NCBI GenBank assembly: GCA_029060725.1
Contig: JAIDTL010000035.1
Location: 31,633 to 95,632, forward strand
DNA length: 64,000 nucleotides
Source of the DNA: Muribaculaceae bacterium
GTDB lineage: Bacteria > Bacteroidota > Bacteroidia > Bacteroidales > Muribaculaceae
Direction of reading: 5' to 3'
How positions within the stretch are numbered: the first letter of the stretch is position 1; each line of letters begins with the position of its first letter. The notes below the pieces were generated by a model. It did not search any database. It saw only the letters and a list, made by a program, of their open reading frames with translations, and was not told the DNA's origin. Made by a program: the position numbers and the translations under genes. Positions 1 through 64,000 of this stretch are shown here, in pieces.

Positions 1-1
1 T

Positions 2-142
2 TATCATCAAACTGATAAGAAAAAGGGTTCAGCAACTGCTCTCAAAAATCAGATACTCGAACTCGAGCATACGCGTGAATGGCAGGCTGATCGTCTAAAA
101 AAAATGAGAAATACAATAATTACAGCTGAGCTTAACAAATAG
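2..142 (+). CDS. C-terminal fragment of an unidentified CDS entering from the left edge
   Basis: Open frame from base 2 (YHQTDKKKGSATALKNQILELEHTREWQADRLKKMRNTIITAELNK) ending in TAG at 140-142; too short to identify. Confidence 0.5.
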   Translation, partial: YHQTDKKKGSATALKNQILELEHTREWQADRLKKMRNTIITAELNK

Positions 143-211
143 TATTCTCCATCATATTTTTACAATTAAAAATTCATTACACCCTAAATCTCATTAGCCA
201 CTCTATCAAAT

Positions 212-1033
212 ATGGAGAATTACCACAGTCATACAGAGTTTTGTGATGCAAGGGCAAGTATGGCAGAAATAGCTGAATCTGCATATAAAGCAGGCTTTAA
301 AGTATGGGGAATTTCACCTCATAGTCCTATCTGTTGCCCATCCGGTGCTAATATGAAGTCGGAAGATATGGATGCTTTCTTATCAGAATCCAAAAGGCTT
401 AAGGGGGAATATGAAGGCAAGATGAAAGTCCTGACCGGAATGGAGATCGATTATATATCGGATACTTTCGGTCCAGATATGGAATATTTCAAATCGCTTC
501 CCCTCGATTATCGTATTGGTTCAGTGCATTTCGTTCGTACTAAAGATGGCAAACCGGTCGACGTCGATGGTCCGGCGGAAAGATTCCTGAAATATCTTGA
601 TTCTGAATATGATGGCGACTTGATTTACGTAGCCGAGACATATTTTGCTATGGAATTGGAGATGCTTGAGAAAGGTGGCTTTGACATCATCGGGCATCTT
701 GATAAGATAGGCGACAACGGCTCGCATGCTTGGAGTGAGCTCGAAGACCAAGTGTGGTATGCAGATTTAGTAGAAAAGGTTATAAAAAAGGCTGTTGAAA
801 AAGATATAATAATTGAAATAAATACTAAGAAATTCGAAACAAGCGGACGATTCTTCCCTGCCGAAAGATGGTGGCCACTTCTTAAGAAGTATGACGCAAA
901 ACTCGTATTAAGCACAGACGCCCATTATCCAGGCAAAGTAGCTTCCGGGTATAACGAAGCCTTCGACCGTCTCCGATCGAAGGGCATGCTTTCCCAACTT
1001 AAGATTATGACCAATTTCTTGGCAGAACGTTAA
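212..1033 (+). CDS. PHP-domain histidinol-phosphatase-like protein
   Basis: N-terminal [10 protein letters not shown] metal-binding motif, [16 protein letters not shown]; typical PHP/HisK layout, 273 aa. Confidence 0.85.
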
Positions 1034-2613
1034 AATTCGGAGCTGAAATGGAATCTGATTTTGGGGAAGTCAGATTGAGCCATTTGTAAGACATAGTTGC
1101 TGTCGGCCAAGAAGACGTCGCGACCGTCTTTGTCTTTTGCCATAAATTGGTATTTACGCTTTTTGAAGGCGTTTAGCTCTTCTTGGTCGTCGCTTTCAAT
1201 CCAACATGCTTTGTATAAGCTAATGGGTTCCCAACGGCATTGAGCTCCGTATTCATGTAGCAGACGGTATTGGATCACTTCAAACTGAAGTTGACCGACA
1301 GTTCCAATAATCTTGCGACCATTGAACTGATTTGTAAACATCTGAGCTACACCTTCATCCATCAGCTGGTTGATACCCTTGTCAAGCTGTTTTGCCTTCA
1401 TTGGATCGGCATTTTCAAGATACTTGAACATTTCAGGTGAGAAGGATGGGAGTCCCTTGAAATGTAGATTTTCGCCTGATGTCAATGTGTCGCCTATCTT
1501 AAAGTTGCCTGTATCCGGAATACCTACAATGTCTCCGGGAAATGCTTCATCTACAATATTTTTCTTCTGAGCCATGAAGGCAGTAGGAGCAGCAAACTTC
1601 ATCATCTTGTTGTGGCGCACATGCTTGTAGTTGACATTGCGTTCAAACTTTCCACTACATATCTTGACAAAAGCAATGCAGCTGCGGTGATTGGGATCCA
1701 TATTGGCATGAATCTTAAAGACAAAGCCTGTGAATCCTTCTTCTTTGGGATCGACTGTTCGTTCTTCTGCATCTATTGGAAGAGGGGCTGGAGCTATTTC
1801 GCAAAAACAGTCAAGAAGTTCTTTCACACCAAATGTATTGAGTGCAGAACCAAAAAATACAGGTGCGACTTCACCACGCAGATATGCCTCTTTGTCAAAT
1901 TCAGGATATACACCCTCTATGAGTTCAAGATCTTCTCGAAGCTTTTCTGCATCGGCTTTTCCTACGAGTTCATCTACTATCGGAGAGTTTACATCTTCAA
2001 TTTCAACGCGTTCGCTAATAGTCTGTTTTGATGGAGTGAAAAGATCGAGACCATGCTCGTAGATATTATAGACACCCTTGAATTTCTCACCAATGTTAAT
2101 AGGCCATGAAAGAGGACGGACAGAAATCTTTAGCTCCTGTTCAAGTTCGTCGAGAATGTCAAAAGGATCACGTCCTTCTCGGTCAAGTTTATTTACAAAA
2201 ATGATGACAGGAGTCTTGCGCATACGGCATACTTCCATCAGTCGCCTCGTCTGAGTTTCCACACCTTTGGCTACGTCGACTACAATAATAACTGAGTCAA
2301 CCGCTGTCAATGTGCGGAAAGTGTCTTCTGCAAAGTCTTGGTGGCCCGGGGTGTCAAGGATATTGATTTTATAATCCTTGTAATTAAAACCCATTACCGA
2401 GGTAGCAACCGATATACCACGCTGCTTCTCGATTTCCATCCAGTCTGACGTTGCTGTCTTTTTTATCTTGTTGCTTTTTACTGCGCCTGCGACATGAATT
2501 GCTCCACCGAAAAGAAGAAGTTTTTCGGTGAGGGTGGTTTTGCCGGCATCAGGGTGTGAAATGATCGCGAAAGTGCGACGGCGTGCTATTTCTTTATTTA
2601 GTTCTTCAGACAT
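1030..2613 (-). CDS. prfC: Peptide chain release factor 3
   Basis: GTPase motifs [39 protein letters not shown]; 527 aa RF3 architecture. Confidence 0.96.
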
Positions 2614-2616
2614 GGC

Positions 2617-3165
2617 TTATTCAAGATCAAGCTCGTTGTTGTAGTCTTTTTTATAATATTGGGCGAGAGTTCCGAGGAAATGAGAAATATCATTGGCTGC
2701 TTGGAGCGTTTCATTTGAAATTTCTTTACCTTGAATTTTCAGCATAAGTATGCCGTAAAGAAAATTGAACAGTGTCTCCATTTCACCTGCCTTGTTTTCA
2801 CCTGCTCTTGCACGGAGTTCTACGATCAGTGGTAACACCTTATAATATTCAGAAGCATATTTAGCATATTTCGGATCTTTTACAAGGCGTGCATTGAGGT
2901 CGTCAAGGGCTATTATGACATTTTTGTTGATCTGAAGGTGACCTTTCTCTACAACTCCTTCTCTGCGCATCATATCAATGAGGGATTCATACCATTCAGT
3001 CATCTCCTTGCGTTGCTCTTCTGAGAGATCTTCGTGCTTATTCACTATATTTTCTTCTATGCGGTCAAGGTCAAGGCCAAAAGCCCTGATCAGATCTTCG
3101 ATCTGCCACATATAGAGCAGATATTCCGCAATATTTTCTCTTTTTTTCTGTGAAGCTGTAATCAT
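2617..3165 (-). CDS. DUF4924 family protein
   Basis: 182 aa, IAEYLLYMWQIEDLIRAF N-terminus typical of this Bacteroidota family; follows a -7-like box. Confidence 0.7.
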   Translation of the reverse strand: MITASQKKRENIAEYLLYMWQIEDLIRAFGLDLDRIEENIVNKHEDLSEEQRKEMTEWYESLIDMMRREGVVEKGHLQINKNVIIALDDLNARLVKDPKYAKYASEYYKVLPLIVELRARAGENKAGEMETLFNFLYGILMLKIQGKEISNETLQAANDISHFLGTLAQYYKKDYNNELDLE

Positions 3166-3168
3166 AGT

Positions 3169-3177
3169 GCAAAATTA
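3169..3177 (-). promoter_or_regulatory. Bacteroidota-type -7 box (TAATTTTGC) upstream of the DUF4924 gene
   Basis: Plus strand GCAAAATTA, just upstream of the start at 3165. Confidence 0.45.
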
Positions 3178-3314
3178 CAAAAATTCAACTTATTGTGCAA
3201 TTTTTAATGATAGATTTTAATTTTCTATTGTTATATAATTGTATACTATTCTGCAATTTTATTCAATATTATGCATATTGCTTTATAAATATTCACTTTT
3301 TGAAAACAGTCATT

Positions 3315-4676
3315 ATGGATTCGAAGAAATTTCTTCTGCAAGAAAAAGATATACCGACTGCATGGTATAATATCGTTGCAGATATGCCGATAAAGCCGCA
3401 GCCAATGATCAATCCGGCTACCGGCGAGCCTCTAAAAGCTGAAGACTTGATGCCACTTTTCTCAAAAGAGGCTTCTCTTCAAGAGATGAACTCAACCGAT
3501 AGGTTTATTGAGATTCCTGAAGAGGTGAGAGAAATGTATAAGATCTATCGTCCTACGCCACTCGTTAGGGCAAGGGGGCTTGAAAAAGCACTTAACACAA
3601 AAGCACATATTTATTTTAAGAATGAAAGTGTAAGTCCTGTAGGAAGCCACAAGCTTAATTCTGCCATTCCTCAGGCATATTTCTGCAAAAGGGAGGGGGT
3701 TACGAATATCACAACAGAGACCGGTGCAGGACAATGGGGAGCAGCACTATCCCTTGCAGCTAAACATTTTGGTCTTAATCTTGCTGTGTATATGGTAAAG
3801 GTGTCTTTCAATCAGAAACCATATCGCAGATCTATTATGCAGACTTATGGAGCCGAAGTGATAGCCTCGCCATCTATGTCTACTAAAGCCGGACGCAAGA
3901 TAATAACTGAAAATCCGACATATCAAGGTTCACTGGGAACTGCAATCTCTGAGGCTGTTGAACTCGCAATGTCAACAGAAAACTGTAAGTATGTACTTGG
4001 ATCTGTATTAAACCATGTGGCACTGCATCAGACCGTAATTGGTCTTGAGGCTGAAAAACAGATGGAGATGGCAGGGGAGTACCCCGATGTTGTGATTGGA
4101 TGCTTTGGTGGTGGAAGTAATTTCTCAGGCATTTCATTCCCATTCATGCGCCATAATTTCAGTGGAGAGCGTAATACCCGTTTTATTGCGGCAGAACCGG
4201 AGTCTTGTCCGAAACTGACACGCGGAAAACTACGCTATGATTTTGGTGATGAGGCAGGATATACCCCAATGATTCCTATGTATACTCTCGGTCATGATTT
4301 TGCACCTGCCAATATTCATGCCGGAGGTCTCCGCTATCATGGAGCCGGCTCTGTGGTAAGCCAGCTTAAGAGTCAGGACCTTATCGAGGCTGTAGATATA
4401 CATCAACTTGAGACATTTGCAGCAGCAACACTGTTTGCTCAGACTGAGGGAATCATTCCTGCTCCTGAAAGTTCTCATGCAATTGCAGCTGCTATCCGTG
4501 AGGCTAAAAAAGCAAATGAAGAAGGTACAGCACCTGTGATTCTCTTCAATTTATCAGGACATGGACTTATTGATATGGCAGCCTACGATAGCTATATCTC
4601 AGGCGATCTCACTAATTATCACGTATCAGATGAAATGATTGAAAAGAACACTCAAAATCTGAAAAAAGTGAAATAA
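3315..4676 (+). CDS. trpB: TrpB2-type tryptophan synthase beta chain-like PLP enzyme
   Basis: ORF track begins at 3195, but the likely start is ATG 3315 (MDSKKFLLQEKDIPTAWYN). Contains YRPTPLVRA, SHKLNSA, TETGAGQWG, CFGGGSNF, LSGHG. Confidence 0.9.
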   Translation: MDSKKFLLQEKDIPTAWYNIVADMPIKPQPMINPATGEPLKAEDLMPLFSKEASLQEMNSTDRFIEIPEEVREMYKIYRPTPLVRARGLEKALNTKAHIYFKNESVSPVGSHKLNSAIPQAYFCKREGVTNITTETGAGQWGAALSLAAKHFGLNLAVYMVKVSFNQKPYRRSIMQTYGAEVIASPSMSTKAGRKIITENPTYQGSLGTAISEAVELAMSTENCKYVLGSVLNHVALHQTVIGLEAEKQMEMAGEYPDVVIGCFGGGSNFSGISFPFMRHNFSGERNTRFIAAEPESCPKLTRGKLRYDFGDEAGYTPMIPMYTLGHDFAPANIHAGGLRYHGAGSVVSQLKSQDLIEAVDIHQLETFAAATLFAQTEGIIPAPESSHAIAAAIREAKKANEEGTAPVILFNLSGHGLIDMAAYDSYISGDLTNYHVSDEMIEKNTQNLKKVK

Positions 4677-4701
4677 AGAAAGAGGTATCCAACGACTTGG
4701 T

Positions 4702-4726
4702 AGGGACGCACGGCTCGTGCGTCCTT
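4702..4726. repeat. Hairpin repeat GGACGCACG-gct-CGTGCGTCC
   Basis: Perfect 9-bp inverted repeat with 3-nt loop in the convergent trpB/serA intergenic region. Confidence 0.8.
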
Positions 4727-4752
4727 TAATTTTGAATAATTAGAGCATAAAA

Positions 4753-4777
4753 AAGGACACACGATTCGTGCGTCCTT
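4753..4777. repeat. Second hairpin of the same family, AAGGACACACG-att-CGTGCGTCCTT
   Basis: 11-bp stem with one mismatch; shares the GGAC.CACG..CGTGCGTCC core with 4702-4726. Confidence 0.75.
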
Positions 4778-4801
4778 ATAATGTTATTGGGTAAAATAAC
4801 G

Positions 4802-5719
4802 TTATTTGTTAACTTGGTATTTGTTCCACCCATCTTTGAGATAGGCGAGGACTTGCTCAGCAGCGGCAACACCGGCGTTGAAATTGGCTTCTGCAGTTTG
4901 AGCTCCCATTTTCTTTGGAGTGAAGAATACGCGGGCTCCAAATTTCTTTTCAAATTCTTCAGCTGCATCAGGCTTGATATCGCTGACATAGCGAAGATCA
5001 GGACGTTCTTCAAGAGCCTTGATCAGACCCTCTTCATCTATTACTTCCTTACGTGCTGTATTGACAAGGACACCACCTTTAGGCATTTTCATCACGAGAT
5101 CATAACCTATACTTTTCTTTGTCTCTGCAGTAGCGGGAATATGTAGCGATACAAAATCATTTTCCGAGAATAGAGCATCTACGTCATGCACCGGACGAAC
5201 ACCTTCAGCTTCCATGACTGCATCATCAACAAATTTGTCGAGAGCGGAGATCTTCATACCGAATCCTTTGGCAATTCTTGCAACGTTTCTGCCTACTTGA
5301 CCGAAAGCATAAATACCAAGGTTTTTATCTTTCAATTCAGAACCGGATTTGCCATTATATTGGTTGCGGCACATCATAACTACCATTCCGAATACGAGTT
5401 CTGCAACGGCATTAGAGTTCTGTCCGGGAGTGTTCATGACGCAAATGCCATGTTTTGTAGCAGCTTCGAGGTCTATATTGTCATAGCCAGCGCCGGCTCT
5501 TACGATGACTTTCAGTTTTGGAGCAGCCTCCATAACTTCATCATCTACTTTGTCGCTTCTGACGATAAGACCTTCTACATCCTTTACCGCTTCAATGAGA
5601 TCTTCGCGTGTTCCCATCTCGACGAGTTTCAGTTCATTGCCACTTGCATTGACGGTATTGGCGATAGCCTTAACCGCATCTTTTGCAAAGGGCTTTTCAG
5701 TGAAAACTAATACTTTCAT
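4802..5719 (-). CDS. serA: D-3-phosphoglycerate dehydrogenase
   Basis: 2-hydroxyacid dehydrogenase signatures (RAGAGYDNIDLEAATKHGICVMNTPGQNSNAVAEL, LGIYAFGQVGRNVA); next to serC. Confidence 0.9.
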   Translation of the reverse strand: MKVLVFTEKPFAKDAVKAIANTVNASGNELKLVEMGTREDLIEAVKDVEGLIVRSDKVDDEVMEAAPKLKVIVRAGAGYDNIDLEAATKHGICVMNTPGQNSNAVAELVFGMVVMMCRNQYNGKSGSELKDKNLGIYAFGQVGRNVARIAKGFGMKISALDKFVDDAVMEAEGVRPVHDVDALFSENDFVSLHIPATAETKKSIGYDLVMKMPKGGVLVNTARKEVIDEEGLIKALEERPDLRYVSDIKPDAAEEFEKKFGARVFFTPKKMGAQTAEANFNAGVAAAEQVLAYLKDGWNKYQVNK

Positions 5720-5740
5720 AGTAGTGAAAAGAGATTTTTA

Positions 5741-6811
5741 TTAATGAAGGGATTCGAACTCATGCATGCATTCGATAAGAGCATCTACAGATTCCATTGG
5801 CAGAGCGTTGTAGAGGGAAGCGCGGAAGCCGCCTACGTCGCGATGGCCCTTGATGCCCATCATGCCTTTGGAAGTAGCGAAGTCAATGAATTCTTTTTCG
5901 AGTTCTGCATATTCAGGCTTCATTACGAAGCAAACATTCATGATAGAACGTGATGCCTTATCTTGCACTGTAGCCACAAACATCTTGCTTGAGTCGATAG
6001 CCTCATACAGTTTCTCTGCCTTTGCGATATCCATCTTCTCGATTTCTCTAATACCACCTAAGCTCTTGTAGTATTTAAGAGTCTGGAGTGCGGCGAAGAT
6101 AGGAAGCACAGGAGGCGTATTGAACATAGAGCCCTTGTCAACGTGTGTCTTATATTTAAGCATCGTTGGGATTACGCGACTTACTTTGTCGAGAGCAGCA
6201 TCTTTAATAATGCAGATAGTCACTCCAGAAGGTGCGAGATTCTTTTGAGCGCCGGCGTAAATGAGATCGTATTTGCTTACGTCGACAGGACGAGAGAAAA
6301 TATCAGAACTCATGTCGCATATCATTGGAACGGAAACTTCAGGATCTTTGCGGATTTCAGTTCCGTAGATAGTATTGTTGGATGTATAGTGGAAATAGTC
6401 GACGTCTGAAGGAACTGTCCAACCGGTTGGAATCACAGTATATTTGGAATCTTTTCCGGAAGCAACCACATCTACTTCGCCAAAGAGTTTTGCCTCCTTG
6501 ATTGCTTTTGAAGCCCAAACTCCGGTGTCAAGATATGCAGCTTTTGTGTTGAGGAAGTTCATTGGAGCCATTGCAAACTGAAGGCTTGCACCGCCACCGA
6601 GGAAGAGTACACTATATCCTTCTGGCACTTCGAGGAGCTCTTTTACCAGAGCTACCGCCTCGTCAACGACTGCTTGGAATTGTTTGCTACGGTGAGAGAT
6701 CTCGAGGATTGAGAGACCCATGTCTGCAAAGTCAAGAATCGCGTCAGCAGTGTTCTTGATGGTGTACTGGCTCAATATTGATGGGCCGGCGTAGAAATTG
6801 TGTTTCTTCAT
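5741..6811 (-). CDS. serC: Phosphoserine aminotransferase
   Basis: [57 protein letters not shown]-lysine region. Confidence 0.95.
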
Positions 6812-6877
6812 CTTTATAGGTTTTAGATGTATATATGTTTACTAACTCTAAGAAAGAACATGTTGCAGTTCTATGAT

Positions 6878-6886
6878 GCAAATTTA
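6878..6886 (-). promoter_or_regulatory. Putative -7 box (TAAATTTGC) for serC-serA
   Basis: Plus strand GCAAATTTA about 70 bp upstream of serC. Confidence 0.4.
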
Positions 6887-6968
6887 ATAAATTAATATCA
6901 AAATGCCAACTTTTAAGGTAAATTTTATGCTATGACCATGCATTATAATATATAATTGTCCGTTTCCC

Positions 6969-8354
6969 TCAGATGATTTGCTGTTTAAGCTTTTCCACAT
7001 ACTCATCTATGCGATGAAGTTCAGCCGGAATATCTATCTCTTGAGGGCAATGATGGACACACTTTCGGCATCCTATGCAGTGGCTCGCTTGCCGCAGCTT
7101 CGGGACTGACCTGTCATATCCTACGAGAAATGCACGGCGTGCTTCAGCATATTTAGGCGATTGCTTTGAAGTCGGGATATTATCTTCGTTGACACACTTA
7201 TTATAATGCAGTAGATTGGCAGGAATATCAATGCCATACGGACACGGCATGCAATATTTACAATCGTTGCAAGGCACCGTAGGATATTGTTTCATAATGT
7301 CTGCTGTCTCCTGAAGAAAAACCAAATCTTCTTCTGTAAGGGGATTGAGTGGACTATATGTATGGATATTATCTTCAAGATGCTCCATATAGGTCATACC
7401 ACTCAATACAGTTAATACGTCAGGGTGTGTACCCGCAAAACGAAATGCCCATGAAGCCACACTCTCCTCAGGATTGCGCTGCTTGAGTCTGTTGGCTATA
7501 TGATCCGGCACTTTTGAAAGTCTGCCTCCGAGCAGAGGCTCCATGATCACTGCAGGTATTTCTCGCTTTGCCAGCTCTTGATAGAGATAATTAGCATTAG
7601 TGCTTAATGGTTCTTCTTCAGCTGTATGTTTCCAATCCATATAGTTAAGCTGAATCTGAACGAAATCCCATTTATACTCATCATGCTTAGATAGAAGATA
7701 GTCGAATACTTCTATGTCTCCATGATAAGAGAATCCAAGATTTTTGATCCTTCCCGCTTCTCTCTCTTTCATGAGGAAATCAAGAATTCCATTGTCAAAG
7801 TATCTTTGATTTAAAGTTTCCAATCCTCCGCCTCCTACCGCGTGGAGAAGCATATAATCGATATAATCAGTTTGGAGTTCCTTCATCGAGTTCTTATACA
7901 TTTCGATGGAGGCTTCTCTTGATTGGGTTGCAGGGTTAAAGTTGGAGAGTTTTGTAGCTATATAATAGCTTTCGCGGGGATGACGGCTCAATGCGATTCC
8001 GGTTGCTTTTTCTGATTTCCCTTGGCAATATACAGGAGATGTATCGAAATAGTTTACGCCGTTTTCAAGAGCTGTGTCTACAAGACGGTTCACCATTTCC
8101 TGGTCTATCTCCTCTTCGCCTTCTGCTCCCCCTTCGACGGGCTTAGTTGGCCATCTCATACACCCATACCCTAAAATTGATACCTTTTCTCCGGTTTTGG
8201 GATTAGTACGATAGGTCATCTCTCCTTCCTTCAGATCAGGAGAAGCAGAAACCGCTTTAGTGGCATTTTTACATCCGGCTAAAGTAAGACTTGCAACGGA
8301 AGTGCCGATTCCGAGTCGCTTAAGGAAACCGCGACGGCTTATGTTATTATTCAT
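6969..8354 (-). CDS. Tat-signal, lipobox-bearing aldo/keto reductase with C-terminal 2x[4Fe-4S] ferredoxin domain
   Basis: MNNNISRRGFLKRLGIGTSVASLTLAGC (twin-Arg plus LAGC), AKR motifs (YFDTSPVY, GFSYHG), clusters CNDCKYCMPCPYGI and CIGCRKCVHHCPQEI. Confidence 0.88.
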   Translation of the reverse strand: MNNNISRRGFLKRLGIGTSVASLTLAGCKNATKAVSASPDLKEGEMTYRTNPKTGEKVSILGYGCMRWPTKPVEGGAEGEEEIDQEMVNRLVDTALENGVNYFDTSPVYCQGKSEKATGIALSRHPRESYYIATKLSNFNPATQSREASIEMYKNSMKELQTDYIDYMLLHAVGGGGLETLNQRYFDNGILDFLMKEREAGRIKNLGFSYHGDIEVFDYLLSKHDEYKWDFVQIQLNYMDWKHTAEEEPLSTNANYLYQELAKREIPAVIMEPLLGGRLSKVPDHIANRLKQRNPEESVASWAFRFAGTHPDVLTVLSGMTYMEHLEDNIHTYSPLNPLTEEDLVFLQETADIMKQYPTVPCNDCKYCMPCPYGIDIPANLLHYNKCVNEDNIPTSKQSPKYAEARRAFLVGYDRSVPKLRQASHCIGCRKCVHHCPQEIDIPAELHRIDEYVEKLKQQII

Positions 8355-8368
8355 ATTTCTTATTTTGG

Positions 8369-9901
8369 TCAGATGATTCGGTGATTTTCATGTCCTTCTA
8401 CGTAGATAGCACTGAAAGGTCGTGCCGGACAAAGATTTTCGCATGCTCCGCAACCTATACATCTCTCAGTGTTGACAGTCGGTATCATGTGTCCGTTTTT
8501 GTATTCTACCATTGTTATAGCTCCGGTAGGGCAGTGGCGTGCACAGTTCCCACATTCTACATCATCTGTGATAGGCACACAGTTTGATTTCACCCATACA
8601 GCATGTCCAATTTGAATAGATGATTTTTCAGCGATGTCTAACGGACGAATAGCACCAGTCGGGCATACGTCTGAACAGCGTGTGCACTCAGGTCTGCAAT
8701 ATCCGTTTTCGTATGAAGATTCCGGTTGCATAAAGTTTTCAATGTCTGTCATCGGACGTAATACTCCATTAGGACAGGCTGAAATGCAAAGCTGGCAAGC
8801 AGTGCAATGATCATTAAGGTTTCGCAAGCTTATAGCTCCCGGAGGTGCGATGCGGGTCTTTCGGTTAGGTTTCTTTTTGTCTTCGATGACAGCGAGTCCG
8901 CCATCAAAAGTCTTATCTGCTGCTGAGAGGGCTGCCGAAGTGCCTAATATGGCAGCCGAGGTAATGAATTGGCGTCGTGAACCATCTATTTTCTCATTTG
9001 CCTGATGGGCATTTGCAGCTTTTAGTCCTACATATTTATAAGACAATGCCCCTTTATTGCATTTTCCTATGCAATCGAAGCAGGACACACAGCGCGAGTA
9101 ATCTATATTATGATTTGGGATGTCGATACAAGATGCTTTGCAATTGCGTGAACAAAGCTTACAGTCTACACATTTCGACTTGTCGATGACAATGCGAAAT
9201 AATGCGAAGCGTGAGAAGAAGCCAAGTACGGTACCGACCGGACAGATTGTATTGCAATAAGTTCTGCCATTTCTCCAGGCAAGAATTGCCAAAACTATTA
9301 GAGTTATGCCTGCTACGATAAGAACACCATATCCGTATTGCCAATATTCCACTTGATAGAAAGCGTAACTATTTCGTTGTTCTGCCCAAGTGGCAAGAAG
9401 ATTATTCCCCCAGATCCATATCGGTTTCAAAAGACTTGAAGCAATTCTGCCGTATGCGCTATATGGAGCAAGAAGTGCAACCATTGAATTAATGCCTAAA
9501 ATGATTGCAATCAGCATAATCCCAAGAAATGTATATCTGAGGATATTTAAAGGTTTTGAATACGAATATCTATTTTTTTTAGCTTTCTTTCCTGCCCATC
9601 CAAATCCGTCTTGCAGGATTCCCAATGGGCATATCACAGAGCAATAAAGCCGTCCGAAAAGCAATGTAAGAATTATAAGTCCTATTATAACAAGTACATT
9701 CAAAGACAGGATGGCAGGGAGAAACTGAATTTTTGCCATCCATCCGAAGATGGAATGCCATGTACCCGTAAAGTCTAAAAATAAAGGTGTTATCAAAAGA
9801 ATGCTTATTAAGGCAAGTATTATTCTGATATTCCTTAAAGGTGTCTTTATAGAATCTCTTTTTGTTGATTTTTTTGTCGCTGACTTTTCGTTTTTATTCA
9901 T
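8369..9901 (-). CDS. NapH/NapG-like polytopic 4Fe-4S protein
   Basis: N-terminal membrane region with CPLGILQDGFGW and CPVGTVLGFF (NapH/CcoG-like), internal SRRQFITSAAILGTSAALSA segment, then several CxxCxxCxxxCP motifs. Confidence 0.82.
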   Translation of the reverse strand: MNKNEKSATKKSTKRDSIKTPLRNIRIILALISILLITPLFLDFTGTWHSIFGWMAKIQFLPAILSLNVLVIIGLIILTLLFGRLYCSVICPLGILQDGFGWAGKKAKKNRYSYSKPLNILRYTFLGIMLIAIILGINSMVALLAPYSAYGRIASSLLKPIWIWGNNLLATWAEQRNSYAFYQVEYWQYGYGVLIVAGITLIVLAILAWRNGRTYCNTICPVGTVLGFFSRFALFRIVIDKSKCVDCKLCSRNCKASCIDIPNHNIDYSRCVSCFDCIGKCNKGALSYKYVGLKAANAHQANEKIDGSRRQFITSAAILGTSAALSAADKTFDGGLAVIEDKKKPNRKTRIAPPGAISLRNLNDHCTACQLCISACPNGVLRPMTDIENFMQPESSYENGYCRPECTRCSDVCPTGAIRPLDIAEKSSIQIGHAVWVKSNCVPITDDVECGNCARHCPTGAITMVEYKNGHMIPTVNTERCIGCGACENLCPARPFSAIYVEGHENHRII

Positions 9902-9991
9902 ATAGTGTTCCTTGTGTTAGGAGATAATTTTAATGATTTTTCTATGGCAAAATTAATAAAAAATCTATAAAAACCAAAATCTTGAGTAAAA

Positions 9992-10022
9992 ATAGGGGAT
10001 AATTTAAAATAATTATCCCCGG
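9992..10022 (-). terminator. Hairpin downstream of the GH43 gene
   Basis: GGGGATAATT-TAAAAT-AATTATCCCC perfect 10-bp stem, T-rich on the minus strand after the stem. Confidence 0.6.
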
Positions 10023-10050
10023 TTGATTTCATTAATAAAGTGGAAAATGC

Positions 10051-12684
10051 TTATCTTTGAATATACTTTCTTCCGCCGCGGATTACAATTCCTTTATAAG
10101 ACTCATCAACCTCTTGACCGAAAATATTGTATACTTTATCAATGTCTGGATTTGCATTAACTAATATATCATCAATGCCTGTGTCAAGATCCGATCCGTC
10201 GATATATGATTTTTCGTTTACGAAAAAGAGAGTTATTTTCTCCGGTTTTGACGCAATATTCATATTGAATGAATAATTGTATGCTTTTCCAGCTTCGGTC
10301 GTTATGGTTGAATTCATTGAGAAATTGCCATTATAATCGTATGCGGTGTGCATATCTACCAATGAATTGTTCATATCGTTTTTAAAAGTATCCCAATTGT
10401 AGTCGCTTGAGCATCCATTATTGCTCATGGTCGTATTGTTCCAATTGTCGCAGCGTATACCGAAGTATTCTGTATAAGCGCTTGCCCCATGTGTTGAGTT
10501 TGCACCATAAAGACACCAATTGTGCCAATTTTCGGCTGCTCCTGAATAGTTGTAGAAGTGAAAGTCAGCTGATTCTCCCATCTGAATCACATAGTCGTCC
10601 ATTGAAAAATTAGACCACCATCCGGCATTGATATCCTTCTTTTGAGACACTGGATAATAGACTGCTGCTTCCGGTTGGTGTGTTTTGTCTCCTGTAGATC
10701 GAGTATATGGTCCCATCTTAAAAAAGAGATCTCCTGATTTCACTTCTATTGAAATTGTGATTTCGTGTCCATCTTCAGTGGGAGAATAAATGCCTTCAGA
10801 CGACAAAGTTTCGGGCTCCGGTTCGCCTGTTGCAGCATTTCTCACATCAAATGTCAGAGTGACATTTTCAAATTGCGGTGCATCGCCCTGAATAAGAGTG
10901 TTATCGTTTCCAATGAAGTTATTGACTAATCTTTTATATGCATCAGCTACCGCACTCTTAGGAGTTAGTTTATAGAGCCAAACGGGGACTCCATTCTTGT
11001 TAGTGGCTGTAAAGCATATAGAAGGCATGTCTTGATATCCGTCAACATTCTGGTTTAAAACTACTCCATAATATGCTACGTTGTTGATGTTCAACGTCAC
11101 ATAAGATTTTCCATCCTCAGAGTAAGCCCAAGTGCCCGCGCGGTCACCTGAGATCTTACCATCTTCAGAAAGCTTGACAGTTATGGGTGTTGACTCAGCC
11201 ATATTATTATGATCAAGTTTATAAGGATGGATTAGAAGTTTGTATGTTCCTGCTATTTCTTGAGGAGAGAAAAGTTGCCGGCTTTCAATATCGGCTTGGC
11301 GGGTTTGTTTCCCCGTGAATCGGAATGGGGAAGCGACGGGCCAACCAAGTTCATTGATAAAGAGTTGACGAGTTCTGACATTGAATCCTAAAGTACCGTT
11401 ATGGAATTTAGTATGGTAAACTACAAATGCATCTCCCTCAGAATCGACTATTGCTGAATTATGCCCTTCTGCACATTCTCCGACAGTCATTGTGCCCCAA
11501 TTATTCATAGCCCCTATGATTTTAACACCTTTATTCGTAGCTGCTTTCGGACCATAGTTAAGCTGATAATTGGTATATGTTGCTGCAGCTCCGGCACTGT
11601 CTTTATAAGGTCCATCAGGATTTGAAGAGCGGAAAATGCGCATTTCATATCCACCATCAGGAGCTAATCCTCCGTACGTCACAAAGAGATAGTAATAATC
11701 TCCAATCTTCTGGATATATGGTCCTTCCCCGGATACGTAGCATCCTCCTGCTATTAGTCTTCCGAAGTAAGGATCACTTGTATATCCGGTAAATGAAGCA
11801 CCATTAGGTGCCTTTCCATTATAGGTTTTAGCATCGTAAGTATATGTATAATCACGAAGACCTGTGTTGGGGTCAAGTTTTATTATGAAAATACCTCCTG
11901 ACCATGAGCCGTAGACCATCCAAAGCTGATCGTCGTCGTCAAAGAAAATGCATGGATCAATGCAATTGGGCCAAAGGTTGCCCCAAGCGGAAGTCTTGTA
12001 GCGCGAGGGTAGTTGGTCCAGTTCTCCAAGTACAAGTTCGAGATCAGTGTCCTTATAGGAAACACTCTTTCCTGAATAAGTCTGGCCATTGAACCCACTG
12101 CTTATAATGGGAGCTTGATATTGGAATGGACCTGTCGGTTTGTCAGAAGTGAGTAAAACAATTGTGGATGCCCAGTAATCACCGTTAAGCGACAAATACA
12201 TACACCATTTTCCCATATTGGGATTGTAAATTACATCAGGAGCCCATTGGTCGCCGGAAATCCAATTAGCTTCACTTACTGGCTTGCGATCTCCAACTTG
12301 GATTCCGGCGTATGTAGAACAATATGCTCCGGCGTCAAATGATCGGAGTGTTTCTGTTGTAGTGACTCCATTACGAGTCACTTGTACGGAATGCTCAGGA
12401 CTTGATTTGAATTCCTGGGCGTAGCCTTTAGTATAAATTCCGGAATTGTTGATGTTGGTCAGATTAATAAGATCGGTAGTTTTTGCAAATCCTATATGCG
12501 AACCCATTATATAATAGGTCTCATCTACTGGATTATAATAAATCGACGGATCATGAACTCCAACCTCTTTGTAAGATTTAGAAGTTGGCATATCAGAGAT
12601 ATCACTAATTGTTAATTCAGTCTCAGCTTTTCCTATAAATGGCATAATAAAAGCAGACAACAAAATTATAGCATGTCTATACAT
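10051..12684 (-). CDS. Secreted GH43-family (endo-arabinanase-like) glycoside hydrolase
   Basis: Signal peptide; VHDPSIYYNPVDETYYIMGSH, WAPDVIYNPNMGKWCMYLS, GEGPYIQKIGDYYYLFVTYGG; C-terminal tail KVYNIFGQEVDESYKGIVIRGGRKYIQR. Confidence 0.85.
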   Translation of the reverse strand: MYRHAIILLSAFIMPFIGKAETELTISDISDMPTSKSYKEVGVHDPSIYYNPVDETYYIMGSHIGFAKTTDLINLTNINNSGIYTKGYAQEFKSSPEHSVQVTRNGVTTTETLRSFDAGAYCSTYAGIQVGDRKPVSEANWISGDQWAPDVIYNPNMGKWCMYLSLNGDYWASTIVLLTSDKPTGPFQYQAPIISSGFNGQTYSGKSVSYKDTDLELVLGELDQLPSRYKTSAWGNLWPNCIDPCIFFDDDDQLWMVYGSWSGGIFIIKLDPNTGLRDYTYTYDAKTYNGKAPNGASFTGYTSDPYFGRLIAGGCYVSGEGPYIQKIGDYYYLFVTYGGLAPDGGYEMRIFRSSNPDGPYKDSAGAAATYTNYQLNYGPKAATNKGVKIIGAMNNWGTMTVGECAEGHNSAIVDSEGDAFVVYHTKFHNGTLGFNVRTRQLFINELGWPVASPFRFTGKQTRQADIESRQLFSPQEIAGTYKLLIHPYKLDHNNMAESTPITVKLSEDGKISGDRAGTWAYSEDGKSYVTLNINNVAYYGVVLNQNVDGYQDMPSICFTATNKNGVPVWLYKLTPKSAVADAYKRLVNNFIGNDNTLIQGDAPQFENVTLTFDVRNAATGEPEPETLSSEGIYSPTEDGHEITISIEVKSGDLFFKMGPYTRSTGDKTHQPEAAVYYPVSQKKDINAGWWSNFSMDDYVIQMGESADFHFYNYSGAAENWHNWCLYGANSTHGASAYTEYFGIRCDNWNNTTMSNNGCSSDYNWDTFKNDMNNSLVDMHTAYDYNGNFSMNSTITTEAGKAYNYSFNMNIASKPEKITLFFVNEKSYIDGSDLDTGIDDILVNANPDIDKVYNIFGQEVDESYKGIVIRGGRKYIQR

Positions 12685-12902
12685 TATTTTTATGTGTTAG
12701 GTTTATTAGTATGATAGTAGTTATTGTTTTGCAAAGGTAATGAAAAAATTGTTATAAGCAAAATTAAGTGAAAGAAATTATTAATTAAAAATTTATCTTG
12801 TTAATCCTTTAATTCGTATAAAATATACTTAATAATGAAATATCGTTGAGTAATTAATAGAAATTTCTGACAGAATTATTTTTGATATATATATTTTTTT
12901 AT

Positions 12903-12911
12903 TAACTTTGC
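12903..12911 (+). promoter_or_regulatory. Bacteroidota-type promoter: TTTG (12881-12884), spacer, TAACTTTGC
   Basis: Good match to TTTG-N(~19)-TAnnTTTG. Confidence 0.6.
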
Positions 12912-12940
12912 ATTTAAAAATAAAAATCAAAGCGAAAAAT

Positions 12941-13639
12941 ATGAAGAAATTTCTACTTGGCGCAGCGTTAGTAGCTGTATGTGCTTCAGCAAGTGCGGAA
13001 GACTTTTCAAAATTCTTTAAGATTACATATAATGATGAGACCATCGAAAATGGTCAGACTGTAGTTGATGGGTATTATTATGATCCGATTCTCGTAGACT
13101 ATCCCCAATTTGCAGGCGATGATTGGGATAGTGATTACGATAGCAAGGCGGAAATATTTGCCACAAATATATCAGATGAACCCCAAAGGCTTGAATTCCG
13201 TCTGCAGTATGTGACGCCTGCGGTGGAAGTATTCAATGCTAACGAAGCTCTTGGAGACGTTACTGTATGTTTCTTCAGTCAAAATGGGGAAGCTAATTGT
13301 CTTCCCAATCCATTTGATTTTAGCAGTGAGATGCCTCAAGAGGCTATCAGTGCTGAGGAATATATGAGAATGGATGTTGAGCACTTAGGTTTCAAGGATC
13401 TTACTCCAGTCACTGTAAAACTTGAGATGAGGGTGATGGACGAAGACAAAGAGATAGCCAATGCTTATATTTTTGTAAACTTCACTAATAAGACAGATAT
13501 TACAATGGCTGTAGAAGGAATTCAAGCAGAATCATCCTCAGAATTCTATACAATCCAAGGTGTGCGTGTTGCAGAACCTCAGAAAGGACAAATCTACATA
13601 GAGCGTAAAGGATCTAAAGTTTCAAAGCGTATCTTCTAA
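12941..13639 (+). CDS. Small secreted protein of unknown function with T9SS-like C-terminal tail
   Basis: MKKFLLGAALVAVCASASA signal peptide (start corrected from 12908); tail EFYTIQGVRVAEPQKGQIYIERKGSKVSKRIF. Confidence 0.75.
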   Translation: MKKFLLGAALVAVCASASAEDFSKFFKITYNDETIENGQTVVDGYYYDPILVDYPQFAGDDWDSDYDSKAEIFATNISDEPQRLEFRLQYVTPAVEVFNANEALGDVTVCFFSQNGEANCLPNPFDFSSEMPQEAISAEEYMRMDVEHLGFKDLTPVTVKLEMRVMDEDKEIANAYIFVNFTNKTDITMAVEGIQAESSSEFYTIQGVRVAEPQKGQIYIERKGSKVSKRIF

Positions 13640-13657
13640 TATTAAAATATAATAGTA

Positions 13658-13696
13658 AAACGCCGTCGAAATATTATTCTGACGGCGTTTGTTTTT
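13658..13696 (+). terminator. Rho-independent terminator
   Basis: AAACGCCGTC ... GACGGCGTTTGTTTTT stem plus T tract. Confidence 0.75.
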
Positions 13697-13745
13697 GTTA
13701 GGAGAAGATTACTATCCCTACATTAGTGTCAAAAATGAAAATTAA

Positions 13746-14306
13746 TCAATTGAAATGATTCATAGCGAAAGCCGGTCCTGACAGACAGTAAGCAGAGACG
13801 CAGTCTGCAGCCTTGTCAAGGATAGCCGGGAGATCCTTTCGTTCCTCTGGCGTAAAAACTCCAAGAACATAGTCAATCTGATGACCACGAGTGAACTCAT
13901 TGCCAACTCCTATCCTCAGACGAGCATAATTGGAGTTGCCTAATTCCGAAGCAATGTTCTTCAGACCGTTATGACCTCCGTCTGATCCACGTTGCTTCAA
14001 TCGTATAGAACCGAAAGGAAGCGCGAGATCATCAACTACAATAAGAAGATTTTCTAATGGAAGTTTCTCCTGATTCATCCAATAGCGTACGGCGACACCA
14101 CTTAGGTTCATAAATGTTGAGGGCTTGAGAAGCATCAGCTCGCAATTCTTAATCTTCACTGTTGTCATATCACCATAACGACAGGATTTCCATGTTGCAC
14201 CTGCTCTATCAGCAAGCACATCCACTACCATAAACCCTGCATTGTGGCGTGTGCCTACATAGTCAGGTCCGATATTTCCAAGTCCTACAATAAGAAACTT
14301 TTTCAT
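13746..14306 (-). CDS. pth: Peptidyl-tRNA hydrolase
   Basis: [58 protein letters not shown] opens at 14387 but the conserved domain starts at ATG 14306. Confidence 0.95.
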
Positions 14307-14419
14307 AGCAGTAATATTTTCAGAGTCATTCTTCTGACTTTGATTGTCATGATGAAAGAGACTCATAATATAATCCCAAAAACTCATAGCTTTAGAGTGA
14401 GGGGCTAATTGTTAAAATA

Positions 14420-14448
14420 AAGGCGATATGGTGTTGCCATATCGCCCG
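14420..14448 (-). terminator. Terminator-like hairpin downstream of rplY
   Basis: GGCGATATGG-tgttg-CCATATCGCC perfect 10-bp stem; minus strand continues TTTATTTT. Confidence 0.7.
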
Positions 14449-14471
14449 AAAATATTTGTCGGCAATCGTGA

Positions 14472-15119
14472 TTACTCTGCTTTTGCAGCAGCACCACGAG
14501 CAGCTCTTGTAAGCTGAACTGCACAAACGACAGCATTCTTTGCATTCATCAGTTCGAGACCTTCGAAGTGGAGGTCGCCAACTGCGAGAGACTTGCCAAG
14601 ACCAAGGTGGTCAACATTGACAACGAGCTGTTCGGGGATTTCGTTATAGAGAGCTTTAACTTTAAGCTTACGCATAGAGAGCTGGAGCTTACCACCGGCT
14701 TTCACACCTTCAGCGTGACCTTCGATCTTAACAGGTACTTCCATGATGATTGGCTTGTCGGGATAAACTTCGAGGAAGTCGATGTGGAGGACAGTATCCT
14801 TGACAGGCTGGAAAGCCAGATCTTTCATAACTGCCTTACGTACTTTTCCATTGAGTTCGAGGTCAATTTCGAAAATGTCAGGAGTGAAGATGAGCTTACG
14901 CACGTCTTCAGATGTCACTGTGATGTCGGTAGTAATCATACCGCGCTTTGCATCAAGTTCTACGAGTTTCTCACCCGGCTCAAGAGCACCTGTATAGGGG
15001 AGTTCTACGATTTTGCCACCGTTAAGCACAGCGGGAATTTTTCCTTCTTTGCGGATGGCTTTCACAGCCTTTTTGCCGAGATCTTGACGTGCCTCAGCCT
15101 TGAGATTGAATTTCTTCAT
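14472..15119 (-). CDS. rplY: 50S ribosomal protein L25/general stress protein Ctc
   Basis: MKKFNLKAEARQDLGKKAVKAIRKEGKIPAVLNGG, HIDFLEV, C-terminal TL5/Ctc domain. Confidence 0.94.
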   Translation of the reverse strand: MKKFNLKAEARQDLGKKAVKAIRKEGKIPAVLNGGKIVELPYTGALEPGEKLVELDAKRGMITTDITVTSEDVRKLIFTPDIFEIDLELNGKVRKAVMKDLAFQPVKDTVLHIDFLEVYPDKPIIMEVPVKIEGHAEGVKAGGKLQLSMRKLKVKALYNEIPEQLVVNVDHLGLGKSLAVGDLHFEGLELMNAKNAVVCAVQLTRAARGAAAKAE

Positions 15120-15180
15120 TTTTTTTGATGTGTTACTAAAAATATTGAATATTTCCCATCACACTGTGGGTCCGGCTCAT

Positions 15181-15195
15181 GGCATTCACGATGCC
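15181..15195 (-). promoter_or_regulatory. Candidate structured 5' leader element upstream of rplY
   Basis: GGCAT-tcacg-ATGCC stem in the ~110-nt untranslated stretch between a -7 box and the rplY start. Confidence 0.3.
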
Positions 15196-15233
15196 TTTCA
15201 GCCGCCCTTTATTGCTTTTGGGCTTTTCAGACT

Positions 15234-15242
15234 GCAAAATTA
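15234..15242 (-). promoter_or_regulatory. -7 box (TAATTTTGC) for rplY
   Basis: Plus strand GCAAAATTA about 115 bp upstream of the rplY start. Confidence 0.5.
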
Positions 15243-15308
15243 CAAAAAATATTTGTATTTGCCAAAATATTTTTATGTTGTTTTGAATTTTATGCACTAC
15301 TCGTAAGG

Positions 15309-18300
15309 TTATCGCCAACAGATAGTTTTGAATTGGCAATAATTGCACGATGTGAAATTATTAGGAGGACTAAATGGTGTTTCAGGGTCAAAGATCTGAA
15401 TGAGGGTATGCTCCAGGTTGCTGAGAAATTCTTCATTCATTTCTTTGTGATTTTGTTGAATAGTATCTCCTATTTTGGGATATGTGTGTTGACCGGACTT
15501 CAATGAATTGATATCATAAAGTTCAAGCACGAGTGGAAGATGTGGCAGTCCATTTCCTTTACTGAAGAGATCAAGCAATGGGCGAGGTGCATCTTTTTTT
15601 AGATTTTTATTTGGAAGCGCATCAAACAGGTTGGCATATAGCCAGAGCTGAAGCAGATTCCTTCCTTTGGCATCACCTTCGAAGACACTCTGCATTGATT
15701 CTGTTTGGACATGCACAGCTCCTGTCTTGTAGTCAACTACTCTGAGAGCTTCACTTTCAGGTCCATTTACTTTATCAAGACGGTCGATAGCAAAGCGCAT
15801 GTTGATCGGCTCTCCTTCCAGCATCTTTAGGCTAACATTGCCTTCGATTTCCACACCATAAAGGAGGAATGGCGCCTGACTCAGGTCAAAATCAAGAATG
15901 TTTAACACTTGCTTTATAAGCACTTTTGCAACGAAAGCTACAGATCCTCGCAATGGAGTGTCGAGTTTGTCTTCTTTTCTGTGGAAATGATATTTATTTA
16001 TCCCATATCTGATAAGTCGCTCTATTTCAGTTCTATTCTTTTTCTTGGCATTAATGAGCTTAGCATCAATAATCTCCGGGTGGTCGAGATAGTATCCTTG
16101 CTTGTCTTCAGGCAGATAAATGTTTTGCATCACATAGTGCAGTATCGTGCCCTGTGTGATGGCATCGATATAGTCTACAGATTCTTCATCAGTGTGAATT
16201 CTAAGGAGATGCTCGAAGTAAAAACGTATCTGACAGTCGGCATATCGTGTCAGCGCTGTTGCCGATAGGTTTCTTCCTTGTTTGCTGGAATCTCGATAAG
16301 CAGAGAGAAGCTCCATAATTTCTTGGTTCTTCTCAATTGGAGAGGGTTTTAGATCTGACTTTGATATGTCAAAAGATCGAGACTCAAGTTTAAGCGTTTC
16401 TTTTGCATATAGATATTGAAGCTGTAAGACGTAGCGGGAGATGTCGCCACTCCTTGCTCCTTCAGAAGAGCGGGCATCATAAAGGAGCACTACTTCTTTA
16501 GCACGTGCTATCATGCGGAAGAAATAATATGCAAATATTGACTCCGAGTAATTGATAGGAGGAAGACCGTAGGCTTTGCGCAGTGAATCTGAAATGAATG
16601 TGCGGACTCTCCGACGAGCCGGAAGTATCCTTTCGTTGAGCGACGGGATAATGATACGGTTGAAATCGAGAGCACGAGTCTCAAGCATACCCATCACTTG
16701 GAGCCCTCTTAAGGGTTGACCTTCGAATGTCACAATCTCACCTGAAATAAGGCGTTCCGAGAGAGCAAGGAAGGTGCGCCATTGCATGGAAATCTCATAT
16801 TCTTGCACAGTGGCAAGAAGTTGCTTGAGTAGCAATCGATAGACTTCAATATTAGCAACATCCACATTTTCTTTCAATATCTTCATGTCGTCATTCGATA
16901 TGGACTCAGATGCCTTCCCTAAAATAGCATCAAGCCACATGACGACTTGTGCGGGTGTGGAGTCGTCTGATAGAGGTGCAAGAAGTTCAGACATCTCTTT
17001 TGATATTCCCCTGACCTCCTGGATATTGACAATGGAATGATGGTGTTTTTTTATCCATTCTTTCACTTTTGAGACTGCATCTCCAAAAAGAGAGTGGCTG
17101 AAAGGGTGAGAAAGCACCAATTCAAGATCTTTAAAGTAGTAGCCTACGTAATTGCCGGATTTTCTACGGCTACTTTGTAGGCGTTTTAAAAGCGACACAA
17201 AAGTGGCTGCCCCTGAAAGTTTCAATGGATAGCCCATTGTTAAGTTGACATCCTGAATGTTGTCTGGCAGAGAATAGAGAATAGGAATGAGCAGGCTTTC
17301 ATCAGGAAGCACTACGGCTACTTTCGCATCGTCGAATTCAGATTCATCAATGCGTTTTCCTATCTTCTCAATCTCATCGCAAGCTACCTTCGCCTGAAGA
17401 GTATTGGAAGGCACGGCTATCACCTTTATATTGCCAGGCATTTCATTTACTGCAGACATTGACAAGTAAGGTGATGCCCACTCCGGTGATGGCCAACGCT
17501 TCATATTGCGCAGCACGTATCTTCCTGCTCCGGAAGTCATGTCGTTGATTACCGGTCCAGGAGTGTCCCAGAAGAAATCTGCAAACGGCTCATCCAAATC
17601 TTCGGTTCTATAAGATGCAAGAGCATCAAATATTCGGCTTTCCGAATGAGTAAGTGCATTGAAACCAATGAAAATTATTTTCTTGGCAGTAACGGAATCC
17701 GGTATTTCTTCTTCCAAAATATCGGCTGCAAGTCTGTAGGCTCCGCCTGATGAAATTAGTCCCCTCAGATCCAAAGACTCCTTAAAGGCATGATAGAGTG
17801 GAGCCATAGTTTGCCAAATAGGCAGGAATTTCTTGTGGAGCTCATTGTCTATATTGTCGTTGAAATTTTTCCAAAAACCGGTGGCTACATCCGCAGGGTC
17901 GTAAACTTGTCCGAAAAACTCCTCCATTACTTTCAGCTGCTCTTCGGTTAAGAAGTTGGAACTGATTTCCTTGAGATCCTTTACATTTTTGAAGATTTCT
18001 TCAGGATCAATGTCTTGCATGTCAACTTCGTTGAAGTCGGAGAGGGCAGTTTCTCCCCAACGGCGAAATCGGTCGAATTCCTGAATGTTTTTTACCCCCA
18101 TTCTTTTTTGAAGCTCCATATATGCTTTATACATTATGAATAGGAGTTCAATGCGACTTGCCACGACTTTCCCTGACACTTTCTCCACAAATTCTGACAT
18201 TGTAGTGACTTCCGGAAGAATGTTGACATTTCCTTTAAGAGAATTCGTCAAATTCTTGAGAAAGAAAGTACAAGCTCGGCGACTTGGAAACACAAAAGTA

Positions 18301-18368
18301 TATTCAGAAAGATCTGTGTCAAGGTCAGAATATGCTTGCGCTATAGATTCAAGAAATGGAATAGACAT
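15309..18368 (-). CDS. PD-(D/E)XK nuclease family protein (AddB-like)
   Basis: 1019 aa; ALTRYADCQIRFYFEHLLRI, EALRVVDYKTGAV nuclease motif, C-terminal FTSCNYCQFKTICWR Cys cluster. Confidence 0.82.
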   Translation of the reverse strand: MSIPFLESIAQAYSDLDTDLSEYTFVFPSRRACTFFLKNLTNSLKGNVNILPEVTTMSEFVEKVSGKVVASRIELLFIMYKAYMELQKRMGVKNIQEFDRFRRWGETALSDFNEVDMQDIDPEEIFKNVKDLKEISSNFLTEEQLKVMEEFFGQVYDPADVATGFWKNFNDNIDNELHKKFLPIWQTMAPLYHAFKESLDLRGLISSGGAYRLAADILEEEIPDSVTAKKIIFIGFNALTHSESRIFDALASYRTEDLDEPFADFFWDTPGPVINDMTSGAGRYVLRNMKRWPSPEWASPYLSMSAVNEMPGNIKVIAVPSNTLQAKVACDEIEKIGKRIDESEFDDAKVAVVLPDESLLIPILYSLPDNIQDVNLTMGYPLKLSGAATFVSLLKRLQSSRRKSGNYVGYYFKDLELVLSHPFSHSLFGDAVSKVKEWIKKHHHSIVNIQEVRGISKEMSELLAPLSDDSTPAQVVMWLDAILGKASESISNDDMKILKENVDVANIEVYRLLLKQLLATVQEYEISMQWRTFLALSERLISGEIVTFEGQPLRGLQVMGMLETRALDFNRIIIPSLNERILPARRRVRTFISDSLRKAYGLPPINYSESIFAYYFFRMIARAKEVVLLYDARSSEGARSGDISRYVLQLQYLYAKETLKLESRSFDISKSDLKPSPIEKNQEIMELLSAYRDSSKQGRNLSATALTRYADCQIRFYFEHLLRIHTDEESVDYIDAITQGTILHYVMQNIYLPEDKQGYYLDHPEIIDAKLINAKKKNRTEIERLIRYGINKYHFHRKEDKLDTPLRGSVAFVAKVLIKQVLNILDFDLSQAPFLLYGVEIEGNVSLKMLEGEPINMRFAIDRLDKVNGPESEALRVVDYKTGAVHVQTESMQSVFEGDAKGRNLLQLWLYANLFDALPNKNLKKDAPRPLLDLFSKGNGLPHLPLVLELYDINSLKSGQHTYPKIGDTIQQNHKEMNEEFLSNLEHTLIQIFDPETPFSPPNNFTSCNYCQFKTICWR

Positions 18369-18389
18369 TGTTGATTTCGTATTTTTTGT

Positions 18390-18398
18390 GCAAACTTA
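18390..18398 (-). promoter_or_regulatory. -7 box (TAAGTTTGC) for the AddB-like gene
   Basis: Plus strand GCAAACTTA 22 bp upstream of the start codon. Confidence 0.45.
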
Positions 18399-18431
18399 AT
18401 AAAAAAATTTGGTACTACCTTATTTTTTTTG

Positions 18432-18440
18432 TAAATTTGC
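18432..18440 (+). promoter_or_regulatory. -7 box (TAAATTTGC) for holB
   Basis: 41 bp upstream of the holB ATG; divergent to the 18390 box. Confidence 0.45.
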
Positions 18441-18480
18441 AATAAATCTGGCGGGATAAAGCCAACTACCTAAAATTGAA

Positions 18481-19593
18481 ATGAAATTTTCAGACATAAC
18501 CGGACATAAATCAACGATTGACTCGCTTCGCGATCTTGTCGATACAGACCGCCTTCCCCACGCAATTCTAATGGGAGGTCAGGAAGGAATCGGCAAGATG
18601 CGTGTAGCCAGAGCCTTCGTCAGCTATCTTTATTGTCTTGACAAAAAGAATGGCGACAGTTGCGGCAAGTGTCCGGCATGTCTGCAGAATGCGCATCACA
18701 ATAATCCGGATGTTCATTATATTTTCCCAAGAACCGGAGCAAATACAAAAAGTACAGAAAGTTTTCTTCCCCAGTGGTATGAATTTCTCGACAAAAACTC
18801 ATTTATGTCGAAAGAAGAATGGGCGAGGGCTATTGATGCCGGAAATACAGTACCTGTGATCTATCGCAGCGATGCTACTGAGATATCTCGGACGGCTGCT
18901 CTATCAAGTTTCGCATATCGATATAAGACATACGTAATATGGATGCCCGAGAGGATGCAACCGCAATGTGCCAACGCGCTTCTGAAGCTTCTTGAGGAAC
19001 CATTTCCTGACACCATCTTCCTCCTTGTCAGCAATGCACCGGATAATCTTCTTCCGACTATCTTCTCAAGAACACAGAGATTTAATCTCAAGCCACTCAA
19101 AGATGAGGAAGTATGCAGTATTCTGGTTTCTGAAGGAATTCCTTATCAGGAAGCTCAAGAAATTGCTGCTCTCTCAGAAGGAAATATGATTAAGGCATTT
19201 GACATTGCGGGAGAAGGAGGCGAGATAAAAGAATTTTCTGCCCTTTTCATGCAGATGATGCGTCTTGCATACGCACGCAATGCCGGCGGCCTGCGTATGC
19301 TAAGCGATTCTATTGCTGCTATGGGCAGGGAGAAGACGGCTCGATATCTTGCTTATTGTGCTCGGTTGACACGCGAAAATTTTATCTACAATCTTAAAAA
19401 TCCTGAACTCAACTCGATGACACGAGGTGAGGAACAGTTTAGTGTTCGCTTTTCTCCATTCATCAACCATAAGAATGTAGAGCGTCTGATTGCAGAGATA
19501 CAGCGTGCTCACGATGATATACTTAGAAATGCAAATGGAAAGCTCGTAATGTTCGACTTTATGCTGAAGGTTATGTTGCAATTAAGAAAATAG
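18481..19593 (+). CDS. holB: DNA polymerase III subunit delta'
   Basis: LPHAILMGGQEGIGKMRVARAF, CGKCPACLQN zinc motif, ANALLKLLEEPFPDTIFLLVSNAPDNLLPTIFSRTQRF. Confidence 0.92.
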   Translation: MKFSDITGHKSTIDSLRDLVDTDRLPHAILMGGQEGIGKMRVARAFVSYLYCLDKKNGDSCGKCPACLQNAHHNNPDVHYIFPRTGANTKSTESFLPQWYEFLDKNSFMSKEEWARAIDAGNTVPVIYRSDATEISRTAALSSFAYRYKTYVIWMPERMQPQCANALLKLLEEPFPDTIFLLVSNAPDNLLPTIFSRTQRFNLKPLKDEEVCSILVSEGIPYQEAQEIAALSEGNMIKAFDIAGEGGEIKEFSALFMQMMRLAYARNAGGLRMLSDSIAAMGREKTARYLAYCARLTRENFIYNLKNPELNSMTRGEEQFSVRFSPFINHKNVERLIAEIQRAHDDILRNANGKLVMFDFMLKVMLQLRK

Positions 19594-19629
19594 ATAATAA
19601 AACCAATAACTTATATAAAACCCAATAAA

Positions 19630-20535
19630 ATGAAACCAACTTTGTTTATCCTCGCAGCAGGAATGGGAAGCCGCTATGGTGGCCTAAAGCAACTTGACTC
19701 TCTTGGTCCTTCCGGCGAGACTATAATGGATTACAGCGTTTATGACGCTCTCCGTGCCGGCTTTGGCAAGATTGTATTCGTGATCCGTCACGATTTTGAG
19801 CAGGATTTCCGCGACAAGGTAATCTCTAAATATGAAGGTCATGTTCCTGTAGAAGTAGTATTCCAAGATATTCACGATCTTCCGGAAGGATTTTCTGTTC
19901 CTGAAGGTCGTCAAAAACCGTGGGGTACAAACCATGCTGTGCTCATGGCAAAGGATGTAATCAAAGAACCCTTCGTAGTCATCAACGCTGATGACTATTA
20001 CGGACCGGAAAGTTTCCAGCTTGCAGCTGAAACTCTTAAGGATCTTGAAGGAAAGACCGGAGAATATTGCATGATCGGTTTCAAAATTGAAAACACCCTT
20101 AGTGAAAACGGTGGTGTAAGCCGAGGCCTTTGCGAAGTTAACGAAGAAGGCTATCTGACAGGCGTTAAGGAATGTCACGGCATACAGCGCAAGGGAGAAG
20201 GCCTTATCCATATTGAGGATGAAGTAGAAAAACCATTCCCGGCAGGTAGCAGCGTCAGCATGAATATGTGGGGCTTTACTCCCGACTATTTCGGCTACAG
20301 CGAAAAGGCTTTTGTAAAGTTCCTTTCTGAGCATGGCAATGAACTCAAATCTGAATTCTATATCCCGACTGTTGTCAATGATCTCATACAGAATGGTGAA
20401 GCTACACTCAAGGTGGTGCAGACTCCTTCAAAATGGTTTGGCGTGACTTTCGCTGCCGACCGTCAGGCAACTGTGGATCAGTTTAAAGCCCTCGTAGACG
20501 CCGGCGTATATCCTTCACCTCTTTTTTCTAAATAA
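19630..20535 (+). CDS. NTP-transferase family nucleotidyltransferase
   Basis: FILAAGMGSRYGGLKQLDSLGPSGETIMDYSVYDA; VINADDYYG. Confidence 0.85.
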   Translation: MKPTLFILAAGMGSRYGGLKQLDSLGPSGETIMDYSVYDALRAGFGKIVFVIRHDFEQDFRDKVISKYEGHVPVEVVFQDIHDLPEGFSVPEGRQKPWGTNHAVLMAKDVIKEPFVVINADDYYGPESFQLAAETLKDLEGKTGEYCMIGFKIENTLSENGGVSRGLCEVNEEGYLTGVKECHGIQRKGEGLIHIEDEVEKPFPAGSSVSMNMWGFTPDYFGYSEKAFVKFLSEHGNELKSEFYIPTVVNDLIQNGEATLKVVQTPSKWFGVTFAADRQATVDQFKALVDAGVYPSPLFSK

Positions 20536-20538
20536 GAC

Positions 20539-21561
20539 ATGGCTATAAAGATTTTGGTCACAGGTGGCACAGGATATATTGGTAGCCACACTGTAGTAGA
20601 GCTGCAACAAGCAGGTTATGAAGTGGTCATAATTGATAACCTTTCCAATTCTAACCGTGATGTGTTAAAAGGCATTGAAGCTATTACAGGTATTTCTCCG
20701 GTCTTCGTAGAAGGAGATTGCACTGATCTTGAGACACTCAAAAAGCTTTTCGAACAGAATCCGGGTATCAAAGGAATTATCAATTTTGCTGCGTCAAAAG
20801 CAGTAGGAGAGAGCGTGCAGAAGCCACTCCTATATTATAGGAATAACCTCAATACTCTTATCAATCTTCTTGAATGCATGCCTCAGTATGGAGTGAAGGG
20901 AATAGTATTCTCAAGTAGCTGCACTGTATATGGAGAGCCTGACGTGAATCCTATAGATGAGACTGCACCTATCAAGCCGGCAACCTCTCCGTACGGCAAC
21001 ACCAAGCAGATATCAGAAGAAATCATTACTGATTATATCCACAGTGGCGCTCCTATAAAGAGTATTATTCTTCGCTACTTTAATCCTATAGGTGCGCATC
21101 CAAGTGCAAAGATCGGTGAACTTCCTCTTGGTGTTCCACAAAATCTTGTGCCTTATCTGACACAGGCTGCAGCCGGTATACGTAAAGAACTTACTGTATT
21201 CGGAAATGACTATAACACTCCTGATGGAAGCTGCATCCGCGACTATATTGACGTAGTTGACCTTGCAAAAGCTCACGTTGTGGCTATGCGTCGTATGCTT
21301 GACGGCGAAGATACTGACAATATTGAGATTTTCAATCTTGGCACCGGCCGTGGAGTATCTGTGTTGGAACTTATCAATGAATTTGAAAAAGCAACCGGCG
21401 TTCCCGTGCCACACAAGATAGGAGGAAGGCGAGAAGGTGATATCGAGAAGATATGGGCAATTCCTGATAAAGCCAACAATGTGCTTGGCTGGAAAGCAGA
21501 AGTCCCTGTAGGAGAGACACTCGCTAATGCATGGAGATGGCAGTGTTCGCTTCAGAAATGA
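20539..21561 (+). CDS. galE: UDP-glucose 4-epimerase
   Basis: ILVTGGTGYIGSHTVVEL, SSSCTVYGEP, SPYGNTK (YxxxK), RDYIDVVDLAKAH. Confidence 0.95.
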   Translation: MAIKILVTGGTGYIGSHTVVELQQAGYEVVIIDNLSNSNRDVLKGIEAITGISPVFVEGDCTDLETLKKLFEQNPGIKGIINFAASKAVGESVQKPLLYYRNNLNTLINLLECMPQYGVKGIVFSSSCTVYGEPDVNPIDETAPIKPATSPYGNTKQISEEIITDYIHSGAPIKSIILRYFNPIGAHPSAKIGELPLGVPQNLVPYLTQAAAGIRKELTVFGNDYNTPDGSCIRDYIDVVDLAKAHVVAMRRMLDGEDTDNIEIFNLGTGRGVSVLELINEFEKATGVPVPHKIGGRREGDIEKIWAIPDKANNVLGWKAEVPVGETLANAWRWQCSLQK

Positions 21562-21591
21562 TTGTAAAACTTCTAATAATTATAGAATAGG

Positions 21592-21625
21592 AAATGACCA
21601 TAAATTATTTATGGTCATTTTTAAT
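21592..21625 (+). terminator. Terminator after galE
   Basis: AAATGACCATAAAT/ATTTATGGTCATTT inverted repeat followed by TTTT. Confidence 0.7.
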
Positions 21626-21669
21626 TCTATTTTTTATTCAATTTGTTTGATTGTTTTGATTAATTTTCT

Positions 21670-21678
21670 TAATTTTGC
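21670..21678 (+). promoter_or_regulatory. -7 box (TAATTTTGC)
   Basis: About 60 bp upstream of the lipoprotein gene at 21739. Confidence 0.5.
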
Positions 21679-21738
21679 AGTCATATTTAAAAACAACTTA
21701 CAATAGGCGTAAATAATAACAACAATAATATTAAGCAA

Positions 21739-23463
21739 ATGAAAAGACAGACTCTTGTTTATGGCGTTTTGTCGTTAACTGCAGTAGCTTCTATAACAAG
21801 TTGCGTAGATGACAAATACGACCTTTCTGACATTGATACGACATCTCGTTTCACTGTCGACAATCTAACTGTTCCAGTTCCCCTTTCAGAGATTAAGCTC
21901 GAAAATGTCATTAATCTTGATGATAATGAAAACATCGAGAAAGTCATAGACAAAGATGGTAATGAATATTATGCTATTGTCAAAGGTGGAGAAATTGCTA
22001 CTTCTGAATTAAGTATTGATGGAATTCATGTTGCTCAGCCATCGTTCTCTCCATCTATCTTCTCAGTTGATCTACCGGTGCCGGGTGGCATAGTTCTCCC
22101 AGGCGTGGCTATTGATCTCCCTGCCATCGATCTTCCGCACGTAGATCTTCAATCATACGAGTTTGGCATGAATAATGTAGATAAAGCTCTTATAAAGCTT
22201 AAGGATGTCCATACAAAAAATCCTATTAAGATTCAGGTAGTATTGACAGTTCCCTCAGTACTCATAAATGCTAAATCTTCAATAGCATTTCAGAATATCA
22301 AGCTTCAGCTTCCTTGGGGTATGATTTCAAGCAATCCCAATTATGATAAAGAAACAGGTATGCTGATTATTAACGAATTGGCAGTTGACCAGAATGGAAA
22401 GGCTACACTTGATTTTGAGGCTAACGGACTTGATTTAGGAAATAAAGGAACAGTTGTCGATGGTTATCTTGGCATCTCAGGAATGGTAGGTATCGATGCA
22501 GCACAGATAAAAATATCTGTGGCAGATATTGAAATTCCTTCAAGTATTGATATCAAGGCAGAATATTCTGTATCTTCCTTCGATATTTCAAGCTTTAGCG
22601 GCACCATCAACTATGAAATGGATGATATAGATATTGATCCTATTTCTCTTAGCGGTCTACCCGATTTTCTTGACAGTCCTGAGACTGACATAGTTATTGC
22701 TAATCCGCAGATTCTTGTCAGCATCAATAATCCGGTAGGAAAATACGGTCTCACCGGTTCCGGTATGATTAGACTCACTTCAAAGTTCAAGAATGGAGAA
22801 TCGATCAATTATGATAGTGATGAATTCTTTATTGCAGGAGATCACACAGATCTTGCATTCTGCACACCTAAGACCGGATATACAGATGTAAAGTTTGACG
22901 GTCTCCGTAAAGTGCTTTCAAGCGATGGAGTAGGTTTGCCCGAAGAAGTTAAAGTAAATATTCAGAATATTAGCTTTGCAGGAGATGTGACTGATTTCCC
23001 ACTTGGTGACAATATTGGAACAGCAGATGGTAGCTACGAATTCAGTGCTCCTCTCGGTTTTGGCGAAGGTTCAAAAGTAGTATATGAGACCACTGAAGAT
23101 GGCTGGGGTAGCGACGATCTTGATGACGTAAATATCACCAAGATTCATTTGAAAGCTATTTGCTCTACAAATCTTCCTGTAAGTGTTCAATTGACAGTTG
23201 TTCCTGTTGACAAAAACGGTAATGAGATACGTGTAAAAGAAAACAGTGGCCTATTTAGTGTTCCAGCGAAAGCTAATAACGTTCCAGTTGAGCTTTTGAT
23301 TGAAAGTGTCAATGGACCAATCAAGGATTTTGACGGCGTTAAGTTTAGAGCTGTTGTAAATCAGGACAGTGCTGACAATGTTGATGCACTTGGCCCAGAC
23401 CTTTATATCAACCTTGGCGATGTACGCGTGACCGTAGACGGATATTACGAAACAGAATTCTAA
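21739..23463 (+). CDS. Lipoprotein of unknown function
   Basis: 574 aa; SITSCVDDKYDLSDID lipobox; beta-rich repetitive sequence; immediately upstream of the DUF5723-like gene. Confidence 0.75.
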   Translation: MKRQTLVYGVLSLTAVASITSCVDDKYDLSDIDTTSRFTVDNLTVPVPLSEIKLENVINLDDNENIEKVIDKDGNEYYAIVKGGEIATSELSIDGIHVAQPSFSPSIFSVDLPVPGGIVLPGVAIDLPAIDLPHVDLQSYEFGMNNVDKALIKLKDVHTKNPIKIQVVLTVPSVLINAKSSIAFQNIKLQLPWGMISSNPNYDKETGMLIINELAVDQNGKATLDFEANGLDLGNKGTVVDGYLGISGMVGIDAAQIKISVADIEIPSSIDIKAEYSVSSFDISSFSGTINYEMDDIDIDPISLSGLPDFLDSPETDIVIANPQILVSINNPVGKYGLTGSGMIRLTSKFKNGESINYDSDEFFIAGDHTDLAFCTPKTGYTDVKFDGLRKVLSSDGVGLPEEVKVNIQNISFAGDVTDFPLGDNIGTADGSYEFSAPLGFGEGSKVVYETTEDGWGSDDLDDVNITKIHLKAICSTNLPVSVQLTVVPVDKNGNEIRVKENSGLFSVPAKANNVPVELLIESVNGPIKDFDGVKFRAVVNQDSADNVDALGPDLYINLGDVRVTVDGYYETEF

Positions 23464-23482
23464 CCCTCAGCAATAAACAACG

Positions 23483-24844
23483 ATGAACATCATAAATAAA
23501 AAAATTATAGCTCTTTCCTTCGCTGCAGCTTCTGTAATGACAATGTCTGCTCAAGAGGCTGCTACAGGATACTTCATGGAAAACTACAACATGAAGTGGC
23601 AGATGAACCCCGCAATGGGCAATCGCAACGGATATGTCGGATTCCCGGCTTTAGGCAATATTAATGTTGGTGTGAATGGCAATATTAGTGCTACAGACCT
23701 TGTGTATCCTCTGAATGGCAAAACAGTGTTGTTTACCAATCCCGGAATCTCCGCTGAAGAAGTGCTTGGAAATCTTCATAATACCAATCGTCTTAATCAA
23801 AGCTTGAATCTTAACATCATTCAATTCGGATTCAAAGCTTTTGGTGGCTACAACAACCTTGCTATCAATGTTAAGGAAAATGCAAGCTTCGATCTTCCCA
23901 AAAGCATATTTTCACTTTTGAAAGAAGGTATCGGAAATAAAACATACGACATCACTGATCTTCGTGCTAAAGCAACCGCTTACGCAGAAATAGCACTTAA
24001 CCACTCTCGTGAGATTAAGCAAGTGCCGGGTCTTCGTGCAGGTATCAGTGCGAAGTTCCTTCTTCCGGTAGCTTTTGCTGAGGCAAATTTCAATGAACTC
24101 CAGCTTGAACTTGGCGAAAACAACTGGAAAGCTCGTTCAAATGCTCAATTACGCATCGGTATGGACGGCTTAAAATATGAGACTGACGTAAATGACCGCA
24201 CCCACAACCGCTATGTAAGCGGTGTCAACACTGACGACATGAAATTTGGAGTAAACGGTTTTGGTTTTGCTGTTGATCTTGGTGCGACATACGAATGGAA
24301 AGACTTTACTTTCTCTCTTGCATTCACAGATCTTGGTGCGCTTAATTTTAGCAAAGTGCAGGAAGCTTCTACCAATGGCACTAAGTCTTTCGAGCTTGAA
24401 GGTCATAAAATTGGAATCGGTGACGATGGTGAGGCTTGGGATAAAATCGTAGATGATTTGTCTCCGCTTTATGAACTTGAAGACAATGGCACCATCTCTT
24501 CTTCCGTTGCAGTTCAAGGTAAGATGCGTGTAGGTGTTGACTACAAGTTCCCTTACTACAACAAGCTTCACTTTGGACTGATGAACACTACAAACTTCAG
24601 CTCAATTTTCCCTTCCACAGAGTTCCGTGTATCAGCCAACGTTGAGCCTGTTAAGGGTGTAGCTGCTTCTGTAAGTGCAGCTGCTGGAACATACGGTGCA
24701 AACTATGGCTTCCTTCTTAGCCTCGGTAACAAGGGATTCAATTTCCTGATAGGTATGGACTATGCAGCAATGAAGATGGATAAGAATCATATTCCTCTGT
24801 CCACCAACTGTGATTTCCACATGGGTATAAACTTCCCATTCTGA
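23483..24844 (+). CDS. DUF5723-like outer-membrane protein
   Basis: Signal peptide ending SAQEA; ENYNMKWQMNPAMGNRNGYVGFPALGNINVGVNGN; C-terminal aromatic residue (INFPF). Confidence 0.75.
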   Translation: MNIINKKIIALSFAAASVMTMSAQEAATGYFMENYNMKWQMNPAMGNRNGYVGFPALGNINVGVNGNISATDLVYPLNGKTVLFTNPGISAEEVLGNLHNTNRLNQSLNLNIIQFGFKAFGGYNNLAINVKENASFDLPKSIFSLLKEGIGNKTYDITDLRAKATAYAEIALNHSREIKQVPGLRAGISAKFLLPVAFAEANFNELQLELGENNWKARSNAQLRIGMDGLKYETDVNDRTHNRYVSGVNTDDMKFGVNGFGFAVDLGATYEWKDFTFSLAFTDLGALNFSKVQEASTNGTKSFELEGHKIGIGDDGEAWDKIVDDLSPLYELEDNGTISSSVAVQGKMRVGVDYKFPYYNKLHFGLMNTTNFSSIFPSTEFRVSANVEPVKGVAASVSAAAGTYGANYGFLLSLGNKGFNFLIGMDYAAMKMDKNHIPLSTNCDFHMGINFPF

Positions 24845-24871
24845 TCAGGTCAATAGATTTATATCCTGAAT

Positions 24872-24907
24872 ATTCGGCTTCGCAATAATGCGGAGCCGTT
24901 TTTTTAT
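24872..24907 (+). terminator. Rho-independent terminator
   Basis: CGGCTTCGC-aataat-GCGGAGCCG followed by TTTTTTT. Confidence 0.8.
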
Positions 24908-24939
24908 CTATTTGCAACCCGGTTTCACTGATTTTTTTG

Positions 24940-24948
24940 TAATTTTGC
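24940..24948 (+). promoter_or_regulatory. -7 box (TAATTTTGC) for the efflux operon
   Basis: 25 bp upstream of the adaptor ATG at 24973. Confidence 0.5.
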
Positions 24949-24972
24949 ATTGTATTTAGAAGTGCTGTTATC

Positions 24973-26208
24973 ATGAAAAGAAAATTCATAAAAATATCAA
25001 TGCTGATCTGCTCGGCTCTTGTCATTAATTCCGCAAATTTTGGATGTGGAAAAAGTCATACGGAAACGGAAACTGCCGATGAACATCATGATCACGACGG
25101 ACATGATCATGAAAGCGAAGGGCATGACCATTATGAAGAGGATGAGCATGATCATGGCCATTCTGATGGTGAGGGGCATGAGGGTCATGACCATAGCGGT
25201 CTAATCGAGATGAATGAGCATACTATGCATAGATTCGGAGTGCAGACAGAAAAAATCAATCCTTCGGATTTTGCAGAGGTGACTTTGGTATCAGGCCGGA
25301 TAGAGGCTAAAGCTTCGGATGAAGGTGTAGCTACAGCTACCCGCAATGGCATACTTACACTTTCTCCTAATATCAATACCGGAGTAAGAGTCAATGCAGG
25401 TAGCGCCATAGGGTCAATTTCTGCGTCAAATGTACAAGGAGGAGACCCTACAGTGCAAGCCATAGCTGTCAGGAATGCTGCCAAACGTGAGCTTGATCGT
25501 CTTAAGCCTTTGCATGATGATGGCATCGTCAGCACTGAAGAATATAATAATGCACTTAAGGCATACGAGGAAGCCGATGCTGCTGTGAAGACATCGAAGC
25601 AGGGAAGTGCAAGTGTGACTTCACCAAAGTCGGGCGTGATAACCCAACTATTGGCAAAAACCGGAGAATATGTTGAGATAGGACAGAGAATAGCTGTCGT
25701 AAGTGGCAACACAAGTCTTACTCTAAGGGCAGACGTGCCTGAGAAATATATCGGTCGGCTTCCGGGAATTACATCTGCTAATTTCCGTCCGGCCTCTTCC
25801 GATCAAATACTTGATCTTGACGAACTGAATGGAAAGTTGATTTCAAATTCTGGGTCATCGGTATCAGAATCTGGATACATACCGGTCTATTTTTCATTCA
25901 GCAATAACGGTGCGGTTGCTCCGGGTGCTTTTGCAGAGATATATTTGAAGTCTGGTGTTCGTCATGATGTGATCTCTGTGCCCAAGGATGCCATTGTGGA
26001 AATCAACGGCAATAAATGTGTCTACGCTTCTCATGGTGAAGATCATTTTATCAAGCATATTGTGACTCTCGGAGCTTCCGATGGAAAAAGGGTAGAGGTG
26101 CTTTCAGGTCTTGATGCAGGAGAAGAAGTCGTAGTGAAAGGAGCGCAAGCTGTCAGAATGGCTGAGACTTCAGCCACAGCAGTTCCGGGTCATACTCATA
26201 ATCATTAA
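24973..26208 (+). CDS. RND efflux periplasmic adaptor (CusB/CzcB-like) with His/Asp/Glu-rich N-terminus
   Basis: HHDHDGHDHESEGHDHYEEDEHDHGHSDGEGHEGHDHSG segment, then HlyD-type hairpin/lipoyl regions; C-terminal GHTHNH. Confidence 0.88.
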   Translation: MKRKFIKISMLICSALVINSANFGCGKSHTETETADEHHDHDGHDHESEGHDHYEEDEHDHGHSDGEGHEGHDHSGLIEMNEHTMHRFGVQTEKINPSDFAEVTLVSGRIEAKASDEGVATATRNGILTLSPNINTGVRVNAGSAIGSISASNVQGGDPTVQAIAVRNAAKRELDRLKPLHDDGIVSTEEYNNALKAYEEADAAVKTSKQGSASVTSPKSGVITQLLAKTGEYVEIGQRIAVVSGNTSLTLRADVPEKYIGRLPGITSANFRPASSDQILDLDELNGKLISNSGSSVSESGYIPVYFSFSNNGAVAPGAFAEIYLKSGVRHDVISVPKDAIVEINGNKCVYASHGEDHFIKHIVTLGASDGKRVEVLSGLDAGEEVVVKGAQAVRMAETSATAVPGHTHNH

Positions 26209-26219
26209 AAGCTACTGTC

Positions 26220-29200
26220 ATGCTGAATAAAATTATCAATTGGTCTCTGACCAACAGGCTGATCGTGCTTTTGGCTGTCTGCGCCACGATAATAGCAGGT
26301 CTATTCGTGCTTGTCCGCACTGAGATAGATATATTTCCTGACCTCAACGCCCCTACAGTGGCGATTATGACTGAGGCTGCCGGACTCGCTCCGGAGGAAG
26401 TGGAAAAATCAGTGACTTATCCTATAGAGACGGCAGTCAATGGAGCATCCGGAGTGAGAAGGGTGCGTTCAAGTTCCGCTACAGGATTTTCAGTAGTATG
26501 GGTAGAATTTGATTGGAATACGGATGCTTATAAGGCCCGTCAGACAGTAAGTGAGCGACTTTCCGGTATCGAAGGAAGCCTTCCTGCAAATGTAGGTAAT
26601 CCTGTCATGGGTCCGCAGTCATCAATACTTGGTGAGATCATGATTATCGGTCTTACATCAGACAGCATATCACAAGGAGAGCTTCGCAGTGTGGCTGACC
26701 GCACCATACGTCCGCGTCTCCTTTCACTTGCCGGGGTCAGCCAAGTTTCAGTGATCGGTGGCGAGGAACTTGAATACCAGATTCTGCTAAGTCCGGAAAA
26801 GATGCGTCATTACGGTGTTTCGCTTTCCGACGTAGTGGATGCTACGGAGAATATGAATGTCAATGTTTCCGGAGGCGTTACATACGAGTACGGCAATGAA
26901 TATTTGATAAAGGGTGTAGTCGCTACCACTGATGCTTCAGAGATCGCGGATGCTGCGGTCAAGAATGAATCGGGACAATCCTTTAAGATAGGGGATATAG
27001 CAGAAGTAAAAGTAGGTCCTAAAACACCGAAAATTGGTACTGCAACATTGCGGACTAAGCCGGCAGTGCTGGTAACTGTCACGAAGCAACCAGCTGTCGG
27101 ATCGATAGAACTTACCAAAGAAATTAATAAGGAATTAGAAAATCTCAGCAACTCTCTTCCCTCAGGAATAGAAGTTGATACTCAAATCTTCAACCAAAGC
27201 CAGTTTATCCAGACCTCTGTAAGCAATTTGCAGCAGTCATTGCTTGAGGGAGCATTGTTTGTGATAATCGTACTGTTCTTTTTCCTGATGAATCTGAGGA
27301 CTACTGTTATTTCAGTTGTGGCAATTCCACTATCGATTCTCATTACTGTGATTGCCCTTTATTATATGGGTTTCACTATCAATACGATGACTCTCGGTGG
27401 CATTGCAATTGCAATTGGTTCGCTCGTAGATGATGCAATTGTAGATGTTGAGAATGTCTACAAGCGACTCAGAGAAAACAGAATGAAAAGTGGAGATGAG
27501 CGTCTGCCAATTATAAAGGTAGTATATGAAGCTTCTCGCGAAGTCCGTAAGCCTATTCTTAATTCTACTCTCATCATAGTAGCATCATTTATTCCTTTAT
27601 TCTTCCTAAGTGGAATAGAAGGACGGCTATTGAAACCTCTTGGCATTGCATTTATCGTGGCTCTTGCAGCATCTACAGTTGTAGCTCTCACCCTTACACC
27701 GGTATTATGCAGTTATCTTCTTGCTGGAGATAAAAAGAAGGAGGCAAAAGAGTTGGATAAAGAGCCAAAGACTGCTTTATGGCTTCGTGAGCATTATTCT
27801 AATCTCCTTGATAAAGTGCTCTTGCGTCCACGTCCATGGCTTATAGGAGTCTCTGCACTTTTTGTCATTGCAGTCGCTGTTTTCTTTACATTGGGCAGAA
27901 GTTTCCTTCCCGGATTCAATGAAGGAAGCTTTACCATCAATGTCAGCGCAATGCCCGGTATATCTCTCGAACAGAGCGACAGCATGGGTATTGCTGCAGA
28001 GCGTATCATTATGTCAGTTCCGGAAGTGAGAAATGTGGCTCGTAAGACAGGACGTGCCGAACTTGATGAGCATGCACTTGGCGTAAATACTTCAGAAATG
28101 GAAGTCCCATATATCCTTGACAAGGGGAGGAAAAAGAATGAAGTGGTAAGGGAACTACGCGAAAAACTTTCGGAATTGCCGGGAGTGAATGTTGAGATTG
28201 GTCAACCTATATCACATCGTATAGATGCAATGCTGAGCGGAGCACAAGCACAAATCGCAGTTAAGATCTTCGGCTATGACCTTGACAAACTCTACACGAT
28301 AGGTCAGCAGATCGGATCAGAAATGAAGGAAGTGTCTGGAGTGGTAGATGTCAATGTGGAGCAGCAAATTTCCCGTCCGCAACTTGATATCGTGCCAAGG
28401 CGAGAGATGCTTTCCAAATACGGGATTACAATTCCTGAGTTTGCGAGATATGTTCAGATGGCTATTGGTGGTGACGTGGTCAGTCAGGTGTTTGTAGGCA
28501 ATCGTCCTTACGATCTCACTGTGAAGGTGGAAGATACTAAACGCGATACAAAGGAGCGAATTGAAGATTTGATGATTGACAGCAATGTCGGTATGATTCC
28601 TCTTTCATACGTCGCTGATGTGAAAGTGGGTAGTGGTCCTAACACTATCAATAGGGAAAATGTCAGCCGATTGCTTACTGTTTCTGCAAATGTTGATGGG
28701 CGAGACCTTAAAAGTGCTGTCGATGAGATAAAGAAGACAATAGCAGAACATGTGGAGCTTCCGGAGGGTTACTTCGTGACATACGGCGGACAATTTGAAA
28801 ATGAAGAGGCTGCGTCACGAATGCTTTCTTTGACATCAATTCTTGCTTTGGTAGTAATATTCTTCTTGATTTATTCGGAGTTCAAAAGCGTGGCAGAATC
28901 TCTTACAATTCTTGTGAACATGCCTTTGGCTCTCATCGGCGGAGTTCTCATATTGAGGTTCACCACTGGAGATTTAAATATTCCGGCAATCATTGGTTTT
29001 ATTTCCCTAATGGGTATTTCAACCCGCAATGGAATGCTTTTAATCTCTCGCTATAACCGTCTGCGCTCGGAAGGAATGGGGATAATGGAGACTGTGAAAA
29101 AAGGTTCCGCTGATCGTCTGCTTCCCATCATAATGACAGCCCTGACATCAGCATTGGCTCTTGTGCCGATAGCAGTACGAGGGGGAGAACCCGGCAATGA

Positions 29201-29330
29201 AATTCAGTCACCTCTTGCCATCGTTATCCTTGGAGGTTTGATAAGCAGCACGTTGTTGAACATTTTTATCGTGCCGGTGTTGTACAAATGGATTCATCAA
29301 CGTAAAGAAAAGAAATCTACGGTTGCATAA
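26220..29330 (+). CDS. HME-type RND efflux permease (CusA/CzcA-like)
   Basis: 1036 aa; IDIFPDLNAPTVAIMTEA, GSLVDDAIVDVENVYKRL, GISTRNGMLLISRYNRL. Confidence 0.93.
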   Translation: MLNKIINWSLTNRLIVLLAVCATIIAGLFVLVRTEIDIFPDLNAPTVAIMTEAAGLAPEEVEKSVTYPIETAVNGASGVRRVRSSSATGFSVVWVEFDWNTDAYKARQTVSERLSGIEGSLPANVGNPVMGPQSSILGEIMIIGLTSDSISQGELRSVADRTIRPRLLSLAGVSQVSVIGGEELEYQILLSPEKMRHYGVSLSDVVDATENMNVNVSGGVTYEYGNEYLIKGVVATTDASEIADAAVKNESGQSFKIGDIAEVKVGPKTPKIGTATLRTKPAVLVTVTKQPAVGSIELTKEINKELENLSNSLPSGIEVDTQIFNQSQFIQTSVSNLQQSLLEGALFVIIVLFFFLMNLRTTVISVVAIPLSILITVIALYYMGFTINTMTLGGIAIAIGSLVDDAIVDVENVYKRLRENRMKSGDERLPIIKVVYEASREVRKPILNSTLIIVASFIPLFFLSGIEGRLLKPLGIAFIVALAASTVVALTLTPVLCSYLLAGDKKKEAKELDKEPKTALWLREHYSNLLDKVLLRPRPWLIGVSALFVIAVAVFFTLGRSFLPGFNEGSFTINVSAMPGISLEQSDSMGIAAERIIMSVPEVRNVARKTGRAELDEHALGVNTSEMEVPYILDKGRKKNEVVRELREKLSELPGVNVEIGQPISHRIDAMLSGAQAQIAVKIFGYDLDKLYTIGQQIGSEMKEVSGVVDVNVEQQISRPQLDIVPRREMLSKYGITIPEFARYVQMAIGGDVVSQVFVGNRPYDLTVKVEDTKRDTKERIEDLMIDSNVGMIPLSYVADVKVGSGPNTINRENVSRLLTVSANVDGRDLKSAVDEIKKTIAEHVELPEGYFVTYGGQFENEEAASRMLSLTSILALVVIFFLIYSEFKSVAESLTILVNMPLALIGGVLILRFTTGDLNIPAIIGFISLMGISTRNGMLLISRYNRLRSEGMGIMETVKKGSADRLLPIIMTALTSALALVPIAVRGGEPGNEIQSPLAIVILGGLISSTLLNIFIVPVLYKWIHQRKEKKSTVA

Positions 29331-29355
29331 GTCAGTATAAACTATACTACTAAAC

Positions 29356-30540
29356 ATGAATAAAAGATATTATTTAGCAATAGTTCCGGCACTCTTATCG
29401 AGTGCCGGAGTTTATGCCATCACTCCTCAAGAAGCGGCTAATTCCATTCTTAGCCGCAATGGCGATCGACTTCAGATAGCGGTAGAGCAAAATGCAAAAG
29501 ACCTTGAAACCCGTACGCTTGCCAACGCGCCTGATCCGAGTCTGGAGGGTGATTATATGGTAATGCCTGAGGGGGTTGATAATCGTTGGAATGTGGCAAT
29601 AGGATATGAGATGGAATGGCCCGGCGTATATAAATCGCGTCGAGAGTTGGGGAAAGCTATGCGAAATGCAAATGCCGCGGAGGCAGATGCCGGAGTATAC
29701 AACAAATATATTGAGATTCTAAAAGAGATTGGCACGTATCTATATGCTGAGCGCCGCATAGCAATGATGCGTCATATTCAGTCTGCTACAGACTCCCTTT
29801 ATAATGCAGCGGTTAAAGCCACCAAGGGTGGGCAAATGTCACGCCTTAATTTATCGAAGATAACTTTGGAGCAAGGGCGTGTCAATACACTGATTGCAAA
29901 TCTGGAAGCGGAAAAAAACGGAAGTGAGGGAAATCTTAAGACTCTCAATGGAGGTTATGATTGTGGGGCTCTCCTGAGGAGTATAGACCGCGAATGGGTG
30001 ATGACTCCTACACATTCATTAGAAGAGTATCTGGAAGAAGCAAGGACGAATCCTGAGCTGAAGAAAGCTATTTCTGAATTGGAAGTTGCTGAGCGAAACA
30101 TTGGTGTGGCTAAAGCAGAGGGATTGCCAAATATCTCAATAGGCTATCATCACGATTTTGAGGATGCAATGCATTTTAATGGTGCTACCCTTGGCGTTTC
30201 TATACCATTGTTTGCCAATAGGGGCAAGGTTAAGGCAGCGCAGGCTGCAAAGGCTGTAGCGGAGTATCAGGTCACTGTGACAAATGATAAGGTGGAATCA
30301 GAGATAACGGCTCTGTATGAAGAAGTACAACTTATCGATCAGGCTTTGAAAGTGCCTATGGAGGTGTTTGCGTCTACAGATTATAATACTCTTCTTTTGA
30401 AGGCGTATCGAGGAGGAGAACTTTCATTGACCGATTATCTTCAAGAGCGGTCATGGTTTAGCGAGGCACATCTCGATCTTCTCGAACTCCAATATCAGCG
30501 TGAGCAGCGCATGTGGCTATTGTCGCTCTTATGCAAATAA
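29356..30540 (+). CDS. TolC/CzcC-like outer-membrane efflux protein
   Basis: Signal peptide; coiled-coil TolC-type repeats; last gene of the RND operon. Confidence 0.85.
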   Translation: MNKRYYLAIVPALLSSAGVYAITPQEAANSILSRNGDRLQIAVEQNAKDLETRTLANAPDPSLEGDYMVMPEGVDNRWNVAIGYEMEWPGVYKSRRELGKAMRNANAAEADAGVYNKYIEILKEIGTYLYAERRIAMMRHIQSATDSLYNAAVKATKGGQMSRLNLSKITLEQGRVNTLIANLEAEKNGSEGNLKTLNGGYDCGALLRSIDREWVMTPTHSLEEYLEEARTNPELKKAISELEVAERNIGVAKAEGLPNISIGYHHDFEDAMHFNGATLGVSIPLFANRGKVKAAQAAKAVAEYQVTVTNDKVESEITALYEEVQLIDQALKVPMEVFASTDYNTLLLKAYRGGELSLTDYLQERSWFSEAHLDLLELQYQREQRMWLLSLLCK

Positions 30541-30616
30541 GGGCTTGAAATAATAAAGAAAGTTGCTATCGCATACAGCTGAAAATAAGCTTTAAGGCGA
30601 CCATAGAATCAGCCGT

Positions 30617-30735
30617 GATGGAATTTTTTAGGTCATCAGGAGTGTTAAAATGGGGTAAAAATGCCCATTTTAACACTCCTGATGGAAATTTTTGGGAATT
30701 TCAGCGTTTTTCAGCTTCCAAGACTTTGATGAATT
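30617..30735. repeat. 119-bp direct repeat, copy 1 (3' side of rloB; includes the rloB stop and last codons)
   Basis: Aligned without gaps to 32510-32628, 5 mismatches by eye. Confidence 0.93.
30634..30684. repeat. 21-bp perfect inverted repeat with 9-nt loop inside direct-repeat copy 1
   Basis: CATCAGGAGTGTTAAAATGGG-GTAAAAATG-CCCATTTTAACACTCCTGATG. Confidence 0.95.
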
Positions 30736-31258
30736 CATATATGTTTGATGATGGATTTGTAGGCCAAACCATTTTCTCTGCCTTTAAACTTGCTGCATCC
30801 TTATTAGCCAGCAAATGCAATTGCTGATCCATTGTCAACTTACCTTTCATATATGCTTTCCATACTTGATGGCTTGACATAAGCTCCTTAAGTATTGAAT
30901 CCGGTTGAACATACCTACGATGGTTCTTCGAATGCAGCATATACCACAATTCTATTGATGGATTAGATAATATGGTTGTGCCGGGAAGACTCATAAGTTT
31001 CTCCACAATGCAATCCACGTCAGCATCATATATGAAGAAGACCTGACAATCGTCATTTCTGGTAAGACCCAGTTCCTTCAAATATTGGTTTACGAGTCGT
31101 AAAGATACTGCATTTCCACTTACTTTTGTCTTAATTGTGATTGGAAGTCTATAATGCCGCTTTAATAGATTGACGTATTCCTCCTCCGTCTCTCCTTCAC
31201 ATACAACAAGAAACACTTTATGAGGTTTGCGAGTCTTCTTATACCTTCGTTCTCTCAT
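30701..31258 (-). CDS. rloB: RloB-like protein (Toprim-like)
   Basis: FLVVCEGETEEEYVNLLKRHY and VFFIYDADVD acidic motifs; 185 aa; directly follows an RloA-like ATPase gene. Confidence 0.85.
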   Translation of the reverse strand: MRERRYKKTRKPHKVFLVVCEGETEEEYVNLLKRHYRLPITIKTKVSGNAVSLRLVNQYLKELGLTRNDDCQVFFIYDADVDCIVEKLMSLPGTTILSNPSIELWYMLHSKNHRRYVQPDSILKELMSSHQVWKAYMKGKLTMDQQLHLLANKDAASLKAEKMVWPTNPSSNIYEFIKVLEAEKR

Positions 31259-31265
31259 AACTGAT

Positions 31266-32432
31266 CTAAATGCCGGAAATCAAAGATTTAATATTCCCAA
31301 TATATGGCACTCCATCGAAGCGTCCCTGCAAATATGCCGCCCTGAGATCCGGAATACGCTCTATTCCATCATAGTCTGAGAGAGGTATGAATTCAGAATT
31401 CCCGTTGGTATGTTTTGTGACCAACACTATCTGCTCGGGTCGCAGTTTGTTAGTGTTAAGAAGCATGGGATTGTGGCTTGTGAATATGAACTGCATGTTT
31501 TTCGTTGCCCTTATGGCATCTAATATGAATTCCGCAAGGTAAAGATGCAGTTTCAGATCAAATTCATCTAAAAATACAGTGCATCCGTCATATTGCTTCT
31601 TAAAAAGAACCATAAGAATAAAAAGAAGTCTTTTTGTGCCTTCAGATTCCTCTTTGTCGAAATCAAATGAGATAGCAGGGTCCTCTTTGTGAAAACTGAG
31701 TAGCCTCATTTGTCCGGCTACAGTTTCATCCCATCGAATGTCAATAATGTCGCTGTCACTTACCTCTAAAGCTTTCAAAAGGACGGGGCGGCACAATTCA
31801 AAATCCTCTCTTGCTATATCCGTGAGATTGAATCCATCAATCTCAGTGATTACCCTATGTAAGAAAAAATTATAGACCACTTGGGGAATTGCCCTGTTCA
31901 TTGAACTTGCCCGACTAAGGAAAAGGGTCTTAGAACCGGTATTTGCTTCTATTTCTGCCGGGCGAGGAATTAATCCTTTTCCATATGAATAGGCGTTACC
32001 GGCTTCTCTAACAAAAACCTTTGCCTTCCTTCGATTGGGATAATGATAAAGACTTTCTGTCATGATCTTCCCGTCTTTAATAGAGAAGGAGTATTCATAT
32101 TCCACGTCATCAACCACGAAATCTATGTAAAATTCTGATGGTTTATCTTTTTCAAATTTAAATGGTTGGAAATCGAATTTATCTCCTTCATTTGAAAGGT
32201 GTGAGTTTATAATAAGATTGCGGCAGAATGCCATTGTCTTGATAATATTAGATTTTCCGGCAGCATTTCCACCGAAAAGTCCTATTATATTGACAAATTT
32301 ATCTCCATTGAAATCAATAAGGTTTTCTGTAAGTGGATCCATATTCTTATGGGATGACGAGTCAACAGTGAAGTCAAGGACCGCATCATCACGCAAAGAA
32401 AAAAAATTTTTTACCTTCAGGGCGATTACCAT
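31266..32432 (-). CDS. rloA: RloA-like AAA/OLD-type ATPase
   Basis: Walker A GLFGGNAAGKSNII, Walker B CTVFLDEFDLKLHL, IFTSHNPMLL; 388 aa; 8-nt spacing to rloB. Confidence 0.87.
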   Translation of the reverse strand: MVIALKVKNFFSLRDDAVLDFTVDSSSHKNMDPLTENLIDFNGDKFVNIIGLFGGNAAGKSNIIKTMAFCRNLIINSHLSNEGDKFDFQPFKFEKDKPSEFYIDFVVDDVEYEYSFSIKDGKIMTESLYHYPNRRKAKVFVREAGNAYSYGKGLIPRPAEIEANTGSKTLFLSRASSMNRAIPQVVYNFFLHRVITEIDGFNLTDIAREDFELCRPVLLKALEVSDSDIIDIRWDETVAGQMRLLSFHKEDPAISFDFDKEESEGTKRLLFILMVLFKKQYDGCTVFLDEFDLKLHLYLAEFILDAIRATKNMQFIFTSHNPMLLNTNKLRPEQIVLVTKHTNGNSEFIPLSDYDGIERIPDLRAAYLQGRFDGVPYIGNIKSLISGI

Positions 32433-32452
32433 AATTAATCATATTATTTCGT

Positions 32453-32461
32453 GCAAAGATA
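32453..32461 (-). promoter_or_regulatory. -7 box (TATCTTTGC) for rloAB
   Basis: Plus strand GCAAAGATA 21 bp upstream of the rloA start, between rloA and repeat copy 2. Confidence 0.55.
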
Positions 32462-32509
32462 AAAAAAATCATCTTATAATGCAAGTTTTAAGAACCCGAT
32501 TATTATTGA

Positions 32510-32628
32510 GATGGAATTTTTTAGGTCATTAGGAGTGTTAAAATGGGGTAAAAATGCCCATTTTAACACTCCTGATGGAAATTTTTGGGAATTTCAGCGT
32601 TTCTCTGATTCCAAGATTTTGATGAATC
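32510..32628. repeat. 119-bp direct repeat, copy 2 (upstream of rloA)
   Basis: Near-identical to 30617-30735, including the hairpin (arms 32527-32547 and 32557-32577). Confidence 0.93.
32594..32626 (-). pseudogene. Remnant of an rloB 3' end (FIKILESEKR*)
   Basis: Minus-strand TTC ATC AAA ATC TTG GAA TCA GAG AAA CGC TGA versus rloB TTC ATC AAA GTC TTG GAA GCT GAA AAA CGC TGA; in-frame stop immediately upstream. Confidence 0.6.
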
Positions 32629-32642
32629 AGACTTGTCTGATT
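32625..32642. repeat. 18-nt palindrome AATCAGAC-tt-GTCTGATT at the outer end of repeat copy 2
   Basis: Perfect 8-bp arms; straddles the end of repeat homology. Confidence 0.7.
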
Positions 32643-32666
32643 GCTTCTGAATAAGGGTTAGTTGCT

Positions 32667-33800
32667 TCAGTAAAAGTAGGAGTCGAGGGCAGCCTTGACT
32701 TCGTCGGGTCCGAAGTCGGCGAAGACGATTTTACCTTCCGGGTCGATGATGAATACTCCTGAGCTTGATGCTCCATGGCGATCGAATACACGAAATTCAT
32801 TGTCAAGGTCAACGAGTGTGGGCCATGGATATTGGTCTTTCTCTACGACACTTCGGAGTGCATCGGTGTTTTTAAATTCTCTTGTCAGTGCGAATACATT
32901 GAGACCTTTCTTTAGATATGGGTCGATGAATGCAGCAATCTCTTGACATTCACGTCGGCACGGAGCGCACCATGTAGCCCATAAGATTACCAGATTATAA
33001 CATCCGGGTTTGAGGAAATCATAAGCCTTTACTTTTTCTCCGTCTATAGTTCTGACGTCATAATCATGATAGGTGCCTCCATATATCTGAAGACCTGAGT
33101 TTGCATTTTTAGCGATACTTTGATGAGCCGGATGTCCGGGATATTTGTCTGAATAGTATTCGTTATATGTTTTGATTTGGTTCATCAATGCATGATCATT
33201 GAATCGGAAGGATGCCAAACGATAATCAAGATCAAGCATAAAGGATATCATCGGATTCTGTGCATAGTAATCTTGTTCCCACTTATTTGTCTCATCATTC
33301 AATAATTCGTACATTTCTGAAGCTACATTCTCGTCTTCAATCTTTTCTATCTCCTCAGCTTTTGACATGAATGTTTCCATTTCAAGTTCTTTCATCCTGT
33401 CAGATGCCAGTTGTTCCTGACCTGTGGAAACAACATCAATCCTGTCGTCATGCAATGTTGCTGTTATCTCTGCACCGTCTTCGATCAGAAAATACGCAAA
33501 ACGTGAAGTACTGCCATTGTTTATTAATTGAGATAAGTCTGTGATGTGATACTGCTCTATGAAATCTGTCTCGATGTCAATTTCATAGATTCCATTCTCA
33601 AGTTTTGTCCTATAAGGACTTTTTGCTGTGTCTTCTCTTGCTTTTGAAATCGCGAGTTCTGTCGGTGCAACTCCTTTAGCTGCCTTTACTGTTATGTGAG
33701 TCTTTTCCTTTGCCATTGCAGTTATTGAACTGCAAATCATTAAAGCTGAAACGGAAGATTTTACCAAAGCTGATACAGATATAGATTTTTTAGTAGCCAT
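32667..33800 (-). CDS. TlpA-like thioredoxin-family protein
   Basis: Signal-like N-terminus; VILWATWCAPCRRECQEIAAFIDPYL (WCAPC); 377 aa. Confidence 0.85.
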   Translation of the reverse strand: MATKKSISVSALVKSSVSALMICSSITAMAKEKTHITVKAAKGVAPTELAISKAREDTAKSPYRTKLENGIYEIDIETDFIEQYHITDLSQLINNGSTSRFAYFLIEDGAEITATLHDDRIDVVSTGQEQLASDRMKELEMETFMSKAEEIEKIEDENVASEMYELLNDETNKWEQDYYAQNPMISFMLDLDYRLASFRFNDHALMNQIKTYNEYYSDKYPGHPAHQSIAKNANSGLQIYGGTYHDYDVRTIDGEKVKAYDFLKPGCYNLVILWATWCAPCRRECQEIAAFIDPYLKKGLNVFALTREFKNTDALRSVVEKDQYPWPTLVDLDNEFRVFDRHGASSSGVFIIDPEGKIVFADFGPDEVKAALDSYFY

Positions 33801-33916
33801 AAATATTTCGTTGGATGTTTGAATTCATAAATGAGTTTATGCAACTTCATATACATATTAGACGTAAGAATGTAGTAACTAGTGTTAATTTTAAAGTTAA
33901 ATAATGTTAAAGTAGA

Positions 33917-33950
33917 TAAAAAGAGCGGGCTTCCATTGAAGCTCGCTCTA
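33917..33950 (-). terminator. Terminator downstream of the GH51/GH43 gene
   Basis: Minus AGAGCGAGCTTC-AATG-GAAGCCCGCTCT followed by TTTT. Confidence 0.7.
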
Positions 33951-33979
33951 AGATAGGCTAATTATGAAATTTCGATAGA

Positions 33980-36900
33980 TTACTTGATTATAATCTTTTT
34001 ATTTCCTATCAGATAGATTCCTTTCTCAAGACCTTCGGTAGCATTTGATGCTTTCACATCATTCTTGATCAATGTTCCATCCGTAGAGTAAACATTTACG
34101 ATTGCGTCAGGATTCATGCTGATAATGTCGACGGCATCAGTTTCCGGTTTGTAGAATAGACGGAAGTTGTCGAAGATTGTCCAGTCGCCATCTACCATTT
34201 CAAGCTTGCGTATACCGACACGAATATCTCCTGGTTGCTCCATAATTAATTCTACATTGTTGTCGGAATACTTGTGATCATTATTGAATGCAGTTGCTGC
34301 ACTATACATATTGTTAGGATAATTGCTATATTCCTCATCGTAGAGCGACATAACCGGCTTGGTGTTTTCGTTTATGTATAGTGTGGCAAGAATTTCTTCA
34401 GTACCGTCATTATGAGCAGGTTGAGCTGTCGCGGGTAGACCATATCGGTAGAATGCCTGAGCTTCAAGACGATAAGTCCCTGAAGGCATTGCCTTCAGCA
34501 CTTGGTATGTGTCAAACACCCGACTAAAATGCTCTGCGACATTGTTGGAAACTGCGGTAAATGCAGTTCCGCTCCAACCCGTATTGACATTATTGTCAAA
34601 GCTTGAATTCTTCATCAGATGAGTGATGTCGATATATCCATTTTCAAGTTTTTCACCCTCTGCAAGATACTTGCCGTTTGCTGCAATGAGCATATCATGA
34701 GCAGCCGGAAGAGCTTCAAGAAGTGAAGACACGGTGCGGTTTTCAGCAAGCACTTTCTCTGTATAATCAATAGCATCATTGAATGTGGACGTAGTTCCGG
34801 TCTCCTTGGCATTTTTGGCTTGACGGAGAAGTCCTTTAACCGAGCTATAAAGCTGAAGCATATCATATTCATCTTTATCCACATAGATTACAGAACCATG
34901 CTGGAAAGCACCTGTTCCAGCAAGTCTCACTGACAATCCTGTCTTCAGACCATCATAATCCATATCTGCAACCTTATAGTTGTAATCTCCGTCGAAACGC
35001 ATGAAATACATATTGTAGACATCCTCTCCAATTCTACGGATTTGAGTGGGAGCTTCTACTTGGGTAGTATTCTGGTCATCAACCTTTCCGATTTCAGTCC
35101 ACTTACTTCCTGTCAGAGTAGGCGAGGTGTATTCGAAAATACCTGTAGATGCAACTCCGGCTCCGGTTCTCTTGACGAGCATGTGATATAGACCGTCATA
35201 TTCATTGAATACGATGTCTGCATCGATTAGGGATACACCCGGATCCATCAAAAGTCTCGGCTGAGTGAGAGTCTTGAAATCCTTATCAGCGTATGAATAA
35301 TACATTCTGTCGTAGTGGTCCCAATCATTGGATGAGAGCAGCGAGTAATAAACGAGATATGCGCCTTCTCCGTTGTTGGCAGTAGCATCCCAAATGAATT
35401 GAGGTGCCCATACGCGGTCGATCTTTGCATATTCTTCATCAGTCTTGTAGCAATCGGTTGTAGCATCGCTGTCAGAGAAAATGGTTTTTCCTTTTCTGAA
35501 ATCGAAGACTGAGCTTTCCCAATGCACGAGGTCATAGCTGCGGAGAAGATCCATTCCATAATTGTTCCATTTTCCACTTTTGGCGTTGCACATATCTGTG
35601 GTCACCATAAAATATTCCTGTGAGCCTTGTCCGCGTCCGAGATAAGCATCACGCGTGCCCCCCTCGATACTTGCAAGCTCTGCAGTGTTGAATATCTCTT
35701 CTCCGTCAAGAAGTTGCTCGAATCGTTTTCCGAGTCCTTCTTTATCTCCGAGAGCCATATTGGTGATTTCCTTTCCGGAATTCATGTAAGTATAAAGGTA
35801 GCCATACCAATTATCGGCTGGAGCAAGACTTACGGGTAACTTAACAGTGCCTTCGGCACCATCAGGGAATTTTGCAATGACTGCTATTGTTCCAGCGTCT
35901 ATTGTCTTGTCAGTTGAATTGGGGCTTGTAATCTCTAATTGGGCAGAATGGCGATTGGAGGTCACCGCTATCATCAGAGGACCTCCGTCTGGGGTCTCCC
36001 ACTGGAGTTGAATTCCTGAGGAAGTCATTACCGGAAGCGAAGTGGACTGATGAAGCCAATTAAGCTTCTGTGAAATTGAAGTCAATTCTTCCTTAAGTGC
36101 GTTAAGCTGTTCTTCAGTCGCTGCTTTCCATACAGTTGGCGTAAAGTCAATGTCATCGAGCGCGATGGTCAGAATGGAAAGGGAATATGCAGGAGCTTCA
36201 TATTTCAGTGCATTGCCTTCGGCTAAAATGGTATTAGCTGACAATGGAGCTACTTTATAAGGATTCTCCATCGTGTTCTCATCCGTATCTGAAGCAGAGG
36301 TCAGGAGAGTAAGGTCTGCGTTAAGTATTCTGGCATTTGCCATATTGAGCACCACTTCTGAAGCTTGATCCCGGGTGTTGACGAGCTTTACATACATCAC
36401 CTTGTTTGCATCATCTATCGAAGAAGATACATATACTTTCCTTTCCGACGGAAGAGTAAGATCATGAATGAGTTCTCCATCAAGATAGCACTTGATTCTT
36501 GTTCCCTCCACTTCCATTCGTATGCGATAAGTTTTGCCTGACTGGATATTTCCGGCTTTAAGGTCATAGTCAGACTTTGTTCCGTTTGTGCATACTTGTA
36601 GACCATGCTGACCGTTGTTCCATCCTCCGATATTCCACCATATATAGTTGTCGCGGTCAGCCAAATTTACAGCTACGAGGAAACCCTCTGCGCCTGATTT
36701 TTTTGTAGCGTCGAGTTCAAGCACATAGCTTGAAGGAAGCACGGTATTGCAGAATGCTATGCGACCCTGTTCGGAACTGTTTTGCTGGCAAAGTTGTCCG
36801 TCCTTGATACTCCAGCCGGATGAAGGAAGATCCCAATTTCCTGCTTCTCCAGAGAAATCCTCTTCAAGCAGAATCTTACCATCCATATCCATTACTTTGA

Positions 36901-38599
36901 TATTATCGTATGATACAGTAGTAGACCATGAAGATACGCCAATTTTGTTTTCACCTCCATTTATAAGATTTCCTGATTCAGTCCACTTCACATTCTGCTT
37001 GCCAAGATATTGAGGCATAAGTTTCTGAACATAATAGGAAGGAGTGCCAAAAGATGACTCGTGGTTAAAGCGTATCATGTCAGGAAGCCAACCACCGCCA
37101 CGCTCCTCATGGTAGAAAATCGGTGCGTATGAAGCCATCACGCAAATATCTGAATTATTTTCCAAACCTTGCATATATACGGCTTCTCCAAGGGCTGCTC
37201 GAAGATGTCCGTTGGTGCCGTACCCGTCAGTCACTGCATATTCACCCACGTATACTTTCGGCCCGCTACGGTCGTAAGAGTCATACTTGGAATATCGCTG
37301 TTCAAACCATTTGGGAGTACGGTAGTAGTGCTCGTCTACCATCTCCACCGGGAAGGAATTGCGCCAAGATGGATCGTCAGTACCCCAAGCCTCAACGTTT
37401 CCGATAAGTGTTACTTCAGGATATTTCGCTTTGATTGCATCATAAAAAGCCTTGTAGCGTTCAGGGTAGTGGTCGCTTCTGTCATCATCGAAGTTATAGT
37501 TTTCATTTCCAATTTCGAGCAGTCGCATGTTGAATGGTTCAGGATGACCATTTTCCGCACGCTTTGCACCCCAGTAAGTGTTGATATCTCCATTGCAATA
37601 TTCCAAAGCATCGAGCGCTTCCTGGATATATTCATCGATATCGGTATAGTCTTTGATCCAGCCATGACCGATACCTACATTGACAACGAATAGAGGTTCG
37701 GCACCAAGATCTTCTGTAAGCTGAAGGAATTCATGAAATCCGAGACCGTCTGTGGATGGATAGCCCCAGTTGGCATTGAAGTGACCGGGACGTTCTTCAA
37801 TAGGACCGATAGTCTTTTTCCATTCGAAACGGCGCTGACCTTCAAGGGTGCCGTCTCCTTCAATGTAGCATCCTCCGGGGAATCTCACGAATTTTGGCTT
37901 GAGTCCTTCGAGCATTTTTGCAAGATCTTCACGGCATCCGTTTTCCCTGTCCATATAGGTCTTTGGGAATAGGCTTACCATACCGACCGTCACAGCCCCG
38001 GCATTGCTGAAAGTCAGATTGAAAGTGCATTTACCTGAATACTGATCTGTTTCAGGCGCATTCACGGGAATAGTGATTTTCTGCCATTTGCAGTCAAGGT
38101 CTATATCAGCAGTTCCTGATGCTACGGAGTTTCCATTTTCAGTGATAGATCCTGTGACTTTACCCTTATATCCATTGTCGCTCTTTAGCCAAACTGTAAG
38201 ATTGAAAGTATCTCCTCCACGGCATGGGATTCCCCAATAGCCGGTATTAGAAATTCCTTCATCAGCTCCGTTAAGCTTCAAATTGAGAGCTGCATGACGG
38301 TTTTCATTCATCAGATTAGCTCTTGTGATTGACATTGAAGCTTTTCCTATTGCCGACCAATAGTCTGGTGATGATGCGTCTTCAAAGCATCTGTTTCGGA
38401 TAAGTTCGGCATACAGGCCTCCATCTCCGGCATTGTTGATTTCTTCATAGAAGATGCCATACTGCAAAGGACTTATCATCGGTCCTCTTTTTGCGGCATC
38501 AAAATTAAGTGTCACTTGTGAAGAAATTCCAAGTGGAATCGCAGCAGCTAACAGTGTACCTGCTAACGATGAGATTAATTTTTGTCGCATATATTTCAA
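33980..38599 (-). CDS. Secreted bimodular GH51-like alpha-L-arabinofuranosidase plus GH43-like arabinosidase
   Basis: N-terminal ISPLQYGIFYEEINNAGDGGLYAELIRNRCFE, RFPGGCYIEGD, LEIGNENYNFDDD; second catalytic-like module RDAYLGRGQGSQEYFMVTTDM, RVWAPQFIWDA, SLIDADIVF; tail GLEKGIYLIGNKKIIIK. Confidence 0.85.
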   Translation of the reverse strand: MKYMRQKLISSLAGTLLAAAIPLGISSQVTLNFDAAKRGPMISPLQYGIFYEEINNAGDGGLYAELIRNRCFEDASSPDYWSAIGKASMSITRANLMNENRHAALNLKLNGADEGISNTGYWGIPCRGGDTFNLTVWLKSDNGYKGKVTGSITENGNSVASGTADIDLDCKWQKITIPVNAPETDQYSGKCTFNLTFSNAGAVTVGMVSLFPKTYMDRENGCREDLAKMLEGLKPKFVRFPGGCYIEGDGTLEGQRRFEWKKTIGPIEERPGHFNANWGYPSTDGLGFHEFLQLTEDLGAEPLFVVNVGIGHGWIKDYTDIDEYIQEALDALEYCNGDINTYWGAKRAENGHPEPFNMRLLEIGNENYNFDDDRSDHYPERYKAFYDAIKAKYPEVTLIGNVEAWGTDDPSWRNSFPVEMVDEHYYRTPKWFEQRYSKYDSYDRSGPKVYVGEYAVTDGYGTNGHLRAALGEAVYMQGLENNSDICVMASYAPIFYHEERGGGWLPDMIRFNHESSFGTPSYYVQKLMPQYLGKQNVKWTESGNLINGGENKIGVSSWSTTVSYDNIKVMDMDGKILLEEDFSGEAGNWDLPSSGWSIKDGQLCQQNSSEQGRIAFCNTVLPSSYVLELDATKKSGAEGFLVAVNLADRDNYIWWNIGGWNNGQHGLQVCTNGTKSDYDLKAGNIQSGKTYRIRMEVEGTRIKCYLDGELIHDLTLPSERKVYVSSSIDDANKVMYVKLVNTRDQASEVVLNMANARILNADLTLLTSASDTDENTMENPYKVAPLSANTILAEGNALKYEAPAYSLSILTIALDDIDFTPTVWKAATEEQLNALKEELTSISQKLNWLHQSTSLPVMTSSGIQLQWETPDGGPLMIAVTSNRHSAQLEITSPNSTDKTIDAGTIAVIAKFPDGAEGTVKLPVSLAPADNWYGYLYTYMNSGKEITNMALGDKEGLGKRFEQLLDGEEIFNTAELASIEGGTRDAYLGRGQGSQEYFMVTTDMCNAKSGKWNNYGMDLLRSYDLVHWESSVFDFRKGKTIFSDSDATTDCYKTDEEYAKIDRVWAPQFIWDATANNGEGAYLVYYSLLSSNDWDHYDRMYYSYADKDFKTLTQPRLLMDPGVSLIDADIVFNEYDGLYHMLVKRTGAGVASTGIFEYTSPTLTGSKWTEIGKVDDQNTTQVEAPTQIRRIGEDVYNMYFMRFDGDYNYKVADMDYDGLKTGLSVRLAGTGAFQHGSVIYVDKDEYDMLQLYSSVKGLLRQAKNAKETGTTSTFNDAIDYTEKVLAENRTVSSLLEALPAAHDMLIAANGKYLAEGEKLENGYIDITHLMKNSSFDNNVNTGWSGTAFTAVSNNVAEHFSRVFDTYQVLKAMPSGTYRLEAQAFYRYGLPATAQPAHNDGTEEILATLYINENTKPVMSLYDEEYSNYPNNMYSAATAFNNDHKYSDNNVELIMEQPGDIRVGIRKLEMVDGDWTIFDNFRLFYKPETDAVDIISMNPDAIVNVYSTDGTLIKNDVKASNATEGLEKGIYLIGNKKIIIK

Positions 38600-38621
38600 T
38601 AGTTAGGTTTTTATTCCGGAT

Positions 38622-38630
38622 GCAAATATA
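38622..38630 (-). promoter_or_regulatory. -7 box (TATATTTGC) for the GH51/GH43 gene
   Basis: Plus strand GCAAATATA 23 bp upstream of the start. Confidence 0.45.
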
Positions 38631-38665
38631 ATAAAGATTTGATAATTTGACAAATAATACTAAAA

Positions 38666-40081
38666 TTATGTGCGATCTTTGAAGTAAGAATATGTTGACT
38701 GCACTTTCCTCACAAAGTTAACAGTCTCTTTCCCTCGGAAATATCCATTTTTTACTACAGGATCGCGGTAATATGCCGGTTTCGACTTCATGATCGCTGC
38801 CACCTCTACATTGTCGTCCCATTTCTGCGAATTGAGCCCATATTTATTAGCAAGCGCAATCGCGTCAAGGATATGTCCTGGACCTGAATTATATGAAGCA
38901 AGTATGAAATTTTCTCTTTCAATCGGATCCGGCACCTTCTTTTCAAACAGATTGTTCAGATCCGACAATATATTAATTGCGACATCTACACATTTCGACG
39001 GATTGAGCATTTCTTCAGGAGTATAATCGTAAGATTCCGCTGTGCGAGGCATCACCTGCATTATGCCCATGGCACCCGCCCAACTTCTTACATCTGCATC
39101 AAAATGAGACTCCACGTAAGCAATAGCAGCAATAAGTCGCCAGTCAAGACCTGATTTCTTTGCGGCAGCCTTGAAGACATTATCATAGTTGGATATTCGG
39201 CCATCTGTAAATGTAAGCAGCCTAAGATCTTCTAAATCATCATGTGGACCATCAAAGAATTCAAGCTTGGAAAGATGATAATATTTTTTGAATAAGTCCC
39301 TCTCATCATTCTTTTCATCGGCAAACCATTTGTCGAGAGCTTTGGCAATACCTTGAGATTCTGATGCCACGGCCCAACGTGAGTATTGATCAAGACTGAC
39401 TTTGACAGATATATCGAGACCCGGATAATAGGAGAGAGCCGCTTCAGCTACATCTGAGTCAACAATTGTCAATGGAATCTCACCTTTCCATACCATATTC
39501 AGCAAGTCATCGTCGCTTATTGTATCTTTCGCTACAGTCTTTATTTTGATTCCTCCTCCTATTTCTTCATCAAGATTTATGATTCGATAATAATATTTTG
39601 AATCATTTTGTACCGATACTTCGCGACCAACAAGATCTGTAACATCTTTTACAACAGAATCTTTTGACAAATCAATGTTTTGCACCAGAACTTGGTTGCT
39701 CACATTGCGAGGTCCGCAAAGTAGCACACGGTCTTGAAACTCAGCTGTGACAGGCACAGGGCTCGCCAGTACATCTATTTTCCCTTCATCAAGCCATTGT
39801 ATCATTTCAGATATTGTGCCGCCTACAATAACTTTGAATTCAATTCCATAAAATTTTGTGAATCTTGACATCAATTCATAATCATATCCCATTGGGGTGC
39901 CACGATAGTCAAAATAGGTGGTTGGGGAGTTGAGCATACCTACACGTAAGGTGTCAGGAAGCTGGACATGCATCCCATCAAGATCTATTTCATGTCCTTT
40001 CTTGCGTCCGCACTGACAGGATGTCATAACAAATGCAGATATTATAAATATAATGGTGGCAAAAGTCTTTAGTTTTTTCAT
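38666..40081 (-). CDS. MltF-like lytic transglycosylase: solute-binding domain plus SLT domain
   Basis: Likely start ATG at 40081 (MKKLKTFATIIFIISAFVMTSC lipobox); SBP-3-like region, then IAAIAYVESHFDADVRSWAGAMGIMQVMPRTAESYDY. Confidence 0.85.
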   Translation of the reverse strand: MKKLKTFATIIFIISAFVMTSCQCGRKKGHEIDLDGMHVQLPDTLRVGMLNSPTTYFDYRGTPMGYDYELMSRFTKFYGIEFKVIVGGTISEMIQWLDEGKIDVLASPVPVTAEFQDRVLLCGPRNVSNQVLVQNIDLSKDSVVKDVTDLVGREVSVQNDSKYYYRIINLDEEIGGGIKIKTVAKDTISDDDLLNMVWKGEIPLTIVDSDVAEAALSYYPGLDISVKVSLDQYSRWAVASESQGIAKALDKWFADEKNDERDLFKKYYHLSKLEFFDGPHDDLEDLRLLTFTDGRISNYDNVFKAAAKKSGLDWRLIAAIAYVESHFDADVRSWAGAMGIMQVMPRTAESYDYTPEEMLNPSKCVDVAINILSDLNNLFEKKVPDPIERENFILASYNSGPGHILDAIALANKYGLNSQKWDDNVEVAAIMKSKPAYYRDPVVKNGYFRGKETVNFVRKVQSTYSYFKDRT

Positions 40082-40149
40082 GACATTAGTCTTTTTTTGA
40101 ATATCCGGTATGTTGCTCATTCTTTGCCTATTTCATCACCTTAGTAACT

Positions 40150-40158
40150 GCAAAGATA
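40150..40158 (-). promoter_or_regulatory. -7 box (TATCTTTGC) upstream of the MltF-like gene
   Basis: Plus strand GCAAAGATA; another candidate, GCAAATTTA, at 40182-40190. Confidence 0.4.
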
Positions 40159-40370
40159 AGTGATTATATTTATTTTTGAATGCAAATTTACTAAAACTCT
40201 TTTGATTATGCAAAATTTTAGTAATTATTTAACTGATATATGATTTGTAAGTTTGTAATATTGGGTTATAAAATTCTTATTATGACATAATAAAAATTTT
40301 GATGTGTAGAAATAAATGTTAAAAAATTAGAAAAATAGACTTTTTATGTAAAAATTTCACAAATTTCTAT

Positions 40371-40379
40371 TAATTTTGC
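40371..40379 (+). promoter_or_regulatory. -7 box (TAATTTTGC) for hppA
   Basis: About 70 bp upstream of the hppA ATG. Confidence 0.5.
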
Positions 40380-40447
40380 ACCGAATTTTTGCAAATTCAA
40401 AATAACTAATTTTTAATAACTCATCAACAACTTTTTTAGGTATTACA

Positions 40448-42691
40448 ATGGTTAATAATCTATTTTGGCTTGTGCCCGCTTCTTCAGTAGTAGCATTAGC
40501 GCTCGCTTTTTATTTTTTCCGTTGGATGAAAGGTCAGGATGAGGGCACGGACACTATGAAGAAGATCGCTTCTCATGTGCGTCAAGGAGCCATGTCCTAC
40601 CTGCGTCAGCAATACAAGATAGTGACAGTGGTGTTCCTCTGCCTTGTAGTGCTTTTCTCCATTATGGCATACGGTTTTCACGTTCAGAATGAATGGGTGC
40701 CCGTTGCATTCCTCACCGGTGGTTTCTTTTCCGGGCTTGCCGGTTTCTTGGGAATGAAGACGGCTACATACGCATCTGCCCGCACTGCCAATGCTGCCCG
40801 CGAATCACTAAACTCCGGTCTTAAAGTGGCATTCCGTTCCGGTGCTGTAATGGGTCTGGTAGTGGTCGGTCTTGGTCTTCTTGATATCTCTTTCTGGTAT
40901 CTAATCCTCAATTGGGCTATTGATCTTCCTGATACACAGAAACTCACAATGATCACTACTACAATGCTTACCTTCGGTATGGGTGCAAGTACGCAGGCTC
41001 TGTTCGCGCGTGTAGGTGGTGGCATATATACAAAGGCTGCCGACGTAGGTGCTGACCTTGTAGGCAAAGTCGAGGCTGGAATTCCGGAAGACGATCCTCG
41101 TAATCCTGCCACAATCGCAGACAATGTAGGTGACAATGTAGGTGATGTAGCCGGTATGGGTGCGGATCTTTATGAGTCATATTGCGGGTCAATCCTTGCA
41201 ACAGCTGCTCTTGGTGCAGCTGCCGGTGCCGTTGGTTTTATGGATGTGGAAGCAGGAAGCGTAGCCCTTCAGACTAAGGCGGTCATGGCTCCAATGCTAA
41301 TTGCTGCTGTCGGCATTCTTTTGTCGATTATTGGAATCTTTGCAGTGAAGACGAAGGAAAACGCTACAATGAAGAATCTTCTTGGAGCCCTTGCCACAGG
41401 TACAAACCTCAGTTCTGCACTCATTGTTGCTGCTACATTCCTCATCATGTGGGCGCTTGAGATTCCCAATTGGATCAATCTTTCACTCTCTGTAGTAGTA
41501 GGTCTTTTCGTTGGTATTGTAATTGGTCAAGCTACAGAATATTACACATCTCAGTCTTACAAACCTACTAAGAAACTTGCTGAAAGCGGAACTACCGGGC
41601 CTGCTACAGTAATTATTTCCGGTGTTGGTCTTGGTATGATCTCTACTGCAGTGCCTGTGATTGCTGTTGTATTTGGTATTATCATGAGCTATTACCTTGC
41701 ATCCGGTTTTGATTTCGCTAACATTTCATGGGGCCTTTATGGTATAGGTATAGCTGCCGTCGGTATGCTTTCAACTCTTGGTATCACTCTTGCTACAGAT
41801 GCTTACGGACCTATCGCTGACAATGCAGGTGGAAATGCTGAAATGAGTAGTCTTGGCGAAAATGTTCGCAAGCGCACAGATGCTCTCGACTCGCTTGGCA
41901 ACACTACTGCAGCTACAGGTAAGGGTTTTGCTATCGGTTCTGCCGCTCTCACAGGTCTTGCTCTTCTTGCTTCATACGTCGAAGAAATCCGTATGGGTCT
42001 TCACCACATCGGACAAGAGTTCATCCAAGTTGGCACTACTATCGACCCTGTAAGCAATCTTGAGATACCGCGTATGATAGCTTTGAATCAAGCTACATTC
42101 CGAGATTTTATGGTGGCATACGATGTCAATCTAATGAACCCTATGGTACTTTCCGGTATGTTTATTGGTGCCATGATGGCATTCCTTTTCTGTGGTCTGA
42201 CTATGAATGCTGTAGGTCGTGCCGCTTCTCACATGGTTGAGGAAGTTCGTCGTCAGTTCCGTGAAATAAAGGGAATTCTTACCGGTCAAGCAGAACCTGA
42301 TTATGCTCGCTGTGTGCAGATTTCTACAAAGGGTGCTCAGCGTGAGATGGTATTCCCATCACTGCTTGCTATAGCTGTTCCTATTATCGTAGGTCTAATA
42401 TTCGGGGTTCCAGGAGTCATCGGTCTTCTTATCGGTGGTCTTTCAGCAGGATTTGTATTGGCTGTATTCATGGCAAACTCAGGTGGTGCTTGGGATAACG
42501 CCAAGAAATATATTGAAGAAGGTAACTTCGGTGGCAAAGGAAGTGAAGTTCATAAGGCGACAGTTGTTGGCGACACCGTCGGTGACCCATTCAAGGATAC
42601 ATCCGGTCCAAGTCTTAACATCCTCATCAAATTGATGTCGATGGTAGCAATTGTAATGGCTGGCCTTACGGTTTCCTGGAGTCTTTTCTAA
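40448..42691 (+). CDS. hppA: Membrane-bound ion-translocating pyrophosphatase (K+-dependent type)
   Basis: [73 protein letters not shown]. Confidence 0.95.
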
Positions 42692-42708
42692 AAACATAAT
42701 AATAAATG

Positions 42709-42748
42709 AAAAAAAGGAGTCAAGCAAAACAACTTGACTCCTTTTTTT
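42709..42748 (+). terminator. Rho-independent terminator after hppA
   Basis: AAAAAGGAGTCAAG-caaaacaa-CTTGACTCCTTTTTTT. Confidence 0.88.
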
Positions 42749-42827
42749 ATATGACTCCAAGATCCCAATCTAAAGGATTTCATTGCTTCCCAGACTATTT
42801 GGGGTGATGTTAGAATTTGCATAAAGA

Positions 42828-45800
42828 TTACGGAATAACGATTTTTGATCGTCCTTCTCCAAAACTATGAAGCTGTATTTGACAATCTATCTGCTCTGTA
42901 AGTTCTTCGCGGTGGGAGATGACTCCAACACGTCTGCCGGACTGACCATTGATCTCAGGTAATCGCCTCAGAGTACTCATCACCATATCGAGACTCTTTG
43001 CGTCGAGAGTTCCGAATCCTTCATCAATGAAGAGAATATCTACATTCATATCAGGTCTGTTCATTGCCGACAAGGCAAGAGAAAGAGCAAGAGAGATCAT
43101 AAATCGTTCCCCTCCTGAAAGGACAGTTACGCTACGAGGTTCGTTATTGTTATAGCGGTCTTTGACGAGAATTGACAGATGCTCATTTTCATCGCTGCAA
43201 GTGAGTATATAATGGTCGGTGATCTGACGTAGATATATATTGGCGTTATTTAGAAGTGGACGCAGTATATGCGACTGTACAAGGGTCCTAAACCGTGTGC
43301 CTCCGAAATAGCGATTCATTATTACCCATTTTTCCATTCGGACTCTTTTGTTTTCAAGTTCGATTCGATGGCTATCGGTCTCTTTTCTAATTTTAGCATT
43401 TGCATCTAATTTTTCCTTTATTACACCAAGGCTTAGCGAAAGCTCACGATATTGATTTTCGAGCGACTCTAAGCGTGCCTTAAGGATATCCGGATTTTCA
43501 ATCTCAGACTCATCTTTGATGTGCAGAGCTGTCATATTCTCTTGTTTTTTCTTAGATGCCTCTTCAAGACGAGTAGCAAGACTTTGTCTTTCTTTGACAT
43601 GAATATCTTGCTTCTTTCTCATGATTTGTATTTCATCAGTCGCTTTGATTAGCTGCCGCAGAGTGGCTTCAGTTGTTCCACTCTTAACATAATAATCAAG
43701 CAGCCTTTTATCCCTATCATGGATTAATGATTCATTGTCAGCAATTCTGTACTTAATTGTCTCAATTAAGATATGGAAATCGTACCAAATTTTCTGAATG
43801 TCATCTGTCTTGATACTATTAAAATTTTCTGACTTTGACTTTGATTCTAAAGGCTCATAATCTTTCAGAAGCATCAAAAGTTTTTCTTTTATATTGGCGA
43901 TTGATTCCAAATTCTTGAGATTAGCTTTGTAGTCAGCTTCTTCTTTTGTAAATGCAGTAATTTTCTCTGAATAGTTATCTGCATCTTTTTTTAGCTGACC
44001 GGCAATACTGATTGGGTCTTTATTCCATTCGCTGTCATAAATATTTAGGTTTTTAGAGAGCAAAAGGAGCAAATCATTCTTTTCATTTTTCAGTTCGATT
44101 GCTCTATCCTTAGAATGCTTTATGGTCTGATCTTTTTGCGCAAGAGTTCGAAGTGAATCTTGTAGTTTTCTGTCTTCTGCTTTTAGCCCATCGTCAATGG
44201 AAGTCTTGCGCTTGATGAGTTCGTCAATCTCCTTTTGAATTTTCTCTGCACGCTCCAAAAGTTGGGAATTGCTTTTTATTATACTCTCAATAGATGATAT
44301 TTCATCAGCTATAGTCTCCTTTAGATTGTCTGTAGGGCTTAGGTCGAGCTTAATGACAGTTTGTTTTATATCATTCTCATTTTTGCATATCTTATTCTTG
44401 CGTTTCTTTAGATCATTTTCTTTGGCTTTCAGTTCGCCTGAAAGGATGTCAAGATCTCTCTTTGCCTCATCAGCTCTTTTTTTAGACGATGCATAAGAGG
44501 CTGCACATTTTTTCTTTTCCTCTTCAAGAGGGAAAAGAATTTTGGAAAAATAATTTTCGTTGTTCCATTCTTGGAATTTATCTTCAATTGATTGTCCGCA
44601 AAGAGGGCAATGCGTTGCATGTTCTTCTGCAAGCTGGCGTCTTATTGCCTTGAAATTATCCTCTACACACTGAAGCATTGTCCTATATCGACTTTCTGAC
44701 TCTTCTTTTTCCTTTTCTAACTTGCCGCATTCAGCTGAAGCCTTTTCTGAAATATCTGTCAGTTTTGACAGGGATTTGACAATTTTTGAGATTTCCTTTT
44801 CGGTTTTGTTACTCTCTTCTATTTCAGTGTATACTGCTTCTAAACGAGAAGAAAGGTCCTTTAAGCAAGATTGTCTCTTCACCATTTTGTCTTTTTCTTC
44901 TCGAAGCAAAGATGGTTTTAAAGCATCTCGTTCATTAGTTTTCTCATCAATTATAGTTTGGCTTTCAGCACAGCGCTTATTCATTTCAGCTACTATGCCT
45001 TTCTGCGACGAGATTGTTTGTATAAGGACTTCTAACTCTGCATTGACTTTTTCTATTTCACGTTCTTTCTTATTTATCTCTTCGCCTATCGTTACAAATC
45101 GCTTAATATTATTGATTACGGCTGAAGACATTGCAAAGAGTTCCTTAAGCGGAGCTTGGCGTTCTATCCAAAGTCTTTGCTGCTCAAGGTTAGCAAATGT
45201 CATTTTAGCATCTTGTTCACGTTTGGATAAGTCGTCAGAAAGTAATATAAAATATGTTTTCTTTTCTTGAAGAGTTTTTTTATCGGCATCAAGAGAATCT
45301 GTAGCTTTTATTTTGTCGGAAAGTAATTCTCTATAAGTTGTCGTAGTATCCCAGAGATTAAGGATAGCGTTTCTTTCCTTATAGTCTACGGACTCCTCAA
45401 GTTCCCTTAATCTTTTGCTTTCTTCTTGTAGGCCGGTCAATTCTTTATTGACATTTATGAGATCTTCGGTATTTTTAATACATTGTCGAATTCTTTCTGT
45501 CTCTTTATGGCACGCTGCGGCTTGAGCCACCTTTACAGATTGGTCTTCAGTCAATTTGTCAATAGTTTCCTTGTCGAGTATCTTTTTACTTAGCTCATCA
45601 TATATCTTCTTGCTTGTCTCATATTCTTGCTTAGAAGTCTTGAAAATGGTGGTTATGGCATCTCCATAACGTGAAAAGATATCAGTTGCCGTAAGTTGCT
45701 CAAGTATTCGTTCCCTCTCTTCTTTTTTGCCAGTAAGGAACGTCTCAAACTGACCTTGCGCAAGCATAGCCATTCTGCTGAACTGCTCAAAAGTCAGACC

Positions 45801-46283
45801 GACTGCACTTTGTATTTTCTCTCTTATTTCTTCTTTCTTATTTTCTATTATTTGAGAGTCACCGATTTTTAAAGTCCATTCCGGTTTCCGATAATTACAA
45901 TGAGAAGTTCTTCCAAGAGAATAGCGGGAAACGTAATCAACATTGTCATTTCCGGTAAAATAAAGCTCGCTATAACAGTCATCTTTCCATGAAATACCAA
46001 TCCTTGTATATTGAGTGATGTCGTTGACCGAAATTTCTTCACCGTCATTGTTGCGATAGTTATTGTTTTTAATTCCGTTTACGCTCTTGACTCGAGGAGT
46101 TGTACCATATAGTGACATTGAAATGCAGTCAAGGATGACAGATTTTCCAGATCCGGTATCACCGGTAATAAGGAAAAGAGACGCAGGTCTTCCTGAGTCA
46201 TGGTCGATAAGATCCTTTTCGAAATCGATTTCACCTTCTTCGATTGAAGCTATATTGCGGATTATAAGTCGTTTTATTTTCAT
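42828..46283 (-). CDS. sbcC: SbcC exonuclease subunit (SMC-like)
   Basis: MKIKRLIIRNIASIEEGEIDFE start (ATG 46283; ORF opens at 46355); GDTGSGKSVILD, CPLCG zinc hook, LSGGERFMISLALSLAL, LFIDEGFGTLD. Confidence 0.92.
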   Translation of the reverse strand: MKIKRLIIRNIASIEEGEIDFEKDLIDHDSGRPASLFLITGDTGSGKSVILDCISMSLYGTTPRVKSVNGIKNNNYRNNDGEEISVNDITQYTRIGISWKDDCYSELYFTGNDNVDYVSRYSLGRTSHCNYRKPEWTLKIGDSQIIENKKEEIREKIQSAVGLTFEQFSRMAMLAQGQFETFLTGKKEERERILEQLTATDIFSRYGDAITTIFKTSKQEYETSKKIYDELSKKILDKETIDKLTEDQSVKVAQAAACHKETERIRQCIKNTEDLINVNKELTGLQEESKRLRELEESVDYKERNAILNLWDTTTTYRELLSDKIKATDSLDADKKTLQEKKTYFILLSDDLSKREQDAKMTFANLEQQRLWIERQAPLKELFAMSSAVINNIKRFVTIGEEINKKEREIEKVNAELEVLIQTISSQKGIVAEMNKRCAESQTIIDEKTNERDALKPSLLREEKDKMVKRQSCLKDLSSRLEAVYTEIEESNKTEKEISKIVKSLSKLTDISEKASAECGKLEKEKEESESRYRTMLQCVEDNFKAIRRQLAEEHATHCPLCGQSIEDKFQEWNNENYFSKILFPLEEEKKKCAASYASSKKRADEAKRDLDILSGELKAKENDLKKRKNKICKNENDIKQTVIKLDLSPTDNLKETIADEISSIESIIKSNSQLLERAEKIQKEIDELIKRKTSIDDGLKAEDRKLQDSLRTLAQKDQTIKHSKDRAIELKNEKNDLLLLLSKNLNIYDSEWNKDPISIAGQLKKDADNYSEKITAFTKEEADYKANLKNLESIANIKEKLLMLLKDYEPLESKSKSENFNSIKTDDIQKIWYDFHILIETIKYRIADNESLIHDRDKRLLDYYVKSGTTEATLRQLIKATDEIQIMRKKQDIHVKERQSLATRLEEASKKKQENMTALHIKDESEIENPDILKARLESLENQYRELSLSLGVIKEKLDANAKIRKETDSHRIELENKRVRMEKWVIMNRYFGGTRFRTLVQSHILRPLLNNANIYLRQITDHYILTCSDENEHLSILVKDRYNNNEPRSVTVLSGGERFMISLALSLALSAMNRPDMNVDILFIDEGFGTLDAKSLDMVMSTLRRLPEINGQSGRRVGVISHREELTEQIDCQIQLHSFGEGRSKIVIP

Positions 46284-46296
46284 ATTTTCGTATATC

Positions 46297-47538
46297 TTAT
46301 TGTTCTTCCTGAGTCTTTCTAATCGACTCTTCGACTTCTCTGAAAAGATCATCAAGATCTTCTTCTGTCAGTTCGGGATATGATCCGGCTGTCTTCCTGA
46401 CAAATTCACGCGGGTCTGTCATCTGTTTTATATCCTCAATATCAATATGGATTTGGGTGTCTGCCGAATTATTAGAATTTAAATCGTCGGAACTTACGAA
46501 AATCATACGAGGATTATATCTTATGTCTTTTCCGCTTTTGTCTATCATTTCATAGACAATTGAGTTAAAGTCAGCGGGAATTACCGCATTATTGGATATT
46601 CGGAATCGTATATAGACATTGTCGCCGGTCTTTATGAATTTTTTTAGATATGAAATGGCTTCTTTAGCTGTAGCAAATGGTTCAACACTGTCTACGGGCA
46701 GAGTGACAAAATGACGTAGTTGTTCGATCTTCAGTTGGCGTATAGCGACATTTCCCTTATGCTTTTCGATGTCGACAAGGCTCACGGAATGAGGATAATT
46801 TTCATCTTCACTCACATGGAGCACACTACCGGAGTATCGGGCTACTGGAGAAGGATAAGTGTGGGTTTCTTCATCGTATACCGCTGCATGACCGAGGGTC
46901 TGGGATTTGTGAATATGTCCAAGCGCAAGGTAATCGTAGGCAGAACCAAACTTCTCGATTGCTACCGGGCGTAGATTGCCAATTTCAGGATTATGCCCTT
47001 CCATGTCGCTACCTATGGCTGCAAGATGACCTGTCATCACTACAGGCAGATTTTCTTCGTTGAGAGATTTTACATATTCTTGAAGATGAAGCATAGTGTC
47101 GGTACGTTCTCCTGAGATATAAGGCACAGTAATTATAAATCCTGACGGTGTCCTTGCCACATAGCGATCCTCCCATCCTTCAGGTGCTGTAGTAAGGAGA
47201 GGCGGGGGAGTACCTACAACAGTAATTCCTGCTAAATCCCAAACTTTGCTGTGAGATTCAATACGAGAAGCAGAATCATGATTACCAGCCACCATAACAA
47301 TAAATAATGATGGAAATTCCCGACGAAGTTTTACTATCTCAGCATTGAAAGCAGTCCATACGGAGGCAGCAGGTTGGGCGACGTCATAAATGTCTCCTGA
47401 TATAATCATGACATCGGGAGAATAGTTTTCTATCCATTTATGCAATTGCTTAAAGAAATGGATATGCTCATCAAGACGGTCATAATGTTGATATATATTT
47501 TGGCCGAAATGGAGGTCGGCTGTATGAAGTATTCGCAT
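46297..47538 (-). CDS. sbcD: SbcD exonuclease subunit
   Basis: MRILHTADLHFGQ, IISGDIYD, VAGNHDSA, LALGHIHKSQ calcineurin-like motifs. Confidence 0.94.
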   Translation of the reverse strand: MRILHTADLHFGQNIYQHYDRLDEHIHFFKQLHKWIENYSPDVMIISGDIYDVAQPAASVWTAFNAEIVKLRREFPSLFIVMVAGNHDSASRIESHSKVWDLAGITVVGTPPPLLTTAPEGWEDRYVARTPSGFIITVPYISGERTDTMLHLQEYVKSLNEENLPVVMTGHLAAIGSDMEGHNPEIGNLRPVAIEKFGSAYDYLALGHIHKSQTLGHAAVYDEETHTYPSPVARYSGSVLHVSEDENYPHSVSLVDIEKHKGNVAIRQLKIEQLRHFVTLPVDSVEPFATAKEAISYLKKFIKTGDNVYIRFRISNNAVIPADFNSIVYEMIDKSGKDIRYNPRMIFVSSDDLNSNNSADTQIHIDIEDIKQMTDPREFVRKTAGSYPELTEEDLDDLFREVEESIRKTQEEQ

Positions 47539-47551
47539 GAAGATGAGTTAA

Positions 47552-48715
47552 TTAAAGTGTGGAATTCTGAAGTGTTTGAGTATGAATAAAGAGCATGTCT
47601 TCTATCAATGCAAGGTCACTTTTTACTTCTCCCTGAAGAAGATATTCGTTTTTTCGAGCTTTGAAGTGTTCATATATATCCGTTGCCTTTTCCTTGTCTT
47701 TGTCAAGATATAAGGCTATTGCCACGAGAAGCCTTTCTTTCGAAGACATCATCTTTCTATAAGTATCAATATATTTCCTAAGATCATTATCAAGTAGCAG
47801 ATCGGCTTTTACTATTTTACCGGTGCGTAGGTACAGGAAAGCAAGTTCGCATGCAATCTCTTTTACATAGAGAGGCATTATTTCATCTTTATGGCAATAA
47901 AGAGATTCCATGCCTTCAAGGGCATTATCATACTTCTTATCGTCGATAAATCGGCTATAATACATCAATGGAATGGAGACTTCAAGTGCATTCTTATAAT
48001 TGATGCCCCGAGGATTAAAAAAAAGATCATCAGGCATATCCTTTGGGCGCATACCCTTTTGGATTAGTGCATTTGCTCTAAGTTGATTCATTATGCCTTG
48101 TTTGCTTAAAAGATTTCTCTTTAAAAGCTTTACATTATATCCATCGTTGCTGATACCTCCGGCTTGCATCGGTATGCCATTGATAAGAATCATTATCGCA
48201 TCGGTCATCGCAAAAATTGCCAAAGCTTCCACCACGAAGGGGTTAAGATTCAAAAAAAAGAGAGGGAGAATGGCAATGAGGAGAATGATATTGGCTACTA
48301 CTCCTCCAATATTATACCATCCTATCGGAATTTTCTCGAGTGGAAGATCAGGAGGTGTGAGAATACACTGACCTCCTGTCCCGGCAATGGCAAACTTTTT
48401 TATCTTGAATTTCCCATTTTCTTTCAGCAAAGTAAAGTTAAATATACGGAAACTTACAAATTTATATCCGGATAAAAGTCCACATACAAGATGACCAAGT
48501 TCATGAATGGGGACAATAATGGCCAACGACACAAAAAGCGAACCTATAGCCACAAGAAAAACAGCCAAGCCCTCAGAAATATCAATAGAATAATACTTTT
48601 GAATATACTCATTCCAAGTAGTGTCGGTGAATAAAACGACAATTAGCCCCCCAATGAGCATTCCGATTAGTCCTCCGACAAGAAGACCTCCTATCAGTTT
48701 CAAGATGGTTTTCAT
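47552..48715 (-). CDS. M50-like membrane metallopeptidase
   Basis: Several TM segments; IIVPIHELGHLVCGLLSGYK (HExxH). Confidence 0.75.
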   Translation of the reverse strand: MKTILKLIGGLLVGGLIGMLIGGLIVVLFTDTTWNEYIQKYYSIDISEGLAVFLVAIGSLFVSLAIIVPIHELGHLVCGLLSGYKFVSFRIFNFTLLKENGKFKIKKFAIAGTGGQCILTPPDLPLEKIPIGWYNIGGVVANIILLIAILPLFFLNLNPFVVEALAIFAMTDAIMILINGIPMQAGGISNDGYNVKLLKRNLLSKQGIMNQLRANALIQKGMRPKDMPDDLFFNPRGINYKNALEVSIPLMYYSRFIDDKKYDNALEGMESLYCHKDEIMPLYVKEIACELAFLYLRTGKIVKADLLLDNDLRKYIDTYRKMMSSKERLLVAIALYLDKDKEKATDIYEHFKARKNEYLLQGEVKSDLALIEDMLFIHTQTLQNSTL

Positions 48716-48900
48716 AAGTAAGTTTTAAGTAGAGTATCTTCATATTTATTATTTAACGCATCTGACTGATTCGATAGTATAAGATTGCGACATAATTTGC
48801 AATTCATCATTGACGCTCAGCTATCTTCCAACTCCATTATACAACGTATCAAATTATGAAGTAATTTTGCAAAAAATTTTCGATTTTCAGTGATTTTTAT

Positions 48901-48909
48901 TAATTTTGC
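48901..48909 (+). promoter_or_regulatory. -7 box (TAATTTTGC) for ddl
   Basis: 80 bp upstream of the ddl ATG. Confidence 0.5.
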
Positions 48910-48988
48910 ACTTTGTTAGAGACGATAGACTTTTTGTCTGGCCAATCGCCTTAAATATATAAAATAAATTGAATATTATCAGCTGATT

Positions 48989-50185
48989 ATGAAAACTAAC
49001 GTTGCAGTTTTTTTCGGTGGTCGTAGTGTGGAGCATGAGATTTCCGTCATCTCCGCGTTACAGGCTATCAGTGCCTTTAATCAGGAGAAATACAACATAA
49101 TTCCTATTTATATTTCCAAGCAAGGACGCTGGTATACAGGCGACAACCTGCTCAATATCCGCAACTATCGAGACATGAACTCTCTCGTGGCAAATGCGGA
49201 AGAAGTATTTATGCGCCCTGAATATGGAGATTTTAATCTTTATCGCGTCAACACCAAAGCCGGTCTTTTCTCAAAGAAAGATCCGGTTGTAGCAGAACTT
49301 CACGTTGCCATTCCGGTGCTCCACGGCACTAATGGCGAGGACGGCGTCTTCGAAGGATTGCTTGAGACTATTGGAATCCCATTTGCAGGATGCAATACTC
49401 TCAGTTCAGCCAATGGTATGGACAAGATAACGATGAAGATGATACTTCGCGAATCAGGAGTGCCGGTTGTAGACTATGTTTGGTTTACCGATAAGGAATG
49501 GAGCCGCAAGCGTGATGAACTCATCGAGCGAATTGAGACAAAAATAGGGTATCCTGTGATCGTAAAACCTGCAAATCTCGGATCGAGTGTTGGTATTGGA
49601 AAAGCAGGCGATCGCCAGTCGCTTATAGAAAAAGTGGATAATGCTTGTCGTTTCTCACAACGTATAATCGTAGAGCACATGCTTGAAAAGATGAAGGAAA
49701 TCAACTGTTCGGTGCTCGGTGATTGCGATGACTATCAACCCTCAGTGTGCGAAGAGCCTATTTCTAAAGGTGATTTCCTAAGCTATGATGAGAAATACCG
49801 TGGAGGCAATGAGGGTATGGCTGCAAGTGAAAAGCGAATACCGGCTGATCTTCCAAAAGAGACTTCAGAACAAGTACAACACCTTGCATGCGAGACCTTC
49901 AGGGTTCTTTCGTGCCACGGAGTAAGTAGAGTAGACGTAATGATCGACGAAAAAGATGGTCAGATATATGTCAACGAGATCAATACCATTCCAGGCTCTC
50001 TTTCCTACTATCTTTGGGAAGCCACAGGAATAAAATTTGCCGATCTCATGGACAAACTCGTGCAACTTGCCCTTAAACGCAAGCGTGAAGTAGAGCGTAA
50101 GACGTTTAGCTACGACCGTAATATCTTCGCTCTCGGTGGTGGAGGCAAAGGTGGTGTAAAAGGAGCTAAAGGCGCAAAATTTTAA
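48989..50185 (+). CDS. ddl: D-alanine--D-alanine ligase
   Basis: VAVFFGGRSVEHEISVISALQA, HGTNGEDGVFEGLLE, VKPANLGSSVGIGKA, VNEINTIPG. Confidence 0.94.
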   Translation: MKTNVAVFFGGRSVEHEISVISALQAISAFNQEKYNIIPIYISKQGRWYTGDNLLNIRNYRDMNSLVANAEEVFMRPEYGDFNLYRVNTKAGLFSKKDPVVAELHVAIPVLHGTNGEDGVFEGLLETIGIPFAGCNTLSSANGMDKITMKMILRESGVPVVDYVWFTDKEWSRKRDELIERIETKIGYPVIVKPANLGSSVGIGKAGDRQSLIEKVDNACRFSQRIIVEHMLEKMKEINCSVLGDCDDYQPSVCEEPISKGDFLSYDEKYRGGNEGMAASEKRIPADLPKETSEQVQHLACETFRVLSCHGVSRVDVMIDEKDGQIYVNEINTIPGSLSYYLWEATGIKFADLMDKLVQLALKRKREVERKTFSYDRNIFALGGGGKGGVKGAKGAKF

Positions 50186-50217
50186 TGACAAAGTAATCGA
50201 ATAACGCAAAACGCAAT

Positions 50218-53200
50218 ATGAAAAAATTTAAGGAATATTCAACCCCGCTCAATCTCTCTAATGTAAACAAGGAGATTCTTGAAGTTTGGGATCGTCATAA
50301 TCTCTTCGAGACATCAATGGATGTTCGTAAGGGCTGCCCTACATTCGTATTTTTTGAAGGTCCACCGTCTGCCAACGGCATGCCGGGTATTCACCATGTG
50401 ATGGCTCGTACTATCAAAGATATCTTCTGCAGATATAAGACTATGAAAGGTTTCCACGTTAAGCGCAAAGCTGGTTGGGACACTCATGGTCTCCCGGTAG
50501 AATTAGGCGTGGAGAAAACCCTTGGCATTACAAAGGAAGACATTGGCAAGAAAATATCGGTAGAAGAATACAACGCCGCATGTCGCCGCGAAGTAATGAA
50601 ATATACTAAGGAATGGACCGATCTGACTCACAAGATGGGATATTGGGTCGATCTCGACAATCCATACATCACCTACGATAACTCTTACATCGAATCGGTG
50701 TGGTGGTTGCTTCGCCAGCTTTATGAAAAGGGCTATCTTTATAAGGGCTACACAATACAGCCATATTCTCCGGCTGCAGGAACGGGCCTTTCAAGCCATG
50801 AGCTCAACCAGCCCGGTTGCTATCGTGACGTCAAGGATACCACTGCTACTGCTCTTTTCAAGATAATCGAACCAAAAGAAGAGATGACCGGATGGGGAGA
50901 ACCTTATTTTATGGCTTGGACCACAACTCCGTGGACACTTCCTTCAAATACCGCTCTCTGTGTTGGACCAAAGTATGACTACGTAGCTATTCGCACATAC
51001 AATCCTTATACCGGAAGTCCTATTACAGTGGTAATGGCAGAAGTGCTTATTCCATCTTATTTCAAGGCTGATGGTGAGAAGTTGCCACTCTCAGAATATA
51101 AGCATGGGGATAAGATTATACCCTACGAAATCGTAGGAAAATGGAAGGGTTCTGAGCTTGTTGGTATGCATTATTCTCAACTTATGCCGTGGGTAAAGCC
51201 TACTGAAAAAGTCAATGAATTTGCTCCTGAATATGTAAAGGAATATGCAGCTGCACATCCTGAAAAATGCTATGAAGTCGGAACGGATCGTTTCGTTGAA
51301 ATTGCAGAAGAGGCGTTCAGAGTAATTCCCGGCGACTATGTGACTACTGATGATGGTACTGGTATAGTTCATATTGCTCCGACCTTCGGTGCTGATGACG
51401 CAAAAGTTGCTAAGGCTGCCGGTATACCGTCGCTCTACATGATTAACAAAAGAGGCGAGACTCGCCCAATGGTAGACCTTACGGGTAAATATTATACTCT
51501 TGATGAACTTGCTCCTGAATTTGTTGAGAAGTGTGTCGATGTAGATTTATATTCAAAGCATGCCGGCGATTATGTGAAGAATGCTTACGACCCTAAGTAT
51601 AATGAAGGAGGAAAGTATGATGAAGCAGCTGCCAATAAGGCAGAAGACCTTAATGTTGTGCTCTGTATGGAGATGAAGATGTCTGGTCAGGCATTCAGCA
51701 TAGCAAAACATGTGCACAATTATCCTCATTGCTGGCGCACTGATAAACCTGTACTTTATTATCCTCTCGATAGTTGGTTTATTCGTACTCCTGAGGCACG
51801 CGAACGTCTTATCGAACTTAATAAGACAATAAAGTGGAAGCCTGAATCTACAGGATCAGGACGTTTTGGTAAATGGCTTGAGAATGTACAGGATTGGAAT
51901 CTTAGCCGTTCACGTTACTGGGGCACTCCACTTCCTATCTGGCGTACAGAAGATGGCAAGGAGGAAATCTGTGTTGGAAGCTACCAAGAACTGTACGACG
52001 AGATGGAGAAAGCTGTTAAGGCAGGATTCATGAAGGAGAATCCATTTGCTGCAAAAGGTTTCAACCCCGGCGACTACTCAAAAGAAAATTACGATAAAAT
52101 CGATCCGCATCGTCCGTATGTAGATGAAATCACTCTGGTGTCTCCGACAGGACGCCCAATGAAGCGAGAGCTTGACCTTATCGACGTTTGGTTTGACTCA
52201 GGAGCAATGCCTTACGCTCAGTGTCACTATCCATTCGAAAACAAGGAGGCTCTTGACAGCCACGAGATCTATCCAGCAGATTTCATCGCTGAAGGTGTCG
52301 ACCAAACTCGCGGATGGTTCTTCACTCTCCACGCTATAGCAGGGATGGTATTCGATACGGTTAGTTACAAAGCTGTCATTTCCAATGGGCTTGTGCTTGA
52401 TAAGAACGGCAACAAGATGAGTAAGCGTCTTGGAAACGCTATCGACCCATTCGGCAACATCGAGAAGTTCGGAAGCGATCCTGTACGTTGGTATATGATC
52501 TCTAACTCATCTCCTTGGGATAATCTTAAATATGACGAAGATGGAGTGGTAGAAGTAAGCCGTAAACTATTCTCTACACTTTATAATACTTATAAATTCT
52601 TTGCTCAGTATGCCAATGTAGATGGTTTTACCGGAGATGAAGCTCAGATTCCGGTAGCGGAACGTCCGGAAATCGATCGGTGGGTATTATCCTTGCTCAA
52701 TACACTTATTGAAGAAGTGGAATCAGACCTTGATGACTACGAACCGACAAAAGCTGCTCGTGCTATTGAGACTTTTGTCAACGACAACCTCTCTAACTGG
52801 TATGTTCGTCTCAACCGTAAACGTTTCTGGGCTGGTGAAATGGATTCGGATAAACTCGCTGCATATCAGACACTTTATACTTGTCTTAAGACCATTGCAT
52901 TGCTGATGGCTCCATTCGCTCCGTTCTATGCAGATCGTCTTTATAGTGATCTTACAGGAGCTTCCGAAGGTGCTGACGGATATGCGTCAGTGCATCTTGC
53001 TGATTTCCCGGTAAGTGATCCGGCTCTTGTAGATCCGGCTCTCGAACGTCGTATGGCTCTTGCTCAGGTGGCTACTTCGCTCGTACTTGCTCTTCGCCGC
53101 AAAGTCAATATTAAGGTTCGCCAACCGCTTAGCCAACTGCTTGTTCCGGCAATTGATGCGTCACAAAAAGCCGATTTTGAAGCTATAGCAGCTCTTGTCG

Positions 53201-53778
53201 CAGCAGAGGTCAATGTAAAGGAAGTAAAAATTGTTGATAATGAAGGTTCCGGGCTTGTAAAGAAGGTGAAAGCTGACTTTAAGAAGCTTGGTCCGCGTTA
53301 TGGCAAGGTAATGAAAGATCTTGGAAAGGCCATCACTGCTATGACAGCTGAGCAAATTGCACTCCTTGAAAGAGAAGGGAAGATAGAATTCCCTGAAATC
53401 AATGGAAGTCCGGTAATAACACTTGAAGACGTTGAAATCATTCCCGAAGACGTTCCCGGATGGCTCGTTGCCAATGAAGGCAACGTGACCGTAGCTCTTG
53501 ATGTGACTGTCACAGAAGAACTTCGCAATGAGGGGCTCGCACGTGATCTTATAAATAGAATTCAGAACATTCGTAAAGAGTCTGATTTTGCTATCACCGA
53601 CCGCGTGAAAGTTATACTTTCAGATACTCCAGAAGTGGCTGCTTGCCTTGCAGACTACAAGGACTATATAGCATCGCAGGTTCTTGCCGATTCTATTGAA
53701 CTTGCGACTGAAGTACCTGCTCCTGCAAAAGAACTTGATATTGACGGTATGAAGATTCTCGCCAACGTAGTGCGCTGA
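50218..53778 (+). CDS. ileS: Isoleucyl-tRNA synthetase
   Basis: FEGPPSANGMPGIHHVMART, KAGWDTHGLPVELGVEK, NKMSKRLGN (KMSKS-like). Confidence 0.97.
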   Translation: MKKFKEYSTPLNLSNVNKEILEVWDRHNLFETSMDVRKGCPTFVFFEGPPSANGMPGIHHVMARTIKDIFCRYKTMKGFHVKRKAGWDTHGLPVELGVEKTLGITKEDIGKKISVEEYNAACRREVMKYTKEWTDLTHKMGYWVDLDNPYITYDNSYIESVWWLLRQLYEKGYLYKGYTIQPYSPAAGTGLSSHELNQPGCYRDVKDTTATALFKIIEPKEEMTGWGEPYFMAWTTTPWTLPSNTALCVGPKYDYVAIRTYNPYTGSPITVVMAEVLIPSYFKADGEKLPLSEYKHGDKIIPYEIVGKWKGSELVGMHYSQLMPWVKPTEKVNEFAPEYVKEYAAAHPEKCYEVGTDRFVEIAEEAFRVIPGDYVTTDDGTGIVHIAPTFGADDAKVAKAAGIPSLYMINKRGETRPMVDLTGKYYTLDELAPEFVEKCVDVDLYSKHAGDYVKNAYDPKYNEGGKYDEAAANKAEDLNVVLCMEMKMSGQAFSIAKHVHNYPHCWRTDKPVLYYPLDSWFIRTPEARERLIELNKTIKWKPESTGSGRFGKWLENVQDWNLSRSRYWGTPLPIWRTEDGKEEICVGSYQELYDEMEKAVKAGFMKENPFAAKGFNPGDYSKENYDKIDPHRPYVDEITLVSPTGRPMKRELDLIDVWFDSGAMPYAQCHYPFENKEALDSHEIYPADFIAEGVDQTRGWFFTLHAIAGMVFDTVSYKAVISNGLVLDKNGNKMSKRLGNAIDPFGNIEKFGSDPVRWYMISNSSPWDNLKYDEDGVVEVSRKLFSTLYNTYKFFAQYANVDGFTGDEAQIPVAERPEIDRWVLSLLNTLIEEVESDLDDYEPTKAARAIETFVNDNLSNWYVRLNRKRFWAGEMDSDKLAAYQTLYTCLKTIALLMAPFAPFYADRLYSDLTGASEGADGYASVHLADFPVSDPALVDPALERRMALAQVATSLVLALRRKVNIKVRQPLSQLLVPAIDASQKADFEAIAALVAAEVNVKEVKIVDNEGSGLVKKVKADFKKLGPRYGKVMKDLGKAITAMTAEQIALLEREGKIEFPEINGSPVITLEDVEIIPEDVPGWLVANEGNVTVALDVTVTEELRNEGLARDLINRIQNIRKESDFAITDRVKVILSDTPEVAACLADYKDYIASQVLADSIELATEVPAPAKELDIDGMKILANVVR

Positions 53779-53783
53779 AGAAT

Positions 53784-54470
53784 ATGACAAATAGTCTAAA
53801 AAATAATTCCACCAGCCACCCTGTAATTACTACAGGATGGCTGGTCACTATAGTGATGCTTCTGGTCATCATAGTAGATCAGTCAGTGAAATTATATGTA
53901 AAGACCCATTTCTATATGGGAGAGGCTTATGAAGTGTTTCCATGGTTCCAAATAAAATTTATAGAAAACAATGGCATGGCATTCGGTATGCAACTTTTCA
54001 ATAAGTTCATACTGACCTTTGGCCGCATTGCCGCTGTAATATTCTTTATATGGTTCATAAAAAAGACGCTTGAATTGTCTGATTTAAGAAAAGGCTTTTA
54101 TATTGCTTGCGCTCTCATCACAGCAGGGGCTGCCGGTAATATATTTGACTGCGTCTTTTATGGAGAGATATTCAACAATCCTTTTCCACCGCAACATGCA
54201 GTGCTATTCCCATCCGGAGGTGGATATGCGGGTTGGTTTGAAGGAAGGGTTGTAGACATGCTCTATTTTCCATTCTTTTCATTCACTTGGCCATCTTGGC
54301 TTCCAGGCATCGGAGGCAAGGAATATGAGTTCTTCCAATACATCTTCAACATTGCAGATGCATCGATATGCGTTGGAGTTGCTTTGCTTATCATTTTCTT
54401 CTCATCAGATTGCTCGAAAGCATTCAATTCTGTCTTCGACAAGAATAAGAATCAGGATGCAAAAAAATAG
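53784..54470 (+). CDS. lspA: Lipoprotein signal peptidase
   Basis: IVDQSVKLYVKTHF, ENNGMAFGM, GAAGNIFDCVFYG, GRVVDMLYF, FNIADASICVGV. Confidence 0.92.
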   Translation: MTNSLKNNSTSHPVITTGWLVTIVMLLVIIVDQSVKLYVKTHFYMGEAYEVFPWFQIKFIENNGMAFGMQLFNKFILTFGRIAAVIFFIWFIKKTLELSDLRKGFYIACALITAGAAGNIFDCVFYGEIFNNPFPPQHAVLFPSGGGYAGWFEGRVVDMLYFPFFSFTWPSWLPGIGGKEYEFFQYIFNIADASICVGVALLIIFFSSDCSKAFNSVFDKNKNQDAKK

Positions 54471-54476
54471 TATGAT

Positions 54477-55364
54477 ATGTGTAAGGAATATTGGTCCATA
54501 TTAATTCTTTCGGTGCTTCTTCTATTTTCAGGATGCTCTAAGCGCCCTAAAAATATACTCAGCGAGGATAAAATGGTGGCTATAATGGCAGATATCCAAA
54601 TAGCAGAAGCATACGAACGCAACGGCTCATCCAACGAATTTCTTCAAGGCAAACAACGTGAACTTCTCGGTAGAGGAGTCTTGATGCAACATGGTGTCAG
54701 CACAGCAGAAATGGATAGCACTCTTGCTTGGTATGGCAGGAATATGGACGAGTATTCTAATCTATTTAAAAAGGTTGACGAAGAACTAAACAGACGTCAA
54801 AAGAAATATGCTAAATCTGCCGGGGAGTCGCAAAACGAGAACTCCTCAGCAGATCTTTGGCCTTACAGCAAGCATTTTGTTGTCGATAAAAATTCATTGA
54901 CCGATGGCCTTATAGTTGAGATTCCGGCTACCGATCTTGCTCCAGGCGACAAACTTACCTGGAAAATGATCGTAGAAGGCGCTTCCTACAGAAGTCTCAC
55001 GCTTGGCGTAGACTATGAAAATAGCACTTCTGATATTTATCGGGTTATGAACCGGACTTTTGATAAATGGGTCGAGATGTCTCTGCAAACTGATTCATTG
55101 CTTTCTGTCAACCGAATTTTTGCCATTGCAGATTTCGGTACGCCCACAAATCGAATACTCATCGATAGTGTACAACTTACACATATTCCTTTTAATAGGG
55201 AGGAATACCTGATGAATGGCTATAAACGTACCATACGCCCGGCCGGCCGTAAGATCGTCTTGCCTCCGGATACTTCTACAAATTCCAACAATGTGCCGGA
55301 CTCTATAATTCCTATGCCTTCTTTGTCAACTGAAAAGAGTCTTGGCGTTAGGACTCGCCGATAA
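54477..55364 (+). CDS. DUF4296-like lipoprotein
   Basis: LLFSGCSKRPKNILSEDKMVAIMADIQIAEAYE; directly downstream of lspA. Confidence 0.8.
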   Translation: MCKEYWSILILSVLLLFSGCSKRPKNILSEDKMVAIMADIQIAEAYERNGSSNEFLQGKQRELLGRGVLMQHGVSTAEMDSTLAWYGRNMDEYSNLFKKVDEELNRRQKKYAKSAGESQNENSSADLWPYSKHFVVDKNSLTDGLIVEIPATDLAPGDKLTWKMIVEGASYRSLTLGVDYENSTSDIYRVMNRTFDKWVEMSLQTDSLLSVNRIFAIADFGTPTNRILIDSVQLTHIPFNREEYLMNGYKRTIRPAGRKIVLPPDTSTNSNNVPDSIIPMPSLSTEKSLGVRTRR

Positions 55365-55915
55365 CGATTGAAATAACTGCCATACACCCAATACCATTCA
55401 TCTTTTTCCACTTTATCCCATTCTTTAAAAGCTCTGTGGATCTCAAAAACCTTACTTTGGGATACTCTACACACTAATTTTCTGCCATCGGTCATTGTGC
55501 AAAGACAGACTATCGAGTGTGATTTTGCATCGTCACTTTCTAATTCTTTGGGAGAGCAGCGATGGCTTACTGTGATGTTTCTACAAAATCGTAGGTTGAT
55601 ATCTGTCATTAGTTTTCGGAAATACCTACCATGGCTTGACGTATCCTTGATTTTTTTATAATGAATCAGATAATGTATCATCTCATGTATCACAACATCT
55701 TCCAGAACAGACTCTTCAAGATCATATCGACTGCTTAATGTAAGATGATAGATCTCATTAGTGGATCTCCAAGAAGAATTACGTTCCACTTTAAACTGCC
55801 CCATAAACGAACGAGCCTTTGAAATATGCATGAGAGGCAAAGGGAGCATATTATTGAATATGTCACGGTTATATTTAATAAACCGATCTTCTAAAAATTC
55901 TATTGTTGCTTTCAT
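55220..55915 (-). CDS. SprT-like domain protein
   Basis: VVIHEMIHYLIHYKKIKDTSSHGRYFRKLMTDIN zinc-protease-like motif; 231 aa. Confidence 0.8.
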   Translation of the reverse strand: MKATIEFLEDRFIKYNRDIFNNMLPLPLMHISKARSFMGQFKVERNSSWRSTNEIYHLTLSSRYDLEESVLEDVVIHEMIHYLIHYKKIKDTSSHGRYFRKLMTDINLRFCRNITVSHRCSPKELESDDAKSHSIVCLCTMTDGRKLVCRVSQSKVFEIHRAFKEWDKVEKDEWYWVYGSYFNRYRRVLTPRLFSVDKEGIGIIESGTLLEFVEVSGGKTILRPAGRMVRL

Positions 55916-57396
55916 GTAAAGTTTTTTCTATTATATATTATAGCGCAAATAGCAAGTAGTATAAGCCAAAGCAAGACTCCCCATAAAGGGAGCTGATAAT
56001 TAATTACAAAGTCCGCACCACCGGATAGCATTTCTGAACTCTTAAGAAGGAAGTTGTAGCCTTGATCGAGTAGATGTCCTAACAATCTTATCTCTAATCC
56101 CACGCACAGAAGAGTAGTATAAAGTATCCCTACCGACAGGTAGACAGGAAGAATTGGGAGAAGCAGAAGGTTGGTAGGAAGAAACATCAAGGGTATCTGA
56201 GAGAAATAATATGATATAAGCACCCATGAGGCTGCTGTCGCTACTATCGTCGCCAAAATCGCCCCACATATATAAAATAGCACAGGATGATGTCTATGAC
56301 TGATAGGATTCATAGAAGAAGCAAAAGCAATCAATGCTCCTACACATACAACGCTTAATTGAAAACCGACGTCAAACAGTGCCATTGGGTCTACGATAAG
56401 TATCAACAGGCACGCTGAACAAAGAGCATTTCCTGCGAAGTTTTTTCTTTCAGTGGCAATTCCAATGAATGCAAAGGTGGTCATAATGCATGCTCTCACG
56501 GATGAATAGGCAAATCCCGTTACGGCAACGAAAAGCCACAAGATTACTATACTTATCAAATATCCCCATTTATAATGCCCCAAAAATTTGAGTGGCATCA
56601 TCAGCATTATGAGAAATCCGGCAAGTATTCCGATATGAAGTCCGCTAAGAGCAAGGATATGAGCAAGACCGCCATTTGCAAAAGTCAAACGTATATCTTC
56701 GTCTAATCCCGTCTTATCGCCCATAATTATTGCTTTCAAAAAGTCAGCAGTCGATTTTGACAGATGACTTCTTTCGATGCGAGATTCAATATACTCTCTA
56801 ATATTATAGAAGAAATGTCTTATACCTTTAGTTTGTCCTACAACTTCAATATGCTTTGGCGATACCCAACCGCTATAAAGTATTCCTGCACTTTTCATCA
56901 TTGGCATGATCTTTCGTCCAATGGAAGTAGTGTCAGATGCTATGTGATGAAGATATTTAGAAGGAATCTTTATTATATCTCCGGTAGAAACCTCTGTAAC
57001 TCCAGTTCTGATTCTTGCTTTTGCACCATTTGTGCCTTCTATTACAGCGTCTATCCTGTCTCCGTATGTCTTTGTCAAAACTCCTGTGACTTCACAATAC
57101 AAGCTGTCAGGAGACGCACCTCCATAGATTTCTTCGATAGCAGCAGGTCGGCTAAATGACTCATTTGTAACGCCAATTCCTAAAAAAAGAAGTATCGCCC
57201 AAGCGATGTGCCATTTCCCAGCCTTGTAAGCAGCTACAGGATCTGAAGATTTCTTGATTAGAAATATGTAAATGGCAATGGCACAAGCTATAGGAAACAC
57301 TCCGACCCACCAAGGTATTTCCAATACCTTGGACATCACTATGCCACCGGCAAGGGAAAGCATTGGAATCAGAGGTCCCTTTAGCAGATTAGCCAT
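55912..57396 (-). CDS. ComEC/Rec2 competence-domain membrane protein (no MBL domain in this ORF)
   Basis: FLKAIIMGDKTGLDEDIRLTFANGGLAHILALSGLHIGILAGFL; FAYSSVRACIMTTFAFIG. Confidence 0.85.
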   Translation of the reverse strand: MANLLKGPLIPMLSLAGGIVMSKVLEIPWWVGVFPIACAIAIYIFLIKKSSDPVAAYKAGKWHIAWAILLFLGIGVTNESFSRPAAIEEIYGGASPDSLYCEVTGVLTKTYGDRIDAVIEGTNGAKARIRTGVTEVSTGDIIKIPSKYLHHIASDTTSIGRKIMPMMKSAGILYSGWVSPKHIEVVGQTKGIRHFFYNIREYIESRIERSHLSKSTADFLKAIIMGDKTGLDEDIRLTFANGGLAHILALSGLHIGILAGFLIMLMMPLKFLGHYKWGYLISIVILWLFVAVTGFAYSSVRACIMTTFAFIGIATERKNFAGNALCSACLLILIVDPMALFDVGFQLSVVCVGALIAFASSMNPISHRHHPVLFYICGAILATIVATAASWVLISYYFSQIPLMFLPTNLLLLPILPVYLSVGILYTTLLCVGLEIRLLGHLLDQGYNFLLKSSEMLSGGADFVINYQLPLWGVLLWLILLAICAIIYNRKNFT

Positions 57397-57431
57397 TTTT
57401 CTGCATATATATGCAAATCAAGATTTCCCAA

Positions 57432-58220
57432 CTATACTTGATCGTTCCATATTTTCCATGCACCCACTGCTTGAAGTCTAAGCATTTCCAGTCCATTGCT
57501 GATAAAGCATCCATGAGATTTGCATATTTTCATAAACAATGTCTCTGCCGGATTATAGACTAAGTCAAAGCATATTTGTCCTGCATGAAGATATTCGTAT
57601 GGAAATGGAGCCGCTTTGTCGACATCAGGACTTGTTCCAAGAGGGGTACAGTTGACTACAACTTTTGCTTCTTTCACCATTTCCGGTGTCAATTCTTCGT
57701 AAGCTAAGCAATCATCACGATGAGTCCTTCCGATGAGTTGTGTGTCAAAACCAAGGTTGTGCATTGACCACACTACAGCTTTTGAAGCTCCTCCGCTTCC
57801 AAGTACAAGAGCCAAAGGATTTTCTGCAATATTCTGATTATATGTAGTCCCTGATTTTCTAAGGACTTCCTTCATTGATTCCGTGAAACCAAATGCATCA
57901 GAGTTGTATCCTTTCAGAAAAATTTTTCCTGAATCTTCACTTCTTGAAATCTTGATGACATTTACAGCCCCAATACCTTTTGCTTCTTCACTTAATTCAT
58001 TAAGGAATTTCAATGCTTCTACTTTATATGGGATAGTCACATTAAGTCCCTTAAGCAGAGGATGCTCAGCAATAAGAGAGGGTAGGAGATCTATGCTTGA
58101 AAGAGGGTAGAGGTAATATCTTGCCGGTATACCCTCTCTTTCAAATTTTTCGTTGAAATATTTCGCAGAAAAAGAATGTCCGAGAGTTTTCCCTATCAGT
58201 CCGTATTCTTCTTTTACCAT
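57432..58220 (-). CDS. aroE: Shikimate dehydrogenase
   Basis: EYGLIGKTLGHSFSAKYFNEKF, LKGLNVTIPYKVEAL, LGSGGASKAVVW, VNCTPLGTSP; start adjusted to ATG 58220. Confidence 0.93.
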   Translation of the reverse strand: MVKEEYGLIGKTLGHSFSAKYFNEKFEREGIPARYYLYPLSSIDLLPSLIAEHPLLKGLNVTIPYKVEALKFLNELSEEAKGIGAVNVIKISRSEDSGKIFLKGYNSDAFGFTESMKEVLRKSGTTYNQNIAENPLALVLGSGGASKAVVWSMHNLGFDTQLIGRTHRDDCLAYEELTPEMVKEAKVVVNCTPLGTSPDVDKAAPFPYEYLHAGQICFDLVYNPAETLFMKICKSHGCFISNGLEMLRLQAVGAWKIWNDQV

Positions 58221-60184
58221 ATCACCACCCTTTCTTCTTCTGGACGCCACATGGCATCACCTTCTTTGATTTCAAATGCTTTGAAAAATTCATCAATATT
58301 CTTAAGAGTAGCATTTACTCTTAATTTTCCAAGAGAATGAGGATCTGTCTTTGTACTCAATTTTATTTCTTCTTCCCTTATATTGCCGGCCCAAACATTA
58401 GCGTATGCAATATAGAATCTCTGAATGGGAGAGAATCCGTCGATATCTGTAATTTCTTTATCTTTTAAACTGTCAAGATATGCAGTCAAAGATATTCTAA
58501 GACCCCCTTGGTCAGCAATATTCTCGCCAAGAGTATAGCGTCCGTTTGCATGTACTCCCGGAGCCACTTCTATAGCATCGAATTGCTCCACCAGTTTGTC
58601 AGAAAGAGCCTTGAATTTGACGGAGTCCTCATTAGTCCACCATTCTGCGAGATTACCATTTTTATCAAATTGTCTGCCACTGTCGTCAAATCCGTGAGTC
58701 ATCTCATGTCCGATAATCACACCGATAGCTCCATAATTTAGGGCATCATCTGCAGTCGGATCAAAATATGGTGGCTGAAGTATGGCTGCCGGGAAGCATA
58801 CCTCATTGGTTGTAGGATTATAATATGCATTCACAGTCTGAGGAGTCATGTGCCATTCAACTTTATCAACAGGCTTATTCATTTTAGAATAATTGTCCCT
58901 TACATACCATTTAGATGCTTCAAGCACATTCTCAAGATAGGATTTCTTTCTGTCAATATGAATCTCCGAATAATCTTTCCATTTGTCGGGATAACCAATT
59001 TTCACTTTGAAAGTAGAGAGTTTGTCAAGAGCTTTTGCTTTGGTCTCATCGCTCATCCAGGATAGGTTTTCGATATGCTTTCCGAGTGCTGTTCTGAGGT
59101 TCTCTACAAGATGCTTCATCGCTTCTTTGCTCTCTTCAGGAAAGTATTTCTCTACATAGAGTTTGCCTACTGCTTCCCCAAGCATGGAGTTTGGAATAGC
59201 CATCGAACGTTTCCAACGAGGTTTTAATTCCTCTTGTCCGCTCATGACACGTCCGTAAAGCTCGAAACTTGCATTTATAAAATCATCACTAAGAAGATTG
59301 GTTGCATCATTGACAGTCTCAAATGTCATGTAGTCCTTAATTTCTTGATCGGAAAGAGTAGGAATATAATTGGTAATGAAGTCAGTAAATGCAGGATTTG
59401 CCACATTTGCCTTATCGACGTTTTCCAGACCTAACAGACGGAAATAAGTATCCCAATCAAATTTAGGATATTTTGACTTTATTTCCGTTATCGTCATGAT
59501 ATTGTATCTTTTCCTTGGATCTCTCCGATCCTCACGTGTCATCTTATTGCGGGCAAATTCTATTTCAAGCTTAATGACCGAATTCCATACCCGTTCTTGA
59601 GCATCTTCGTCATAACCTATTAGTTCCATTGCCTTTTTCACATATTTTTTATAAGCGGCAAGGATCGTAGCATTGGTTTCGCTTTCTTCCAAATAATAAT
59701 CTCGGTCGCCAAGTCCGAGTCCGACTTCTCCGATGTGAAGGATGTTCATGTCTGAATTCATGGCATCTGTTCCTACACCCGTTCCGAAGAAACTGCTCCC
59801 TATTCCATTGTGTTGCCACGCAAGCAATTCCTCAAGATTGTCAATATCTGCCTTGTTGATCTTTTCAAGCAATGGTTTCAAGGGCTCATATCCTTCTTTG
59901 TTAAGTCTCTCCTCATCCATACCCATGGCATAAAGATCACTTACTTTTTGAGCGACAGTGCCAGCCACTTTTGCATCTTCATGATTCGAAAGATTAAGTA
60001 TAAGATCTTTCAATTGTTCGCGGGCTTGCTCACGTAAAAAGTCAAACATGCCGAATCTTGAGTATTCAGCGGTCAGAGGATGTTGTTCAATCCATCCTCC
60101 ATTACTATATTGATAAAAATCTTCTCTCGGCGAGGTGTTTGTATCAAGATTATTTAGAATAATTCCGTGTTGCATATCATTCAT
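58214..60184 (-). CDS. M13-family metallopeptidase
   Basis: VIIGHEMTHGFDDSGRQFDKNGNLAEWWT, ENIADQGGLRISL; likely start ATG 60184 (MNDMQHGIILNNLDTNTSPREDFYQYSNGGW). Confidence 0.9.
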   Translation of the reverse strand: MNDMQHGIILNNLDTNTSPREDFYQYSNGGWIEQHPLTAEYSRFGMFDFLREQAREQLKDLILNLSNHEDAKVAGTVAQKVSDLYAMGMDEERLNKEGYEPLKPLLEKINKADIDNLEELLAWQHNGIGSSFFGTGVGTDAMNSDMNILHIGEVGLGLGDRDYYLEESETNATILAAYKKYVKKAMELIGYDEDAQERVWNSVIKLEIEFARNKMTREDRRDPRKRYNIMTITEIKSKYPKFDWDTYFRLLGLENVDKANVANPAFTDFITNYIPTLSDQEIKDYMTFETVNDATNLLSDDFINASFELYGRVMSGQEELKPRWKRSMAIPNSMLGEAVGKLYVEKYFPEESKEAMKHLVENLRTALGKHIENLSWMSDETKAKALDKLSTFKVKIGYPDKWKDYSEIHIDRKKSYLENVLEASKWYVRDNYSKMNKPVDKVEWHMTPQTVNAYYNPTTNEVCFPAAILQPPYFDPTADDALNYGAIGVIIGHEMTHGFDDSGRQFDKNGNLAEWWTNEDSVKFKALSDKLVEQFDAIEVAPGVHANGRYTLGENIADQGGLRISLTAYLDSLKDKEITDIDGFSPIQRFYIAYANVWAGNIREEEIKLSTKTDPHSLGKLRVNATLKNIDEFFKAFEIKEGDAMWRPEEERVVIW

Positions 60185-60188
60185 AATT

Positions 60189-62174
60189 CTAATTTCTTTG
60201 TTGGAGTTCTTCCAGCTCCATAGTTGCAAGTTCCCAAAGAGACATCCCATTTTCAAGATTTTTCTGTGCCTTTGAATATGCATCGAGAGTCTCTTGAGAA
60301 GAGTCGCCGGAAGCTATCTTATCCTCAATCTCTTTTTGAAGCGATTCGAGACGCTCGATTTCGGCTTCAGCATCTTTCACCTTCTTCTCAGCTTTCTTTA
60401 AAACCTTATCTTTTGCTTTTTGCTCAGCGTATGATAGCTTTTGAGAATTTTGAGGTTTAGCCGGCTCTTGTTGACTTGATTTTGTATTGACATCGGCTTC
60501 CGATACTGTTGCTTCCGAAACTTGCTTGCCGGTAGGAGATTTGGTGAGTTCAAGATCTCTAAGGTTTTCAAGATTCTTAGAACGCAAGAAATCATATATA
60601 CCACCAAGATTCTCCTTAACTTTTCCACCTCCGAACTCATATACCTTTTCTACGAGACCGTCAAGAAAATCGCGGTCGTGGCTGACGACAATGACTGTCC
60701 CGTCAAAGTCTCGAATTGCATCTTTGAGAATATCTTTGGTTTTTAGGTCAAGGTGATTGGTAGGTTCGTCAAGAATTAGGAAGTTGACCGGTTCGAGAAG
60801 CAATTTAATCATAGCCAATCGGGTCTTTTCTCCTCCTGAAAGCACTTTGACCTTTTTGTCGGAAGCCTCGCCTCCAAACATGAAAGCTCCGAGGATATCC
60901 CTTATCTTAAGGCGGATATCCCCGACAGCTACATTGTCGATAGTTTCGAAGACTGTAAGATTTTCATCCAGAAGCTGAGCTTGATTCTGTGCAAAATATC
61001 CAATCTTGACATTATGCCCTAACTTCAGCATACCGGTATGATCAATCTCTCCCATGATGCACTTTACGAGAGTAGACTTTCCTTCACCATTCTTGCCGAC
61101 GAAAGCGACCTTTTCTCCTCGTCTGATTCTGAATTCAGCATGGTCAAACACTTGATGATCGCCGTATGCTTTTCCCACATCTTCAAGGATAAGAGGGAAA
61201 TCTCCTGAACGTGGAGCCGGAGGGAATTTTAGTCTTAGACGTGAATTATCAACTTCATCCACTTCAATCGGAACAATCTTTTCAAGTTGTTTGATTCGGC
61301 TTTGCACCTGGATTGCCTTGGTAGCCTGATAACGGAATCTTTCAATGAAAGCTTTGATGTCTGCAATCTGTTTTTGTTGATTCTCGTAGGCTCGCATCTG
61401 CTGCTCAACGCGTTCTTTTCTTAACTCCGTATAGGGAGTATAACTCACCTTATAATCGTAGGCTTTGCCACAAGAAATCTCTATTGTTCGGCGAGTTACA
61501 TTGTCAAGAAAAGCACGGTCGTGGCTCACGAGCATTACAGCCTTGGCTTTAGTCTGCAAAAACTGTTCAAGCCACTGAATAGATTCTATATCAAGATGGT
61601 TGGTAGGCTCATCAAGAAGAAGAAGGTCCGGTTTTTGCAGAAGAATTTTAGCCAACTCTACACGCATACGCCAACCACCGGAAAATTCAGATGTTGGTCT
61701 GTCGAAATCTTCACGGTTAAAGCCAAGTCCTATCAATGTCTTTTCCACTTCAGCCTCCATATTGTCGGCTCCTTCCATCGACAACCTGTCGTTAAGATAT
61801 TCAATGTCTTCTATGAGTTTAGCGTAAGAGTCGCTCTCATAGTCAGTGCGAGTGGCAAGCTGATTGTTAAGATCATCAAGACGCGCCTTGTGCTCGTCTA
61901 TGTGCGCAAAAGCCTTGCGTGCTTCATTTATTATAGAAGTGTCATCGGCAAGCTTCATCTGCTGAGGAAGATAACCTATTGTGACTTCAGTAGGTTTGGA
62001 AACCGTTCCGGAAGTCGGTTGTTGGAGTCCGGATATGATCTTAAGCAGAGTAGATTTGCCTGCACCGTTTTTTCCGGCGAGGCCAATCTTATCAGTTTTG
62101 TTAATGACGAAACTGACGTCAGAGAATATCGGACGTGCGGAAAATTCCATCGTGAGGTCGTTGACACTTACCAT
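60189..62174 (-). CDS. ABC-F family ATPase
   Basis: Two ATP-binding cassettes (GKNGAGKSTLLK, GKNGEGKSTLVK), SGGWRMRVELAKILLQKPDLLLLDEPTNHLD, LSGGEKTRLAMIKLLLEP, C-terminal coiled coil. Confidence 0.93.
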   Translation of the reverse strand: MVSVNDLTMEFSARPIFSDVSFVINKTDKIGLAGKNGAGKSTLLKIISGLQQPTSGTVSKPTEVTIGYLPQQMKLADDTSIINEARKAFAHIDEHKARLDDLNNQLATRTDYESDSYAKLIEDIEYLNDRLSMEGADNMEAEVEKTLIGLGFNREDFDRPTSEFSGGWRMRVELAKILLQKPDLLLLDEPTNHLDIESIQWLEQFLQTKAKAVMLVSHDRAFLDNVTRRTIEISCGKAYDYKVSYTPYTELRKERVEQQMRAYENQQKQIADIKAFIERFRYQATKAIQVQSRIKQLEKIVPIEVDEVDNSRLRLKFPPAPRSGDFPLILEDVGKAYGDHQVFDHAEFRIRRGEKVAFVGKNGEGKSTLVKCIMGEIDHTGMLKLGHNVKIGYFAQNQAQLLDENLTVFETIDNVAVGDIRLKIRDILGAFMFGGEASDKKVKVLSGGEKTRLAMIKLLLEPVNFLILDEPTNHLDLKTKDILKDAIRDFDGTVIVVSHDRDFLDGLVEKVYEFGGGKVKENLGGIYDFLRSKNLENLRDLELTKSPTGKQVSEATVSEADVNTKSSQQEPAKPQNSQKLSYAEQKAKDKVLKKAEKKVKDAEAEIERLESLQKEIEDKIASGDSSQETLDAYSKAQKNLENGMSLWELATMELEELQQRN

Positions 62175-62256
62175 ATTTGAGTTGTTGAGGATGTGAGATT
62201 GTTTAGTAAGGCTGAAAGTTAATAATTATGACTTGATTTAGCTTGAAAGTAAGCAA

Positions 62257-63891
<1,635 letters not shown>

Positions 63892-63898
63892 TCAGCAC

Positions 63899-63907
63899 AC
63901 AAAATTA
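63899..63907 (-). promoter_or_regulatory. -7-like box (TAATTTTGT) for pyrG
   Basis: Plus strand ACAAAATTA 23 bp upstream of the start codon. Confidence 0.4.
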
Positions 63908-64000
63908 CAACATTTTTCGGACATATCCAAACAATATTTTATCAAAAAAAATCGAAAAAATTTGCGGATTTTGATTCTATTTGTTAATTTTGAAAATTGA

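Follow-up and report, generated by a model that had tools for sequence, protein, structure and literature searches.

A repeat-bounded rloA/rloB gene pair in Muribaculaceae as a candidate non-autonomous mobile defence cassette

The gene pair described here resembles the defence systems AbiL, RloA/RloB and PARIS (AriA/AriB) in combining an ATPase with a TOPRIM-like partner, in the gene order rloA-rloB and in its matches to family models. It is poorly understood how small stand-alone defence genes come and go outside defence islands when no mobile element is visible. In pdif modules and other Xer-mobilised elements, a gene unit lies between sites and has no recombinase of its own. Among the defence pairs, RloB/AbiLii is related to OLD_TOPRIM and PARIS (PMC10440598), and AriB, a related Toprim effector, cuts tRNA (PMC12409363). 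By their relation to AbiL and PARIS, RloA is probably a sensor ATPase and RloB a nuclease effector (PMC10440598, PMC12409363, PMC10568477). In the literature we found no report of repeats around rloAB.

Layout of the locus and anatomy of its repeats

The window, as we call the whole 64,000-nucleotide stretch that was analysed, comes from an uncultured gut Muribaculaceae bacterium, whose genome is G000 in our comparison set. A preliminary description of this DNA had reported an RloA/RloB pair between direct repeats at 30617-30735 and 32510-32628 with five mismatches. The repeats, here termed R, are real, but the ungapped count over 119 bp is six, with five in the first 118; the pair is 96% identical over 30617-30734/32510-32627, and its start-to-start spacing is 1,893 bp, the length that had been given for the repeat-plus-cargo unit. 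Because the local-alignment score is 106.5 against a shuffle maximum of 14.5, this similarity is far beyond chance. The unit reads on the minus strand in the order R_up, promoter box TATCTTTG, rloA, rloB and R_dn, with the following features.

30536..30543, unstranded: AATAAGGG at the left border, a putative target-site duplication of 8 bp judged from one empty allele (G066, with a single AAATAGGGGG at the joined site)
30544..32657, unstranded: DNA that G066 lacks at this junction (the insert together with one AATAAGGG); 25765-30547 and 32655-32832 are contiguous in L227
30617..30735, minus strand: R_dn, repeat copy downstream of rloB (repeat alignment)
30617..30634, minus strand: second repeat unit of R_dn (GACCTAAAAAATTCCATC; pattern match G000:C100:62249-62266, 64-bp offset)
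30634..30684, unstranded: 21-bp inverted repeat with a 9-nt loop within R_dn (single-strand fold -25 kcal/mol, z -8.9)
30681..30698, minus strand: first repeat unit of R_dn, a degenerate copy 64 bp from the second unit
30701..31258, minus strand: rloB, 185 aa, AbiLii-like, with conserved E21 and D78/D80 of TOPRIM type (family models, alignment)
31266..32432, minus strand: rloA, 388 aa, AbiLi-like AAA/ABC ATPase, Walker motifs conserved (family models, alignment)
32433..32509, minus strand: rloA promoter region with the Bacteroidales-like box TATCTTTG, between R_up and rloA (sequence)
32510..32628, minus strand: R_up, repeat copy upstream of rloA (repeat alignment)
32594..32626, minus strand: rloB 3'-end remnant (FIKILESEKR-stop) within R_up (sequence comparison)
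32650..32657, unstranded: right copy of AATAAGGG (sequence; G066 comparison)

Besides rloB and rloA, no further convincing gene was found between the window repeats, and no recombinase or transposase is encoded inside the element, in agreement with the preliminary description. Its placement of the locus also stands: on one side lies a CusA/RND-like efflux operon with a TolC-like gene (named from sequence), and on the other a TlpA-like gene (Pfam AhpC-TSA/Redoxin). R occurs twice in its own genome, both times at this locus, with no further copy. A REP-like genome-wide repeat was considered and rejected, as R has only these two copies in its own genome and one locus in congeners.

The proposed kinship of the pair with AbiLi/AbiLii was borne out by family models, which assign rloB to Pfam RloB (5.7e-19) and PADLOC AbiLii (5.2e-20), and rloA to Pfam AAA_21 (2e-29) and PADLOC AbiLi (2.2e-67). 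The locus thus has the make-up of an AbiL/RloAB pair, an AbiLi-type ATPase with Walker motifs and an adjacent RloB/AbiLii partner. PARIS is not the best family, since AriA comes second for RloA at 6.9e-28, behind AbiLi, and RloB matches AbiLii only. When a predicted RloB model (pLDDT 90.8) was compared with solved structures, no significant match was obtained (best E 0.01), and the TOPRIM reading therefore rests on motifs, family models and the literature. Residues E21, D78 and D80 are invariant in 17 RloB sequences; both genes of the window look functional because RloB keeps E21 and D78/D80 and RloA its Walker motifs. Family membership points to a role in phage defence, and we assume that RloAB acts as an AbiL/PARIS-like abortive-infection pair.

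R is bipartite: of 44 copies, 41 have two units of ~20 bp (GACCCAAAAAGTCCATC-like) at a spacing of 63-64 bp (64 bp in 34 and 63 bp in seven); shuffled R gives a best unit match of at least 15/20 in 0.1% of cases. The R of G301 has a different unit sequence, which forms a perfect repeat at 63 bp. This spacing, about six helical turns, suggests protein binding at R. The 64-bp period was also weighed as a CRISPR-like (repeat-spacer-repeat) arrangement, an idea given up since the middle of R is largely conserved from site to site, and no Rfam family matched at R. Within each window copy there is an inverted repeat of 21 bp (100% complementary in one copy, 95% in the other), and palindrome arms range from 5 to 21 bp across R copies. 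The hairpin was rejected as an essential part of R, being weak or absent in G049, G244, G073 and G140, and the R copy of L067 folds no better than its shuffles. R also overlaps the cargo: the stop and last ~11 codons of rloB lie inside R_dn, and the FIKILESEKR-stop of R_up corresponds to FIKVLEAEKR-stop of rloB. The repeats reach into the rloB tail in G000, G063, G100 and G108, and into the rloA promoter side in G140, G069 and G099. At most other R-rloAB sites a TAnnTTTG-like box occupies the same place as TATCTTTG.

Distribution of R and its tie to one RloAB branch

The genomes compared are mostly metagenome-assembled, with one per species. The preliminary description had allowed for the repeat being absent elsewhere; a DNA search found R matches in 20 of 111 congeneric genomes, and a covariance model found them in 29 of 397 genomes of the family, spread over six genera. 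In an ab initio test, the sequence upstream of rloA was compared with that downstream of rloB for direct repeats, which bound 14 of the 15 close RloAB loci (those with at least 43% RloB identity; one of the 14, in G071, has R_up only partly on the contig). The fifteenth, in G086, has kept rloAB with only the upstream R present. Among distant RloAB loci of the family, a repeat was found at one of 15 (G267), its sequence unrelated to R but also palindromic, and an order-level search found any repeat at two of 25 RloAB loci, one of them a minisatellite. In a tree of 42 RloA, all 18 R-associated sequences (G010 and G086 among them with one R only) fall on one side of a single branch (100/100, one change) and come from four genera. 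Judged by neighbouring genes, R-rloAB occupies ~14 different chromosomal insertion sites.

The unit motif GACCYAAAAANKTYCRTC occurs at 29 places in 18 of the 111 congeners, i.e., 22 in rloAB cassettes, three in an rhuM cassette of G070 and four solitary (G008, G019, G061 and G085), while its reversed control pattern gave zero matches in the same 111 genomes. This confinement means that R belongs to the rloAB cassette and is not a general platform, so that the shared 3' element of a wider cassette system, as proposed in the preliminary description, does not hold. The sites of the solitary R of G019 and G085 are occupied in relatives, but several solitary R are without a known occupied relative. 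R loci number at most one per genome, G071 having one locus split over two contigs. Carriage by a plasmid or phage was also considered and rejected: neither plasmid DNA nor phage proteins gave a match, and Enterococcus faecium plasmids have only an RloB of ~30% identity.

The alternative cargo in G070 is an rhuM-family gene in the orientation opposite to rloAB, lying between 233-bp direct repeats that contain R (L068:7717-7949 and 8891-9123). Look-alike repeats were seen around other genes. The distant RloAB of G267 (31% RloB identity) sits between 97-bp direct repeats (L143:5039-5135 and 6976-7072) that are unrelated to R in sequence and have their own ~19-bp palindrome arm; the repeat-bounded RloAB architecture may thus have arisen twice. 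An RloAB from another family (L217 in G770) has a ~65-bp direct repeat, unrelated to R, on both sides. In G369, an ATPase_2-family gene lies between 83% identical direct repeats of ~138 bp (L151:2775-2903 and 4545-4674), which include a palindromic stretch, with a weak R-model match nearby.

Occupied, one-R and empty alleles at the same sites

At several orthologous sites the two-R state with rloAB could be compared with a one-R state. In G298, the upstream flank of the G244 site runs through a single R into the downstream flank; G159 and G177 have one R without rloAB at the site where G140 has two R and rloAB; and beside trmD, G085 has one R without rloAB where G069 and G025 are occupied. The solitary R of G298, G159 and G085 are closest to the R of their own site, and no rlo remnant is left at the one-R alleles. 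Of the G102 site, one unit survives in G019 and a partial unit in G079. Zero-R states were found as well: in G066 at the window's own site, where the tolC and tlpA ends meet at CAAATAGGGGGTTGG, in G096 beside trmD, where neither neighbour has been lost, and in G078 at the G001 site. Across the congeners, trmD was matched in 102 genomes, and R adjoins it in three only.

The preliminary description had looked to the efflux-tlpA junction of relatives for empty (one-repeat) or other-cargo alleles, and had considered that the repeats might be fixed there. An empty allele exists at that junction, in G066, supporting the view of a small insertion in ordinary chromosome; it has zero R, whereas one-R alleles (G298, G159, G177 and G085) and the rhuM cargo (G070) are found at other sites. 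The pattern that would have refuted that description, with rloAB and both repeats fixed in every relative, no empty site or other cargo and no repeat elsewhere, is not what the relatives show. The 8-bp AATAAGGG at both window borders (30536-30543 and 32650-32657), based on this one empty allele, fits a target duplication by transposition but could also reflect a microhomology deletion in G066. An exact-word search recognised no outer duplication at other insertion sites, and by eye no terminal inverted repeats are present at 30544 and 32649, the ends being bounded by direct repeats.

Some further features adjoin these sites. At the empty site, the tlpA-like gene of G066 (L227:4778-4980) lacks a large internal stretch (window 32832-33448); identity to the window is 94% at the 3' end of this gene and 78% on the efflux side, a contrast that looks like the outcome of recombination. 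In G140, a terminator-like hairpin (ACAAACCCCGGCTGCAT...) lies on both outer cassette sides (L139 around 4853-4906 and 7009-7059), and is single-copy in the one-R relatives. In G102, an unrelated second direct repeat of 107 bp, 3.2 kb apart, adjoins the cassette (L140:7149-7254 and 10318-10424). Beside trmD, short tandem units AAAAAAGGAAGAGGAATAA..CGCTGAT adjoin the cassette site in several species (L065, L061, L069 and L238).

The two R of one site are 93% identical on average, against 69% between sites. G000 and G063 form an orthologous pair in which both R of G000 have GGGCATTTTTACCCC as palindrome centre and both R of G063 its reverse complement; because the centre is inverted in both copies, sequence appears to pass between the two R of a site once they have been inserted.

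A probable mobile cassette, its rivals and the known systems

The reading we favour, and hold to be fairly probable, is that R, promoter, rloA, rloB and R together make up a compact mobile cassette for defence that is non-autonomous. Recombination between the two R would delete rloAB and leave a one-R scar, for which ordinary homologous recombination over ~100 bp would suffice; the same process would keep the two R alike, and an incoming copy could re-enter the scar. The one-R alleles are probably deletion products, although it is not proven in every case whether DNA was lost or gained. The preliminary description had suggested exchange or loss by recombination between repeats, and the one-R, zero-R and rhuM alleles are consistent with this part of its model, whereas the general platform is not. 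Spread to new sites would be rare and would depend on an enzyme acting in trans, for which no recombinase or transposase could be named. The inserted DNA may have been longer than one unit, and a circular or head-to-tail intermediate is suggested because the repeats include stretches of the rloB tail or the rloA promoter. Against mobility speaks the limit of one site per genome, which is not how an active transposon behaves.

Less likely, though worth weighing, is that R serves this rloAB branch as a control element (an operator, insulator or terminator, perhaps protein-bound at its two units with their 64-bp offset). Both flanks would then require R, gene conversion would hold the two copies identical, and the operon would relocate through ordinary horizontal transfer together with illegitimate recombination. 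R goes with rloAB, borders the rloA promoter on its upstream side, sits directly at the rloB stop, and keeps its 63-64-bp spacing despite sequence change, so that exclusivity and spacing are accounted for. Scars and rhuM are not: solitary R persists without rloAB, and rhuM is likewise flanked by R; moreover, the palindrome is not conserved and G086 has rloAB with one R. It is quite improbable that R is a site-specific recombination site served in trans by an Xer-like or resolvase-like host recombinase, as in integrase-less cassettes, with an R x R circle integrating at solitary R or other targets. The bipartite site with fixed spacing, the precise one-R alleles and a cassette encoding no recombinase would suit this mechanism, but no recombinase linked to R was found, homologous recombination yields the same alleles, and insertion at sites without R also needs explaining.

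The possible action of RloAB itself on R, by cutting or copying, would be the most surprising rival, with the pair driving the homing or spread of its own cassette and defence being a by-product or second role. We regard it as very unlikely: R and one RloAB branch evolve together, the catalytic residues are intact and the element has no other enzyme, yet R is absent from most RloAB families, the related Toprim effector AriB cuts tRNA (PMC12409363), and in G070 rhuM lies between R without rloAB. Chance similarity or an assembly artefact, a concern with mostly metagenome-assembled genomes, can practically be dismissed, given a score far above shuffles and the same architecture in many independent genomes. 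It is tempting to speculate, as a rather doubtful proposition, that the mobile cassette represents a previously undescribed class of small element, in which a defence pair between bipartite direct repeats, with no recombinase, spreads and is lost via these repeats, possibly with the defence ATPase-nuclease acting on them. For R-rloAB, one and the same site can be found occupied, as a scar or empty in different genomes; the 64-bp-spaced units make R a sequence tag by which former defence sites can be counted in genomes, and the mechanism of gain and loss is open to direct laboratory test.

Within the AbiL, RloAB and PARIS group, the locus differs in that only this Muribaculaceae branch is bounded by R and that RloB is without a close solved structure. 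As in integron gene cassettes with their attC sites, a structured repeat ends the unit and overlaps the end of the last gene, and there is a one-repeat empty state; in the R loci examined, however, there is no integrase, no array and no conserved folded attC-type site, the hairpin not being conserved, and the repeat is tied to one cargo branch with one site per genome. pdif/Xer modules likewise have a unit between sites without its own recombinase, whereas R is ~96-119 bp long with two units 64 bp apart. MITEs, REP/RAYT and IS200/IS605-type elements share the non-autonomous state and, with the window's branch, hairpin-bearing ends; R, in contrast, is not multi-copy (two copies in its own genome, one locus in relatives), forms direct rather than terminal inverted repeats and lacks the hairpin in many copies. 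With LTR elements and solo LTRs the cassette shares two long direct repeats, repeat x repeat loss leaving one, and a short target duplication (putative here); there is no reverse transcriptase, integrase or RNA stage, and the resemblance is thus an analogy of behaviour, not kinship.
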